A stretch of DNA of 57,910 nucleotides from Burkholderiales bacterium (GTDB lineage Bacteria > Pseudomonadota > Gammaproteobacteria > Burkholderiales > Casimicrobiaceae). This document shows, one piece after another, positions 1-57,910 of this stretch (position 1 is its first letter; each line of letters opens with the position of its first letter). The notes below the pieces were generated by a model. The model was not told where the DNA came from. It worked only from the letters and a program-made list of their open reading frames with translations, and made no database searches. Location: NCBI GenBank assembly GCA_025927765.1, contig JAICKU010000015.1, positions 1 through 57,910 of the forward strand. Reading direction: 5' to 3'. A program made the translations under genes and the position numbers.

Positions 1-252
1 GATCTTCGACGGCGTATGCGTGACGCCGTCGCTGCCGAGCGGCTCGAGATCCGGCGGCGTCCAGACGTCGCTATAGAAATTGGCGTTGACCTTCGTCCAG
101 GAGTTGGCAGGCATCTGCACGATCCTGGGCAGCAGCGACGAATCGAACACGTAGGACGGAATGGCCTGCGCCAAGCCGATGCTGCCGCAGAGGAACGATG
201 CCAGCGCAACGACCGATTGCAGGACACGAACTGCTGCAGACGGGTTCAGCAC
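1..252 (-). CDS. Secreted protein of unknown function, 5' end only
   Basis: This reading frame starts at a GTG at 252 and runs off the window edge. A GGAG lies nine bases upstream and an in-frame TGA precedes it with no ATG between. The translation opens with a hydrophobic segment (VLQSVVALASFLCGSIG) followed by an AQA-type signal peptidase site near residue 31. The mature part begins IPSYVFDSSLLPRIVQMPAN, then has a Trp-Thr-Lys-Val-Asn stretch. The style recalls the kelch-like proteins at 34.4-37.2 kb, but too little is present to assign a family. Codon use matches the surrounding genes. Function is unknown; export is inferred from the signal peptide. Confidence 0.6.
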   Translation of the reverse strand, partial: MLNPSAAVRVLQSVVALASFLCGSIGLAQAIPSYVFDSSLLPRIVQMPANSWTKVNANFYSDVWTPPDLEPLGSDGVTHTPSKI

Positions 253-365
253 CTTGCGAGACTCCGAATCCGCTTCGAAGGCCGAAACCGTAGTCTTCGA
301 TGGCGTAGAGCGTCAACCTCGAATCGTCGCTGGCGGACGGTAAATCGACGAACGGTGCCCCGGTC

Positions 366-410
366 GCTTCGTTCGAATACTTCGTATAATTGTTATTATG
401 TCAAATGTCA
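366..410. promoter_or_regulatory. AT-rich intergenic patch, possible promoter
   Basis: This is a distinctly AT-rich patch in a GC-rich neighbourhood, upstream of the minus-strand secreted-protein gene. On the minus strand it carries a perfect TTGACA (404 down to 399), but the -10 at standard spacing is poor. A TATAAT at 385-390 reads on the plus strand. The most likely role is the promoter of the minus-strand gene starting at 252; this is inference from composition. Confidence 0.3.
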
Positions 411-441
411 GGGAGCTTCTTGCTCATCGAGCGTTGACCGA

Positions 442-948
442 TCAGTCGAGTCGGGATGCGTCCTGCCCCGGCCCTCGGCCGATGCGCCAGGCCAGCCAGA
501 GGAAGTACAGCGCGATCACGAAGAACGGGACGTTCCCCAGGAACGCGTCCTTCCAGGAATAGCCCGGATCGCCGATTTCCGGGAGCGCGTAGTTGTGCGG
601 ATCGCGCGGGTCGTAGCGCACCGTGTAGTGGCGACCCGGAGCGTCGCCCCGGCGAACGGCCTTGCCCTCGAACGTTTCGCCACTCTCGGCGGTGAATTGG
701 ATGATCTCCATCGGCTGTTCGCGGCCACTGCGCAGGATGTTGCTGTAGAAGCGCGTCACCGTCCCTTCGGCCGTCGCGGTGCGGGCGTCCCGGCGCGACA
801 TGTACGCGTTGATGTCCTCATGATCGCGCGACACGTTGCGGCATCCGAGGACCAATGCCACCACCGCGAGGACGTACAACGCAATCGAACCGAAGCGCCG
901 CACCGGGCGGCCTTGGTTGGGCAGGTTCGCGTGGTCGAGCGAGCTCAT
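442..948 (-). CDS. DUF3592-like inner-membrane protein
   Basis: A 168-residue protein with an N-terminal membrane segment (SIALYVLAVVALVLG), a central soluble part and a C-terminal membrane segment (FFVIALYFLWLAW). The middle contains a beta-rich stretch with EGTVTRFYSN and a YTVRYDPRDPHNY motif. That is characteristic of the DUF3592 family, where a soluble domain sits between two helices. The ATG at 948 is chosen over a GTG at 960. The next gene on the same strand starts 190 bases downstream, so co-transcription is uncertain. The role of DUF3592 proteins is not established. Confidence 0.7.
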   Translation of the reverse strand: MSSLDHANLPNQGRPVRRFGSIALYVLAVVALVLGCRNVSRDHEDINAYMSRRDARTATAEGTVTRFYSNILRSGREQPMEIIQFTAESGETFEGKAVRRGDAPGRHYTVRYDPRDPHNYALPEIGDPGYSWKDAFLGNVPFFVIALYFLWLAWRIGRGPGQDASRLD

Positions 949-1014
949 CGCTGGGGACACGGGTAAGCGCGGGACGGCGCATTGTAGTCGTGCCGTCTCC
1001 GAGCCGACCCCGTT

Positions 1015-1503
1015 TCATGGAGACGTCGCCACATCGACGAGCGCCGGTTGCAGCACCCGCACCAGGTCCGACGGCGCCATGCCGACGAGATATCCGCGCC
1101 GCCCGCCATTGACGTATATGTATGGCAAGTCCGCAATGCTCCGTTCCATGTAAACCGGCATCGTCTTTCGTGTGCCGAACGGGCTCGTTCCGCCCACCTG
1201 GTAGCCCGAGTGCCGATCGGCCACGGCGGGATCGCACGGCGTCACGTGCTTCACGCCGAGGAAGCGCGCCAAGTTCTTCGTCGACACTTCGCGGTCGCCG
1301 TGCATCAGCACGATCAGCGGCCGCTTGCAGTCGTCCTCCATGATCAGCGTCTTGATCACCGCGTGCTCGTCGACGCCGAGCTCGCGCGCCGACACCTCCG
1401 TGCCGCCGCGCGGCTCGTAGTCGTACGCATGGTCGGTGTACCGGACGCCGTGCTCGCGCAGCACGCGTATCGCTTTGGTGACAGTCAGGTTCTCGCGCGC
1501 CAT
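1015..1503 (-). CDS. ybaK: YbaK/EbsC-type Cys-tRNA(Pro) deacylase
   Basis: A 162-residue single-domain protein of the YbaK/ProX editing family, cytosolic. Family members hydrolyse Cys-tRNA(Pro) mischarged by prolyl-tRNA synthetase. Supporting features are the early VRYTDHAYDYEPRGGTEVSA region, then VIKTLIM, then a lysine-containing LARFLGVKHVTPCDP segment, and the conserved GYQVGGTSPFGTRKTMPVY motif that lines the substrate pocket. Length matches the family (about 155-165). An in-frame GTG at 1518 would add five residues; the ATG at 1503 fits family N-termini better. It is a monocistronic-looking minus-strand gene divergent from the MFS transporter. Confidence 0.88.
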   Translation of the reverse strand: MARENLTVTKAIRVLREHGVRYTDHAYDYEPRGGTEVSARELGVDEHAVIKTLIMEDDCKRPLIVLMHGDREVSTKNLARFLGVKHVTPCDPAVADRHSGYQVGGTSPFGTRKTMPVYMERSIADLPYIYVNGGRRGYLVGMAPSDLVRVLQPALVDVATSP

Positions 1504-1512
1504 GCCAAATGA

Positions 1513-1635
1513 TCGCACTCATGGCAGTGCGCGGCTGTTTCCTCGATCATCGGCGATCTCGACGACGACATCGCGGTGCGCGCATTCGTGCTCGACGCGT
1601 TGGCGAGGCACGCGAAGGCGAGCGGCATGCGTTAG
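1513..1635 (+). pseudogene. Coding-like remnant without a start codon
   Basis: Between ybaK and the MFS gene one plus-strand frame shows strong codon periodicity. From 1549 to the TAG at 1633-1635 about 25 of 28 codons end in G or C. It encodes IGDLDDDIAVRAFVLDALAR and a short tail. There is no ATG, GTG or TTG in frame. An ATG at 1509 in the neighbouring frame could be joined by a single-base shift near 1546. It may be the decayed end of a lost gene; I do not recognise the family. Confidence 0.25.
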
Positions 1636-1694
1636 CAAAATGGGGGCGATGCTTCGTTGCGCGTCGAAGCATCGACGTGCAAGGAGGCGATACG

Positions 1695-3119
1695 GTGGAG
1701 GCCATGAACGCTTCCACTCGCGCGCTCGCCTTCACCGTCGCGACGACGAGCCTTGGCTTCGCCGTCGTGCAACTCGACGTCACGATCGTCAACGTCGCGC
1801 TGCCCCGCATCGCCGACGAGCTCGGCGCATCGCTCGCGTGGCTCCAATGGGTCGTCGACGCCTATACGCTCAGCTTCGCGGTGCTGCTGCTGTCGGCGGG
1901 CGCCCTGTGCGACCGGATCGGCGCGCGTCGCGCTTACGCCGCCGGGCTCGCCGCGTTCGCGCTCGCTTCCGCGCTTTGCGCCTTCGCGCCGGACGTGCGC
2001 TGGCTCGTGACGGCGCGCGCGCTGCAAGGCGTCGGCGCCGCGCTGCTGCTGCCGAGCTCGCTCGCGCTGCTCAATGCAGCGTGCGGCGATAACGGCAAGG
2101 CGCGAGCGCGTGCTGTCGCTTTCTGGACCGCAGCGGGCGGCGTGTCGATCGCGGCCGGGCCGATCGCAGGCGGCATCCTGCTCACGGCATTCGGCTGGCG
2201 GAGCGTCTTCCTCGTCAACATTCCGATCTGCGCGGCTGCCATCGCATTCGTCATGCGGCAGCGTGTGCCGATCTCGCGCCATCCCGCCCGCGCGTTCGAC
2301 ATTCGCGGCCAGCTGCTCGCGATCGTGTCGCTGATTGCGCTGGTCGGTTCGATCATCGAGGCATCGTCGCAACATGCGAGGCCTCCGATATTCGTCATCG
2401 GGGCGGCGATCACCCTGCTCGGCGCAATCGCCTTTCGCATCGTCGAGGCGCGCGCCGAGGCACCGATGTTTCCGCTCACGCTCCTGGCCCGGCCCGGTTT
2501 CGCGCGCGCGGTCCTGTTCGGTGTGGCCGCCAACCTCACGTACTATGGAATCGTGTTCGTGCTGTGCCTCTATCTGCAGCAGGTCCGGCATTACTCGGCC
2601 CTCGACACGGGACTCGCCTATCTGCCGCTGACGGCGACGTTCATCGTGTCGAACATCGCCAGCGGCGCGCTCGTTTCCCGCTCCGGCACGCGCACACCGA
2701 TGGTCGCGGGTGCGCTGATCGGTGCCGCCGGGTTCGTCCTCATCGCTCGCCTCGATGCCACAAGTAGCTTCATCCAGATGCTGCCGGGATTCACGCTCGT
2801 TCCCTTCGGCATGGGGCTCGCCGTGCCGGCGATGACGGCGACGGTGCTGGCGAGCGTCGATCGCAGTTTCGCCGGCACAGCGTCCGGGGCATTGAACGCG
2901 GCACGCCAGGTCGGCGGCGCGCTCGGCGTGGCCGCGTTCGGCGCGCTCGCGAGCCACATGAACCTCGTGACGGCATTGCAGGCGGCCGCGGCGAGTTCGG
3001 CCGCGCTGATGGTCGTGGCCGCGCTGATCGCGTGGGGCAACCAGCCAACTGTCCGGGGCTTCATTCGCCTGCCGGGCGCCCGCGCGATCGCGTTCGTCAC
3101 GCGACGCGGCAATCCTTGA
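1695..3119 (+). CDS. MFS transporter, DHA2 (EmrB/QacA) family
   Basis: A 474-residue polytopic membrane protein, probably 14 helices, of the drug:proton antiporter-2 group. The first helix region reads VVQLDVTIVNVALPRIADEL, the D1 signature of this family. It is followed by WVVDAYTL and a loop with DRIGARRAYAAGL (motif A). The start is set by AAGGAGG at 1681-1687, seven bases before the GTG at 1695; an ATG at 1704 lies 16 bases away and is less likely. The ArsR-type gene begins 32 bases downstream and is the probable regulator. The substrate cannot be read from sequence; drug or small-molecule export is the family expectation. Confidence 0.9.
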   Translation: MEAMNASTRALAFTVATTSLGFAVVQLDVTIVNVALPRIADELGASLAWLQWVVDAYTLSFAVLLLSAGALCDRIGARRAYAAGLAAFALASALCAFAPDVRWLVTARALQGVGAALLLPSSLALLNAACGDNGKARARAVAFWTAAGGVSIAAGPIAGGILLTAFGWRSVFLVNIPICAAAIAFVMRQRVPISRHPARAFDIRGQLLAIVSLIALVGSIIEASSQHARPPIFVIGAAITLLGAIAFRIVEARAEAPMFPLTLLARPGFARAVLFGVAANLTYYGIVFVLCLYLQQVRHYSALDTGLAYLPLTATFIVSNIASGALVSRSGTRTPMVAGALIGAAGFVLIARLDATSSFIQMLPGFTLVPFGMGLAVPAMTATVLASVDRSFAGTASGALNAARQVGGALGVAAFGALASHMNLVTALQAAAASSAALMVVAALIAWGNQPTVRGFIRLPGARAIAFVTRRGNP

Positions 3120-3151
3120 TTCACACACCCCGCCACCGCTACGCTTCGACG

Positions 3152-3859
3152 ATGTCCAGGGACCCCGAACCCCGCTTCGCGCGCATCGCCGCGATGATCG
3201 CCGATCCGACGCGCGCCCGCATGCTCACCCATCTGCTGGGCAGCGAACATGTCACCGCCGGCGAGCTCGCGCGCGCCGCGGGCATCACGCCGCAAACGGC
3301 GAGCGCGCATCTTTCGAAGCTCGTCGACGCAGCGCTCGTCGCGATCCGCTCGCAAGGCCGCCATCGCTACTTTCGGCTTGCGAATGGCGACATTGCGCAC
3401 GCGCTGGAAGCGCTTTCCCTCGTTGCCGAGAGCGATGCGTCGAGCACGGCGGCGAAGGATCGCTGGTCGACCGGCGCGTTTCGGTCGCTACGCGAGGCGC
3501 GAAGCTGCTACGGGCATCTCGCAGGCCGGCTCGGCGTGGCGCTCCACGACGCGCTCGTCGAACGCCGCGCGCTGGCGCACGACGGTGAAGCGTTCCGGCT
3601 GACCGATGAGGGCCGCGCCACGTTGCACACGCTCGGGCTCGACGCCGATACGGTGAAGACGAGCCGTCGCGGCATCGTCTATCCATGCCTCGACTGGTCG
3701 GAGCGGCGCGACCATTTCGCCGGGCCGCTCGCAGTCGCCCTCCTCAGCCACTTCGTCGATCGGCGCTGGCTCGCGCGCGTGGCCGACTCGCGCGCGATCG
3801 AGCCGACGCCGATCGGGCGCCGTGCGCTCGCCAGCCTGCTGGGCAATGCGCTGCGGTGA
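3152..3859 (+). CDS. ArsR-family winged-helix regulator
   Basis: A 235-residue protein. Residues about 8-75 form an ArsR/SmtB winged helix: MIADPTRARMLTHLL, then the recognition region AGITPQTASAHLSKLVDAAL and the wing RSQGRHRYFRL. The C-terminal 150 residues are longer than in metal sensors and form a second domain ending in FVDRRWLAR. That extended form is common in regulators of neighbouring efflux pumps. No clear metal-binding cysteine pair is present. It lies 32 bases downstream of the MFS gene and probably controls it; this is inference. Confidence 0.85.
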   Translation: MSRDPEPRFARIAAMIADPTRARMLTHLLGSEHVTAGELARAAGITPQTASAHLSKLVDAALVAIRSQGRHRYFRLANGDIAHALEALSLVAESDASSTAAKDRWSTGAFRSLREARSCYGHLAGRLGVALHDALVERRALAHDGEAFRLTDEGRATLHTLGLDADTVKTSRRGIVYPCLDWSERRDHFAGPLAVALLSHFVDRRWLARVADSRAIEPTPIGRRALASLLGNALR

Positions 3860-3886
3860 TCCGGACGGCGCGAGCGCCGCCGGATC
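3858..3886. terminator. Terminator-like hairpin between convergent genes
   Basis: GATCCGGACGGCGC (3858-3871) and GCGCCGCCGGATC (3874-3886) form a GC-rich stem with one bulged A and a two-base loop. The hairpin overlaps the TGA of the ArsR-type gene and lies before the convergent substrate-binding protein gene. No U-run follows on either strand, so efficiency is uncertain. Confidence 0.5.
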
Positions 3887-3906
3887 CCGGGCCAGCTAGC
3901 TCGTCG

Positions 3907-4947
3907 TCAGCTGCAGGAACCGAGCGCCGGCGGCATCCGGTCCGCCGCGGGCGGCAGGTAGGCGGCGGTGAACACTTCCGCTGTCGTCGGCGACGATTTC
4001 AGGCCGAACGCCTTCACGGTCTCCTCGATCGATGCCTCGAGGCGCTTCTCGTCGATCGACGACAGGCCCTTCTGCTTGAACTCGGGCGTCAGCGTGAGGT
4101 TCTTGAGGCCGTCGACGAGACGCACGCACTCGATCTTGAGGTCCACCAGGGAGTCGCGTGCCTTGATCGACTCGACCGACTGCTGCGGGTGGGCAATCGC
4201 GTCCTTCTGCGCATTGTTGATCGCGCGCACGACCGCCGCGACCGTTTTCGGATTCTGCTTGATGAAATCCGGCTTCGCGATGATTGCCGTGCCGTACTGC
4301 TTCACACCGAAGTCGTTGTAGCGGAACGTGACGATCTTCTCGAGCGGCACGCCGAGCTGCACGACGCTCATGATGCTCGACGTCGTGAAGCCCGCGACGG
4401 CGTCGACGGTGCCGCGCACCATCATAGGCTCGCGCAACTGTCCGCTCAATTGCTTCCACGTGATCGTCTTCGGATCGAAGCCCGCGCTTTGCGCGAACAC
4501 GTCGAACAGCGTGAACGCCGCGCTGCCCGCCGTTGCACCGAGCGTGCGTCCCTGCAGGTCCTTCGGCGTCTTGATGCCGCGGCCTTCGACGGTGACGACG
4601 GCGAGCGGCGAATTGCCGCCGGTCACGTACACGGCGGTCAGCTTGTTGTTCGGGTTCTCGGCGTTGAACTTGATCATCGTCGCGATATCGGCCCACCCGA
4701 ACTGGTACGCGCCCGACGCCACGCGCGTCATCACGTCGCTCGAGCCGCTGCCGCGGTCGATCGTCGCGTTGATCCCCTCCTTCTTGAAGCGCCCTTCCTG
4801 CAACCCGTACAGGAACATCGACTGCGGGCCCTGGAACGCCCAGTCGAGCGTGATCTTGACGTCGGACGTTTCGACCTGCTGCGCGGACGCAGGCAGTGCG
4901 TTGACCGAAATCGCGAGACCGATGACGACGGCAATGCGGCGGAACAT
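3907..4947 (-). CDS. ABC transporter substrate-binding protein, NMT1/THI5/SsuA type
   Basis: A 346-residue periplasmic binding protein. The signal peptide (FRRIAVVIGLAISVNALPAS) ends at an ASA site before QQVE. The mature protein has the family core: ITLDWAFQGPQSMFLYGLQE, FKKEGINATI, a GSGSSDVMTRVASGAYQFGW stretch, and GRTLGATAGSAA. The start is fixed by GGAGGT six bases before the ATG. It is the last gene of a minus-strand set with ATPase, permease and deacetylase. The family binds pyrimidine precursors, sulfonates, nitrate and similar compounds; the ligand here is not deducible. Confidence 0.88.
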   Translation of the reverse strand: MFRRIAVVIGLAISVNALPASAQQVETSDVKITLDWAFQGPQSMFLYGLQEGRFKKEGINATIDRGSGSSDVMTRVASGAYQFGWADIATMIKFNAENPNNKLTAVYVTGGNSPLAVVTVEGRGIKTPKDLQGRTLGATAGSAAFTLFDVFAQSAGFDPKTITWKQLSGQLREPMMVRGTVDAVAGFTTSSIMSVVQLGVPLEKIVTFRYNDFGVKQYGTAIIAKPDFIKQNPKTVAAVVRAINNAQKDAIAHPQQSVESIKARDSLVDLKIECVRLVDGLKNLTLTPEFKQKGLSSIDEKRLEASIEETVKAFGLKSSPTTAEVFTAAYLPPAADRMPPALGSCS

Positions 4948-5025
4948 GTCAGACCTCCAATGTGTCGTTCTTGTGGCAAGGCGGCTTCCGATCCGCGCCC
5001 TGCTCCCTCGTTGCGAAAGCATGCA

Positions 5026-5922
5026 TCAACCCCCGGGGATGATGCCCGCGGGCAGAGCGTAGCAGTGATCGGCGACGGCGCCCGGCGTGGTCCACCACAC
5101 GCGATCGTTCTTCGGATGCCCGACGCAATGCTGCAACGCCTTGCGCAGCGCACCGATCCGAAACGGCTGGCCGACGACGAACGCGTGCAGCGACAACGTG
5201 AGCACGAGCGGCTGCGCAACGCACTGCTCGACCATCTCGTCGAACTGCGCGACGATCATGTCGGCGAACTGGTTGACCGAGTCGCGGCGGTGGATGATCG
5301 ATGCCGAGTCGTTGAGCTCCGCCGGATAGGGCACCGAAAGAATGCGTCCCTTGCGCGTTCGCAGCCAGAACGGCTGGTCGTCTGCGGGCCAGTCCATCAC
5401 GTAGCGATACCCGGCCTCCTGCAGCAGGTCGGGCGTCGTGTTGCTTTCCGACGCCGCCGGACCCATCCACCCTTTCGGCGGCTTGCCCTCGTGCGCCTCG
5501 ATCACACGGGTCACGTCGTCGATCAGGCGCCGTTCGTCCAGCTCCCACAGGTCGCCCTGGCGCTCGGCGTTCGTGCGGCCGTGCGCGATGATCTCGTCGC
5601 GGCGCTGGCGGATGCGCTCGAAGATCTGCGGATGATCGTCGTACAGGAGCGAGTTGACGTTGTGCGCGGCAGGCATGCCGAGCTGGTCGAAGAGATCGAA
5701 CAGCCGCCACACACCCACGCGATTGCCGTAGTCGCGCCACGAATAGTTGCGCTGGTTCTGCGGCTCGCCGACCTTCGCCGGATCCCAGCCGGTGCCCTTG
5801 CGATACGCGTACACCTCGAGGTTCGTGACGGCGCAGAACGCGAGCCGCTTGCCGCCGGGCCACGAGTAATCGGCCCGCGAGTTGATCGGCGAGTAATCGT
5901 AACGGCCATGCTTCGGAAGCAT
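5026..5922 (-). CDS. Polysaccharide deacetylase-family protein (PuuE-like)
   Basis: A 298-residue protein with no signal peptide, so probably cytosolic. It opens GRYDYSPINSRADYSWPGGK, a form typical of the deacetylase/allantoinase-like subgroup (PuuE relatives). It continues with a FDLFDQLGMPAAHNVNS strand, IIAHGRTNAER, and a C-terminal LVLTLSLHAFVVGQPFR segment. The His in HGRTN and the late His in SLHAF are plausible metal or active-site residues. It sits 13 bases after the permease and 78 bases before the binding-protein gene. It therefore probably acts on the imported compound, perhaps hydrolysing a C-N bond of an amide or ring. Substrate unknown. Confidence 0.8.
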   Translation of the reverse strand: MLPKHGRYDYSPINSRADYSWPGGKRLAFCAVTNLEVYAYRKGTGWDPAKVGEPQNQRNYSWRDYGNRVGVWRLFDLFDQLGMPAAHNVNSLLYDDHPQIFERIRQRRDEIIAHGRTNAERQGDLWELDERRLIDDVTRVIEAHEGKPPKGWMGPAASESNTTPDLLQEAGYRYVMDWPADDQPFWLRTRKGRILSVPYPAELNDSASIIHRRDSVNQFADMIVAQFDEMVEQCVAQPLVLTLSLHAFVVGQPFRIGALRKALQHCVGHPKNDRVWWTTPGAVADHCYALPAGIIPGG

Positions 5923-5935
5923 CGTCTTCTCCGGT

Positions 5936-6781
5936 TCACGTCAGCATTTCGTTGCCGCGCGTCGCCCAGAAGGTGACGCGCCGCTCGACGTACGCGAACA
6001 CTTCGTACATCGCAATGCCCATCAGCGCGACCACGAGGAGCCCGGCGAACACGAGCGTGATGTCGAAGCGTGCACTGGCGGCGATCATCAGGTAGCCGAT
6101 CCCGCGGTCCGACGCGACGGTTTCGGCGACGATCGATCCGATGAACGCGAGCGTCACGGCCACCTTGAGCGACGCGAAGAAATACGGCATCGCACGCGGG
6201 ATGCCCACCTTGCGCAGGATCTGCCAGCGCCGCGCGCCGAGCGAGCGCAGCACGTCGCGCATCTCGGGCTCGATCGTTGCGAGTCCCGTGGCGACGTTGA
6301 CCATGATCGGGAAGAACGAGATCACGAACGCCGTGATGATCGCCGGCACGGTGCCGATGCCGAACCAGATCACGAGGATCGGCACGATCGCCACCTTGGG
6401 GATCGCATTCAGGCCCACCATGACCGGGTAGATGCCGTTGTAGACGGGGGGCATCGCCCCGACCAGCATGCCCAGGAACAAGCCCACCGCCACCGCGAGC
6501 GCGAAACCGACAAGCGTCGTGTAGAGCGTCTGCAACGCATTGGCCGTGATTGCAGGATAGTGCTGGAACAGGCTGACGACGATCTGGCTGGGCTTCGGCA
6601 GGATGAAGGTATCGACGTGGAAGACGACACAGACGATTTCCCACAGGATGAAGAAGCTCGCGGTCACGAGCCACGGCGTGATGCGGCGGACGAGTGGCGC
6701 CGACACGAGCGGTGCGCGCCTCGGGCGATCGGTCCGCTCCTTGGCCGGGAGCGGTCGTGCGAACGTGGGTGGAGGTTTCAT
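5936..6781 (-). CDS. ABC transporter permease, SsuC/TauC type
   Basis: A 281-residue inner-membrane permease with about six helices. Helices include ITPWLVTASFFILWEIVCVV near residue 35 and TLYTTLVGFALAVAVGLFLG near residue 90. The cytoplasmic EAA loop, where the ATPase docks, reads MRDVLRSLGARRWQILRKVGIPRAMPY. The gene starts 7 bases after the ATPase stop codon. Together with the ATPase and binding protein it forms a complete importer of the taurine/nitrate/pyrimidine-precursor class. Confidence 0.9.
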   Translation of the reverse strand: MKPPPTFARPLPAKERTDRPRRAPLVSAPLVRRITPWLVTASFFILWEIVCVVFHVDTFILPKPSQIVVSLFQHYPAITANALQTLYTTLVGFALAVAVGLFLGMLVGAMPPVYNGIYPVMVGLNAIPKVAIVPILVIWFGIGTVPAIITAFVISFFPIMVNVATGLATIEPEMRDVLRSLGARRWQILRKVGIPRAMPYFFASLKVAVTLAFIGSIVAETVASDRGIGYLMIAASARFDITLVFAGLLVVALMGIAMYEVFAYVERRVTFWATRGNEMLT

Positions 6782-6788
6782 TTCGATT

Positions 6789-7574
6789 TCAGTGCGCGAT
6801 CCTCTCGCGCAGGCCGTGGACCTTGGCGATGAACTCGGGGGCGTACGTCGTCTCGAGCGTGCGCGGGCGCGCGAACTCGACTTCCGTGCGCGACACGATG
6901 CGCCCGGGCCGCGGGCTCGAGACGTAGATGGTGTCCGCGAGATAAGCGGCCTCGCGCAAATCGTGCGTCACCAGGATCACCGTCGGCCGCTTCTCGATCC
7001 ACAGCGATTGCAGCACGGCCCACAAATCCTCGCGCGTGAACGCGTCGAGCGCGCCGAACGGCTCGTCGAGCAGCAGGATGCGCGGCTCGTGGATCAGCGC
7101 GCGGCAGAGCGATGCGCGCTGCTGCATGCCGCCGGACAGCTCCCACGGATACTTGTCCTCGAATCCGGCGAGTCCCACCGAGCGCAGCAGGCCGCGGGCA
7201 CGCTCGACGTACTCGCCTTTGCGGCGGCGGAAGCTGCTCGCGTAGGGCTCGACGATCTCGAGCGGAAGCAGCACGTTGTCGAGCGCGCTCCGCCATGGCA
7301 ACAGTGTCGAATTCTGGAACGCCATGCCGCAGATGCTGATGGGCGACGTGACCTGCCTTCCGTCGACGATCACTTCGCCGCGAAGCGCCGGATGCAATCC
7401 GGACACGAGCTTCAGCAGCGACGATTTGCCGCAGCCGCTCGGTCCGACCAGCGCGATGAACTCCCCCTCGCGGATCGTCATCGAGACGTCGTCGATTGCG
7501 AGCACCTCCTTGTCCTCGACGCCGTAGGCGAGGCTCGCATTCGCGAGCCGAACGAACGATTCCAACTTGTGCAT
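6789..7574 (-). CDS. ABC transporter ATP-binding protein, SsuB/TauB type
   Basis: A 261-residue ABC ATPase. Walker A is GPSGCGKSS, the Q-loop region reads MAFQNSTLLPWRSALDN, the signature motif is LSGGMQQR, and Walker B is RILLLDEPFGALDAF followed by the switch histidine in VTHDLREA. The ATG at 7574 (MHKLESF) is preferred; an upstream ATG at 7604 would add ten residues without a better ribosome site. It is the first gene of the four-gene importer set and energises uptake through the permease. Confidence 0.92.
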   Translation of the reverse strand: MHKLESFVRLANASLAYGVEDKEVLAIDDVSMTIREGEFIALVGPSGCGKSSLLKLVSGLHPALRGEVIVDGRQVTSPISICGMAFQNSTLLPWRSALDNVLLPLEIVEPYASSFRRRKGEYVERARGLLRSVGLAGFEDKYPWELSGGMQQRASLCRALIHEPRILLLDEPFGALDAFTREDLWAVLQSLWIEKRPTVILVTHDLREAAYLADTIYVSSPRPGRIVSRTEVEFARPRTLETTYAPEFIAKVHGLRERIAH

Positions 7575-7663
7575 TCCCCCTGACGGATGATCGGCGCACG
7601 GCATGGCGCGCGCATCGCCGCGGCACTATACGACATACGCAATTCAGGACTGGGCGAGCGGCT

Positions 7664-8713
7664 TCAGCGGACGTGCGGCTCGGATGCCTCTGTGAATGCG
7701 CGCACCGCGCGCCACAGTGCTTCGACCTGCTCGGACGGCAAGCGCCGCGCAATCAACACCAGCGCCGAGCCGGCATTCGCGGCGGCGGGGTGCGGCAACG
7801 GACGCAGCGCGTCGAACACGTGACGCACGCCCTGCACGACGATGGGCTGCGGCATGTCGTCGAAGCGGAGGATGCCCTTCACGCGCAGCAGGTCGGGGCC
7901 GCGCAGGCGCACCAGCGTATCGAGGAACACGTCGAACGCCGCATGCGGCACCGGATCGTCGAAGCGCAGCGCCACGGTATCGATGTCCCGCGGATGCTCG
8001 CCCGGGGCATGCATGACCGAACGCCCACGCGTGGCCTGAGGGACATGCGTCCACGGCGCAGCAGCCGCGTCGAGCAGCAGCGCGTGATCGACGTCACCTC
8101 GCGCGGATCGCGCCAATCGCGCGAAACCGTTGATGTCCGCCACCCACGCTTCGGTGGCGTGCAGTGCCTCTGCGTCGGCGAGATCGACTTTCGACAGGAC
8201 GACGACGTCCGCACAGGCGACCTGATGCGTGGCGATGGTGGCGGCAGCGGCGCGCGCCTCACCGTCGTGGGCGTCGACGAGCGTAACCACGCGGGCGAGG
8301 CGGTAATCGTGCGCAAGGGCCCGGTCGCTGAAAAGCGTTTGCACGATCGGACCCGGGTCGGCGAGGCCGCTCGTTTCGACGAACACGCGATCGAAGCCGG
8401 GCAGCTCGCCGCGGCGTCGCCGCATCGTCACGTCGACGAGCGTCTCCTGCAGGTCGCCGCGCAATTCGCAACACAGGCACCCGTTCTCGAGCAGCACGGT
8501 GCGGTCGTCCGAGCGCTCGAGCAGGTGGTGGTCGATGCCGACTTCGCCGAACTCGTTCACGATGACGAGCGACTCGGCGTACGCGGGCGCCGCCAGCATC
8601 CGCTGCAGCAGCGTGGTCTTGCCGCTGCCGAGGAAGCCGCTGACGACGACGACGGGAATGCGCGAGTCGCGCAGGAGGGCCGAAGCGCCGACGACAGACG
8701 CCTTCGGGGTCAG
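7664..8713 (-). CDS. CobW/YjiA-family GTPase with a non-standard start
   Basis: About 349 residues, a G3E-family GTPase. Visible motifs are the P-loop GFLGSGKTTLL, the metal-binding ENGCLCCELRGD (CxCC), the switch ETSGLADP and the base motif SKVD, with the CobW C-terminal domain after residue 220. Members act as metal (often zinc) chaperones. There is no in-frame ATG, GTG or TTG between the upstream stop codon and the P-loop. The best candidate is a CTG at 8713 that overlaps the upstream TGA as CTGA, with a GGAG eight bases before it, so coupled translation is likely. The start is therefore uncertain. Confidence 0.8.
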   Translation of the reverse strand: MTPKASVVGASALLRDSRIPVVVVSGFLGSGKTTLLQRMLAAPAYAESLVIVNEFGEVGIDHHLLERSDDRTVLLENGCLCCELRGDLQETLVDVTMRRRRGELPGFDRVFVETSGLADPGPIVQTLFSDRALAHDYRLARVVTLVDAHDGEARAAAATIATHQVACADVVVLSKVDLADAEALHATEAWVADINGFARLARSARGDVDHALLLDAAAAPWTHVPQATRGRSVMHAPGEHPRDIDTVALRFDDPVPHAAFDVFLDTLVRLRGPDLLRVKGILRFDDMPQPIVVQGVRHVFDALRPLPHPAAANAGSALVLIARRLPSEQVEALWRAVRAFTEASEPHVR

Positions 8714-9948
8714 AAATTCGTCTCCAGCACGTACAGCCCGCCGGTGTGGCGGTCGACGGTGTAGAGCACCGCGCGGTCGTCGACGAAGAGATCGTTCAGC
8801 TGCACCGCGCCGACCGGCGTACCGGCGGGCGCCGGCGGCACATAGTAGGCGATCTCGCGCGGCGCGAACGGGTCGGTGATGTCGTAGGCGCGTACGCCCG
8901 CGTTGAAGAACGTGCCGACGACAATGTCCTCGGATTTCCACGCGCCAGGCACCGGCGGGTTCTCGTGCAGGTTGTGCGCACCGAAGCGTCCGCCGCGGCG
9001 CTTGAACGCATCGACCGGCGGTGCCGGCAGCGTGGCGAGGTTGACGAGGTTCCGCTCGTCGCGTCCGTCGAGCACCCACACGAGCTTCGGCCAGTCGGCG
9101 CCGTCATCCATCACGCACTCGTCGCTCACGACGACGAGACCGCGCCCGAAGAGCGGCAGTGCCGTGTGCGTGAAGCCATTGAAGGGCGGCGAGTTGCGCC
9201 AGCGCGTCACGAGCTTCGGCCGGTCGAGGTCGGCGATATCCAGAATGATCGCCCCGCCGTCGATGTAGCCCATGTAGCAGCGGTCCGGACGATCGGGATA
9301 CACGTTCGTGTTGTGCGCGCGAAAGCCCGAATCGAACGGCGCCGCAAGCCGCGTGGGCGGGGGTGCGTCGTCGTTCTCCATCGTGCCGGGCAAGTGCCAC
9401 GAGCCGCGTGCCCGGGGCCGCGGGGGATCGGAGACGTCGACGATCCGATAGATCTGGTCGTCCTTCGCATTGCGCGGCCTCTGCGCCGGGTCGCCGCAGG
9501 TCATGTGCACCGTCTTGCCATCGACGAACCACAACGCGTGGCAGCCGCGCGAGTGCGGTGCCGAGGCGTCGAACATCGCGATCGAACGCGGCCGCTCGGG
9601 CACGCTGATGTCGAAGAGCTCGAAACCCGCCGGCGCGAGACCCGGCGTGCTCACCTGGTACGCAACCGCCAACAGGTTGCCGGACACGTCGAGCGAATTC
9701 GACCGCATCGATGCGTGCGGCAGCTCGGTTTGCACCAGCACGCGCGGCGAGCGCGGCTCGGTGACGTCGACGGCCGTGAAGTTCTTCGGCGCGTTCTCGT
9801 GCGCTATCCACAGCACGCGACGGCCTTGCGGCAGGCACTGGATGGCCACGCCCTCCCCCATGCCACCGAACCCGTCGAGCGTGTGGTGGGCGAGCAGCTT
9901 CATGTTGAGGCTCGCGGGACGATTCGGGTCGATCATGTGCGAAGGCAT
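8710..9948 (-). CDS. LVIVD-repeat (propeller-like) protein
   Basis: A 412-residue protein built of repeated strands of the LVIVD type: FTAVDVTEPRSPRV, FELFDISVPERPRSI, YRIVDVSDPPRPRA, IILDIADLDRPKLV, VRAYDITDPFAPREI and a final LYVLETNF. This predicts a beta-propeller. HAHN-like histidine-rich loops (RAHNTNVYPD, GAHNLHENPP) could bind a metal, as in selenium-binding-protein relatives. No signal peptide is evident. The ATG at 9948 begins MPSHMID; a second ATG at 9936 is possible. Its stop overlaps the start of the CobW-like gene, hinting at a shared metal-related role, but function is unknown. Confidence 0.75.
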   Translation of the reverse strand: MPSHMIDPNRPASLNMKLLAHHTLDGFGGMGEGVAIQCLPQGRRVLWIAHENAPKNFTAVDVTEPRSPRVLVQTELPHASMRSNSLDVSGNLLAVAYQVSTPGLAPAGFELFDISVPERPRSIAMFDASAPHSRGCHALWFVDGKTVHMTCGDPAQRPRNAKDDQIYRIVDVSDPPRPRARGSWHLPGTMENDDAPPPTRLAAPFDSGFRAHNTNVYPDRPDRCYMGYIDGGAIILDIADLDRPKLVTRWRNSPPFNGFTHTALPLFGRGLVVVSDECVMDDGADWPKLVWVLDGRDERNLVNLATLPAPPVDAFKRRGGRFGAHNLHENPPVPGAWKSEDIVVGTFFNAGVRAYDITDPFAPREIAYYVPPAPAGTPVGAVQLNDLFVDDRAVLYTVDRHTGGLYVLETNF

Positions 9949-10070
9949 GGCGGCAGGTCGGCACGAATTGTACGTGCGAAGCGTTGACATGAAAGCGCAA
10001 TGGCGCATTCTCGAATTGCTGCGCGGAGCCGGAGGACCGGGCAGTAATCGGCTGCACGCGGTCCTGGCGC

Positions 10071-10265
10071 TCACGCGCTTCCATCGACATCGGTATCGCG
10101 ACGCAGCGCGTCGGCCGCCCGTTGGCCGGCACGCGCTCGCGCCTTGCGCAAAGCTGCCCAGCCGGTCACGATCGCGCCGAGCAGAAAGATCGCGAGCGCT
10201 GCAGGCGGATACACGACGATCAGCGTCGCGCATACGACGAGCATCGTCAGCAACGGGTACATCAT
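10071..10265 (-). CDS. Small two-helix membrane protein
   Basis: A 64-residue protein with two hydrophobic segments (YPLLTMLVVCATLIVVYP and ALAIFLLGAIVTGWAAL) and a basic, polar tail RKARARAGQRAADALRR. It lies divergent to apt, with only 24 bases between the two start codons. I do not recognise a family. The hydrophobic pattern and positive-inside tail support a real inner-membrane protein. Confidence 0.5.
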   Translation of the reverse strand: MMYPLLTMLVVCATLIVVYPPAALAIFLLGAIVTGWAALRKARARAGQRAADALRRDTDVDGSA

Positions 10266-10289
10266 CGGTCAGCGATCGAGGGAGAACAC

Positions 10290-10829
10290 GTGAAGGGTGA
10301 CATCGACATTGCCGCTTTGATCCGCAGCATTCCCGATTTCCCGAAGCCCGGCGTGACCTTTCGCGATATCACCACGCTGCTCAAGGATCGCGCCGGGTTC
10401 CACCGCGTCATCGAAACGCTCGCCGCAGGTTATCCCGAAGGCGTCGTCGACAAGGTCGCCGGCGTCGAGTCGCGCGGCTTCATCATCGGCGCGGCGCTCG
10501 CGCACCGGCTTCGCGCCGGATTCGTGCCCGTCCGAAAGCACGGCAAGCTTCCCGCCAAGAGGTTCGGCCGCGACTACGCCCTCGAGTACGGCAACGACCG
10601 GCTCGAGATCCACTGCGACGCGATGGGCGCAGGCGAGGCCGTGCTGCTCGTCGACGATCTTCTCGCGACCGGCGGCACGGCGGAAGCAGCGCTGAAGTTG
10701 ATCGAGATGACGGGCGCGGCCGTCGTGGGCGCGGCGTTCGTCATCGACCTCCCGGAACTCGGCGGCCGCGCGCGGCTCGAGCGCCAGGAGTACTCGGTCC
10801 GCACGCTCTGCACGTTCCCGGGCCACTGA
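10290..10829 (+). CDS. apt: Adenine phosphoribosyltransferase
   Basis: A 179-residue cytosolic enzyme that makes AMP from adenine and PRPP (purine salvage). The N-terminal IRSIPDFPKPGVTFRDITTLL is the Apt signature. The central VESRGFIIGAALA and VPVRKHGKLP regions and the PRPP-binding loop VLLVDDLLATGGTAEA are intact. The start is a GTG at 10290 with GAGGGAG five bases upstream. Length matches the family. Confidence 0.96.
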   Translation: MKGDIDIAALIRSIPDFPKPGVTFRDITTLLKDRAGFHRVIETLAAGYPEGVVDKVAGVESRGFIIGAALAHRLRAGFVPVRKHGKLPAKRFGRDYALEYGNDRLEIHCDAMGAGEAVLLVDDLLATGGTAEAALKLIEMTGAAVVGAAFVIDLPELGGRARLERQEYSVRTLCTFPGH

Positions 10830-10880
10830 AGCGCTGCACGGTATCATTCGGCCAGCGCCGGCGTGCGGCGCGCGCTCGCA

Positions 10881-11519
10881 ATGCCTCCGGCGTCACGGCT
10901 CCCGCTGTTCGACCTCACCCCCGCTTCGCAGCCCTCATGGCTCGAGGAGCGCCTCGCGCGTCCGGCGCCGCCCGGCGCCGTCGGCCTGTCGGATGGCTTT
11001 CGCCTGCCGGGTCGCGAAGGGCCGCCGATTCCCGCGGCGGTGCTGGTGCCGCTCGTCAATCGCCCGCATGGGCTGCAACTGCTGCTCACGCAACGCAGCG
11101 AGTCCTTGCCGGATCATCCGGGGCAGATCAGCTTTCCCGGCGGCCGCGTGGAGACCGCCGACGCGAGCCATGCCGCCGCCGCGCTGCGCGAAACGAGCGA
11201 GGAGATCGGCCTCGCCCCCGCGAAAGTGCGCGTGCTCGGCCAGCTCGCGAACTACGAGACGGTCAGCGGCTATCGCGTGCGTCCGATCGTGGGCTGGATC
11301 GAGCCGCCGTTCGACTTGGCACCCGATCCCGTCGAAGTGGCCGACGTATTCGAAGTGCCGCTCGCTTTCGTCCTCGATCCCGCCAATCACAAGCGCAATT
11401 TCCGCATGATCGGCGACGTGCGCCGCGACTACTGGTCGATTCCGTGGACCACGCGCTACATCTGGGGCGCGACGGCCGCCATGCTGCTGATCCTCCATCG
11501 CACGCTCGAAGGCCGATGA
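10881..11519 (+). CDS. NUDIX hydrolase, CoA pyrophosphatase-like
   Basis: A 212-residue NUDIX enzyme. The NUDIX box reads GGRVETADASHAAAALRETS followed by EEIGL. It is preceded by LLTQRSESLPDHPGQISFPG, the extended motif typical of NudL-type coenzyme A pyrophosphatases. The C-terminal WGATAAML is also family-like. A GTG at 10863 could add six residues. Its stop overlaps the start of the alpha/beta hydrolase (ATGATG), so the two are probably co-translated. Confidence 0.88.
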   Translation: MPPASRLPLFDLTPASQPSWLEERLARPAPPGAVGLSDGFRLPGREGPPIPAAVLVPLVNRPHGLQLLLTQRSESLPDHPGQISFPGGRVETADASHAAAALRETSEEIGLAPAKVRVLGQLANYETVSGYRVRPIVGWIEPPFDLAPDPVEVADVFEVPLAFVLDPANHKRNFRMIGDVRRDYWSIPWTTRYIWGATAAMLLILHRTLEGR

Positions 11520-12382
11520 TGCTGACACGCACCACGCCGCGCACGAAGCACTTCCCGAGTCTTTCCCCTCACGGATTCCATCGCGTCGTGTATTACGACT
11601 GGGGCGCCGCCGACAACGACCACGTCGTGATCTGCGTGCACGGCATCGGGCGCAACGGCCGCGACTTCGACGTGCTCGCCGAGGCGCTCGCGCCCACGCA
11701 TCGCGTGCTCGCCGTCGACATGCCCGGCCGCGGCCAGAGCGAATGGCTGCGCGAACCGATGGATTACGTGACACCCGTGTATCTGACCGCGCTGACGGCG
11801 CTGATCGCGCGAAGCGGCGCCGACGAAGTGTCCTGGGTAGGCACGTCGATGGGCGGCCTGCTCGGCATGATCATGGGGGCGCAACCGGGAACACCGGTGT
11901 CTCGCCTCGTCGTGAACGACGTCGGTCCGTCGATCGAGCCTGAAGCGCTCGCGCGCATCGGTCAGTACTTCGGCCTCGCGCCGACGTTCGCGACGTACGA
12001 GCAACTCGCGCTGTACGTTCGCACCATTTCCGCGCCGTTCGGGCCGTTGACCGACGAGCAGTGGGAGCACATCACCCGTACCAATGCGCGCCAACTCGAC
12101 GACGGCCGCTGGACGGTCGGCTACGACCCGCGCATTGCGATTCCGTTTCGCGCCCAAGCGGTGGCGCCGGACCTTTGGACGCTGTGGGACGCGATCGCGT
12201 GCCCGACGCTCGTGCTGCGCGGCGAGCATTCGGACCTGTTGTCGCAGGCCACCGCGCAGGCGATGAGCGAGCGCGGTCCGCGTGCACGTGTGGCAGAGAT
12301 TCCACAGGTGGGTCATGCGCCGATGCTGATGTCGCCCGAGCAGGTCGCGATCGTCGTCGAGTTCCTGCGCGAGCCCGTATAA
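11516..12382 (+). CDS. Alpha/beta hydrolase
   Basis: A 288-residue alpha/beta-fold hydrolase. The oxyanion loop is CVHGIGRNGRD and the nucleophile elbow is VGTSMGG with Ser111. The acid is probably the Asp in LRGEHSDLL and the catalytic His lies in EIPQVGHAPML. No signal peptide, so cytosolic. The start overlaps the NUDIX stop by four bases. The substrate is unknown; the fold covers esterases, lactonases and C-C hydrolases. Confidence 0.85.
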   Translation: MMLTRTTPRTKHFPSLSPHGFHRVVYYDWGAADNDHVVICVHGIGRNGRDFDVLAEALAPTHRVLAVDMPGRGQSEWLREPMDYVTPVYLTALTALIARSGADEVSWVGTSMGGLLGMIMGAQPGTPVSRLVVNDVGPSIEPEALARIGQYFGLAPTFATYEQLALYVRTISAPFGPLTDEQWEHITRTNARQLDDGRWTVGYDPRIAIPFRAQAVAPDLWTLWDAIACPTLVLRGEHSDLLSQATAQAMSERGPRARVAEIPQVGHAPMLMSPEQVAIVVEFLREPV

Positions 12383-12430
12383 TCGGCGGCGCTCGACATC
12401 CTTGTCGCACTACGGCGACACGCCGTCTCC

Positions 12431-13969
12431 ATGCCGCTCGCGCTCCGACTGCCGCCGTTCGCCGATCGTCCGCGCGATCCTCCCGAAATCCGTCCGTCGC
12501 GCGCCGCGCAATGGCTGACCGAGATGTCCACGCGCGAGCCGGGCTTCGCCGCGCGCGTCATGGGCGAAGCGCTCGCGGCGGTGAATCGCGTGTCGATGAG
12601 CCACGCGCGGCGGCTCGATCTCGCGGAACAGTACTGGAAGGCGGCGGCGCTTCTGTGGCCGCGCCTCGAGCATCGCTTCATCCGCGCGACGCATCCGCTG
12701 GCCGGTGACGATCTCGAAGCCGCGAAATCGGCGCTGACACTCGCGATCGAGCTGTCGACGGCGTACAAGCGGCTGCTCGTCGCCGAATCGGGGCGGCGCT
12801 TCCGCTTCGGCGGCCCGCGCCGTCTCGTGTCGCTGGTGCGGCGCGCATTCCAGGCGACCTCGCGCGTGCTCGCCAACAGCTATCTTTCGTACGCGCCGGT
12901 CCCGTCGCACACCTGGTACGACGCGCACGAGATCTACATGTTCACGCGCGAGCGGCACATACACCGTCACGCCGTGACCGTCGATCAGCCGGACGTCACG
13001 CTCGAGCGCCTGTACGTGCAGTCGCTCTTGCTCGCGCTTGCGAATCCGTATGGCTTCCTGCCGAGCCAGCTCGCGATGGTGCTGCATTACCTGCAGGAGC
13101 ACGCGCAACTCGCGAAGCTCACGCCCGTGCCGCCGGTGCACCGCCTCGCGAAGGCCGTGGCCATCGTCCCGGTCGGCCACGACTTTCCGCCGTTCTCGGC
13201 GAACAAGGGCGGCAACACCGAGGGCACGAAGCTCTTCCTGCTCACGTTCGACCTCGCCTTCGAGCTGCAGGAGCAGATCCGCGCGCTCGAAGCCGGAGGG
13301 TTGCTGCCGCGCGAAGCGGGCGCCGATCCCGAGGCGCGGCATCGCTACACCGCGCTCCTGAAGCGCCTGTTGCGCCAGTGGGCGATTCCGCCGGCGCGCC
13401 AGTTCAATCGCCTGCCGTCGCGCGCACGCGTCGTCATGTGCGCAGGCCTGCCTGGCGTATGGCACTACAGCCGGGGCACCGAGCATCCGCCGCCCGACGG
13501 CGTCCCGGCGCCGCCGCCGATGACCGAATGCCAGGTGATCAACCATACCTCAGGCGGGTATGCACTGCGGCAGATCGATCCGTCGCCCAATCCGCTGCGC
13601 GTGGGCGATTTGATCGCCTTGCGCGTCGACGGCCGCGAGGGCCTGCAGGTCGCGATGGTGCGCTGGTTCCGCAACACGCTCGCCGGCAGCATCCTGGAAT
13701 TCGGCTGCGAGCTCTTGTCTGATGCGCCGGAAGCAGCCGCGGCCGCGGCCGAAGACGCGCCCGAGAGCCACCTGATGCCGGTGCTGGTGCTGCCCGAGGA
13801 GGCGCAGGACGACGAGGCGAGCCCGCAACTCGCCGCACCCGCGGGCGCGTTCGCCCTCGAGCAGGCGGTGAGCTTGCGGCGGCGTGGAGGCGCGGGCTTC
13901 GCGGTACTGACCAAGCTCGTCGAGCAGGGTCCCGGGTTCGACCTGTACGAATTCGTCGCGGTGCGTTGA
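12431..13969 (+). CDS. Conserved protein with C-terminal PilZ-like domain
   Basis: A 512-residue soluble protein. Residues 1-330 are mostly helical with no motif I can name. Near residue 370 the sequence becomes beta-rich: ECQVINHTSGGYALRQID contains an N-x-[ST]-x-G-G pattern like the PilZ c-di-GMP signature, followed by LRVGDLIALRV and VRWFRNT. A canonical RxxxR motif is not obvious ahead of it, so binding is uncertain. A low-complexity alanine/glutamate linker lies near residues 435-455. A TATAAT at 12378-12383 may be its -10 element. Homologues occur widely in betaproteobacteria as uncharacterised proteins. Confidence 0.7.
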   Translation: MPLALRLPPFADRPRDPPEIRPSRAAQWLTEMSTREPGFAARVMGEALAAVNRVSMSHARRLDLAEQYWKAAALLWPRLEHRFIRATHPLAGDDLEAAKSALTLAIELSTAYKRLLVAESGRRFRFGGPRRLVSLVRRAFQATSRVLANSYLSYAPVPSHTWYDAHEIYMFTRERHIHRHAVTVDQPDVTLERLYVQSLLLALANPYGFLPSQLAMVLHYLQEHAQLAKLTPVPPVHRLAKAVAIVPVGHDFPPFSANKGGNTEGTKLFLLTFDLAFELQEQIRALEAGGLLPREAGADPEARHRYTALLKRLLRQWAIPPARQFNRLPSRARVVMCAGLPGVWHYSRGTEHPPPDGVPAPPPMTECQVINHTSGGYALRQIDPSPNPLRVGDLIALRVDGREGLQVAMVRWFRNTLAGSILEFGCELLSDAPEAAAAAAEDAPESHLMPVLVLPEEAQDDEASPQLAAPAGAFALEQAVSLRRRGGAGFAVLTKLVEQGPGFDLYEFVAVR

Positions 13970-13973
13970 CCGG

Positions 13974-14399
13974 ATGAAGTTCCCCCACGCTCGCTTTGCT
14001 CGCTGCCCCCCGGGGGACGCAATCAGTCGCTCGGGGCGACCCTTCACGACTGATGCCCGGGCGGTCGCGCCGCGCGCGAGCGTCGCGGGCACGCTCGCCC
14101 TCCTCCTGCTCGAGCTTCTGTGGGAACTGGTGCTGGCGCCCCTCGGCGGCCACCCGTCGTGGCTTGCGCTGAAGGCATTACCGCTCGCCGTGCTGCTGCC
14201 CGGCGTCGCGCGCGGTGCGACCGCCCAGCGGCAGTGGCTCGCGCTGCTGTTGCCGTTCTACGCTGCAGAAGGGTTCACGCGCGCGTACGGTGAGCACGCC
14301 CGGCATGCGCTCGTCGCCGCGGTCGCCTGCGCCGTCGCGGCCGCGACGTTCGTAGCCTTACTCGTGTGGTTGCGCAGCGACGCTGCCGGCCGCCGGTAG
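13974..14399 (+). CDS. DUF2069 inner-membrane protein with repeat-derived leader
   Basis: A 141-residue protein. From about residue 36 it matches DUF2069: [54 protein letters not shown] and a last helix [13 protein letters not shown], giving about four helices. The first 30 or so residues are polar and encoded by a palindromic intergenic repeat. No in-frame ATG, GTG or TTG occurs between 13974 and the first helix, so the ATG at 13974 is the only usable start. The 3' end overlaps the convergent ispH by 42 bases. Function of the family is unknown. Confidence 0.75.
13981..14054. repeat. Palindromic intergenic repeat inside a gene's 5' end
   Basis: The segment begins TCCCCCACGCTCGCTTTGCT and continues to CCCCCCGGGGGA. 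It contains a duplicated GCTCGCT, C5/G5 arms (13982-13986 and 14012-14016), and a second inverted repeat ATCAGTCG (14022-14029) with CGACTGAT (14047-14054). Very similar dispersed elements are familiar to me from burkholderial intergenic regions; that resemblance is from memory. Only one copy is present in the window. Confidence 0.6.
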
Positions 14400-15311
14400 A
14401 TCCTTCGGCAACGCGAATACGACGCGCTCGACAGCACCGTCGAGCTCGGTGACCGATTCGGCGCCGAGTTCGAGCAGCCGCGCGACGACGTCGCGCACGA
14501 GAATTTCGGGTGCCGACGCCCCAGCGGTGAGGCCGATACGCGTCGCATCGCCAAGCCACGCTCCATCGACGTCGTCGGCGCCATCGACGAGATATGCGCA
14601 TACGCCGTGCTGGATCGCGACCTCGCGGAGCCGGTTCGAGTTCGAACTGTTGCGGCTGCCGACGACGATGACGACGTCGACGTCGTGCGCGAGCGCCTTG
14701 ACCGCATCCTGGCGGTTCTGCGTCGCGTAGCAGATGTCGCCCTTGCGCGGGCCCACGATCGCCGGAAAACGCGCACGCAGCGCCGACACGATCGCCGCGG
14801 CGTCGTCGATCGACAGCGTCGTCTGCGTCACGTAGGCGAGGCGCGCGGGATCGCGCACCACGAGCGCCGCCACGTCGTCGACGCATTCGACGAGATGCGC
14901 GTTGCCATCGCACTGGCCGATCGTGCCCTCGACCTCCGGATGACCGGCATGACCGATCATCACGATCTCGCGGCCTTCGCGATGCATCTTCGCGACTTCG
15001 GCGTGCACCTTGGTGACGAGCGGGCAGGTCGCGTCGAACACGCGCAGGCCGCGTTGCAAAGCTTCGGCACGCACCGATTTCGCAACCCCGTGCGCGCTGA
15101 ACACGATCGTCGCGCCCGGCGGCACGTCGTCGAGCGATTCGACGAAGATCGCGCCCTTGCGGCGCAATTCGTCGACGACGTAGCGGTTGTGCACGACTTC
15201 GTGGCGCACGTAGATCGGCGCGCCGAACGCTTCGAGCGCACGCTCGACGATCGCGATCGCGCGGTCGACGCCCGCGCAGAAGCCGCGCGGATTGGCGAGC
15301 ACGACGTCCAT
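14358..15311 (-). CDS. ispH: 4-hydroxy-3-methylbut-2-enyl diphosphate reductase
   Basis: A 317-residue [4Fe-4S] enzyme for the last step of the MEP isoprenoid pathway, making IPP and DMAPP from HMBPP. The three cluster cysteines are visible in [24 protein letters not shown] and [12 protein letters not shown]. The HAEV and [10 protein letters not shown] segments and EVVHNRYVV are also conserved. The ATG at 15311 overlaps the lspA stop. It is the last gene of ribF-ileS-lspA-ispH, a common proteobacterial order. Confidence 0.96.
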
Positions 15312-15823
15312 CAGCTTGCCTTGTCGCGCGCTTCGCGTGGCTGACGGAAGCTGTCGAGGATCAGCGCGCCGGCGCCGATCGTGATCGCCGTGTCCGCGAC
15401 GTTGAACGCCGGGTAATACCAGTCGCGCCAGTGCAGCAGCACGAAGTCGACGACGTGGCCGAGCGTGATGCGATCGTAGAGATTGCCGAGTGCGCCGCCG
15501 ATGATCAGCGCAAGGCCTGCGCAGAAGAGCGCGCGGCCGCCGCGCGACAGCAGCCACGCCATCACCGCGCACGCCGCGATCGCGACCAGCGTGAAGAGCC
15601 AGCGCTGCCAGCCGGTCTCGCTTGCGAGGAAGCTGAACGCGGCGCCACGGTTGAACGCGAGCACGAGGCTCGCGAACGGCGTGACCACGATGCTGTCGCC
15701 CGGACGAAGCGACGCGACGACGAGATGCTTCGTCAGCTGGTCGAGCACGATGACGATCACCGCGAGCCACAGCCAGCGCAGGTTGCCGAAGGCCGGCGCA
15801 CGCACGGCAGCCACATCCGTCAT
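15311..15823 (-). CDS. lspA: Lipoprotein signal peptidase
   Basis: A 170-residue inner-membrane aspartic protease (signal peptidase II) that cleaves prolipoprotein signal peptides. Four helices are visible. The catalytic aspartates lie in [15 protein letters not shown] and [12 protein letters not shown], and the conserved [11 protein letters not shown] and [11 protein letters not shown] motifs are present. The start overlaps the ileS stop by four bases and the stop overlaps the ispH start, so translation is coupled. Confidence 0.96.
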
Positions 15824-18654
15824 GCGTAAGACCTCGCTTCACCGTCGCCGAAGAGATTGGCGACGCAGCGCCCGCACAGGCCCGGATGCGATGCATCCGC
15901 GCCGACGTCGGCACGCCAATGCCAGCAGCGCTCGCACTTCTGCGCCGCGCTCGGCGTCACGACCACGCGCAGCGCGTCGCCCCGCCGGACGCGCGCGGCG
16001 GAAGTGATCAGCACGAAGCGCAGATCGTCGCCGAGCGAGGCCAGCGCGTCGTACGTTTCGCCGTCGGCATCTACGACGACATCGGCTTGCAACGACGAGC
16101 CGATCGCACCCGATTGCCGCACCGCTTCGAGTTCCTTCTGCACGAGCGCGCGCACGGCGAGGATGCGATCCCATTTGGCGACGAGCGCGTCGGCGTCCGC
16201 CACTTCCGGCAGCAACTCGCCCCACGTGCGCACGAAGATCGTCGGATCGCTCGCGCGCAGGATCGACCACGCTTCCTCGGCGGTGAACGACAGGATCGGC
16301 GCCATCAGCGCGAGCAGCGCGTCGCGAATCTGCGCGAGCGCGGTCTGCGCCGAGCGGCGTGCGATGCCCTCCGCGGGCGTCGTGTACAGGCGATCCTTGA
16401 GGACGTCGAGGTAGAAGCCGCCGAGGTCCTCCGAGCAATAGGTCTGCAGCCGCTGCACGACGAGGTGGAACTCGTAGTTGTCGTAGTCGCCGATCACCGC
16501 ATCGGCCAGCGCGCGAAAGCGCGCGAGCGCGTAGCGGTCGATCTCGACGAGGTCGTTCAGCGCGACGCCGTCGCGCGCCGGATCGAAGTCGGCGGTGTTC
16601 GCCATCAGGAAGCGCAGCGTGTTGCGGATGCGACGGTAGCTCTCGACGACCCGCTTCAAAATCTCGTCAGAGATCGACAGCTCGCCCGAATAGTCGGTCG
16701 CACCCACCCACAGGCGAAGGATCTCGGCGCCGAGCGTGCCCGCCACCTTCTGCGGCGCGACGACGTTGCCCTTCGATTTCGACATCTTGCGGCCTTCGCC
16801 GTCGACGACGAAGCCGTGCGTGAGCAGCGCCTTGTAGGGCGGCACGCCGTTCAGCATGCACGACGTCAGGAGCGACGAGTGGAACCAGCCGCGGTGCTGG
16901 TCGGAGCCCTCGAGGTAGAGGTCGGCCGGGAATTGCGTCTCGCTCGCATGCGAGCCGCGGCCGTGGCGTCCCATCACCGTCTCGTGCGTGGTCCCCGAGT
17001 CGAACCACACGTCGAGCGTGTCGGTGAGTTTGCGATAGCGCGTCTCGTCGACGCCGAAATCTTCGGGGGATGCTTCGAACCACGTCTCGATGCCGCCCGC
17101 CTCGACCTTCGTGGCGGCGAGCTCGAGCAGTTCGAGCGTGTCGGGATGCAATTCCCCGGTTTCGCGATCGACGAAGAACGGCAGCGGCACGCCCCACTGG
17201 CGCTGCCGCGAGAGCGTCCAGTCGGGACGGTTCGCGATCATGCTGAAGAGGCGCGACTTGCCCCAGGCGGGATAGAACCGCGTCGCCTCGATGCCGCGGA
17301 GCGCGGTTTCCCGGAGCGGCTCCGCCGGCTTGACGCCGCGATAGCCCGGCACGTCGTCCATGCCCGCGAACCACTGCGTCGTCGCGCGATAGATGATCGG
17401 CGTCTTGTGCCGCCAGCAGTGCATGTAGCTGTGCGCGAACTTCTCGACGTGCAACAGCGCGCCGACGTCGCGCAGCTTGTCGACGATCTTCGGATTCGCG
17501 TCCCAGATCGACAGTCCGCCGAAGAACGGCAGGCTCGGCTTGTAGCGGCCGTCGCCTTCCACCGGATTCAGGATCGCGTCGTCGGTCATGCCGTAACGGC
17601 GGCACGACACGAAATCCTCGATGCCGTACGCCGGTGAGCTGTGCACGATCCCCGTGCCCTGCTCGAGCGTGACGAAGTCCGCGAGGTAGACGGGCGACGC
17701 GCGATCGTAGAACGGGTGGCGGAACGCGAGGTGCTCGAGCGCGGCACCCTTCGTCGTCGCGACGACGCTGCCTTCGACGCCGAAGCGCGCGAGCGACGAG
17801 GCGACGAGATCCTGCGCGAGCACGAGTGCGCCGCGCGGCGTCGCGACGAGTGCGTAGTCGAGGTCTGGATGCACGTTGAGCGCCTGGTTCGCGGGAATCG
17901 TCCACGGCGTCGTCGTCCAGATGACGACCGCGATCGGTCCTTCCGGGGCGGCCGGCAATCCGAAGGCGCGTGCAAGCTTCGCGCGCTCGGCGTCGCCTTG
18001 AAGCGGAAATGCGACGTCGATCGCAGGGTCGGTACGGTCCTCGTACTCGACCTCGGCTTCGGCGAGCGCGCTGCCGCAATCGAAGCACCAGTTCACGGGC
18101 TTCAGGCCGCGGTACACGTAGCCCTTCTCGAGCACCTTGCCGAGCGCGCGGATCTCGTTCGCCTCGTTGCCGAAGCTCATCGTCGTGTACGGATGATCCC
18201 AGTCGCCCAGCACGCCGAGACGCTCGAAATCCTTCTTCTGGCGCTCGATCTGCTCCTTCGCGTATGCACGCGCGAGGCGCTGCGTCTCCGCCGTGGGCAG
18301 CTCCTTGCCGTACGTCTTCTCGATCTGCACCTCGATCGGCATGCCGTGGCAATCCCAGCCGGGCACGTACGGCGCGTCGAATCCCGCGAGCGTGCGGCTC
18401 TTGACGATGACGTCCTTCAGGATCTTGTTGACCGCGTGGCCGATGTGGATGTCACCGTTGGCGTACGGCGGCCCGTCGTGCAGCACGAAGCGCGGCCGAC
18501 CGCGCGACGCTTCGCGAATCGCCTCGTACACGTGGCGGCGCCGCCACGACGCGACCCACTCGGGCTCGCGGCGCGCGAGGTCGCCGCGCATCGGGAAGGC
18601 GGGGTCGGGAAGGTTCAACGTCGACTTGTAGTCGCGGCGGGAGTCGTCGGGCAT
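15820..18654 (-). CDS. ileS: Isoleucyl-tRNA synthetase
   Basis: A 944-residue class I synthetase that charges tRNA-Ile. The HIGH-type motif reads [16 protein letters not shown] near residue 60 and the KMSKS motif is [10 protein letters not shown]. The CP1 editing domain includes [16 protein letters not shown]. The C-terminal zinc finger has CERCWHW and LCGRCVANL, as in bacterial IleS. Length is typical. It lies 33 bases after ribF and overlaps lspA. Confidence 0.97.
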
Positions 18655-18687
18655 GCGTGTTCGATCAGGGTCGTCGTTCGGGCGAGG

Positions 18688-19644
18688 TCAGGTCGTGCTG
18701 CGCGCAAGGGCGACGGGCGAGCCCGCCGTGCCGCGCGCGAAATAGCCGCGTGCGTCGGCCACGTCGCGCTCGATCTGCCGCGTCAGCGCTGCCAGATCGG
18801 CGAAGCGCGCCTCGTCGCGCAGCTTGTACAGGAACTCGATCGTGATGCGCCGCCCGTAAATGGACGCGTCGAAATCGAGCAGGTACACCTCCGCGAGCGG
18901 ACGGCCGTTCGACGTGACCGTCGGCCGCACGCCCACGCTCGCCACGCCCGGCACCGCGGTGTCGCGCACGCCGTGTACGCGCACCGCGAAGATGCCGCAG
19001 AGCGCGGGCTTGCGGCGCAGCACGACGTTCGCGGTCGGAAAGCCCAGCGAACGGCCAAGCTTGCGGCCATGTGCGACGTGCCCGGTGATCGTGTAATTGC
19101 GGCCGAGCAGCGCCGATGCAAGCGCGAGATCGCCATCGGCGAGCGCCGTGCGCACGGCGGTGCTCGCCGCACGGTCGCCGTCGATCGTGACCGTGCGCAT
19201 CGCTTCCACGCTGAAGCTGCGTGCCATCGACTGCAACAGCGCGAGATCGCCGCTGCGGCCGCGGCCGAAGCGGAAGTCCTCGCCCACCAGCAGCCAGCGC
19301 GTCTGCAAGCCCTGCTCGAGCACCTGCGTGACGAACGCTTCGGCGGACAGCGATGCGAGCCGCGCGTCGAAGCGCGCGACGAACGTGACCGCCACGCCGT
19401 AGGCGCGGAAGAGATCGAGCTTCGAGCGGAGCGACGAAAGTCGCGGCGGCGCCGATGCCGCCGCGAAATACTCGCGCGGATGCGGGTCGAACGTCAGGAC
19501 AGCGGGGGGAAGCGACAGATCCTCGGCCGCCTCGACCAGGCGCGCGAGCATCGCCTGATGGCCGCGATGCACGCCGTCGAAGTTGCCGATCGTGAGCGCG
19601 ACCGGATGCCCCGGTGGGCTCGACAGTTCCCGCCTGACGCGCAA
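18688..19644 (-). CDS. ribF: Bifunctional riboflavin kinase / FAD synthetase
   Basis: A 318-residue enzyme that makes FMN and FAD from riboflavin. The adenylyltransferase domain carries IGNFDGVHRGHQAML and FDPHPREYF (residues about 18-60) and LVGEDFRFGRGRSGD. The kinase domain has GRSLGFPTANV and the YGRRITIEFLYKLRDEARF tail. The best start is a TTG at 19644 giving a family-like N-terminus (RVRREL); no ATG precedes the conserved region in frame. It opens the ribF-ileS-lspA-ispH set. Confidence 0.94.
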   Translation of the reverse strand: MRVRRELSSPPGHPVALTIGNFDGVHRGHQAMLARLVEAAEDLSLPPAVLTFDPHPREYFAAASAPPRLSSLRSKLDLFRAYGVAVTFVARFDARLASLSAEAFVTQVLEQGLQTRWLLVGEDFRFGRGRSGDLALLQSMARSFSVEAMRTVTIDGDRAASTAVRTALADGDLALASALLGRNYTITGHVAHGRKLGRSLGFPTANVVLRRKPALCGIFAVRVHGVRDTAVPGVASVGVRPTVTSNGRPLAEVYLLDFDASIYGRRITIEFLYKLRDEARFADLAALTRQIERDVADARGYFARGTAGSPVALARSTT

Positions 19645-19732
19645 AATGCATTTGCCCGCGGCGGCGAAGACCGGGCTTCCCGCTACGGCACCGTGAGGAG
19701 TGGAAAACCGTCGATTTTAGCGCAACGCGCCG

Positions 19733-20080
19733 TCAATCCGACCCGAATCGGCCGCTGGTCCCGGTCGCGGTCGCTTCAGCGGACGGATTGAGCGGCGTCA
19801 TCAGCGACGCGGAAATGGGCCCGGGACGAACGGCCGCCGGCTGCATCAGCAGGTTGCGCGGATCGCTCGCCATGCTGTCGCCCTTGCGCTTCGCCGCCGT
19901 CCATTCGCCGCACCAGTCGTCGTCGCGGACACTCGGCCAGATGCCCTCGACCATGTAGGCCTTCGCGGACATCGGGTGGACGATCGGACCCGTGCGCCGG
20001 CACTTGCCCCAGCGCACGCCCTTGTCCTCGGCGTGCGCTTCGTTGCGATCGTAGAACTGGCAGGCGACGCACTTTTCCAC
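19733..20080 (-). CDS. Small four-cysteine protein, probably metal- or cluster-binding
   Basis: A 115-residue protein starting at a GTG with GGAG six bases upstream. The N-terminal half holds four cysteines in the pattern KCVACQFYD, WGKCRRTGP, and later WPSVRDDDWCGEW. I have seen this CxxC...C-R...W-P-x-V...D-x-W-C-G-E arrangement in small uncharacterised proteins, some related to Fe-S accessory subunits. The C-terminal 45 residues are low-complexity and lack conserved features. Function unknown; a rubredoxin-like or Fe-S site is a guess from the cysteines. Confidence 0.65.
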   Translation of the reverse strand: MEKCVACQFYDRNEAHAEDKGVRWGKCRRTGPIVHPMSAKAYMVEGIWPSVRDDDWCGEWTAAKRKGDSMASDPRNLLMQPAAVRPGPISASLMTPLNPSAEATATGTSGRFGSD

Positions 20081-20396
20081 GCTCTTCTCCCTGTTGCTTT
20101 CTCGTTGTCGTCGTTCAATGCAGCAGCATGCCGGCGAAGCCGACGTGCCGTCGCCTTCGCGCCGGACGCACCCGCGGGCGCGCCGATCGATGCACGCTGC
20201 GCCGGATCGGCGTAGCGTCGTCGCGGCGCGCGAGTCGGCGACGCGACCGGCTAGCAGCGCCACGCATGCGCCGCGCACCGGGGCGCTGCTTCGTGCGCCA
20301 TGTCGAAGGCTTGCTCGATGAAAGAAAGACCGCCGACCGCATCGCTGTTTGCAGTTAACCAATGAAACCGGCGGCCAAAGCTGTCCGCGCGAGCGT
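20081..20396. other. Gene-free stretch
   Basis: About 315 bases between the four-cysteine protein and the J-domain gene. It is GC-rich with simple runs of CG dinucleotides, and an AT-richer patch lies near 20330-20365. No frame shows convincing codon bias or a ribosome site, and no clear hairpin with a U-run was found. It probably holds the promoter of the minus-strand gene starting at 20080. Confidence 0.4.
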
Positions 20397-20732
20397 TCAC
20401 GCCGCGAGTTCTGGAAGCGTCGCGAGCAGCGTCTCCGGCACCTGCTGCACGCGCGTGAATCCGGTGAGCGCCGCCGCGTCGAGCTGCGACTGCAGCTCCG
20501 CGTCCGCCGCTTCGGCTTCGTGCGAAAGCTGCGCGTCGTAAGCGCGCCGCTGCTCGGGGTCGGACAGCACCGCATACGCGGCGTGGATCATGCGCACGAG
20601 ACCCGACAGGTCCTGCCCCGCTTCCGTGTGGCCGTACTGGAAGCGCTCGAGCAGCGCGCAATAGGCGGCTTCGATGCGCTGCGCGCTCGCGCCGGGTGCG
20701 AGCTCGAGGTAATCGTAGTGCGTGTAATTCAA
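20397..20732 (-). CDS. Degenerate J-domain protein
   Basis: A 111-residue protein starting at a TTG, chosen because AGGAG lies seven bases upstream. It reads NYTHYDYLELAPGASAQRIE, then AAYCALLERF, and MIHAAYAVLSDPEQRRAYDAQL, the helices I, II, III and IV pattern of a DnaJ J-domain. The HPD loop that stimulates DnaK is missing: the loop reads FQYGHTEAGQD. The C-terminal 40 residues are helical and unconserved. It may bind a partner without activating Hsp70. Confidence 0.7.
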   Translation of the reverse strand: MNYTHYDYLELAPGASAQRIEAAYCALLERFQYGHTEAGQDLSGLVRMIHAAYAVLSDPEQRRAYDAQLSHEAEAADAELQSQLDAAALTGFTRVQQVPETLLATLPELAA

Positions 20733-20982
20733 GAGACTCTCCTGTCGTCGATTCGGTGCGTCATGCACCGGTTGCGAGCCTTTTCAGCAGCAAGCGTGCC
20801 ACGCGCGGTTTCCACCTGTCGGCATGCGATAAGTCATTGACGCAACAGAGGTCCGGGCGGAACGGCAACGTGCGCCGCACACTTCGTGCACTACGAACGC
20901 TGACCGCGTGCCGCGAGGCGCCACGCGCGTGGCGCGTCGAATCGCGGCACGTGGGCGACGCGTTCGATGGCGCGGCGTCACG

Positions 20983-20988
20983 TACAAT
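20983..20988 (+). promoter_or_regulatory. -10 element of the molybdopterin oxidoreductase gene
   Basis: TACAAT, a good -10 hexamer, ends seven bases before the ATG at 20996. A transcript starting at the usual distance would begin at or next to the start codon, and no ribosome site is visible. The -35 match is weak. Confidence 0.4.
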
Positions 20989-20995
20989 CGATTTC

Positions 20996-23080
20996 ATGCC
21001 CCTGGACGACGCGACTTCCGTCGATCGGCGCGTCGTACGCGCCGCGTGCCCGCACGATTGCCCGGACACGTGCGCGATGCTCGTCACCGTCGAGAACGGC
21101 CGCGCCATCGACATTCGCGGCGCGCCCGATCATCCGCCCACGAACGGCACGCTCTGCACGAAGGTCGCGCGCTATCTCGATCGCACGTATTCGCGCGATC
21201 GGCTGCGCCATCCGATGCGCAGGATCGGCGCGAAAGGCGAAGGACGCTTCGCGCGCATCACCTGGGACGAGGCGCTCGACGAGATCGCGCAACGCTTCGC
21301 GACGATTGCCGCGTCGAACGACGGTCCGCAGGCGATCCTGCCCTACAGCTACGCCGGCACGATGGGACTGCTGCAGGGTTCGTCGATGGACCGGCGCTTC
21401 TTCCATCGACTCGGCGCGTCGCTGCTCGATCGCACCATCTGCTCGGCCGCCGGCAAGGCCGGCTGGGCGTCGGTGATCGGCGCGTCGGTCGGCATGGACG
21501 TCGAGGAGTTCGCGAACAGCAGGCTGATCCTGATCTGGGGCAGCAATCCGATCACGTCGAGCCTGCACTTCTGGGCGCGCGCGCAGGAGGCGAAGCGCCG
21601 CGGCGCCAAACTCGTCGCGATCGATCCGTACCGCAGCCTGACGGCGCAGAAGTGCCACGAGCATGTCGCGCTGCTGCCGGGGACCGACGGCGCGCTGGCG
21701 TTCGGATTGATGCACGTGCTGATCCGCGACGGCCTCGTCGATCGCGATTACGTCGACCGTTACACCGTCGGCTTCGACGCGCTGGCTGCGCGTTCGGAGG
21801 AATGGACGCCCGCGCGTGCGGCGAGCGTGTGCGGCATCGACGCGGAAACCATCGTGCGGCTCGCGCACGACTACGCGACGACGCGTCCGGCGGCGATCCG
21901 TCTCAACTACGGCATGCAGCGCACGCACGGCGGCGGCAATGGCGTGCGGGCCATTGCATGCCTGCCCGCGCTCGTCGGCGCGTGGCGCGATGCGGCCGGC
22001 GGAGCGCTGTTGTCGTCGTCGGGGACGTTCCCGGTGCAGAAGGCGGCGCTCGAACGGCCCGACCTGATCCGCGGCACGCCGCGCACGATCAACATGTCCA
22101 CGATCGGCGATGCGCTGACGCAACTCGCCGATCCGCCGATTCGTGCGATCTACGTCTACAACTCGAACCCGGTCGCCGTCGCGCCCGAATCGTCGCGCGT
22201 CGTGCAGGGCTTCGCGCGCGAGGATCTCTTCTGCGTCGTGCACGAGATCTTCAAGACCGATACCGCCGACTACGCCGATATCCTCCTGCCCGCGACGACG
22301 CAGCTCGAGCAGACCGACATCCACACGTCGTACGGCCACCTGTACGCGCTCGCCAACAATCCGGCGATCGAGCCGATCGCCGAGGCGCTGCCGAACACCG
22401 AAGTGTTCCGGCGGCTCGCCACGCGCATGGGCTTCGACGAGCCGTGCTTCAGGGACAGCGACGACGAACTCGCGCGCCAGGCGTACCACGCGGGCGACAT
22501 GAAAGGCATCGACGTCGACTGGGATGCGCTCAAGGCCTCCGGTTTTTGCCGCCTGGCCGTACCCCGCCCCTTCGCACCGTTCGCGCAGGGTCACTTCCCC
22601 ACGCCGTCGGGCAAGTGCGAGTTCCGCTCGGAGACTCTGGCTGCGCAGGGCGAGGATGCGTTGCCAGCATTCGTGGCGCCGCGCGAGTCGGCGCAATCGA
22701 ATCCCGCACTCGCCGCGCGCTATCCGCTCGCGTTCGTTTCACCGCCCGCGCGCAACTTCCTGAACTCGTCGTTCGCGAATCTTTCGTCGTTCAGCGACGA
22801 GGAGAAGCGTCCGCATCTCGACATTCACGCGGATGACGCCTCGCCACGCGGCATCGCCACCGGCGATCCGGTGCGGATCTTCAACGATCGCGGCAGCCTG
22901 CTTGCGATCGCACGCGTGACCGATCGCGCGCGACCCGGCGTCGTGGTCGCGCCGTCGCTTTGGTGGCGCAAGCTCGCACCCGGCGGCGAGAACGCGAATG
23001 CGGTGACGAGCCAGGCGCTGACCGATCTCGGCCGCGGCCCCACGTTCTACGATTGCCTGGTGGAAGTGCGTCCGGCGTAG
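20996..23080 (+). CDS. Molybdopterin oxidoreductase, DMSO reductase family
   Basis: A 694-residue catalytic subunit. Cysteines 18, 22, 26 and 54 (ACPHDCPDTCAM ... LCTK) form the N-terminal [4Fe-4S] site. YAGTMGLLQGSSMDRRFFHR and ICSAAGKAGW lie near the cofactor, LILIWGSNPITSS and LVAIDPYRS bind the MGD, and the C-terminal GDPVRIFNDRGSLLAIARV is the molydop-binding domain. No Tat signal is present, so it is probably cytosolic. No electron-transfer partner is adjacent. The electron acceptor and substrate cannot be inferred. Confidence 0.9.
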   Translation: MPLDDATSVDRRVVRAACPHDCPDTCAMLVTVENGRAIDIRGAPDHPPTNGTLCTKVARYLDRTYSRDRLRHPMRRIGAKGEGRFARITWDEALDEIAQRFATIAASNDGPQAILPYSYAGTMGLLQGSSMDRRFFHRLGASLLDRTICSAAGKAGWASVIGASVGMDVEEFANSRLILIWGSNPITSSLHFWARAQEAKRRGAKLVAIDPYRSLTAQKCHEHVALLPGTDGALAFGLMHVLIRDGLVDRDYVDRYTVGFDALAARSEEWTPARAASVCGIDAETIVRLAHDYATTRPAAIRLNYGMQRTHGGGNGVRAIACLPALVGAWRDAAGGALLSSSGTFPVQKAALERPDLIRGTPRTINMSTIGDALTQLADPPIRAIYVYNSNPVAVAPESSRVVQGFAREDLFCVVHEIFKTDTADYADILLPATTQLEQTDIHTSYGHLYALANNPAIEPIAEALPNTEVFRRLATRMGFDEPCFRDSDDELARQAYHAGDMKGIDVDWDALKASGFCRLAVPRPFAPFAQGHFPTPSGKCEFRSETLAAQGEDALPAFVAPRESAQSNPALAARYPLAFVSPPARNFLNSSFANLSSFSDEEKRPHLDIHADDASPRGIATGDPVRIFNDRGSLLAIARVTDRARPGVVVAPSLWWRKLAPGGENANAVTSQALTDLGRGPTFYDCLVEVRPA

Positions 23081-23084
23081 ACGA

Positions 23085-23660
23085 TCAGAGCTTGCGCACG
23101 AGGCCGACCATTACGCCGAAGATTTCGAGCGTGCCTTCGGGGCGGATGACCGGATAGCCCTTGTTCTCGGGCCGCAGGATGAAGCGGCCGTTCTCGAGGT
23201 CGAGCCGCTTCAGCGTGAACTGGTTGTCGACGATGGCGACGACGATGTCGCCCTTCTTGGCCGCCGGCTGCTTTTCCACGACGACGAGGTCGCCGTCGAA
23301 GATGCCCGCGTCGATCATCGAATCGCCCTTGACGCGCACGAGCACCGTTTGCGACGGCCGCTCGATCAGGTAATCGTCGAGCGTGACGGCGTCGGCTTCG
23401 TCGTCGACGATGGGCTCGGGCAGGCCCGCGCGCACGAAGCCGGTGGCGATCGGTCGCGCGAAGAAGCGTTTGGTGGGCGCGAGGCGCCGGTCGGGTGTGG
23501 ACTCGACGTAACCGGCGAGTTTCATGCGGGCGATCAGCGCGGCCACCGACGATTTCGACTTCAGCCCGAGCAGGCTGCCGATCGACGCATACGATGGCAG
23601 CGCGCGATGGCGCGCGTAGTAGTCCTGCAGCGTGCCCAGATAGGAACGATCGTTCGACAT
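23085..23660 (-). CDS. LexA-like S24 autocleaving repressor
   Basis: A 191-residue protein. Residues 1-65 are a LexA-type winged helix (LPSYASIGSLLGLKSKSSVA, ALIARMKLAGYV). The S24 domain has an Ala78-Gly79 cleavage site (FVRAGLPEP), the nucleophile Ser114 (KGDSMIDAGIFDGD) and the general base Lys151 (NQFTLKRL). The Ser-Lys spacing of 37 equals that of E. coli LexA. The ATG at 23660 has no ribosome site and lies where transcription is expected to begin. It is divergent from a DnaQ/GIY-YIG nuclease across a palindromic operator. It may be the SOS repressor or a second LexA-type regulator. Confidence 0.88.
   Translation of the reverse strand: MSNDRSYLGTLQDYYARHRALPSYASIGSLLGLKSKSSVAALIARMKLAGYVESTPDRRLAPTKRFFARPIATGFVRAGLPEPIVDDEADAVTLDDYLIERPSQTVLVRVKGDSMIDAGIFDGDLVVVEKQPAAKKGDIVVAIVDNQFTLKRLDLENGRFILRPENKGYPVIRPEGTLEIFGVMVGLVRKL
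23644..23655. promoter_or_regulatory. Second operator-like palindrome
   Basis: GAACGATCGTTC repeats the core of the first palindrome, with centres 31 bp apart (about three helical turns). It lies in codons 2-6 of the LexA-like gene. Together the two sites would suit cooperative binding. Confidence 0.5.
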
Positions 23661-23666
23661 ACCGCT

Positions 23667-23696
23667 ACAATAGCGAACGATCGTTCGCACTGTCAA
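23667..23696 (-). promoter_or_regulatory. Promoter of the LexA-like gene
   Basis: On the minus strand a perfect -35 TTGACA (23696-23691) is followed, after 18 bases, by TATTGT (23672-23667). The -10 ends seven bases before the ATG at 23660, so the mRNA is probably leaderless. Confidence 0.7.
23673..23688. promoter_or_regulatory. Perfect 16-bp palindromic operator
   Basis: GCGAACGATCGTTCGC is a perfect palindrome lying exactly between the -35 and -10 of the LexA-like gene, and ends 10 bases before the GTG of the divergent nuclease. It contains GAAC-N4-GTTC, the form of LexA boxes in Bacillus and actinobacteria. Autoregulation and control of the neighbour are inferred. Confidence 0.7.
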
Positions 23697-23698
23697 GC

Positions 23699-25096
23699 GT
23701 GCTTCCGCTGCCCGCCTTCGCCTTCGTCGACCTCGAAACCACGGGCACGCACGCCGGCGCCGACCGCATCACCGAAATCGGCATCGTGCGCGTCGACGAC
23801 GTCGACGGCGTCGTGCGCGTGCGCGAGTGGCAATCGCTCGTCGATCCCGGCGTGCCCATTCCGCCCGCCATCCAGGTGCTCACCGGCATCACCGATGCCA
23901 TGGTCGCCCGAGCGCCCTCGTTCCCGGCGGTTGCGCGCGACGTGCTCGACCTGTTGCGCGACTGCGTGTTCGTCGCGCACAACGCGCGCTTCGACTACGG
24001 CTTCCTGAAGCATGCGTTCGCGCGGCTCGACGTCGCGTACTCGGCACGCGTGCTTTGCACGGTGCGCCTGTCGCGACGTCTCTTTCCCGACGCCGACGGA
24101 GGCCATGGCCTCGACGCGGTGATCGCGCGCCACGCGCTTGCGGTGAGCGAGCGTCATCGCGCGCTCGGCGATGCCCGTGCGATCTGGTCGTTCGTCGACG
24201 GCCTCTATCGCAGTGAACCGGCCGAGCGCGTCCACGCGGCGGTGCGCGGCATCCTCAAGGTGCCGAGCCTGCCGCCGCAACTGCCGGCCGATGCGATCGA
24301 CGCGCTGCCCGAAGCGCCCGGCGTCTACCTCTTCTACGGCGACAATCCGCTGCCGCTCTACATCGGCAAGAGCGTCAACCTGCGCGAGCGCGTCGGCGCG
24401 CATTTCAGCAGCGACTGGCGCAGTGAAACCGACCTGCGGCTGTCGCAGGAGATTCGCCGCATCGAGCACGAGCGAACCGCCGGCGAGCTCGGCGCGCTGC
24501 TGCGCGAAGCCGTGCTCGTGAAGGCGCTCATGCCCGCGCACAACCGCGCGCTGCGTCGCAAGGAAGACGCCGGCATCGCCACGCTCGTCGACGGATTGCC
24601 CGCATTCATGCCTGCGGACACCATCGATGCGCGCGACCTCGATGCGGCCTACGGGCCGTTCGCGTCGCGCGCGTCGTTTCGCACGACGCTGCGCGCGCTC
24701 GCCCGCGAGCATCGACTGTGTGAACGACGGCTGCGGCTCGAGCGCGGCGCCGGTGCGTGCTTCGCGCGGCAACTGCATCGCTGCAACGGTGTGTGCGTGG
24801 GCGAAGAGCCGGCGCACACGCACGACCAGCGCCTGATCGCCGCACTCGCGCCGCTCGCGATTCCGCGCTGGCCGCTCGACGGTCCCGCCTGCGTGCGCGA
24901 GTGCGCGAGCGACGCCGAGCGCGTCGACGTGCACGTGTTTCGCGACTGGCACTGGATCGGCACGGCACGCGACGAGGGCGAGCTGCAGGAACTCGCCACC
25001 GCGACCTCGCGTGCGTCGTTCGACCTCGACGTCACGCGGCTTTTGATTCGGCGTTATCGCGCCGGCACGCTCACGCTGCTGCCTCTGGTGCGGTAA
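23699..25096 (+). CDS. DnaQ-type exonuclease fused to GIY-YIG nuclease (Cho/UvrC-like)
   Basis: A 465-residue fusion starting at a GTG. Residues about 7-165 are a DEDDh exonuclease: FVDLETTG, VAHNARFDYGFL and a late HRALGDARAI. Residues about 205-290 are a GIY-YIG endonuclease: GVYLFYGDNPLPLYIGKSVN and EAVLVKALMPAHN, as in UvrC and Cho. A C-terminal segment has cysteines (RQLHRCNGVCVGE) like those of the UvrC cysteine-rich region. It probably acts in DNA repair, incising or trimming damage. Cho is SOS-induced in E. coli; here the operator lies just upstream of the start. Confidence 0.9.
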   Translation: MLPLPAFAFVDLETTGTHAGADRITEIGIVRVDDVDGVVRVREWQSLVDPGVPIPPAIQVLTGITDAMVARAPSFPAVARDVLDLLRDCVFVAHNARFDYGFLKHAFARLDVAYSARVLCTVRLSRRLFPDADGGHGLDAVIARHALAVSERHRALGDARAIWSFVDGLYRSEPAERVHAAVRGILKVPSLPPQLPADAIDALPEAPGVYLFYGDNPLPLYIGKSVNLRERVGAHFSSDWRSETDLRLSQEIRRIEHERTAGELGALLREAVLVKALMPAHNRALRRKEDAGIATLVDGLPAFMPADTIDARDLDAAYGPFASRASFRTTLRALAREHRLCERRLRLERGAGACFARQLHRCNGVCVGEEPAHTHDQRLIAALAPLAIPRWPLDGPACVRECASDAERVDVHVFRDWHWIGTARDEGELQELATATSRASFDLDVTRLLIRRYRAGTLTLLPLVR

Positions 25097-26509
25097 CTAT
25101 TCCCAAAGGTGTGCCGCGTGCGCGGCGATCACTTCGGCAACGCACGCCGTGAGCTTCTTCGCGTAATCGATGTGCAGGAACTCGTTCGGCCCATGCGCGT
25201 TCGAGTGCGGGCCGAGCACGCCGGTGATCAGGAACTGCGCCTGCGGGAAGCGCTTGCCGAGCATCGCCATGAACGGAATCGTGCCGCCCTCGCCGATGGC
25301 GGCGGACGGCTGGCCGTAGATCGCCTGCGACGCGCGATCGAGCGCGTGCGCAAGCCACGGTGCGGTCGGGGGCGCGTTCCAGCCGGTGGCGCCCTGCTCG
25401 GGATGGAACGTGACGTTCGCGCGATACGGCGCATCCGCTTCGAACAGCGCCTTCATCGCCTGTGTCGCCGCCTCGCCGTCGATGGGCGGCGGCAGCCGCA
25501 GCGACAGCTTGAGCGACGTCGACGGCCGCAGCACGTTCCCCGCGTCGGTGATCGCCGGCAGGCCGTCGGCGCCGATCGTCGACAGCGCCGGGCGCCACGA
25601 GCGATTGAGCAACGCCTCGGCGCCGTCGCTGGCCATGGGCTGCGTGTCACCGGCGAACGGATACTCGCGAATGACGACGTCGCCGAGAATGGCAGCGGTC
25701 TCGCGCGCCTGCGCGAGCCGCTCCTCGGGTATGTCGGCGTGAAACGCGGCCGGGAGTATGCGGCCGGTGGTCGCGTCCTCCAGCCGCTCGATCAGCCTGC
25801 GCGCAATGCGAAACGACGACGGCACGATGCCGCTCGCGTGCCCGGAATGCACGCCCTCGGTGAGGACCTCGACCTTCAGCGTGCCCGCCGCAAGGCCGCG
25901 CAGCGACGTCGTCATCCACAACCGTTCGTAATCGCCGCAACCCGAATCGAGGCCCACGACGAGATCGACGTGGCCGATGCGCGGCGCGAGCGCCTCGAGG
26001 TAGGCCGGCAGGTCCGGGCTGCCGCTTTCCTCGCAGGTCTCGATCAGCCCCACGCAGCGTGCATGGCGGACGCCCTGTGCGTGCAGCGCGCCGAGCGCCG
26101 ACAGCGCAGCGAAGATGGCATAGCCATCGTCGGCCCCGCCGCGGCCGTAGAGCTTGCCGTCGTCGATCAGCGGCGTCCACGGACCGCCATCCGGGCGCCA
26201 CCCGACCATCTCCGGCTGCTTGTCGAGGTGGCCGTATATCAGGACGGTGCCCTTCGGCGTGCCGTTCGCCGGGACCTCGAAGTACAGCAGCGGCGTGCGG
26301 CCGGCGAGGCGGATCACCTCGACGACGAGCCCCGGAATGGGCTGCGCACGCGCGAAGCCCTCCGCGAGCGCCACCACGCGATCGATATGCCCGTGTTCGG
26401 CCCACGACGGGTCGAAGTGCGGCGACTTCGCGGGAATGCGGACGTACTCGACGAGGCGCGGAACGATCTCGTCGTCCCATTGCCGATAGATGCGGTCGGT
26501 GGCGATCAT
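25097..26509 (-). CDS. M20-family metallopeptidase
   Basis: A 470-residue dipeptidase-like enzyme. Zinc ligands and catalytic residues appear in YGHLDKQPE (His, catalytic Asp), GRGGADDG (bridging Asp), ETCEESGSPD (catalytic Glu and ligand), GLDSG, and the late GPHSNAHGPNEFLHIDY histidine. A lid/dimerisation domain lies at residues about 205-380. There is no signal peptide, so cytosolic. It ends immediately next to the convergent nuclease and is divergent from the kinase gene. The substrate is probably a dipeptide or acylated amino acid. Confidence 0.9.
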   Translation of the reverse strand: MIATDRIYRQWDDEIVPRLVEYVRIPAKSPHFDPSWAEHGHIDRVVALAEGFARAQPIPGLVVEVIRLAGRTPLLYFEVPANGTPKGTVLIYGHLDKQPEMVGWRPDGGPWTPLIDDGKLYGRGGADDGYAIFAALSALGALHAQGVRHARCVGLIETCEESGSPDLPAYLEALAPRIGHVDLVVGLDSGCGDYERLWMTTSLRGLAAGTLKVEVLTEGVHSGHASGIVPSSFRIARRLIERLEDATTGRILPAAFHADIPEERLAQARETAAILGDVVIREYPFAGDTQPMASDGAEALLNRSWRPALSTIGADGLPAITDAGNVLRPSTSLKLSLRLPPPIDGEAATQAMKALFEADAPYRANVTFHPEQGATGWNAPPTAPWLAHALDRASQAIYGQPSAAIGEGGTIPFMAMLGKRFPQAQFLITGVLGPHSNAHGPNEFLHIDYAKKLTACVAEVIAAHAAHLWE

Positions 26510-26539
26510 GAATGGTGGGCGATGCAGGAGGGCGCGGGA

Positions 26540-27523
26540 ATGACAACGATAGCATCGCTGCCTTACGCGGAGCTCGGCCCGGAATGCGTGCAGGACGCGC
26601 TCGACAGCGTGGGCGTGCACGGCGATGGGCGCCTGCTGGCGCTGAACAGCTACGAAAACCGCGTCTACCAGGCGTGGCGCGAGGACGCGCCGCCGGTGGT
26701 GGTGAAGTTCTACCGGCCGCAGCGCTGGAGCGACGAAGAAATCCGCGAAGAGCACGCGTTCATCGACGAGCTCGCGCGCGCCGACGTGCCTGCCGTGGCG
26801 CCGCTGCGGCTGCCCGAAGACACGTTGCACCACTACGCGGGCTTTCGCTTCGCGGTGTTTCCGCGGCGCGGCGGCCGCGCGCCGGAACTCGATCGGGGCG
26901 ACACGCTGACGCAGCTCGGCCGTTACATCGCCCGCATCCACACGGTCGGCGCGGCGAAGCCGTTCGCGCACCGTCCGGCGATCACGGTCGCCACGTTCGG
27001 GGACGAATCGCGCGCGTACCTGCTCGAGCACGGCTTCGTGCCCGACGACCTCGTGGCGCCGTGGCGGGCGATCGCCGACCTCGCGCTCGACGCGACGCGT
27101 CGCATCGTCGACCGCATCGACGTGGCGGACATCCGCCTGCACGGCGACTGCCACGCGGGAAATGTGTTGTGGACCGACGCCGGCCCGCATTTCGTCGACT
27201 TCGACGACGCGCGCATGGGCCCCGCGATCCAGGACCTGTGGATGCTGCTGTCCGGCGACCGTGCCTCGATGCAGGCGCAACTTCGAAGCATCCTCGAAGG
27301 CTACGAATCGTTCCGCGACTTCGACCGCCGCGAAATTACGCTGATCGAGCCGCTGCGCACGCTGCGCCTCCTGCATTACAGCGCGTGGATCGCACGGCGC
27401 TGGAGCGACCCGGCGTTTCCCGCCGCATTCCCCTGGTTCGGCACGAACCGCTACTGGCAGGATCGGATTCTCGAGTTGCGCGAACAGGTGGGATTGATGG
27501 AGGAGCCGCCGCTGACGGTCTAG
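26540..27523 (+). CDS. srkA: SrkA/YihE-type stress-response kinase
   Basis: A 327-residue choline-kinase-fold Ser/Thr kinase. It opens with the GDGRLLALNSYENRVYQAW glycine-loop region, has VVVKFYRPQRWSDEEIREEH (Lys and Glu), the catalytic loop LHGDCHAGNVLW, and VDFDDARMGPAIQDLWML for metal binding. E. coli SrkA protects against stress-induced death. AGGAGG lies about nine bases before the ATG at 26540. An upstream ATG at 26522 would add six residues. Confidence 0.93.
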   Translation: MTTIASLPYAELGPECVQDALDSVGVHGDGRLLALNSYENRVYQAWREDAPPVVVKFYRPQRWSDEEIREEHAFIDELARADVPAVAPLRLPEDTLHHYAGFRFAVFPRRGGRAPELDRGDTLTQLGRYIARIHTVGAAKPFAHRPAITVATFGDESRAYLLEHGFVPDDLVAPWRAIADLALDATRRIVDRIDVADIRLHGDCHAGNVLWTDAGPHFVDFDDARMGPAIQDLWMLLSGDRASMQAQLRSILEGYESFRDFDRREITLIEPLRTLRLLHYSAWIARRWSDPAFPAAFPWFGTNRYWQDRILELREQVGLMEEPPLTV

Positions 27524-27574
27524 CCTGCTGTCGGTGCCTCGCCTACGCCGTTTTCAGCGTTGAGGCCTTGGCGT

Positions 27575-27593
27575 TTGTCGCCCGGCGCGACAA
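27575..27593. repeat. Inverted repeat upstream of ligD
   Basis: TTGTCGC (27575-27581) and GCGACAA (27587-27593) are perfect 7-bp arms with a five-base spacer, between srkA and ligD. It could be an operator for ligD-ku or a weak terminator of srkA; no U-run follows. Confidence 0.4.
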
Positions 27594-27651
27594 GAATGGA
27601 AGGCCCGTCAACGATCGAGTCGGGGCGGAAGGAAGAACAGCCGACACCACG

Positions 27652-30306
27652 ATGGGGCTCGAACTCTATCGCAAGAAGCGTAACTTCAGGACGACGCCCG
27701 AGCCGGCCGGTCGCGTGCACACGAAGCGCGCGCGCGAACCGGCGTTCGTGATCCAGAAGCATGCGGCGTCGCACCTGCATTACGACTTCCGGCTCGAGCA
27801 TAACGGCGTGCTGCTGAGCTGGGCGGTGCCGAAGGGGCCGAGCCTCGATCCGCGCGACAAGCGCCTCGCGATGCACGTCGAGGATCACCCGATCGAGTAC
27901 GGCGACTTCGAAGGCGTGATTCCGCCGAAGCAATACGGCTCGGGCACGGTGCTGCTGTGGGACCGCGGCACGTGGGAGCCGCAGGGCGACCCCGAAGCCG
28001 GCTACCACCAGGGCAAGCTCAAGTTCGTGCTGCACGGCGAGAAGTTGCACGGCGGCTGGATGCTGGTGAAGAGTCACGGCGGCAAGTACGACGGCGAGAA
28101 GAGCTGGCTGCTCATCAAGGAAAACGACGAATACGCGCGCCGCGGGCCCGACGCCCGCGTCGTCGACACCGAGCCGGAAAGCGTCGCCTCCGGGCGCAGC
28201 CTGGAAGCGATCGCCGCCGATCCCGACCGCGTGTGGCACTCGAACAAACCGGTCGAGGAAAACGTGCGCAGCGGCAAAGTGGCCAAGCGCAAGCTCGACC
28301 TCGGCCTGGCGAAGGTGCACGGCGCGCGCAAGGCACCGTTGCCCGACGCCATGGAAGCGGAGCTCGCGACGCTCGTCGATCAGGCGCCGGCCGGCGACGC
28401 GTGGCTGCACGAAATCAAGTTCGACGGCTATCGGATGCTCGCGCGCGTCGACGACGGCGAATGCGTGATCGTGTCGCGCAACGGCAAGGATTGGTCGTCG
28501 TCGTTCCCGACGATCGGTGACGCGCTGGTGCGCCTGCCGCTGAAGAACGCGTGGATCGACGGCGAGATCGTCGTCCTCGACGCCCACGGACGCTCGAGCT
28601 TCCAGGCACTGCAGAACGCGTTGTCGGGAGTGGTGCGCGGCAAGCTCGTCTACTGCGTGTTCGACCTGCCGTACGTCGACGGCTACGACCTGCGCGATGT
28701 CCCGCTCGACAAGCGCAAGGCGTTGCTCGCGAAGATCGTGGGCGCAGGAAGCGTGATTCGCTTCAGCGATCACGTCGTCGGCGATGGGCCCGCATTCTTT
28801 GCGCAGGCCTGCGGCCTCGGCGTCGAAGGCATCGTGTCGAAGCGCGTCGACTCGCGCTACGTGGCAACGCGAAGCCGCGACTGGCAGAAGGTCAAGTGCG
28901 GGATGCGCCAGGAGTTCGTGATCGGCGGCTACACCGATCCGCAAGGATCGCGTACGGGCTTCGGCGCGCTGCTGCTCGGCGTGTACGACGGCAATGCGCT
29001 GCGCTACTGCGGCAAGGTCGGCACGGGCTTCAACGACGCCACGCTGAAGACGCTCGCTGCCGAGCTCGAGGAGCTCGCGATCGACGAGCCCGCGTTCGTG
29101 AACCCGCCCACAGGCGCCGAAGCGCGGCGTGCGCATTGGGTGCGGCCGGAGCTCGTCGCCGAAGTGTCGTTCACCGAATGGACGCGCGACGGCACGCTAC
29201 GCCATCCGTCGTTCCAGGGACTGCGCGAGGACAAGCCGGCGCGGCAGGTCGTACGCGAAGCGCCGAGCGAGGCGACGGACGCGCCGCCGCCCGAAGCGCC
29301 GGTCGCGAAGACCCGCAGCGAGGCGGTTGCGAAACCGAAGTCGTCTCGCGCCACGCGCGCGCGGAAGACGACGGCGTCACGGCACGATGATGCGAAGGAT
29401 ACCGTCGCAGGCATCGCGATCAGCAATCCCGACAAGGTGCTCTACCCCGAGGCGGGCATCACCAAGCTCGACGTCGCGCACTATTACGACGCCGTCGGCA
29501 AGCTGATCGTGCCGCAGCTTTGCGACCGGCCGCTCACGCTCGTACGCTGCCCCAACGGCTGGGACAAGCCGTGCTTCTACCAGAAACATGCGAACGAAGC
29601 GGTGTCAGAGCACATCGAGCGCATCGACATCCGCGACGGCGGTGGCGTGCAGCCGTACATGATGGCGAACAGCGTCGAAGCCGTCGTCGCGCTGCTGCAG
29701 ATGGGCGTGATCGAGATGCACCCGTGGGGGTCGCGTGCGCCGCATCTCGATCGGCCCGACCGGCTGATCTTCGACTTCGATCCGGACGAAGCGCTCGACT
29801 ACGAGCCGCTCGTCGAAGGCGTCACGGTGCTGCGCAAGCTGCTCGACACGCTCGAGCTCGAGGCGTTCCTGAAGACAACCGGCGGCAAGGGCGTGCACGT
29901 CGTGGTGCCGATCGAGCCGACGCGAACTTGGGACGATGCGAAGGAGTTCTGCCGCGCCGTCGCCGACATGATCGTCAAGGCGTTTCCGGATCGCTATACG
30001 GCGAGCATGGCCAAGGCGCGGCGGCCCGGGCGCATCTTCATCGACTACCTGCGCAACGTCGAAGGCGCGACGGCCGTCGCGGCGTATTCGGTGCGCGCGA
30101 AGGCGCGTGCGCCGGTGTCGATGCCGATCGACTGGAGCGAGCTGTCGCACGACGTGCGCTTCGACCGATTCAACGTGAAGAACGTCCCGGAGATCGTCGC
30201 GAAGCGCAAACGCGATCCATGGGCGCGCATGCCGCGCGTGCGGCAGGCATTGACCGACGAGATGCTCGCGCGTGTGGGCGCGAAGGTCCCGTCGACGAGG
30301 AGATGA
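27652..30306 (+). CDS. ligD: Multidomain ATP-dependent DNA ligase LigD
   Basis: An 884-residue NHEJ ligase in the order phosphoesterase-ligase-polymerase. The PE domain (residues about 32-160) has HLHYDFRLEHNG, SWAVPKGPS and HPIEYGDFEG. The ligase domain (about 220-525) has the nucleotidyl lysine Lys256 in HEIKFDGYR, then IDGEIV and VSKRVDSRY. A basic Ala/Lys/Arg linker (about 530-580) precedes the AEP polymerase domain (about 580-870) with ISNPDKVLYPEAG and catalytic aspartates in FDFDPDE. Its stop overlaps the ku start region, consistent with one NHEJ unit. Confidence 0.96.
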   Translation: MGLELYRKKRNFRTTPEPAGRVHTKRAREPAFVIQKHAASHLHYDFRLEHNGVLLSWAVPKGPSLDPRDKRLAMHVEDHPIEYGDFEGVIPPKQYGSGTVLLWDRGTWEPQGDPEAGYHQGKLKFVLHGEKLHGGWMLVKSHGGKYDGEKSWLLIKENDEYARRGPDARVVDTEPESVASGRSLEAIAADPDRVWHSNKPVEENVRSGKVAKRKLDLGLAKVHGARKAPLPDAMEAELATLVDQAPAGDAWLHEIKFDGYRMLARVDDGECVIVSRNGKDWSSSFPTIGDALVRLPLKNAWIDGEIVVLDAHGRSSFQALQNALSGVVRGKLVYCVFDLPYVDGYDLRDVPLDKRKALLAKIVGAGSVIRFSDHVVGDGPAFFAQACGLGVEGIVSKRVDSRYVATRSRDWQKVKCGMRQEFVIGGYTDPQGSRTGFGALLLGVYDGNALRYCGKVGTGFNDATLKTLAAELEELAIDEPAFVNPPTGAEARRAHWVRPELVAEVSFTEWTRDGTLRHPSFQGLREDKPARQVVREAPSEATDAPPPEAPVAKTRSEAVAKPKSSRATRARKTTASRHDDAKDTVAGIAISNPDKVLYPEAGITKLDVAHYYDAVGKLIVPQLCDRPLTLVRCPNGWDKPCFYQKHANEAVSEHIERIDIRDGGGVQPYMMANSVEAVVALLQMGVIEMHPWGSRAPHLDRPDRLIFDFDPDEALDYEPLVEGVTVLRKLLDTLELEAFLKTTGGKGVHVVVPIEPTRTWDDAKEFCRAVADMIVKAFPDRYTASMAKARRPGRIFIDYLRNVEGATAVAAYSVRAKARAPVSMPIDWSELSHDVRFDRFNVKNVPEIVAKRKRDPWARMPRVRQALTDEMLARVGAKVPSTRR

Positions 30307-30308
30307 CG

Positions 30309-31283
30309 ATGGCACGGGCAATCTGGAAAGGCACGATCAGCTTCGGTCTCGTCAACGTCCCGGTCGAGCTCTACCCCGCGTCGCAGTCGCAGACGCTCTC
30401 GTTCACGATGCTCGACAAGCGCGACTTCAGCCCGGTGGGCTACAAGCGTTACAACAAGACCACCGGTGGGGAAGTGCCGTGGAACGACATCGTCAAGGGC
30501 TACGAGTACGAGAAGGACCAGTACGTGGTGATGAGCGACGAGGACTTTCGCCGCGCGAACGCGCAGCAGGCGAAGTCGGTGGAAATCTCGACGTTCGTCG
30601 ACGCGCGCAGCATCCCGCCGCAGTACTTCGAGACGCCGTACTACCTGGTGCCCGGTGAGCGCGGGCAGAAGGTCTACGCGCTGCTGCGCGAGACGATGCG
30701 CGAGACCGGCAAGGTCGGCGTCGGACAGGTGGTGATCCGCACGACGCACCATCTCGCGGCCGTCGTCCCGGTGGGCCCAGCGCTGATGATGATCACGCTG
30801 CGCTATGCGGACGAAATCCGGCCGCAGAAGGAGTTCGATTTCCCGCCCGAGTCGTTGAAGAGCGCCGGCGTGACGCCGAAGGAGCTCGACCTCGCGAAGC
30901 GGCTGATCGACGACATGGCCGGCGATTGGGACCCGAACGCGTTCGAGGACACGTACAACGAAGACCTGATGGCGCGCATCGAAGACAAGATCAAGCGCGG
31001 GGAAACGCATCTTCTGACCAAGCCCGAGGCCGAGGCCGGCGAAGGCCGCAGCGCGCAGGTGATCGACCTGATGGAGCTCCTGAAGCGCAGCATCGACAAG
31101 ACGAGCGAGCGCGCACCTGCACGCAAGCGGTCCGCGAAGAGCTCGGAAGCAGCCAACGAGGAAGAGGCCACGCCGGCGGAGGAAGCGCGGCCGCCTGCCG
31201 CAGCGCGCGCGCGCAAGGTCACGACGGCGAGCAAGGCAGCAGCGGCCGAGCGCAAGCCGGCGACCAAGCGCAAGCGCGCGTAA
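30309..31283 (+). CDS. ku: Ku protein, NHEJ DNA-end binding
   Basis: A 324-residue Ku homologue that binds double-strand ends and recruits LigD. The N-terminus MARAIWKGTISFGLVNVPVE is the family signature, followed by the beta-barrel ring to about residue 255. The C-terminal 70 residues form a long Lys/Ala-rich tail (ARKRSAKSS ... KPATKRKRA), as in Ku proteins that also contact intact DNA. The ATG at 30309 has GAGGAG seven bases upstream; the ATG at 30303, overlapping the ligD stop as ATGA, is too close to it. Confidence 0.95.
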   Translation: MARAIWKGTISFGLVNVPVELYPASQSQTLSFTMLDKRDFSPVGYKRYNKTTGGEVPWNDIVKGYEYEKDQYVVMSDEDFRRANAQQAKSVEISTFVDARSIPPQYFETPYYLVPGERGQKVYALLRETMRETGKVGVGQVVIRTTHHLAAVVPVGPALMMITLRYADEIRPQKEFDFPPESLKSAGVTPKELDLAKRLIDDMAGDWDPNAFEDTYNEDLMARIEDKIKRGETHLLTKPEAEAGEGRSAQVIDLMELLKRSIDKTSERAPARKRSAKSSEAANEEEATPAEEARPPAAARARKVTTASKAAAAERKPATKRKRA

Positions 31284-31307
31284 CGCCGCGTTGCATGCAG
31301 TGTGACG

Positions 31308-32078
31308 ATGGCGGACCAGAAGTGGCCACAAGTGCTGTGGATCGTCCGCCACGGGCAAAGCGCCGGCAACGTGGCGCGCGAGCTCGCGGAAGCGGCGTAC
31401 GAGCCGCTGATCGACGTCGCCACGCGCGACGTGGACACGCCGCTGTCGGAACTCGGCGAGCGACAGGCGATCGCGCTCGGCCGCTGGTTCGGGGCGATGC
31501 CGCTCGACGCGCAGCCGAACGTCGTGCTGTGCTCGCCGTACGTGCGCGCCGTGCAGACGACGGACCTCCTGCTCGACGCCGCCGGCATCGACGAGGCCCG
31601 CGTCGCGCATCGTCGCGACGAGCGGCTGCGTGAAAAGGAATTCGGGCTCCTCGACCGGTTGACGAAGCTCGGCATCCGCCAGAAGTATCCCGAGCTCGCG
31701 GAACAGCGTGCGCACGTCGGCAAGTTCTATTTCCGCCCGCCGGGCGGCGAGAGCTGGTGCGACGTGATCCTGCGCCTGCGCAGCCTGCTCGACACGCTGA
31801 CGCGCGAATACCGGCGCGAGCGCGTGCTGATCGTCGCGCATCAGGTGATCGTCAATTGCCTGCGCTACCTCTTCGAGCGGCTGAGCGAAGCGGAGATCAT
31901 GGCGATCGATCGCGCTGCCGACGTGCCGAACTGCGCCGTCACGTCGTATGTGTTCGATCCGCGCGCCGGCCGCGCGGGCAAGCTCGTGCTGCAACTCGTC
32001 AACTTCGTCGCACCGCTCGAGGAAGCCGGTGCACGCGTCACGGCCGCTCCGGATGTGCCCGGCGCGCCGAAATCGTGA
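31308..32078 (+). CDS. Histidine phosphatase-family protein
   Basis: A 256-residue phosphoglycerate-mutase-like enzyme. The phosphohistidine lies in IVRHGQSAGNVARE, the acid in PPGGESWCDVILR and the second His in VLIVAHQVIVNCL. An internal SPYVRAVQTTDLLL is also typical. The start is the ATG at 31308; a GTG at 31302 is possible. It follows ku by 24 bases and may be co-transcribed with the NHEJ genes, though a role there is not known. Confidence 0.9.
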   Translation: MADQKWPQVLWIVRHGQSAGNVARELAEAAYEPLIDVATRDVDTPLSELGERQAIALGRWFGAMPLDAQPNVVLCSPYVRAVQTTDLLLDAAGIDEARVAHRRDERLREKEFGLLDRLTKLGIRQKYPELAEQRAHVGKFYFRPPGGESWCDVILRLRSLLDTLTREYRRERVLIVAHQVIVNCLRYLFERLSEAEIMAIDRAADVPNCAVTSYVFDPRAGRAGKLVLQLVNFVAPLEEAGARVTAAPDVPGAPKS

Positions 32079-32140
32079 CGGAGCGTCGGGCCCCTTGGTA
32101 GGACGAAGGCCGACGGTGCGAAGCGTCGAACGCTGATGGC

Positions 32141-32155
32141 CGCACACGGTGTGCG
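32141..32155. repeat. Small hairpin after the phosphatase gene
   Basis: CGCACAC-G-GTGTGCG is a perfect 7-bp inverted repeat 63 bases after the phosphatase stop codon. No U-run follows. It may act as a weak terminator or an operator of the next gene. Confidence 0.3.
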
Positions 32156-32209
32156 CCGCAAAGATGACGGCGCGTCCAACTGTTCGCGATTCCCTCGCAG
32201 GAGAACCCA

Positions 32210-32995
32210 ATGCGCGTCCTTCGCATGCTGCTCGCCGCCCTCGCCTTCGCATCGCTCACGTCCGCCGTGCGCGCGTCGTCGGGAACGAACTTCAGTGATC
32301 AATGGTGGAACCCGAACGAGTCGGGCTGGGGCCTGTCCGTGCTGCAGCAGGCCGACGTCCTGTTCATCGACCTCTTCGTGTACGGGCCCGACGGCCGGCC
32401 CACGTGGTACACGGCAGCGCTCGACTTCCAGCCGCAGTTTCCGAACCGCATCGTGTTCTCGGGCGATCTCGCCGCGACGGCCGGGCCATGGTTCGGCGGC
32501 TTCTTCAATCCGGCCTTCGTTGCGGTCGGCAAGGTCGGGACGATCACGTTCGAGGCCACCAGCACCGACACGGCAGCGCTGACCTACTCCGTCAACGGCG
32601 TCGTGGTGTCGAAGGCCATCCAGCGGCAGCTGTGGGCGTACGAGCACTTCACGGGCAGTTACTACGGCGGCCTCGTCTACGACCAGAGCGGCTGCGTCAA
32701 CCCAACGGACAACGGGCACGTCGAGGAACTGGGCGCCTTCCAGATCACGCACGCGGCTGACAACACGTTCACGCTCGCGCTGCAGTCGAATTACGGCACG
32801 TGCACGGTCACGGGCAACTACAGCCAGCTCGGCCACATGGGTACGGTCGACGCGAACTACGCGTGCTCATACGGCATCAACGGCACGATGACGCTCTACG
32901 AGCTCGAGCGCACCGGCGCGGGCATGACGGGACGGTTCATCGCCCAGAACAATGCCTGCCAGGTCGCCGGGAGGTTGGGTGGCGTCGAGCGCTGA
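32210..32995 (+). CDS. Exported WWNPxESGWG-motif protein
   Basis: A 261-residue secreted protein with a clear signal peptide (RMLLAALAFASLTSAVRAS). The mature part opens FSDQWWNPNESGWGLSVLQQ, then FIDLFVYGPDGRPTWYTAAL, a motif seen repeatedly in uncharacterised exported proteins of beta- and gammaproteobacteria. Four cysteines in the C-terminal half could form disulfides. AGGAGA lies five bases before the ATG. It is monocistronic, ending in a strong hairpin. Function unknown. Confidence 0.75.
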   Translation: MRVLRMLLAALAFASLTSAVRASSGTNFSDQWWNPNESGWGLSVLQQADVLFIDLFVYGPDGRPTWYTAALDFQPQFPNRIVFSGDLAATAGPWFGGFFNPAFVAVGKVGTITFEATSTDTAALTYSVNGVVVSKAIQRQLWAYEHFTGSYYGGLVYDQSGCVNPTDNGHVEELGAFQITHAADNTFTLALQSNYGTCTVTGNYSQLGHMGTVDANYACSYGINGTMTLYELERTGAGMTGRFIAQNNACQVAGRLGGVER

Positions 32996-33003
32996 CGCAA
33001 AAT

Positions 33004-33035
33004 GGAAATGCCGGCGCACCGGCGCCGGCATTTCC
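33004..33035. terminator. Strong 14-bp hairpin between convergent genes
   Basis: GGAAATGCCGGCGC (33004-33017) and GCGCCGGCATTTCC (33022-33035) form a perfect 14-bp stem with a four-base loop, 8 bases after one gene's stop and 18 before the convergent one's. It probably terminates both; no U-run is seen. Confidence 0.65.
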
Positions 33036-33053
33036 AGGGACTACCGGGATCGG

Positions 33054-34262
33054 TCAGGCCGAAACCGCGACCACGCCGATCGTGTTGCCGTTCTTGTTGA
33101 CCGGATTGAGACCCGGGTTGATCGCGCACAAGCCGACGTTGTACGTCGCGGCGGGCACGGTCGCAGAGCCCGACGCGAATACGGTCGACGGTGTGCTCGT
33201 GACTGTCGCGGCTGTCGCCGTACCCATCGGCACGACGGGACCCGGACCGGCCTGGTTCTGGTAGCACACGCCCACGCTGACCGACTTCGAGCCGGAGTTG
33301 ACGGCGAACACGCCGCTGCCGCTCGACGTGATCGTCGCCTGCGCGACGAGCACGATGTCCGACGCGACGGGCCCGAGGAACACGAACGTGTTCTGGTTCG
33401 AGCCGAGCGAATTGAGCGTGCCCTGCCACTGGCTCGTGAGCGGCTGCTGCACGACCTGCAGCGTCGCATCCTTGGCGATCCGGAAGTCGGCGCCAAGGCT
33501 CGCGCTGTCCTGCACGGTGCAGAAGCCGGCGAGCTTCAGCGACGTAAGGCTCGTGCGCGTGAATTCCGCACGCACGTTCGCGTAGTCACCCGCCGGCACG
33601 CCGGCGCTTGCGAACACGTCGAGATAGCGCGTTTGCTCGAATGCGTTGAGGCTGCCCGAAATCGTATTGCCGAGTTGCGCACCCGTGGTGCCGTCGTAGA
33701 GCTTGAGGTCGTACGTGGTCGGCCCTTCGAGGCTTGCTGCGAAGCAGTTCGTCTGGTAGCCCGGCGCCGTGGTGCCGCTCCGAAGGCCGGTGACGTGCGA
33801 CACCGCGCTCGTGAAGTTGGCGGCCGGGAAGGCCTCGATCGAAAAGCCCTGCGCGTTGTTGTTCTCGGTGCGCGAGTAGCCGAGCAGCGCATTCGTGGCG
33901 GCCGCATCCGACACCATCAGGATGCCGAAATGGCTCCCATCCTCGAGCGTGCATTTCTCCGCCAGCGTGAACTCGATGCTCGTGTTGGCGGGCACGACGA
34001 CGTCCGCGCACGTATGCGCGCCGGGCGTGGGCACGTTGTTGGCGTCGAAGTAATCGAGGTTCGCGGTGACGTCGGCCGCGCCCGGGTTGTAAAGCGTGAT
34101 GTGGCCGGTGAACGTCGAAGTGCTGGCCACGACGGGGAACACGAGCGTGGTCGAGGCGCCGAATGCGGTTTGCGCGTTCGCACTTCCGCAAAGCGCGAGG
34201 CCGAGCGCGACACCGACGACCAACTGCCGGCCCGATGCCGGCGTACGTTTATTCTGGTTCAT
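33054..34262 (-). CDS. Exported protein of unknown function
   Basis: A 402-residue protein. The signal peptide (RQLVVGVALGLALCGSANAQ) is cleaved near AQT. The mature protein is rich in Ser, Thr, Gly and Ala, almost without Lys, and looks all-beta: FTGHITLYNPGAADVTANLD, FGILMVSDAA, YVGLCAINPG-like strands near the end. GGGAGGG nine bases upstream fixes the ATG at 34262 over the ATG at 34280. No sorting signal or lipobox is present. A cell-surface or secreted adhesin-like role is possible; I do not recognise a family. Confidence 0.7.
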   Translation of the reverse strand: MNQNKRTPASGRQLVVGVALGLALCGSANAQTAFGASTTLVFPVVASTSTFTGHITLYNPGAADVTANLDYFDANNVPTPGAHTCADVVVPANTSIEFTLAEKCTLEDGSHFGILMVSDAAATNALLGYSRTENNNAQGFSIEAFPAANFTSAVSHVTGLRSGTTAPGYQTNCFAASLEGPTTYDLKLYDGTTGAQLGNTISGSLNAFEQTRYLDVFASAGVPAGDYANVRAEFTRTSLTSLKLAGFCTVQDSASLGADFRIAKDATLQVVQQPLTSQWQGTLNSLGSNQNTFVFLGPVASDIVLVAQATITSSGSGVFAVNSGSKSVSVGVCYQNQAGPGPVVPMGTATAATVTSTPSTVFASGSATVPAATYNVGLCAINPGLNPVNKNGNTIGVVAVSA

Positions 34263-34415
34263 GAACAATCGCCCTCCCATGGCGAGTAAGTTAGCGGTGA
34301 CCGGAAAAGCAATAAGCAGGCCACCCATCGAACCAACGCTGACGCGCCCGCGCCGCATGCCTCGTGCCGACGCGTTATCCTCGAACCTCGCGATCAGCGC
34401 GACGAAACGGCGGTG

Positions 34416-36050
34416 ATGGACGCAAAACGACGACGTGATTTTCTGAAGGCCTCGGCCGCGCTCGCGGGCGCGGCCGCATCGAGCGGCATCGCGGTCGCGG
34501 CAAGCGCACAGGGCGCGCCCGTGCTCGACAAGCCCCCGCGGGTCAAGCCCCTGCGGCGAAACCCGGGAACGGCGATCAACTTCACCGAGGGCGTGCCGGC
34601 GCGGGTGAGCGTCGCGCACTTGCTGCCCCCGGGCGCCGACCGGTATCACGGCGGCTACTACGACATGATCCCGGGCAGCGTGAGCGTCGCCGACTTCATT
34701 CAAGGCATCAGTTTCGATCCGGCGACGCTTGAAATCGTTTACGACGGCAGCCCGCTCGCCGCCAACTCGTATAACGGCAAGCTCCTCGCGGCGAATCCCA
34801 ACACGTCGTATTTCGTTGGCGCCGAAACGGGTCCCTACAACGCGCATTGGCCCTATCCGCCCACGGAAGTCCCCATTCCACAGGCGAAGCTCGTAGGCGG
34901 CGTGTGGACCCAGCAGGCGATCACCAACGCATGCAAGCACACGCGGCCGCGTTTCTGTCCTCTCGACGGCAAAGTGCATATCTTCGGCGGCGACTACTCG
35001 TCGATCGGCGTGCTCGGTGCAGGGCAGAACGGGCGAATGCTGATGTGGAACGTCGATCCGGTGACAGGCGCGTGGGGTCTCGACTACCCGCCGAAGGGTC
35101 GTCCCGGCGAAGACATGCCGCTGTCGACCGACCTCATGGGCTACGCGTGGGACAACGCACGCGGATTGTGGTGGGTGATGTTCGGGTCGTGCCGTGCGGG
35201 TTACGCATCGGAAGCGGCGTGGAAGGCCGACGGCGGCCTTGCGAACGCTTGGCCCAAGGACGCGAACGATCCGTCGCCACTGCCGCTATTCGTCTTCGAT
35301 CCGAAGCTCCCGCAACCGAAATACCGGCTGCTTCCCGTGAACACCGCATGGCCGGGAAGCAAGGTCATCGCGGAGATCGTGTACGACGAGACGAGCCGGC
35401 GCATCTACGCGATGGAACCCGGACAAAACGGCCCGCTCGTCCATTGGCTCGACACGGCGCCGTTCGATTCGGATCCCTCGAGGCTGGCCTGGCAATCCGA
35501 CGACATCGACCTCGGCATCATGTCGTCGACGAACCTGACGGGCACCGACAAGCATCGCTACATCGCTGGAAACACGCACTCGCCGATGCACGTGGACGAC
35601 GCCACGCGGCGGTTGTATTTCATCGACTCGCGCTCCCCGGCGGTGCTCGCGTTGACGCTGCCTGGGCATCCGCGCGGCGAGCACCAGGTCGAACTCGTCG
35701 TCGATCTGCCGGGCATGCCCGACATGACGACGGTGTCGCAGGGCCTGACGGGGTGCGCATCGAGCCCGTTCGTGTGGATTCCCGAGCATCGCGTGCTCGT
35801 GCTGATGACCGAGCCCGTCAAGCACATGGTCGGCCCGCAAACGAACAGCTACACGATCGACGTCGATCGCAAGGCGATTTCGGAAGGGCCACGCTTTCCG
35901 AATCGCGAGGATGGGCGACCCTGGTTTCCAGGCGCAGGAGTCTGGTATCCGCCCACGCAGGAACTCATGCTCTACGCATTCTTCACGGATGAATTCGGGA
36001 CGCCCTTCACGACGCCCCAGACGTTCCTTCGCTACAAATGGTTGGCTTGA
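34416..36050 (+). CDS. Tat-exported protein, propeller-like, unknown function
   Basis: A 544-residue protein with a twin-arginine signal: KRRRDFLKASAALAGAAASS, followed by an alanine-rich stretch and ASAQG cleavage region. Repeated short beta motifs such as VHIFGGDYSSIGVLG, GRMLMWNVDPVTGAWGLDYP, RRIYAMEPGQNG and RRLYFIDSRSPAVLAL suggest a beta-propeller. Export in a folded state is implied by the Tat signal, perhaps with a cofactor. The next gene starts immediately after the stop codon. Substrate or function is unknown. Confidence 0.7.
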   Translation: MDAKRRRDFLKASAALAGAAASSGIAVAASAQGAPVLDKPPRVKPLRRNPGTAINFTEGVPARVSVAHLLPPGADRYHGGYYDMIPGSVSVADFIQGISFDPATLEIVYDGSPLAANSYNGKLLAANPNTSYFVGAETGPYNAHWPYPPTEVPIPQAKLVGGVWTQQAITNACKHTRPRFCPLDGKVHIFGGDYSSIGVLGAGQNGRMLMWNVDPVTGAWGLDYPPKGRPGEDMPLSTDLMGYAWDNARGLWWVMFGSCRAGYASEAAWKADGGLANAWPKDANDPSPLPLFVFDPKLPQPKYRLLPVNTAWPGSKVIAEIVYDETSRRIYAMEPGQNGPLVHWLDTAPFDSDPSRLAWQSDDIDLGIMSSTNLTGTDKHRYIAGNTHSPMHVDDATRRLYFIDSRSPAVLALTLPGHPRGEHQVELVVDLPGMPDMTTVSQGLTGCASSPFVWIPEHRVLVLMTEPVKHMVGPQTNSYTIDVDRKAISEGPRFPNREDGRPWFPGAGVWYPPTQELMLYAFFTDEFGTPFTTPQTFLRYKWLA

Positions 36051-37196
36051 ATGTGGACCTGGACTCGACTGACGATCACCGTCGCCACGGCTGATTCGCA
36101 ACCCGCCAGTGCAAAGGGCGCGGAGTTGGTCGGCACGAATAGCATCGCGTCGCTCGATCCCTGCCCCGCTCGCAATTGCAGCTACTCCGCGATCGGCGGG
36201 GTAGCCGGTGTGCTCGCATACAGCGGCATGGCCGTGGCACCGAACTATGGTCAGCAGGGCGGCCTCGTGATCCACGGAGGTGGCCACGGCGATTACTGGG
36301 GCAACGAAGTCTACGTATTCGACATCGCGGCGGCGCGATGGACGCGGATCAATCGTCCGTCGAATGCGGCGGCACCGGACACCGATCCCCGAGTCGATCT
36401 CGAGCATGGGGAATATCCGGACGGTTCGCCGATGGCCGCGCACACGTACGACGTGATGCGTGTCATCCCGGGCGGAACCAAGGGGCTGCTGTTGCGGGCC
36501 GTTGCGCCGAGCGTGGCAGGCAGCGGCGGCCGGGGTTCGGGGTGGTCGCACGCGTGCGACCTGGAAACGGGCCAATGGAGCCGGTATTCGACGAATGCGG
36601 CGCCGAGCGATCGCTTCAAGGTCGCCGACGCCACGTGCTACGACAGCGTCCGCAATCGCATCTGGGAGCTTTATCGCGGCGGCTTCCACAGTCAGTTCGC
36701 GTATCTCGACCTCGCGACGCGCGAACATGTGCCCGTCCGCATCAAGTCGTCGAACTTCGGGTACAACCCATGCGCGGCCCAGGCGCCCGTGCGCGACTTG
36801 ATGCTGTTCATCACCGGCGTGTACGGCGTGGCCGCCGGACCAACGCTTTGTGCAGTGGACCTGATGAACCCCGAGGCAGGCATGGCCACGCTGAAACTCA
36901 CCGGCGACGAGATTCCGGCCCAGCCCTCGCCGCCATGGGGATTCGACTGGGATACGACGCAGGATTGCGGGTACGTGTTCGGCGGCGACAACGACGCGAA
37001 TCACCTGTATCGGATCGATCCGCCCGCATCCAGGATCCTGGACGAGCCATGGAAGGTGACGAAGATCACGCTGCCGTCGCCGATGCCGAGCAATCACGCC
37101 GACGGCGTGTACGGCCATTGGCGATACGTGCCGACCATCAAGGCCTTCGCGTACGTGTCGACGGTGACCAATCAGGTCGCGCTCTATCGACCGTGA
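36051..37196 (+). CDS. Kelch-like protein, unknown function
   Basis: A 381-residue protein whose ATG directly abuts the TGA of the preceding gene, so the two are surely one unit. Kelch-type strands are visible: GGLVIHGGGHGDYWGNEVYV followed by FDIAAARWTRI, SHACDLETGQWSRY, RNRIWELYRGG and DCGYVFGGDNDANHLYRID. No signal peptide is evident at the N-terminus, unlike its partner. Cysteine pairs (DPCPARNCSY) suggest disulfides, hence an extracytoplasmic location by an unclear route. The ligand is unknown. Confidence 0.7.
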   Translation: MWTWTRLTITVATADSQPASAKGAELVGTNSIASLDPCPARNCSYSAIGGVAGVLAYSGMAVAPNYGQQGGLVIHGGGHGDYWGNEVYVFDIAAARWTRINRPSNAAAPDTDPRVDLEHGEYPDGSPMAAHTYDVMRVIPGGTKGLLLRAVAPSVAGSGGRGSGWSHACDLETGQWSRYSTNAAPSDRFKVADATCYDSVRNRIWELYRGGFHSQFAYLDLATREHVPVRIKSSNFGYNPCAAQAPVRDLMLFITGVYGVAAGPTLCAVDLMNPEAGMATLKLTGDEIPAQPSPPWGFDWDTTQDCGYVFGGDNDANHLYRIDPPASRILDEPWKVTKITLPSPMPSNHADGVYGHWRYVPTIKAFAYVSTVTNQVALYRP

Positions 37197-37224
37197 TGCT
37201 GGATCGCGTGTTAATGCAACGTCG

Positions 37225-37253
37225 ATGACGGCGCCCGCGCGCTCCGCTATAAT
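37225..37253 (+). promoter_or_regulatory. Promoter of tRNA-Ala/tRNA-Glu
   Basis: A perfect -10 TATAAT (37248-37253) is 17 bases after ATGACG (37225-37230), a 4/6 match to the -35. It lies 16 bases before tRNA-Ala. Confidence 0.65.
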
Positions 37254-37268
37254 TCGACGTTCGCCGTG

Positions 37269-37344
<76 letters not shown>

Positions 37345-37388
37345 ACCGATTGATGCGCCGTACCTCATGCGGCGTTGCTGCAGACTGG

Positions 37389-37461
37389 GTCCCCATCGTC
37401 TAGAGGCCTAGGACATCGCCCTTTCACGGCGGTAACAGGGGTTCGAATCCCCTTGGGGACG
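37389..37461 (+). tRNA. tRNA-Glu (TTC)
   Basis: A complete cloverleaf beginning GTCCCCATCGTCTAGAGG. The anticodon loop CTTTCAC gives TTC. The T-arm AGGGG-TTCGAAT-CCCCT and the acceptor 3' strand TGGGGAC are intact, with discriminator G. CCA is not encoded (CAA follows). Probably co-transcribed with tRNA-Ala. Confidence 0.95.
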
Positions 37462-37488
37462 CAACGCTTGGCTTTGCCGTCGGCCTCG

Positions 37489-38286
37489 ATGCCGATTCCG
37501 CTCGCTTCCGACGAACATCTCCCGCAGGCACCGCTCGATGGACGCGTCGTCCTGATCACGGGCGCCGCGGGCGGGCTCGGCCGTCCGCTGTCGCTCGCGT
37601 GCGCCAAGGCGGGCGCCACGGTCATTCTCCATGGCCGCGTGGTGCGCAAGCTGGAGGCGCTGTATGACGACATCGTCGCAGCGCATCTGCCCGAGCCGGT
37701 GATTCTGCCGCTTGACCTCGCGCGCGCCGAAGCTGCCGACTTCGCCAACGTCGCGAGCGCGCTCGAAGCGCAATTCGGCCGCCTCGACGCACTCGTGCAC
37801 ACCGCCGTGATGCTGGGCTCACTCAGTCCGCTCGAGCATCAGTCGTTCGACGTGTGGCTGTCACTTCTGCGCGTGAACGTGGCGGCGCCGATGGGTCTGA
37901 CGCGCGTCGTGATGCCGCTCCTTGCCCGCGCGCCCGACGCCAGCGTCGTGTTCACGCTCGACAACCGCGGTCAGGAGCCGCGCGCATACTGGGGCGGCTA
38001 TGCAGTGACCAAGGCCGCGATCGCCGCTCTCGCGCGCGAACTTGCCGACGAATGGGAGCATCGCGCGAACCTGCGCGTGAACGCGGTGGTGCCCGGGCCC
38101 ATTCGTTCTCCGCTGCGACTGCAAACGCACCCTGGCGAGGATCCCCGGGCATTGCCCGACGCGACGCGCATCGTGCCGCTGTACCGGCACCTGATCGCAG
38201 GGCAACAGAAGGCTGCAAGCGAGCTTTTGATCGACGCTCAGGCATGGCTCGCGGGCGCCGTGTGCGCGACGTCGCTTCGCGCGTAG
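37489..38286 (+). CDS. Short-chain dehydrogenase/reductase (YciK-like)
   Basis: A 265-residue NAD(P)-dependent SDR. The cofactor motif is LITGAAGGLGRPLSLACAKA, followed by DLARAE, LVHTAVMLGSLSPLEH and the catalytic YWGGYAVTKAAIAALAREL (Tyr and Lys). The sequence resembles the YciK group of proteobacterial SDRs, whose substrate is unknown. The catalytic Ser position reads Thr (VVFTLDNRGQEP). The 3' end overlaps the convergent YgfX-like gene by 49 bases. Confidence 0.85.
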   Translation: MPIPLASDEHLPQAPLDGRVVLITGAAGGLGRPLSLACAKAGATVILHGRVVRKLEALYDDIVAAHLPEPVILPLDLARAEAADFANVASALEAQFGRLDALVHTAVMLGSLSPLEHQSFDVWLSLLRVNVAAPMGLTRVVMPLLARAPDASVVFTLDNRGQEPRAYWGGYAVTKAAIAALARELADEWEHRANLRVNAVVPGPIRSPLRLQTHPGEDPRALPDATRIVPLYRHLIAGQQKAASELLIDAQAWLAGAVCATSLRA

Positions 38287-38705
38287 CGAAGCAATACGCG
38301 CAACCGGCGGAAATCGTCGGGTGCGAGCATGTCGGGCAGGATGAGGATCGCGCGCGAGCGCCAGCGCCCGTAGGGTCGCCACACGATCGTCGAAAGCCTT
38401 GCACCGACGTAGCTGGCCGGCCGCACGCGCCCGGCGCACGCGGCACCGTCCGCGAACGCGACGATCAGGCTCAAGTCGCCGCGTAATTCGAATGCTCGGA
38501 CCGCGCGCGGGCCTTGCCGCAATCCCACGACGACGATGCGATCCACCGCCCACGCGACGATGATCGCGCTCGCGAGGGACAGCACGAGCGGTGGCAGCGG
38601 CAACGTACCCACGACGGCGCAGGTGACCATCGCGAGAAGCGCGATCAGCCAGCAGGCGAAGCGCGAAGGTGCGAGCGTGACGCGGACGGGAGGCGGCCAG
38701 CGCAT
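38238..38705 (-). CDS. YgfX-like membrane protein
   Basis: A 155-residue protein with two N-terminal helices (FACWLIALLAMVTCAVV and PPLVLSLASAIIVAWAV) and a soluble beta-rich tail ending LILPDMLAPDDFRRLRVLLR. That is the layout and C-terminal signature of YgfX (CptA). In enterobacteria YgfX is encoded beside sdhE; no sdhE is near here. It overlaps the SDR gene on the other strand. Confidence 0.65.
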   Translation of the reverse strand: MRWPPPVRVTLAPSRFACWLIALLAMVTCAVVGTLPLPPLVLSLASAIIVAWAVDRIVVVGLRQGPRAVRAFELRGDLSLIVAFADGAACAGRVRPASYVGARLSTIVWRPYGRWRSRAILILPDMLAPDDFRRLRVLLRYARSDVAHTAPASHA

Positions 38706-38763
38706 TCACGCATGAAAGCGCGCCGCACGTCGAAGCGCATTCGGCCAAACGGCCGAGCCGCGG

Positions 38764-38793
38764 ATAGGGTCGGTAGAGTCCGACCCTATTTTT
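38764..38793 (+). terminator. Hairpin with U-run at the ppsA 3' end, REP-like
   Basis: ATAGGGTCGG (38764-38773) and CCGACCCTAT (38780-38789) form a 10-bp stem with a six-base loop, followed by TTTT on the plus strand. It overlaps the ppsA stop codon. As a terminator it points in the plus direction, opposite to ppsA, so it would stop read-through from the tRNA/SDR side. On the minus strand the arm reads TAGGGTCGGACTCTA. Confidence 0.6.
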
Positions 38794-41170
38794 CGGGGCT
38801 CGCCTTCGCGAGCATCATCCACGTCGACACGACCGTATCGGGATTGAGCGACATGCTCTCGATGCCCTGGTCGACGAGCCACTGCGCGAGATCAGGATGG
38901 TCGGACGGGCCCTGGCCGCAGATGCCCACGTACTTGCCGCGGTCGCGGCAGGCGGCGATCGCCATCGCGAGCATCTTCTTGACGGCCTCGTCGCGCTCGT
39001 CGAACGTGGCGCCGAGCGCACCGCTCGCGTCGCGATCGACGCCGAGCGTCAACTGCGTCATGTCGTTCGAGCCGATCGAGAAGCCGTCGAAGTACTCGAG
39101 GAAGCGGTCGGCGAGGATCACGTTCGACGGGATCTCGCACATCATGATGATGCGAAGCCCGTTCTTCCCGCGCTCGAGGCCGTTCTTCGCGAGGAGCGCC
39201 ATCACCTGCTCCGCCTCGCGCGTCGTGCGCACGAACGGCACCATCAGCTGCACGTTGATGAAGCCGAGCACGTCGCGCACGCGTCGCATCGCCTCGCACT
39301 CGAGCGCGAAGCAGTCGTAGAACTCCGGTGAGACATAACGTGACGCACCGCGGAAGCCCAGCATCGGGTTCTCCTCGTGCGGCTCGTACCGGCTGCCGCC
39401 GACGAGATTCGAGTACTCGTTCGACTTGAAGTCGGACAGGCGCACGATCACGGGCTTCGGATTGAAGGCGGCAGCGATCGTCGCCACGCCTTCCGTGATC
39501 TTCGCCACATAGAATTCGGTGGGGCTCTCGTAGCCTGCGATGCGCGCCTCGATGTCGTCGCGAACGTCCCGCGGCTGCCGATCGAATTCGAGCAATGCTT
39601 TGGGATGGATGCCGACGTTGCGATTGATGATGAACTCGAGGCGCGCGAGGCCGACGCCCTCGTTCGGCAGCTGGCAGAACTCGAACGCGAGCTCCGGATT
39701 GCCGACGTTCATCATGATCTTCGTCGGGCACGGTGGCATGCGGTCGAGCTCGACGTCGACGGTCTCCACGTCGAGCAATCCGGCGTACACATGCCCCGTA
39801 TCGCCTTCCGCGCAGCTCACCGTCACTGCCGTGCCGTCGGCAAGCGTCGACGTGGCGTCGCCGCAGCCGACGACGGCGGGAACGCCGAGCTCGCGCGCGA
39901 TGATCGCCGCATGGCACGTGCGCCCGCCGCGGTCGGTGACGATCGCGCTCGCGCGCTTCATCACCGGCTCCCAGTCGGGGTCGGTGAGCTCGGTGACGAG
40001 CACGTCACCCTCCTGCACGCGATCCATTTCGCGTGCAGAACGGACGAGGCGCACCGCGCCCTGCCCGATCTTCTGACCGATCGCACGACCGCTCGCGAGC
40101 GGTTCGCCGTGGCTGTTCAAGCGATAGCGGCGAAGCGAGTTCGCATCGTCGCGCGACTTCACCGTTTCCGGCCGTGCCTGCAGGATGTAGAGCGCATGCT
40201 CGTTGCCGTCGAGCGCCCACTCGATGTCCATCGGCCGGCCGTAATGGCGCTCGATCGCCACGGCGTGACGTGCCAGCTCGTCGGCCTGCGCGTCGGTCAG
40301 CGAAAAGCGCCGCCGCTCGGCGCCGGGCACGTCGACCACACGCGTCGACGCGCCGGCGGCCGCCTGGTCGCCGAACACCATCTTCGACGCCTTGGTGCCG
40401 AGGCTCTTGCGCAGCACCCCGGGTCGACCGGCGGCAAGATTCGGCTTGTAGACGTAGAACTCGTCGGGATTCACCGACCCCTGCACGACGGATTCGCCGA
40501 GCCCGTAGGCCGACGTGATGAACACCACCCCGTCGAACCCCGATTCGGTGTCGAGCGTGAACATGACGCCTGCTGCGCCCAGGTCGCTACGGATCATCCG
40601 TTGCACGCCGACCGATAGCGCGACGTCGCGATGGGCGAAGCCCTGATGCACGCGGTAGGCGATCGCGCGATCGTTGTAGACGGATGCGAATACCTGAGAA
40701 ATGGCGTGAAGAACGTTATCCAATGCTTTGATATTTAGGATGGTATCTTGCTGACCCGCGAACGAGGCATCCGGGAGATCTTCGGCGGTGGCCGACGAGC
40801 GGATGGCAAACGAGGCGTCGGGATGATCGCGCGTCAGGTCGGCGTAGGCACCCTCGATGTCCGCCACCAACCCCTTCGGCAGCGGCGCGCCGGCGATCCA
40901 GCCGCGAATCGTCTCGCCCGCTTCGCGCAACACCGTCACGTCGTCGACATCGACGTTCGCCAGCAATCGCTCGATGCGGCCCGCAAGGTCGTCCTGCGTT
41001 AGGAATTCGCGGAATGCGGAGGCGGTGGTCGCGAACCCCGCCGGCACGCGAATGCCGGCTTGCGCCATTTCGCCGATCATTTCGCCGAGCGAAGCATTCT
41101 TGCCGCCCACTTCGGCGAGGTCGCGCATGCGGACGCGTTCGAAGGAGATGACGCGGGGCTGATCGGACAT
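38786..41170 (-). CDS. ppsA: Phosphoenolpyruvate synthase
   Basis: A 794-residue enzyme that makes PEP from pyruvate and ATP for gluconeogenesis. The N-terminal nucleotide-binding domain has [31 protein letters not shown] and QMLI-type strands. The phosphohistidine is His420 in [21 protein letters not shown]. The C-terminal PEP-binding barrel has [27 protein letters not shown] and [11 protein letters not shown]. Length matches E. coli PpsA (792). A block at about 40690-40763 uses AT-rich codons unlike the rest. PpsR, encoded nearby, is its expected regulator. Confidence 0.96.
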
Positions 41171-41329
41171 AGGAATGGTGGCGCGGACGCGGCGTGTCGC
41201 CGGCAGGAGCTTCCAATTCTAGCAAGCAGGCCGTATCGCACGACCGCGCGCTGCGGTCATGCGTTCATGACTACGATGCAAAACGAAGCTGTTGCGACGC
41301 GAGCGCGCCGCGAGGCGGGTGGGCGTCGA

Positions 41330-41725
41330 CTAATCGCCGCGCGCTTCGCCGGCAGTCGCCGGCGGTTCGACGGTCGGGGGACCGAGGTCTTCGGCCGCAC
41401 CAAGCGGAATGTCGGCGAGCGCCGACGTATCATGGCCGCCTGCGCGATGGCGCGCAGCGCGGCGCAGGCTCCGGTACAGGTCCGGATGCGCTTCCTTCAG
41501 GTAGCTGATGATCTCGAAATCGATCCGCTTGACCTGCGAAAGATCGATCTGCTCGACGTGCACGAGACGCAGCAACTCCTTGACCGGGCGCGGCATCTCG
41601 CGGCCGCTCTCGTAACGCGAGCCGCCGCTCTGCGTGACGCCGATCTGCGTCCAGAACTGCTCCTGATTCATGCCCAAGCGTCGCCGAATCTCGCGGGGAT
41701 TCAGCACGCGATCGAAGAATTTCAC
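41330..41725 (-). CDS. XRE-family transcriptional regulator
   Basis: A 131-residue protein starting at a GTG with GGAG five bases upstream. Residues about 10-60 are a Cro/XRE helix-turn-helix: IRRRLGMNQEQFWTQIGVTQ, SGGSRYESGREMPRPVKELLRLVHV. The middle is helical and the C-terminal 40 residues are Ala/Gly/Pro-rich. It sits between ppsA and rnm-ppsR; regulation of PEP synthase genes is possible but not shown. Confidence 0.8.
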   Translation of the reverse strand: MKFFDRVLNPREIRRRLGMNQEQFWTQIGVTQSGGSRYESGREMPRPVKELLRLVHVEQIDLSQVKRIDFEIISYLKEAHPDLYRSLRRAARHRAGGHDTSALADIPLGAAEDLGPPTVEPPATAGEARGD

Positions 41726-41861
41726 GGAAACTCCGCGTGGTCAAAGAGTTGGCAGGCATTCTTACTATACCATTGGCATATCGTAATGCGCTCAAGCGAT
41801 CGCCTCTCCAAGGCCCCGCGGGCGACCCCGCAGTCGGCATGAAAACAACAGTCGGCCATCG

Positions 41862-42692
41862 ATGACCCAGTACGACCTCCATTGCCATTCGACACGTTCG
41901 GACGGCCTCCTTTCCCCAACCGACGTGGTGCGGCGGGCCGCGGCGCGCGGTGTCGACGTGCTGGCACTGACCGACCATGACGAACTGGCGGGTCTCGACG
42001 AAGCGCGCGTCGCCGCCCACGAATGCGGCATCCGCCTCATCGACGGCTGCGAGCTCTCGGTCACATGGCGAAGTACGACGATTCACGTCGTCGCGCTCGG
42101 CATCGACGCCGGCCACGCGGCCCTTGCGGACGGTCTCGACGAGGTTCGCCGCGGTCGCGACGCGCGCGCGCGACGCATCGGCGAGTCGCTGGCCGACGCC
42201 GGCATTCCGGATGCGTTCGAAGGCGCGCTCGCGTACGTGACGAGCGCGCGGCTCGTCTCGCGCACGCACTTCGCGCGGCATCTGATCGACGCTGGCCACG
42301 CGCGCGACATGAAGGACGCCTTTCGCCGCTATCTCACGCCAGGCAACCCCGGCTACGTCGCGCATCAATGGCCGAGCCTCGCGCAGGCGATCGACTGGAT
42401 TCACGGCGCCGGCGGCCGGGCCGTGATCGCGCATCCCGGTCGCTACAAGCTCGACGCGCATGAACGCCGCGCACTTTTCGCCGAGTTTCGCGACCTTGGC
42501 GGCGGTGCCCTCGAAGTCGTGTCGTCGTCGCACGATCCTGCGCAGTTCGCCGAGTTCGCGACGCTCGCGCGCGTGTTCGGCCTCGCTGCGTCGTGCGGCA
42601 CCGATTTTCACGGCGAGGGCGAGAGCCGCTTCGATTTCGGCGAATTGCCGCCGTTGCCGGCAGGCGCAGTTTCCGTGTGGGCGAACTGGTAG
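41862..42692 (+). CDS. rnm: PHP-domain RNase AM / nucleoside 3',5'-bisphosphate phosphatase
   Basis: A 276-residue PHP-family enzyme. Metal ligands appear in YDLHCHSTRSDGLL, LTDHDELAG, GCELS, the late VIAHPGRYK and CGTDFHGEGE. The YciV/RnaM group trims rRNA 5' ends and hydrolyses 3',5'-nucleotides. It precedes ppsR by 5 bases and is probably co-transcribed with it. The intervening lid domain (about residues 100-190) is present. Confidence 0.9.
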   Translation: MTQYDLHCHSTRSDGLLSPTDVVRRAAARGVDVLALTDHDELAGLDEARVAAHECGIRLIDGCELSVTWRSTTIHVVALGIDAGHAALADGLDEVRRGRDARARRIGESLADAGIPDAFEGALAYVTSARLVSRTHFARHLIDAGHARDMKDAFRRYLTPGNPGYVAHQWPSLAQAIDWIHGAGGRAVIAHPGRYKLDAHERRALFAEFRDLGGGALEVVSSSHDPAQFAEFATLARVFGLAASCGTDFHGEGESRFDFGELPPLPAGAVSVWANW

Positions 42693-42697
42693 CGGCG

Positions 42698-43525
42698 ATG
42701 ACCGAGCGGCGCACGGTCTTCTTCATCTCGGATCGCACGGGCATCACGGCCGAGATGCTCGGCAACAGCCTGCTCACGCAATTCGAGGACATTCATTTCC
42801 ACCGCGTGACGATCCCATTCGTCGATTCCCACGAGAAGGTCGCCGACGCCATTCGCCAGATCAACGCAACCGCCACGGCGGAAGGCCGGCGCCCGATCGT
42901 CGTGAGCTCGGTGGTCGACGAGACGATGAGCGAGACGATACGTCGCGAGACCCAGGCGCTCACGCTCGACATGTTCCAGATCTTCATCCAGCCGCTCGAG
43001 GCAGAGCTCGGCCACAAGAGCTCTCACGCGGCGGGACGCTCGCACGGCGTCGCGAACAGCCACGAGTACTTCGCGCGCATGGAGGCGATCAACTTCACGC
43101 AGGCTTACGACGACGGCGCACTGACGCGCGACCTCGACAAGGCGCAGGTGATCCTGATCGGCGTGTCGCGCTGCGGCAAGACGCCGACGTCGCTCTATCT
43201 CGCGCTGCAGTTCGGCATTCGCGCCGCCAACTACCCGCTGACGCCCGACGATTTCGCCGATCGCCGGCTACCGGCGTCCGTGCTGCCGTTTCGCGAGCGT
43301 CTTTTCGGCCTCACGATCCAGGCCGAGCGGCTGCACGAGATCCGCGAGGAGCGGCGGCCGCGCAGCCGTTACGCGCAACTCGACAGCTGCCGTTACGAAG
43401 TGCGCGAAGCCGAGCACCTGATGCACGAATACGGCGTGCCGATGCTGGACACGACGTCGAAGTCGATCGAGGAGATCGCCACGACGATCCTGCATCGCGG
43501 GAAGCTCGAGCGGCACATTTACTAG
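42698..43525 (+). CDS. ppsR: PEP synthase regulatory kinase/pyrophosphorylase
   Basis: A 275-residue DUF299 protein that inactivates PEP synthase by ADP-dependent phosphorylation and reactivates it. It opens with RTVFFISDRTGITAEMLGNS, contains VDETMSETI, and has the P-loop IGVSRCGKTPTSLYLA. The C-terminal LDSCRYEVREAEHLMHE is family-typical. The substrate enzyme PpsA is encoded 1.5 kb away on the other strand. Confidence 0.95.
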   Translation: MTERRTVFFISDRTGITAEMLGNSLLTQFEDIHFHRVTIPFVDSHEKVADAIRQINATATAEGRRPIVVSSVVDETMSETIRRETQALTLDMFQIFIQPLEAELGHKSSHAAGRSHGVANSHEYFARMEAINFTQAYDDGALTRDLDKAQVILIGVSRCGKTPTSLYLALQFGIRAANYPLTPDDFADRRLPASVLPFRERLFGLTIQAERLHEIREERRPRSRYAQLDSCRYEVREAEHLMHEYGVPMLDTTSKSIEEIATTILHRGKLERHIY

Positions 43526-43528
43526 GAT

Positions 43529-43539
43529 CAGGGGCCAGG
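43529..43539. repeat. 11-mer CAGGGGCCAGG, copy 1
   Basis: This copy lies in the 16-base gap between the convergent ppsR and methyltransferase genes. The same 11-mer recurs at 54259-54269 and, inverted, at 54356-54366. It belongs to a small set of intergenic repeats. Confidence 0.5.
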
Positions 43540-43541
43540 CG

Positions 43542-44351
43542 TCAGCGAATCACCGGCGCGGTGTCCGCGGCACGACGCCGCTGCCGGACCGCTTCGAACA
43601 GCACGACCGCGGTGGCGGCCGCTGCGTTCAGCGACTCGTTGCCAGACGCCATCGGAATCGTCACCGCGTCGTCGGCTGCGTCGCGCAACGCCTGCGACAC
43701 GCCCTGCCCTTCGCTGCCGATCACGATCGCGACGCGGCCGCACAATCGCGCGTCGTAGATCGGCGTCGCTGCATCGACCACTGCCGCAAACGTGCGTCCC
43801 CCTGACGCACCGAAGGCCTTTGCCCACGCGACGAGATCGACGTCCTCGACGATCGTGGTCAGGAAATGCGCGCCCTGCGCGGCGCGGAGCACCTTCGGCG
43901 ACCAGGCGAACGCGCAATGCTTCGACAACAGCACCTGCGCGACCCCGGCCGCCGCGGCCGTGCGAATGACCGAGCCGACGTTGCCCGGGTCCTGCACGTC
44001 CTCGAGAAGGAGGCAGAAGTCCGCGGGCGCCGGAAGTGCCGGTCTCGGCGTTGCGACGACTGCGAGCATGGCCACGTCCGCCGGCAGCGTGGCGATCTGG
44101 TCGAAGCGCCTGCGCGACACGACGAGCGTCTTCGCATCGGGAACGCGAGCGACGAGCGCGCGAACGTCATCGCGCGCGAGCGCATCGTCGACGACGACGA
44201 GCGTTTCGGGAAGGCCAACCCGCGCGAGATGGACGTCGACGAGGTGCATGCCTTCGAGCACGCACCGGCCCGACTTGCGCCGATCGCGCGACGACGCGAT
44301 CAGCCGTGCGACCTCGCGCAGGCGCTCGTTGTGAGGGCTTTCGACCCGCAC
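43542..44351 (-). CDS. TrmH-family RNA methyltransferase
   Basis: A 269-residue SPOUT methyltransferase. The N-terminal substrate-binding domain (residues about 5-90) includes RKSGRCVLEGMHLVD. The SAM knot has LLLEDVQDPGNVGSVIRTAA, VIGSEGQGVS and IPMASGNESLNAAAATAVV. The start is a GTG at 44351, within a GGGTC palindrome that spans the ftsB stop. It methylates 2'-O ribose in rRNA or tRNA by family; the exact site is unknown. It is last in the pyrG-kdsA-eno-ftsB series. Confidence 0.88.
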   Translation of the reverse strand: MRVESPHNERLREVARLIASSRDRRKSGRCVLEGMHLVDVHLARVGLPETLVVVDDALARDDVRALVARVPDAKTLVVSRRRFDQIATLPADVAMLAVVATPRPALPAPADFCLLLEDVQDPGNVGSVIRTAAAAGVAQVLLSKHCAFAWSPKVLRAAQGAHFLTTIVEDVDLVAWAKAFGASGGRTFAAVVDAATPIYDARLCGRVAIVIGSEGQGVSQALRDAADDAVTIPMASGNESLNAAAATAVVLFEAVRQRRRAADTAPVIR

Positions 44352-44365
44352 AGGGTCAGACCCTA
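44351..44365. repeat. GGGTC palindrome at the ftsB stop codon
   Basis: CAGGGTCAGACCCTA (plus strand) overlaps the ftsB stop codon and the methyltransferase start. It resembles the stem at the ppsA stop: on the minus strand both read TAGGGTC directly from the TAG stop codon. Confidence 0.5.
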
Positions 44366-44689
44366 CTTCCTCGCAGCAGGCTTCGCGGGCTTCGGCGCGG
44401 CCGGCTTCACTCCCGCGCCGCCGCTTTCGAGCTGGAAGAACACCTCGTCGTTGCGGATCATGCCGAGGTCGGCGCGCGCGCGCTCCTCGATCGCCTCGTA
44501 GCCGGTCTTGAGGTCGCGCACGTCGGCGTCGAGCGCCGTGTTGCGCGCCTTGAGCTTGGCGTTCACGTCGCGCTGCGCGGCAAGCTGGCGCTCGTACTCG
44601 CGCACCTGCAGCCAGCCGCCCTTGCCGAGCCACATCGGGTACTGCAGCGCGACGATCAGCGCGACGAACGTGAGGGCGAGCCAGCGCAT
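44363..44689 (-). CDS. ftsB: Cell division protein FtsB
   Basis: A 108-residue bitopic protein of the FtsQLB divisome complex. The membrane segment is [20 protein letters not shown], followed by [20 protein letters not shown] and a coiled coil to about residue 70. The conserved [17 protein letters not shown] follows, then an Ala/Pro/Lys tail. It starts 2 bases after the eno stop, the usual betaproteobacterial order. Confidence 0.95.
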
Positions 44690-44691
44690 GA

Positions 44692-48663
<3,972 letters not shown>

Positions 48664-49710
48664 CTACGGAAGGTGCTTCACGATGTGCGGCCCGATCGCG
48701 TTGGTCACGATCAGCGGCAACCGTTGCCACATGCGTATCGCGAGCGCGTATTTCGGGTTCTGCGGATTGAGCTCGGGCATCGCACGGCCGCTTTCCAGCC
48801 AGTAATACCAGTGGAGCTGGATCGGTTTCGCGCCCCATTGCGCCTTGAAACGATAGGTTCCGCTGTCAGGGCTGGAGCGTCCGAAGTCGAACGTGCGAAA
48901 GCCCTGCCGGCATGCGTGCTCGAGGACCGTGGCGTAGAGCAGCATGTTCGGGGCGAGCCGATTGAAGCGCTTGTCCGACGCCGCCCATGGGATCTCCAGC
49001 ACCGTGCGGTAGCCGTACAGGAAACCGCCGGCCACGGGAGTCCCGCCCAAGGTCACCACGCAGATCTTCGCATCGTCCGGGAAGACCTCGAGGATCTTCG
49101 CAAAAAAGCGTTTCGCGTAGACGGGTGTGCCGAGATCGCGCATGCACCGCGAGAAGACGGCGTAGAACGCATCGAGATGCTCGCGCCCCCCGACGCTCGC
49201 CACCATCCCTTCTTTCTGCGCGCGCCGGATCTGGCTCCGCAGCTTGGATGGAAACGCCTTCGACAATTCCTCGTAGGTGTCGGGCAACGCGAGGCGCATC
49301 GACACTTTTCGATGACTGGGTAACCACGACGTTTCGACCGGCTGTTCATGCCGGAGCTCGACGTGCTCGGCCTTCAGCGCCTTCGCGTGCTCGACGATCG
49401 AACGCTCGAGCAGCGCGCGCACGTCCGCGGCGTCCGCGATGGGTCCGCCATAGTTCACGAACGGCAGCGATACGAGGAAGCGGCCGAAGCCCCGGCTCGC
49501 GAGCAACACCAGGGGCGCCACGCCGCGGAGCGTCTTTTCGGGCCCTTCGACCTTGACATAACACGTGCGATGCCCAAACGCGTCCTCGATCACGCGCCGC
49601 CAGCCGGCGAGGTGGTAGCCCGACGACGACGCGTTGCCGAGCACGTATGCATCCCACGCGCGCGTGTCGGCTTCGCTTCGCCCCAACAGCGAAGCCTCCC
49701 ATGCGCTCAT
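48664..49710 (-). CDS. FemAB-like peptidyltransferase (GNAT fold)
   Basis: A 348-residue protein of the FemAB family. Visible are [65 protein letters not shown] and a C-terminal [20 protein letters not shown] that is diagnostic for the PEP-CTERM-associated branch. FemAB enzymes transfer amino acids, often from aminoacyl-tRNA, to cell-wall peptides; other branches act on polysaccharide. No exosortase genes are near. The start overlaps the gltX stop by four bases. Confidence 0.82.
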
Positions 49711-51104
49711 TCGAAGTCCAGCCCGCGTGCCATGCGAGCGCGGGTCGCCTCGCGGCCCACGAGTTCGAGCACCGCGTCGATCGCCGGTGTCTTGAGCGTG
49801 CCCGCGACGAGCGCACGCAGCGGCATCATCAGCTGCGGCGGCTTGAGCTTGTGGCGCGCGGCCGCCGCCTTGATCGTGCTGCCGAGAGTCGCGCGCGCCC
49901 AGTCGATCGTCGCGAACTCGTTGTGGAGCTCGCCGAGCACCGGTCGATTCGCGTCGTTGATCTGCTCGGCGAGCATCGCGGGATCGGGCGCGGGGGCCTC
50001 GTAGAAGTAGCGTGCGGCATCGGCCATCTCGGCGAGCGTGGCCGCGCGATCGCGCAGCAACGCCGCGACGCGCTCGACACCGGGACCGCCGGCGACGTCG
50101 AGCCCGGCCCGCGCGAGGAACGGCTGCAGACGCCGGCCAAGCTCGCCATCGTCGAGGCGCTTCAGATGCTCGTGGTTCAGCCACTTGAGCTTCTCGGGGT
50201 CGAAGCGCGCCGGCGACGGCGTCAGGCCTGCGAGATCGAACCACGCGACGAATTCGTCGACGTCAAAGACTTCGGCGTCGCCGTGCGCCCATCCGAGACG
50301 CGCGAGATAGTTGACGACCGCCTCGGGCACGTAGCCTTCGTCGCGATACTGCAGCACGCCGCGGGCGCCATGCCGCTTCGACAACCGCTCGCCGGTCGGC
50401 GTGAGCACCGTGGGCAGGTGCGCGTACACCGGTGGCGTCGCGGCGAGCGCACGCATGATGTTGATCTGGCGTGGCGTGTTGTTCACGTGATCGTCGCCAC
50501 GGATCACGTGCGTGATGCGCATGTCGACGTCGTCGACGACCACGCAGAAGTTGTACGTCGGCGTGCCGTCGGCGCGCGCGATCACCAGGTCGTCGAGCTC
50601 GCGGTTGGCGATCTCGATGCGGCCCTTGACGGCGTCGTCCCAGGCGACGACGCCATCGTCGGGATTGCGGAACCGATACACGGGTGTCACGCCTTCGGGC
50701 GGCGTCTTGCCCTGCGCGTTCTCCGGACGCCAGCGGCCGTCGTAACGCGGCTTCTCGCCGCGCGCCATCTGCTCGGCGCGCAACTCGTCCAGTTCCTCGG
50801 GCGTGGTATAGCAGCGATAGGCTAGGCCGCGCGCGAGCAGGTCGTCGAGCACTGCGCGGTAGCGATCCATCCGCTGCATCTGGTAATACGGACCCTCGTC
50901 GTAATCGAGGCCGAGCCAGTGCATCGCGTCGACGATCGCCTGCGTCGCCTCGGGCGTCGAGCGCTCGGCATCGGTGTCCTCGATGCGCAGGATGAACGTG
51001 CCGCGGCGGTGGCGCGCGTAGGCCCACGGAAACAGCGCGGAGCGAATGTTGCCGAGATGGAGAAAGCCCGTCGGGCTCGGTGCGAAGCGGGTGCGAACGG
51101 ACAT
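49707..51104 (-). CDS. gltX: Glutamyl-tRNA synthetase
   Basis: A 465-residue class I synthetase. The HIGH-type motif is [15 protein letters not shown] near residue 12 and the KMSKS-type motif is [11 protein letters not shown] near residue 240. [13 protein letters not shown] and [16 protein letters not shown] are conserved. It overlaps the femAB-like start by four bases and the transglutaminase stop by one base, so it is embedded in that gene string. Confidence 0.96.
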
Positions 51105-54100
51105 CAGGCGCGAGGATCGAGAATCGACGATCGGGAGGGCGTCGGCGCAGCGGCAAAGCGCAGGTCGAGCGTGGCGGGCGTCGCCGGATTCGGCGCTTCG
51201 TCGCGCACGTCGAGGCTGCCCGCGCTGTGTGCATGCGGCGAAAACCGTGCGACACGACGCGCTTCCGCTTCATTCGCATTCACCGGAAACGCGTCGTAGC
51301 TCCGGCCGCCCGGATGAACGACATGATAAATGCAGCCGCCGATCGCGCGTCCGAGCAGCCGATCGACGATGTCGAAGCGGAGCGGCGACTGCACGCCGAT
51401 CGTGGGATGCAGCGACGACGGCGGGTTCCACGCCTTGAAGCGCACGCCGGCGACGAACTCACCCGGCAATCCGCTCGGCGTCATCGGCAGCGCACGCCCA
51501 TTGCACGCGATCGCATGCCGCCCGGGAACGAAGCCCGTCGCCTTCGCCTGCAGCCGCTCGACCGACGAATCGACGTAGCGTGCGGTCCCCGCGCGGTGCA
51601 TTTCCTCGCCGAGCACGTGCCAGGGCTCGATCGCCTGCCGCAGCTCCAGCGTCAGGTTGTCGCAGGTGACGCTGCCGAAGCGCGGGAAGCGGAACTCGAC
51701 GAACGCGTCGAACCATTCGCGGGCGAAGGTGTAGCCGTGCGTTGCGAGATCCTCGAGCACGTGCGCGAAGTCGGCGCTCACGAAATGCGGCAGCATCCAC
51801 CGGTCGTGCAGCGCCGTGCCCCACGGCATCAGCGGCGCGCGGTACGGCGCGCGCCAGAAGCGCGCGACGAGCGCACGCAAGAGCAGCATCTGCACGGCGG
51901 CCATTCGCGGATGCGGCGGCATCTCGAACGCGCGGAATTCGAGCAGGCCGAGCCGGCCCGTCGGCGCATCCGGCGAGTACAGCTTGTCGATCGAGAATTC
52001 CGCGCGATGCGTATTGCCGGTGAGGTCGGTCAGCAGGTGACGCAGCAGGCGATCGACAAGGCTTGCGCGCTCGCGAAACGCGTCGAGGTTCGCGGTATCC
52101 GACGCGGGCAGCGGTGGCAACGCGTCGAGCTGCTGGAACGCGATCGCGAGCTCGTAGAGGCGATCGTCGCGCGCCTCGTCGACGCGCGGCGCCTGGCTCG
52201 TCGGCCCGACGAACTGCCCGGAGAACAGGTACGAGAGCGACGGATGGTTCTGCCAGAACGTGACGAGGCTTTGCAGCAGATCCGGGCGTCGCAAAAGCGG
52301 GCTGTCGTCCACGGTGCGGCCGCCGAGCGTCACGTGATTGCCGCCGCCGGTACCCGCATGGCGCCCGTCGAGCATGAACTTCTCGGTCGTGAGGCCGACG
52401 CCGCCCGCCTCCTCGTACAGCACGCGCGTCGTGTCGACGAGGTCGCGCCACGACGATGCGGGCTGCACGTTGACTTCGATCACGCCAGGATCGGGCGTCA
52501 CCAGCAGCGCACGGATCGCGGGGTCACGCGGCGGCGGATAACCGTCCACGAGCACGGGCAGCGCAAGATGAGACGCCAGGGCTTCGACGTGCGCGACGAG
52601 GTCGACGTAATCGTCGACGCGCTCGGTCGGCGGCATGAACACCGCGACGTGACCTGCGCGCATTTCCACGGCGAGTGCCGTGCGCACGCCGAGATCCTGG
52701 GGCAGCGCGGCGAGCGGCAGCCGCAGCCCGAGCGGCGAATCGCCCGCCACCGCGCGCAGACGTCCGTCGCCGGGAAGCCGCCAGGCGGCGCTCTTCCAGC
52801 CGCGCTCGGCCGTTTCACCGTTCGCAGCGAGCGGCATCACGTAGCCGATCGCCACGTCCCACCCGGGGCTCGCAGGTTCGTACGCGGTCGCCACGTTGCC
52901 GACGGGCACGCCGAGCGCGTCGGCGAGCCTCTCGATGAAGCGGCGCGCGTCGTCGAGCGTGCGCGCGCCGGGCGCGCGTGGATCGGCCAGCAGCTGTTCG
53001 TCGCGCCACAGCGCGCGCCCATCGGCGCGCCAGTACAGCCCGAGCGCCCAGCGCGGCAGCGCCTCGCCCGGATACCACTTGCCCTGCCCCTCGTGCAGCA
53101 AACCCGTCGGCGCGAAGCGGGCCTTCAGCCGGCGAACCAGCGCATCTGCGCGTTCGCGCTTCGCGGGGGACAGCGCGGTCGTATTCCACTCGGGCGCGTC
53201 GACGTCGTCGACCGCGACGAACGTCGGTTCGCCGCCGTGCGTCAGCCGCACGTCGAGTCGCGCAAGGTCCGCGTCGACCGTCTCGCCGAGCGCGATGATC
53301 GCCTGCCATTGCGCGTCGCTATACGGGCGCGTGACGCGCGCCTGCTCGGCGAGGCGCGTGACCTGCATCGCGAAGTCGAATTCGACGTTGGCGACATCGG
53401 CAAGGCCCGTGATCGGCGCCGCACTGCCGGGACTCGCGGTGCACGCGAGCGGCAGGTGGCCTTCGCCGGCCAGCAGGCCCGACGTCGCGTCGAGGCCGAT
53501 CCAGCCTGCGCCGGGAACGTAGGCCTCGGCCCATGCGTGAAGGTCGGTGAAGTCGCGCGTGAGCGCCGCCGGAGCATCACGTGGCGCCTCATCGGGAACG
53601 AGCTGGATCAGGTAGCCCGATGCGAAGCGCGCCGCGATGCCGAGGCGCCGGAGGATCTGCACTTCGAGCCACGCCGAATCGCGGCACGAGCCACGCGCGA
53701 GCGCGAGCGTTTCGGTGGGCGGTTGCACGCCCGGCTCCATCCGCAGCACGTACGCGATGTCGTCCTTGATCTTCTGGTTGACGCGCACGAGCGCGTCGAC
53801 CGTGGGCATCGATGTCAGCGCTGCGCGCAGCCGCCCGACGTACGCGTCGAGCGCATCCCCGCTCTCGTCGCGCTCGAGAAACGGCGCCAGCTCCTTGGCG
53901 AGCGACGGGGCATATGCGAAGGCGAACGTCTCGGCGTACGGCTCGACGAAGAAATCGAACGGGTTCTGCACGGCGAGCTCCGCGACGAGGTCGACGGTGA
54001 CATCGAGCATTCGCGTGCGCTCGGGAAACACCACGCGCGCAACGTGGTTGCCGTACGGATCCTGTTGCCAATTGATGAAATGCGCGCGCGGCTCGATTGC

Positions 54101-54229
54101 GAGCGCATACGCGAGGATCGGCGTGCGGCAGTGCGGTGCGGGGCGCAGCCGGATTTCGTGCGGCGACAACGCGACGTCGCGGTCGTAGCGATAGGTCGTG
54201 CGATGCGTGAGCGCGACGCGGATGGGCAT
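51104..54229 (-). CDS. Transglutaminase-like / DUF2126 protein
   Basis: A 1041-residue two-part protein. Residues 1-300 are a bacterial transglutaminase-like domain with a Cys-His-Asp triad visible at Cys182 ([11 protein letters not shown]), His231 (DLHAWAEAY) and Asp247 (GLDATSG). The rest is DUF2126: [34 protein letters not shown] and a late [20 protein letters not shown]. It belongs to the gene set with alpha-E, circularly permuted ATP-grasp and Anbu, thought to make or process a peptide. It may act as a peptidase or crosslinker; not shown. Confidence 0.9.
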
Positions 54230-54258
54230 GCCGAAGGCAGGAACCAGGGATCGGGACT

Positions 54259-54366
54259 CAGGGGCCAGGGGGCATCGCGGCGCCGCACACGCGCAGACGT
54301 CGTCTTGGCTTCACGAAAGCGCTTGCATGACGCGGGCGCAGCCGGGTCCCTGAATCCTGGCCCCTG
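54259..54366. repeat. Inverted intergenic repeat between Anbu and transglutaminase genes
   Basis: CAGGGGCCAGG (54259-54269) and its complement CCTGGCCCCTG (54356-54366) flank 86 bases, inside a 147-base gap. The arms extend imperfectly on both sides (GGGACTCAGG; GGGTCCCTGAAT). The spacer shows no reading frame. It could fold as a long hairpin in the operon mRNA. Confidence 0.5.
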
Positions 54367-54376
54367 CCCCCGCCGT

Positions 54377-55108
54377 TCACAACCAATCCGGATCCGGCAG
54401 TTGCGCGAAGACCCGCCGCAACCCCTCGCCCCACTGGTGATGGATCAGCTGGAAATACGGATCGAATTCCTGGATGCGCCGCTGCAGCGCGACCTGGAGG
54501 CTGCCGGTTTCGTACACGAGCAGGTCGATCGGCAGGCCGACCGAAATGTTCGAGCGCATCGTCGAATCGAACGACACGATCACGCACTTCGTCGCGTCGA
54601 GCAGCGTGGTGCCGCGATGCACGACGCGGTCGATCACCGGCTTGCCGTACTTCGATTCGCCGATCTGAAAGTAGCAGGTGTCGGGCGTGGCCTCGATGAA
54701 GTTGCCCTCGCTGTACACCTCGAAAAGCCGCGACTGCTCGCCCTGCACCTGCCCGCCGACGATGAAGTTCGCCGACGCGTCGATGTTGTTCTGCAGCATG
54801 TACGGGCCGTCGCGCGCGCGCACTTCGCGCAGCGCATCGCCAAGCAGCCGCGCGACCTCGTACATGGACTTCGCCGTCCAGATGTTGACGTCGGACTCGC
54901 CGCTTCGCGCCTGCTGCTCGAGGATGTTGATCGCGTTCTGCGTGACCGACAGGTTGCCCGACGACAGCGTGACGACCACCCGGTCCTTGTCGCGCGCGAA
55001 CACGCGCATCTTGGAGAAGCGCGCGATGTGGTCGACACCGGCGTTGGTGCGCGAGTCGGACGCGAAGATCATGCCGGCGTCCAGCGACATGGCCACGCAA
55101 TAGGTCAT
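54377..55108 (-). CDS. Anbu, proteasome-like Ntn peptidase
   Basis: A 243-residue Ntn-hydrolase of the Anbu family (ancestral beta subunit), related to HslV and proteasome beta. The start MTYCVAMSLDAGMIFASDSR puts Thr2 as the nucleophile after methionine removal. TNAGVDHIARFSKMRVF, VVTLSSGNLSVTQNAI and FIVGGQVQGEQSRLFEVYSE match the family. An upstream in-frame ATG at 55177 is rejected because it would bury Thr2. Anbu assembles into open rings; its substrate is unknown. Confidence 0.93.
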   Translation of the reverse strand: MTYCVAMSLDAGMIFASDSRTNAGVDHIARFSKMRVFARDKDRVVVTLSSGNLSVTQNAINILEQQARSGESDVNIWTAKSMYEVARLLGDALREVRARDGPYMLQNNIDASANFIVGGQVQGEQSRLFEVYSEGNFIEATPDTCYFQIGESKYGKPVIDRVVHRGTTLLDATKCVIVSFDSTMRSNISVGLPIDLLVYETGSLQVALQRRIQEFDPYFQLIHHQWGEGLRRVFAQLPDPDWL

Positions 55109-55177
55109 GAGAAGGAAGATCAGGAAACCACGGCAGACCGATGAGTTTACGGGATATCGAAACGCGGGCGCTGGCAA

Positions 55178-56134
55178 TCAGTGCGCCGGGGCGAAGAAGG
55201 TCCTGCTCACTTCGTCGCCAAGGTGCGAAATATGTTCCAGGAACGCCATCAGGTATTCGTGCAAGCCGAACGCCATGATTTCGTCGGTTTGCGCGTACTC
55301 GAGTCGCGCGTGCATCTCGCCCGCCTGTCGCACGAGCGCATCGCTTTGCGGCGTGCACAGCAGCGCCAGCGTGTCGTGGATGAAGCGCATGCAGCTCCGC
55401 AGCGAGCGCGGCATGTCCGCGCGCAGGATCAGCAGTTCGGCGATGCGCCTCGGCGCGATCACGTCGCTGTAGATCTTGCGGTACGACTCGAACGCCGACA
55501 CCGACTGCAGCAGCGACGCCCACTGGTAGTAGTCGACGGCGCCGCCGACGTCGGCGACCGACGGCAGCAGGATGTGATACTTCGTGTCGAGGATGCGCGC
55601 CGTGTTGTCGGCGCGTTCCATGTGCGTGCCGAGCCGGATGAAGTGGTACGCCTCGTCGCGCAGCATGGTGCCGAACGTGACGCCGCGAAACAGGTGCGAG
55701 CGCATCTTCACCCAGTCGAGGAAATCCGACACGCCGCGCGACTGGATGCGCTCGTAATCGAACGCGCGCATCTCGAGCCACGTTGCGTTCAGGTCCTCGT
55801 ACATCTCGGAGGTGATGGCGCCACGCACCGTGCGCGCCGATTCGCGGGCCGCCTGCAGGCACGCGAGGATCGACGACGGGTTCGCCGGATCGAGGATCAT
55901 GAAGCGCAGCGCGTGCTCGGGCGTGATCTCCGGGTAGCGCTCGTAGTAGCCGGTCGCGAGGCCCAGCGTGATCAGCGGTACCGACCACGGATGCACCCAT
56001 GCGAGCCCGGGATCGCCCACTTCGTACGGCAGCAGCGACGTGCGGTACGTCACGTCGAGGAGCCGCGCCGTGTTCTCCGCCCGCTCGATGTGCCGCGCAA
56101 TCCAGTAGAGCTCGTTCGCGTGGCGGCTCAGCAC
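55178..56134 (-). CDS. Alpha-E domain protein (DUF403)
   Basis: A 318-residue all-helical protein starting at a GTG. It begins LSRHANELYWIARHIERAEN and repeats the pattern at LGTHMERADNTARILD, the conserved ER/E motifs that named alpha-E. WLEMRAFDYERI and MRSHLFRGVTFGTML are also typical. It overlaps the ATP-grasp gene by seven bases. Alpha-E proteins almost always pair with circularly permuted ATP-grasp enzymes, perhaps to hold the peptide product. Confidence 0.92.
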   Translation of the reverse strand: MLSRHANELYWIARHIERAENTARLLDVTYRTSLLPYEVGDPGLAWVHPWSVPLITLGLATGYYERYPEITPEHALRFMILDPANPSSILACLQAARESARTVRGAITSEMYEDLNATWLEMRAFDYERIQSRGVSDFLDWVKMRSHLFRGVTFGTMLRDEAYHFIRLGTHMERADNTARILDTKYHILLPSVADVGGAVDYYQWASLLQSVSAFESYRKIYSDVIAPRRIAELLILRADMPRSLRSCMRFIHDTLALLCTPQSDALVRQAGEMHARLEYAQTDEIMAFGLHEYLMAFLEHISHLGDEVSRTFFAPAH

Positions 56135-57654
56135 CGCCCGTCCTCGTCGGACGCGAGCACCCAGGTGTCCTTCGTGCCCCCGCCCTGCGACGAATTGACG
56201 ACGAGCGAGCCTGGACGCAACGCTACGCGCGTCAGGCCACCCGGCACGAGGCGCACTTCACGGCCGGCGAGCACGTAGGGGCGAAGATCGATGTGGCGGG
56301 CGGAGAGGTCCCCGTCCGCGAACGTCGGCGACGTCGACAGCGCGAGCGCCGGCTGCGCGATGTAGCACGCAGGGTCGGCGAGGATGCGCGCGCGAAATGC
56401 TTCGCGCTCGGCTTTCGTCGACGCCGGTCCCACCAGCATGCCGTAGCCGCCCGCGCCGTGCACTTCCTTGACGACCAGTTCGGGCAGGCGCGCCAGTGCC
56501 TGCGAACGGTCGTCGTCGCGCGCAAGATCGAGCGTGGGCACGCTCGCGAGCAGCGGCCCCTCCGACAGGTAGAAGCGAATGATGTCGGGCACGTACGGAT
56601 AGAGCGACTTGTCGTCGGCCACGCCGGCGCCGATCGCATTGGCGAGCGTGACGCGCCCCGCGCGGTACGCGGCGAAGAGCCCGGGCACGCCGAGCCGCGA
56701 ATCGGGGCGGAACGCGAGCGGGTCGAGGAAGTCGTCCTCGACGCGCCGGTAGATCACGTGCACGCGCTCACGGCCGCGCGTCGTACGCATGTACACCGTG
56801 TCGTTCTGCACGAAGAGGTCCTGCCCCTCGACGAGCACGACGCCCATCTGCTGCGCGAGGAACGCGTGCTCGAAGTACGCCGAATTGAACGGGCCCGGCG
56901 TCATGACCGCCACGGTCGGCCGCTCGATGCCGCCGGGCGCGACCGCGTGCAGCGTTTCGAGCAGCGCGTCGGGGTAGTGCTGGATCGCACGGATCGATTG
57001 CGACGCGAAGAGCTCGGGGAAGAGCCGCATCATCATCTTGCGGTTCTCGAGCATGTACGACACGCCCGAGGGCACGCGCAGGTTGTCCTCGAGCACACAG
57101 AATTCGCCGGTCGGCAGGCGCACGACGTCGATGCCGGCGACGTGCGCGTAGATGCCGAGCGGCACGTCGACGCCGACCATTTCGGGCCGGTACTGCCTGT
57201 TGTCGAGCACGCGCCCGGGCGGCACGACCCCAGCGCGCAGGATCGCCTGATCGTGGTAGATGTCGTGCAGGAACAGGTTCAGCGCGCGCACGCGCTGCGT
57301 GAGACCCGCTTCGAGCGTGTGCCACTCGTGTGCTGCGATGATCCGCGGCACGAGGTCGAACGGAATCAATCGCTCGGTGCCGGCGTCTTCACCGTCCACG
57401 GCGAACGTGATGCCCACGCGATGAAACAGGCGCTCGGCCTCTTCGCGCTTTTGCGCCATGCGCTCGGGCGGCGTGCGCTCGAGCCAGTCGGCGAACGCCC
57501 GGTAGTGGGCGCGCACCTGTCCATCGGGGCCCCGCATCTCGTCATAGGGGGCGGAGGACAACGCGGATACAACAGGGGAATCGGTCAGGGCATGCAAAGG
57601 ATGGGCCAGACAGGGAAAAGCGTGTCGAAACAAGCAGCGACGCGGGGGCGCCAC
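56128..57654 (-). CDS. Circularly permuted ATP-grasp peptide ligase
   Basis: About 508 residues if the GTG at 57654 is used; a TTG at 57561 or the ATG at residue 40 are alternatives, since homology begins near SAPYDEMRGPDGQVRAHYRA. Family features are FDLVPRIIAAHEWHTLEAGL, FLHDIYHDQAILRAGVVP, EDNLRVPSGVSYMLENRKMM, GIGAGV-like glycine loops and the C-terminal VALRPGSLVVNSSQGGGTKD. The family is predicted to make amide bonds from amino acids or peptides. It is first in the six-gene minus-strand string. Confidence 0.9.
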   Translation of the reverse strand: MAPPRRCLFRHAFPCLAHPLHALTDSPVVSALSSAPYDEMRGPDGQVRAHYRAFADWLERTPPERMAQKREEAERLFHRVGITFAVDGEDAGTERLIPFDLVPRIIAAHEWHTLEAGLTQRVRALNLFLHDIYHDQAILRAGVVPPGRVLDNRQYRPEMVGVDVPLGIYAHVAGIDVVRLPTGEFCVLEDNLRVPSGVSYMLENRKMMMRLFPELFASQSIRAIQHYPDALLETLHAVAPGGIERPTVAVMTPGPFNSAYFEHAFLAQQMGVVLVEGQDLFVQNDTVYMRTTRGRERVHVIYRRVEDDFLDPLAFRPDSRLGVPGLFAAYRAGRVTLANAIGAGVADDKSLYPYVPDIIRFYLSEGPLLASVPTLDLARDDDRSQALARLPELVVKEVHGAGGYGMLVGPASTKAEREAFRARILADPACYIAQPALALSTSPTFADGDLSARHIDLRPYVLAGREVRLVPGGLTRVALRPGSLVVNSSQGGGTKDTWVLASDEDGRC

Positions 57655-57684
57655 GGCGCCGGCGGGGTCTCAGGAGGGGGAACG

Positions 57685-57756
57685 ATGCCAGTTTTGCACC
57701 GCGTCGATGCCGAAGTGTCCTGGACAGCGTTTGTCAAAGTGATGGCGTCGGTTTGA
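57685..57756 (+). CDS. Possible 23-codon open frame
   Basis: A short frame (MPVLHRVDAEVSWTAFVKVM, then ASV) lies antisense to the leader of the ATP-grasp gene. AGGAGGGGG four bases before its ATG is a strong ribosome site. Nothing else supports it: no homologue known to me, and it ends in the tRNA-Val promoter. It could be chance. Confidence 0.2.
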   Translation: MPVLHRVDAEVSWTAFVKVMASV

Positions 57757-57781
57757 ACTGCCCTCCCGGGTATGGTTAAAT
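57753..57781 (+). promoter_or_regulatory. Promoter of tRNA-Val
   Basis: TTGAAC (57753-57758) and TTAAAT (57776-57781) are separated by 17 bases and lie 23 bases before the tRNA, a good sigma-70 match. Confidence 0.7.
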
Positions 57782-57804
57782 CGCGGCTCCTGTCTGGGTT
57801 CGCG

Positions 57805-57879
57805 GGGCGGTTAGCTCAGCGGTAGAGCACTGCCTTCACACGGCAGGGGTCACTGGTTCGAACCCAGTATCGCCCACCA
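57805..57879 (+). tRNA. tRNA-Val (CAC)
   Basis: A complete cloverleaf: acceptor GGGCGGT with ATCGCCC (one G-T pair), anticodon stem CTGCC/GGCAG with loop TTCACAC giving CAC, T-arm ACTGG-TTCGAAC-CCAGT, and encoded CCA. A GTTAC/GTAAC inverted repeat follows at the window edge. Confidence 0.96.
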
Positions 57880-57910
57880 CATGAACCAAGGGGTTACGCG
57901 CGAGTGTAAC

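Follow-up and report, generated by a model that had tools for sequence, protein, structure and literature searches.

The window is a 57,910-nucleotide stretch of a genome of the family Casimicrobiaceae, order Burkholderiales (GenBank assembly GCA_025927765.1, contig JAICKU010000015.1). It contains a minus-strand gene for a LexA-type repressor and, divergent from it with the start codons 38 bp apart, a gene for a nuclease in which a DnaQ-type exonuclease is fused to a Cho/UvrC-type endonuclease (Table 1). A neighbour scan showed that the repressor gene is flanked by a molybdopterin oxidoreductase gene, and that an M20 peptidase gene lies past the nuclease gene.

Table 1. Features of the lexA–nuclease locus, in window coordinates
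Feature	Position	Strand	Basis or remark
Noncanonical LexA-type repressor, 191 aa	23085..23660	-	ATG start at 23660; winged-helix N-terminus, UmuD-like S24 peptidase C-terminus
Ala78-Gly79, predicted self-cleavage site of the repressor	23424..23429	-	Aligned with E. coli LexA and UmuD; invariant in an 11-row alignment
Catalytic Ser114 codon of the repressor	23319..23321	-	Alignments
Catalytic Lys151 codon of the repressor	23208..23210	-	Alignments
Operator 1, GAACGATCGTTC, within lexA codons 3-6	23644..23655	no strand	Codons 3-5 identical in 25/25 family genes
Operator 2, GCGAACGATCGTTCGC, between lexA -35 and -10	23673..23688	no strand	Sequence, promoter scan and family conservation
-35 element TTGACA of lexA	23691..23696	-	Promoter scan
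-10 element TATTGT of lexA	23667..23672	-	Promoter scan; predicted transcription start at or adjoining the ATG
DnaQ-type exonuclease/Cho-UvrC-type endonuclease fusion, 465 aa	23699..25096	+	GTG start; divergent from lexA
DEDDh exonuclease domain, nuclease residues 9-162	23723..24184	+	Pfam RNase_T match
UvrC/Cho-type GIY-YIG domain, nuclease residues 200-286	24296..24556	+	NCBIfam Cho and UvrC structure matches

A promoter scan of positions 23560-23800 gave a single sigma-70-like site, TTGACA-N18-TATTGT at 23696-23667 on the minus strand (mean of 0.1 in shuffles). The 16-bp palindrome of operator 2 occupies 16 of the 18 spacer bases of this lexA promoter; the initial annotation had correctly placed it there, but its wording that the palindrome exactly fills the spacer was slightly too strong. 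The second box lies where it had been described, at the start of the coding region, so that the repressor start carries two GAACGATCGTTC boxes spaced 31 bp apart. The promoters of 28 family loci were then compared using the best-scoring pair of elements chosen by script (L047, whose gene reads as split, was left out). The results showed that the predicted lexA transcription start falls no more than 2 bases from the ATG in 26 of the 28, the two loci of genus g4 being different, which predicts a leaderless lexA message with the intragenic box at about +5. At the two-box loci of this set the spacing of the boxes was 31 bp in 19 of 25 and 30-36 bp in the other 6.

The initial annotation had made its reading depend on the palindrome being present at orthologous loci. 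Among 29 family loci with a strong repressor match (59-100% identity, one per genome), GAACGNNCGTTC was found in the lexA promoter of every one. The intragenic box was found in 26 of the 29, and the exceptions, two g4 loci and one g6 locus, also have different protein starts. When 80 named loci were searched over the 250 bp preceding lexA and its first 30 bp, the box was exact in 68 and within one mismatch in 71; 22 of these loci (L088-L109) were already among the 29, and for the 58 loci outside that set the counts were 46 and 49. Of 1600 windows of this length drawn at random from these loci, 45 contained an exact box and 66 one within one mismatch; some of the windows may have taken in the true site. 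Eighteen further loci of the order, which may overlap the 80, gave 14 exact boxes, three with one mismatch and one with GTACGTTCGTAC, and several Methylophilaceae-type loci have GTACG-N2-CGTAC in place of GAACG-N2-CGTTC.

The intragenic palindrome might be a coincidence of the codons for MSNDRS, and its absence from just those g4 and g6 loci whose protein starts differ is in line with this. However, codons 3-5 (AAC GAT CGT) are unchanged in all 25 family genes having the intragenic box, whereas elsewhere in the same 25 genes GAT and CGT make up 28% and 11% of their codon families, respectively. Of the 101 amino-acid-invariant positions of these genes only 12 kept a single codon, and the box supplies three of those 12; this freeze at the box implies that the constraint acts on the DNA. 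A box in the same place in the Sulfuricella-type loci L112-L114 and L116 likewise argues against coincidence, which we regard as highly unlikely.

In the 4.01-Mb genome to which the window belongs, exact GAACGATCGTTC occurs three times, twice at lexA and once 37 bp before the recA open reading frame (ORF), and exact CGAACGATCGTTCG occurs only at lexA and recA. With two mismatches allowed, the window showed no excess of the box (4 found, 5.9 expected from shuffles), and degenerate copies were therefore not counted; nor was GAACGNNCGTTC enriched as a class in the genome (9 sites, against 11 for the reversed control). For these reasons only near-exact copies and their places were taken as informative. 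Six GAACGNNCGTTC sites with other centres were rejected as operators, all of them lying inside ORFs drawn by script, and so were one-mismatch sites on contigs C53 and C71 (L207), each inside an ORF. One of the six, L052, also lies 184 bp before another ORF.

Counts of GAACGAWCGTTC in 64 family genomes showed 1 to 7 sites per strand in the genomes of genera g1, g2, g4, g5 and g6. A single forward site was found in G056, G057, G063, G002 and G022, the first four of which have no close repressor match, possibly owing to incomplete assemblies. In g3 (17 genomes) and g7 (11 genomes), where no genome has a close repressor match, 0 or 1 sites were counted, and the reversed-control counts in the 64 genomes were 0 or 1 save for one g3 genome with 4.

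A RecA protein search gave 30 loci, of which 25 were used after exclusion of four partial genes and one non-recA gene; four more recA loci (L058, L059, L184 and L186), picked because they bear the box, were left out of the count. The results showed that all 14 loci of genera g1, g2 and g5 have an exact recA box and both g4 loci a box one mismatch off (GAACGATTGTTC), and that the box is absent within 250 bp in all six g3 and all three g7 loci, which belong to genera without a close repressor match. Fifty-two regions of relatives containing a GAACGAWCGTTC site were also searched for known kinds of gene. In 39 of them the start of an SOS-type gene lies between 60 bp before and 300 bp after the site, the genes being recA (13), a UvrD-like helicase (14), UvrB (3), ImuA (4), the DnaQ-Cho nuclease (2), a LexA-like protein (2) and a ligase-associated helicase (1); identities were checked for at least one gene of each kind, except recA. 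None of the tested SOS genes was found in the other 13 regions. Of the two nuclease regions, L206 is a lexA locus and L181, in genome G026, contains a second DnaQ-Cho fusion, 35% identical to the window's nuclease, that starts 45 bp from the box.

These data bear on the suggestion of the initial annotation that the locus is a compact damage-response module with its own operator, in which the repressor would act on no genes but its own and that of the nuclease, separately from the general SOS response. A cleavable-looking LexA-type repressor with a GAAC-N4-GTTC operator kept at orthologous loci was borne out. Two boxes in or beside the gap between the genes, and a divergent nuclease gene adjoining lexA in 22 of the 29 family loci (one as a partial match; flanks of about 1.5 kb), would also suit a private module. 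However, the genome-wide search that had been proposed returned exact copies at recA as well as at lexA, and the same box stands before uvrD-like, uvrB and imuA genes in relatives, indicating that it is a general SOS box. Moreover, in 7 of the 29 loci the nuclease was not found beside lexA while the box was retained, which speaks against the pairing as a module. A private module is thus very improbable, and the earlier interpretation, partly supported, was right in direction and too small in scope.

The repressor itself carries the Ala-Gly site and the Ser-Lys pair at E. coli spacing, as had been noted: Ser114 and Lys151 are 37 residues apart, the same as in E. coli LexA and UmuD, and the distance from the cleavage site to the serine is 36, as in UmuD (35 in E. 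coli LexA). It scored below the cut-offs of the curated lexA model TIGR00498 (103.8 against 110.95 bits), the curated UmuD model (104.8 against 110) and Pfam LexA_DNA_bind (19.4 against 23.7). The peptidase half was nearest to UmuD in the PDB (E 1.6e-23, versus 4.7e-16 for LexA), with 42.5-50.0% identity to four UmuDs and 35.4-41.4% to LexA types; the N-terminal half is 17.6% and the peptidase half 35.4% identical to E. coli LexA. The N-terminal half is predicted to be a winged helix and is kept in relatives (structure model with a mean pLDDT of 67.8). The top structural match of this modest model was a LexA-DNA complex, at a TM of about 0.42 and an rmsd near 15 against full-length LexA. The features of the LexA fold, namely a winged helix, an S24 peptidase, the Ala-Gly site, the serine and the lysine, are all present.

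The UmuD-like peptidase half and the spacing of 36 raise the question of a UmuD-type polymerase accessory. UmuD, however, has no DNA-binding half, and retention of the winged helix in relatives, a box at the gene's own promoter, and neighbours that include no Y-family polymerase but the oxidoreductase and peptidase genes named above make this identity most improbable.

A quick tree of the peptidase half (65 rows, 119 columns) showed that canonical LexA (17 family rows and E. coli) is split off by a branch with an SH-aLRT of 100, and that the noncanonical rows, together with those from Sulfuricella, Thiobacillus, Gallionellaceae and Methylophilaceae, are on one side of a branch with a support of 82, four ungrouped S24 rows falling within the same side. 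With so few columns, half of the inner branches open (31 of 62) and a warning that long branches meet, the tree is no firm guide to the origin of this LexA, or to whether the genome's second LexA, described below, is orthologous to the LexA of genus g3. Orthologues of the repressor at 60-69% identity occur in loci titled Sulfuricella, Thiobacillus, Gallionellaceae and Methylophilaceae genera, and a full-length match was found in 55 of 200 sampled genomes of the order. The repressor groups with the noncanonical kind in the tree, and GAACG-N2-CGTTC is present at its own promoter and at recA. No CTGT-N8-ACAG was found within 250 bp of recA (L231), even with one mismatch, or in the 300 bp before the nuclease start, a span that covers the lexA start (L265). 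Judged by its sequence, the repressor fits noncanonical betaproteobacterial LexA with a UmuD-like peptidase half. Among the matches listed, those from plasmids and phages were to UmuD or to distant S24 proteins. No plasmid was broadly matched by 12 kb of the window (coverage of no more than 5% in the listed rows of 11 records), and a recent mobile origin is thus not supported.

A noncanonical LexA of Betaproteobacteria was reportedly described by Sanchez-Alberola et al. in 2015 (J Bacteriol 197:2622); it is said to have a GAACG-type box at lexA and recA and to be unlike the canonical betaproteobacterial LexA. The window's repressor resembles that LexA in the box at both genes. Its locus differs in belonging to another family, in having two lexA operators, one of them intragenic, and in the presence of the divergent DnaQ-Cho nuclease and of a second, canonical-type LexA in the genome. 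According to the 2015 abstract, the noncanonical and B. subtilis LexA proteins are reportedly not closely related; our comparison with B. subtilis concerns the box. For the LexA of Sideroxydans six targets have reportedly been published. Canonical LexA of the E. coli type shares with the repressor the winged helix, S24 peptidase, Ala-Gly site and Ser-Lys pair, but has the CTGT-N8-ACAG box, and the repressor is below the lexA model cut-off. The initial annotation had called the box Gram-positive in form rather than of the form usual in beta- and gammaproteobacteria. This agrees with an excerpt of PMC3323433, in which GAAC-N4-GTTC, the palindrome form of the window's box, is that of the B. subtilis LexA box and CTGT-N8-ACAG that of most beta- and gammaproteobacteria. 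In an excerpt of PMC6595937, Sanchez-Alberola et al. (2015) is cited in a sentence on CTGT-N8-ACAG.

The annotation of the divergent partner as an exonuclease combined with a Cho/UvrC-like endonuclease held: its exonuclease half matches Pfam RNase_T (E 8.5e-32, DEDDh) and its second half NCBIfam Cho (E 2.5e-57) as well as UvrC structures. The Pfam GIY-YIG model fell short of E 0.001 on the window's nuclease, and a family homologue passes. Both domains are shared with DnaQ-Cho fusion nucleases (NCBIfam PRK07883 group, Cho), and its scores fall short of the curated thresholds of the PRK07883 and Cho equivalog models. Half of the 200 sampled genomes of the order (100) have a homologue at E up to 1e-40. 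No divergent fusion was found beside lexA in 58 and 18 loci of other groups, as far as the flanks reach, and in L150 and L313 the match is confined to the exonuclease half, at 39.6%. This wide spread, together with the presence beside lexA in this family only, shows that the fusion is ordinary and its place a family trait; on its domain matches, the nuclease is a widespread DnaQ-Cho fusion whose linkage to lexA is local to the family.

Among the best 30 nuclease loci, the GAACG box was found only in the window and in G023, both beside lexA; unlike these, 27 of the 28 loci away from lexA lack any LexA-type box within 300 bp, and the remaining one has CTGT-N8-ACAG. This distribution would agree with the nuclease being a bystander to operator control of lexA alone, as would the persistence of the box where the nuclease is missing and the finding of no sigma-70-like promoter for the nuclease itself in the scan of 23560-23800. 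On the other hand, with so short a distance between the start codons a nuclease promoter would overlap the boxes, the second fusion of G026 also starts close to a box, and cho is an SOS gene in E. coli. A bystander role is therefore possible but unlikely. Searches of the literature on Cho together with LexA found nothing related, and of that on Methylophilales no report.

The stretch seems to hold the principal switch of the DNA-damage response in a betaproteobacterial group about which little is known. We consider it very probable that the minus-strand gene encodes an SOS master repressor of the noncanonical betaproteobacterial LexA kind, acting as follows. Repressor dimers would bind GAACG-N2-CGTTC at operator 2, between the lexA promoter elements, and at operator 1, about three helical turns off, where the putative leaderless transcript begins. 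Because both boxes lie directly before the nuclease start, the bound repressor should silence lexA and the divergent nuclease together, and recA would be silenced through its identical box. After damage, RecA filaments would trigger self-cleavage at Ala78-Gly79 by Ser114/Lys151, releasing lexA, the nuclease and recA.

The search for a second lexA, proposed in the initial annotation, found one further S24 repressor in the genome, a canonical-type LexA (226.2 bits, lexA model) with a different box. Its gene is followed by imuA, 2.0 kb on, and then by a gene for an ImuB-like protein. The promoter has TACCGTATATCCGTACGGTA. The inner 17 bases of this sequence recur with two mismatches on the same contig, where they extend over the start of a gene for an error-prone DnaE-type polymerase. 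Of 29 second-LexA matches in the family 14 were read, and TACCG-N10-CGGTA was present within one mismatch in 12 of these, the two g4 genes being without it; in the loci read outside the family this box was found in 0 of 24 and exact CTGT-N8-ACAG in 14 of 24. The stretch SSAED was found in the recognition helix in 15 of 15 family second-LexA loci (14 genomes, one taken twice), and NAA at the same place in 35 of 35 other canonical-type loci (31 distinct), with NAAEE in g3. Since the final D also occurs with NAA, the telling change is from NA to SS. No earlier account of TACCG-N10-CGGTA as a LexA box is known to us from literature searches by subject, which is no claim that the box is unpublished. 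In Pseudomonas putida there are two LexAs, the second tied to imuA-imuB-dnaE2 (excerpt of PMC5261740); compared with that account, the window's general repressor is of the noncanonical kind and the imu-linked LexA has the TACCG-N10-CGGTA box.

In the sample of 200 genomes, 14 have both LexA kinds, 41 the noncanonical only, 94 the canonical only and 51 neither; the two kinds avoid each other in these counts, which are uncorrected for kinship. A joint reading, to which we give somewhat less than an even chance, is that the SOS master was exchanged within the family. The UmuD-like noncanonical LexA would run lexA, recA and uvrD-type genes, and the resident canonical LexA would have been demoted to the imuA-imuB-dnaE2 mutagenesis cassette, its helix changing from NAA to SSAED and its box from CTGT-N8-ACAG to TACCG-N10-CGGTA. 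If so, repair and mutagenesis would run on two separately tuned switches. More simply, the demotion may have been only a loss of the other targets of the canonical LexA, because a canonical LexA linked to imuA and having CTGT-N8-ACAG is common among members of the order.

The LexA kind was known already; the noteworthy points are the repair nuclease paired with it and the second, apparently re-specified LexA that accompanies it. Annotation based on models would mislabel the SOS system here, since the likely master does not reach the cut-off of the lexA model and scores about as high with that of UmuD, and the gene that scores as LexA is the one tied to the mutagenesis cassette. The family also offers a comparison of three SOS states among relatives. 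No LexA match was found in 8 of 11 genomes of the small-genome genus g7; in g3 (17 genomes) a canonical lexA is divergent from recA in 7 of 7 loci read, with starts 260-347 bp apart and exact CTGT-N8-ACAG before lexA in 3 of the 7; and g1, g2, g4 and g5 have the noncanonical LexA, usually with the second LexA. As a separate observation, which does not agree with a clean partition of targets, imuA of g5 itself has the GAACG box, in four regions.

At six Methylophilaceae-type loci (L153, L158, L159, L164, L166 and L312), the LexA is of the same noncanonical kind as the window repressor, and the position of its putative operator, GAACG-N2-CGTTC (the GAACG box), is occupied by GTACG-N2-CGTAC. Among the loci checked for a box at lexA, the GAACG box was likewise missing from L142, L151, L156 and L157.

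A GAACG-type box was also found away from lexA, 45 bp from the start of a second DnaQ-Cho nuclease fusion in the relative G026 (Table). Extra LexA-like paralogues of the noncanonical kind occur in two other relatives (L190 of G031 and L195 of G044), each with a copy of GAACGATCGTTC immediately upstream. The noncanonical kind is also present in L092, L134, L144 and L152, genome bins that the public record titles Bordetella parapertussis, a title that looks like a misassignment.

In the genus g7, relatives with small genomes (G032-G042), 8 of the 11 genomes yielded nothing that matched the repressor at E 0.001, and the box was absent from recA at all three loci examined (0/3); the SOS switch may have been lost in this genus.

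The window's own genome (G000) also encodes a second, canonical-type LexA, whose recognition helix is SSAED and whose promoter carries a TACCG-N10-CGGTA box.

Table. Positions of the additional features
Feature	Location	Position	Strand	Remark
DNA ligase D and Ku, end-joining pair	window	27649-31280	plus	few kilobases from lexA
Second DnaQ-Cho fusion	L181 (G026)	507-1916	minus	35% identity to the window's fusion
Second LexA, canonical-type	L012 (G000, contig C99)	5571-6227		linked to imuA-imuB
Copy related to TACCG-N10-CGGTA box	L209	1501-1517		at error-prone polymerase gene
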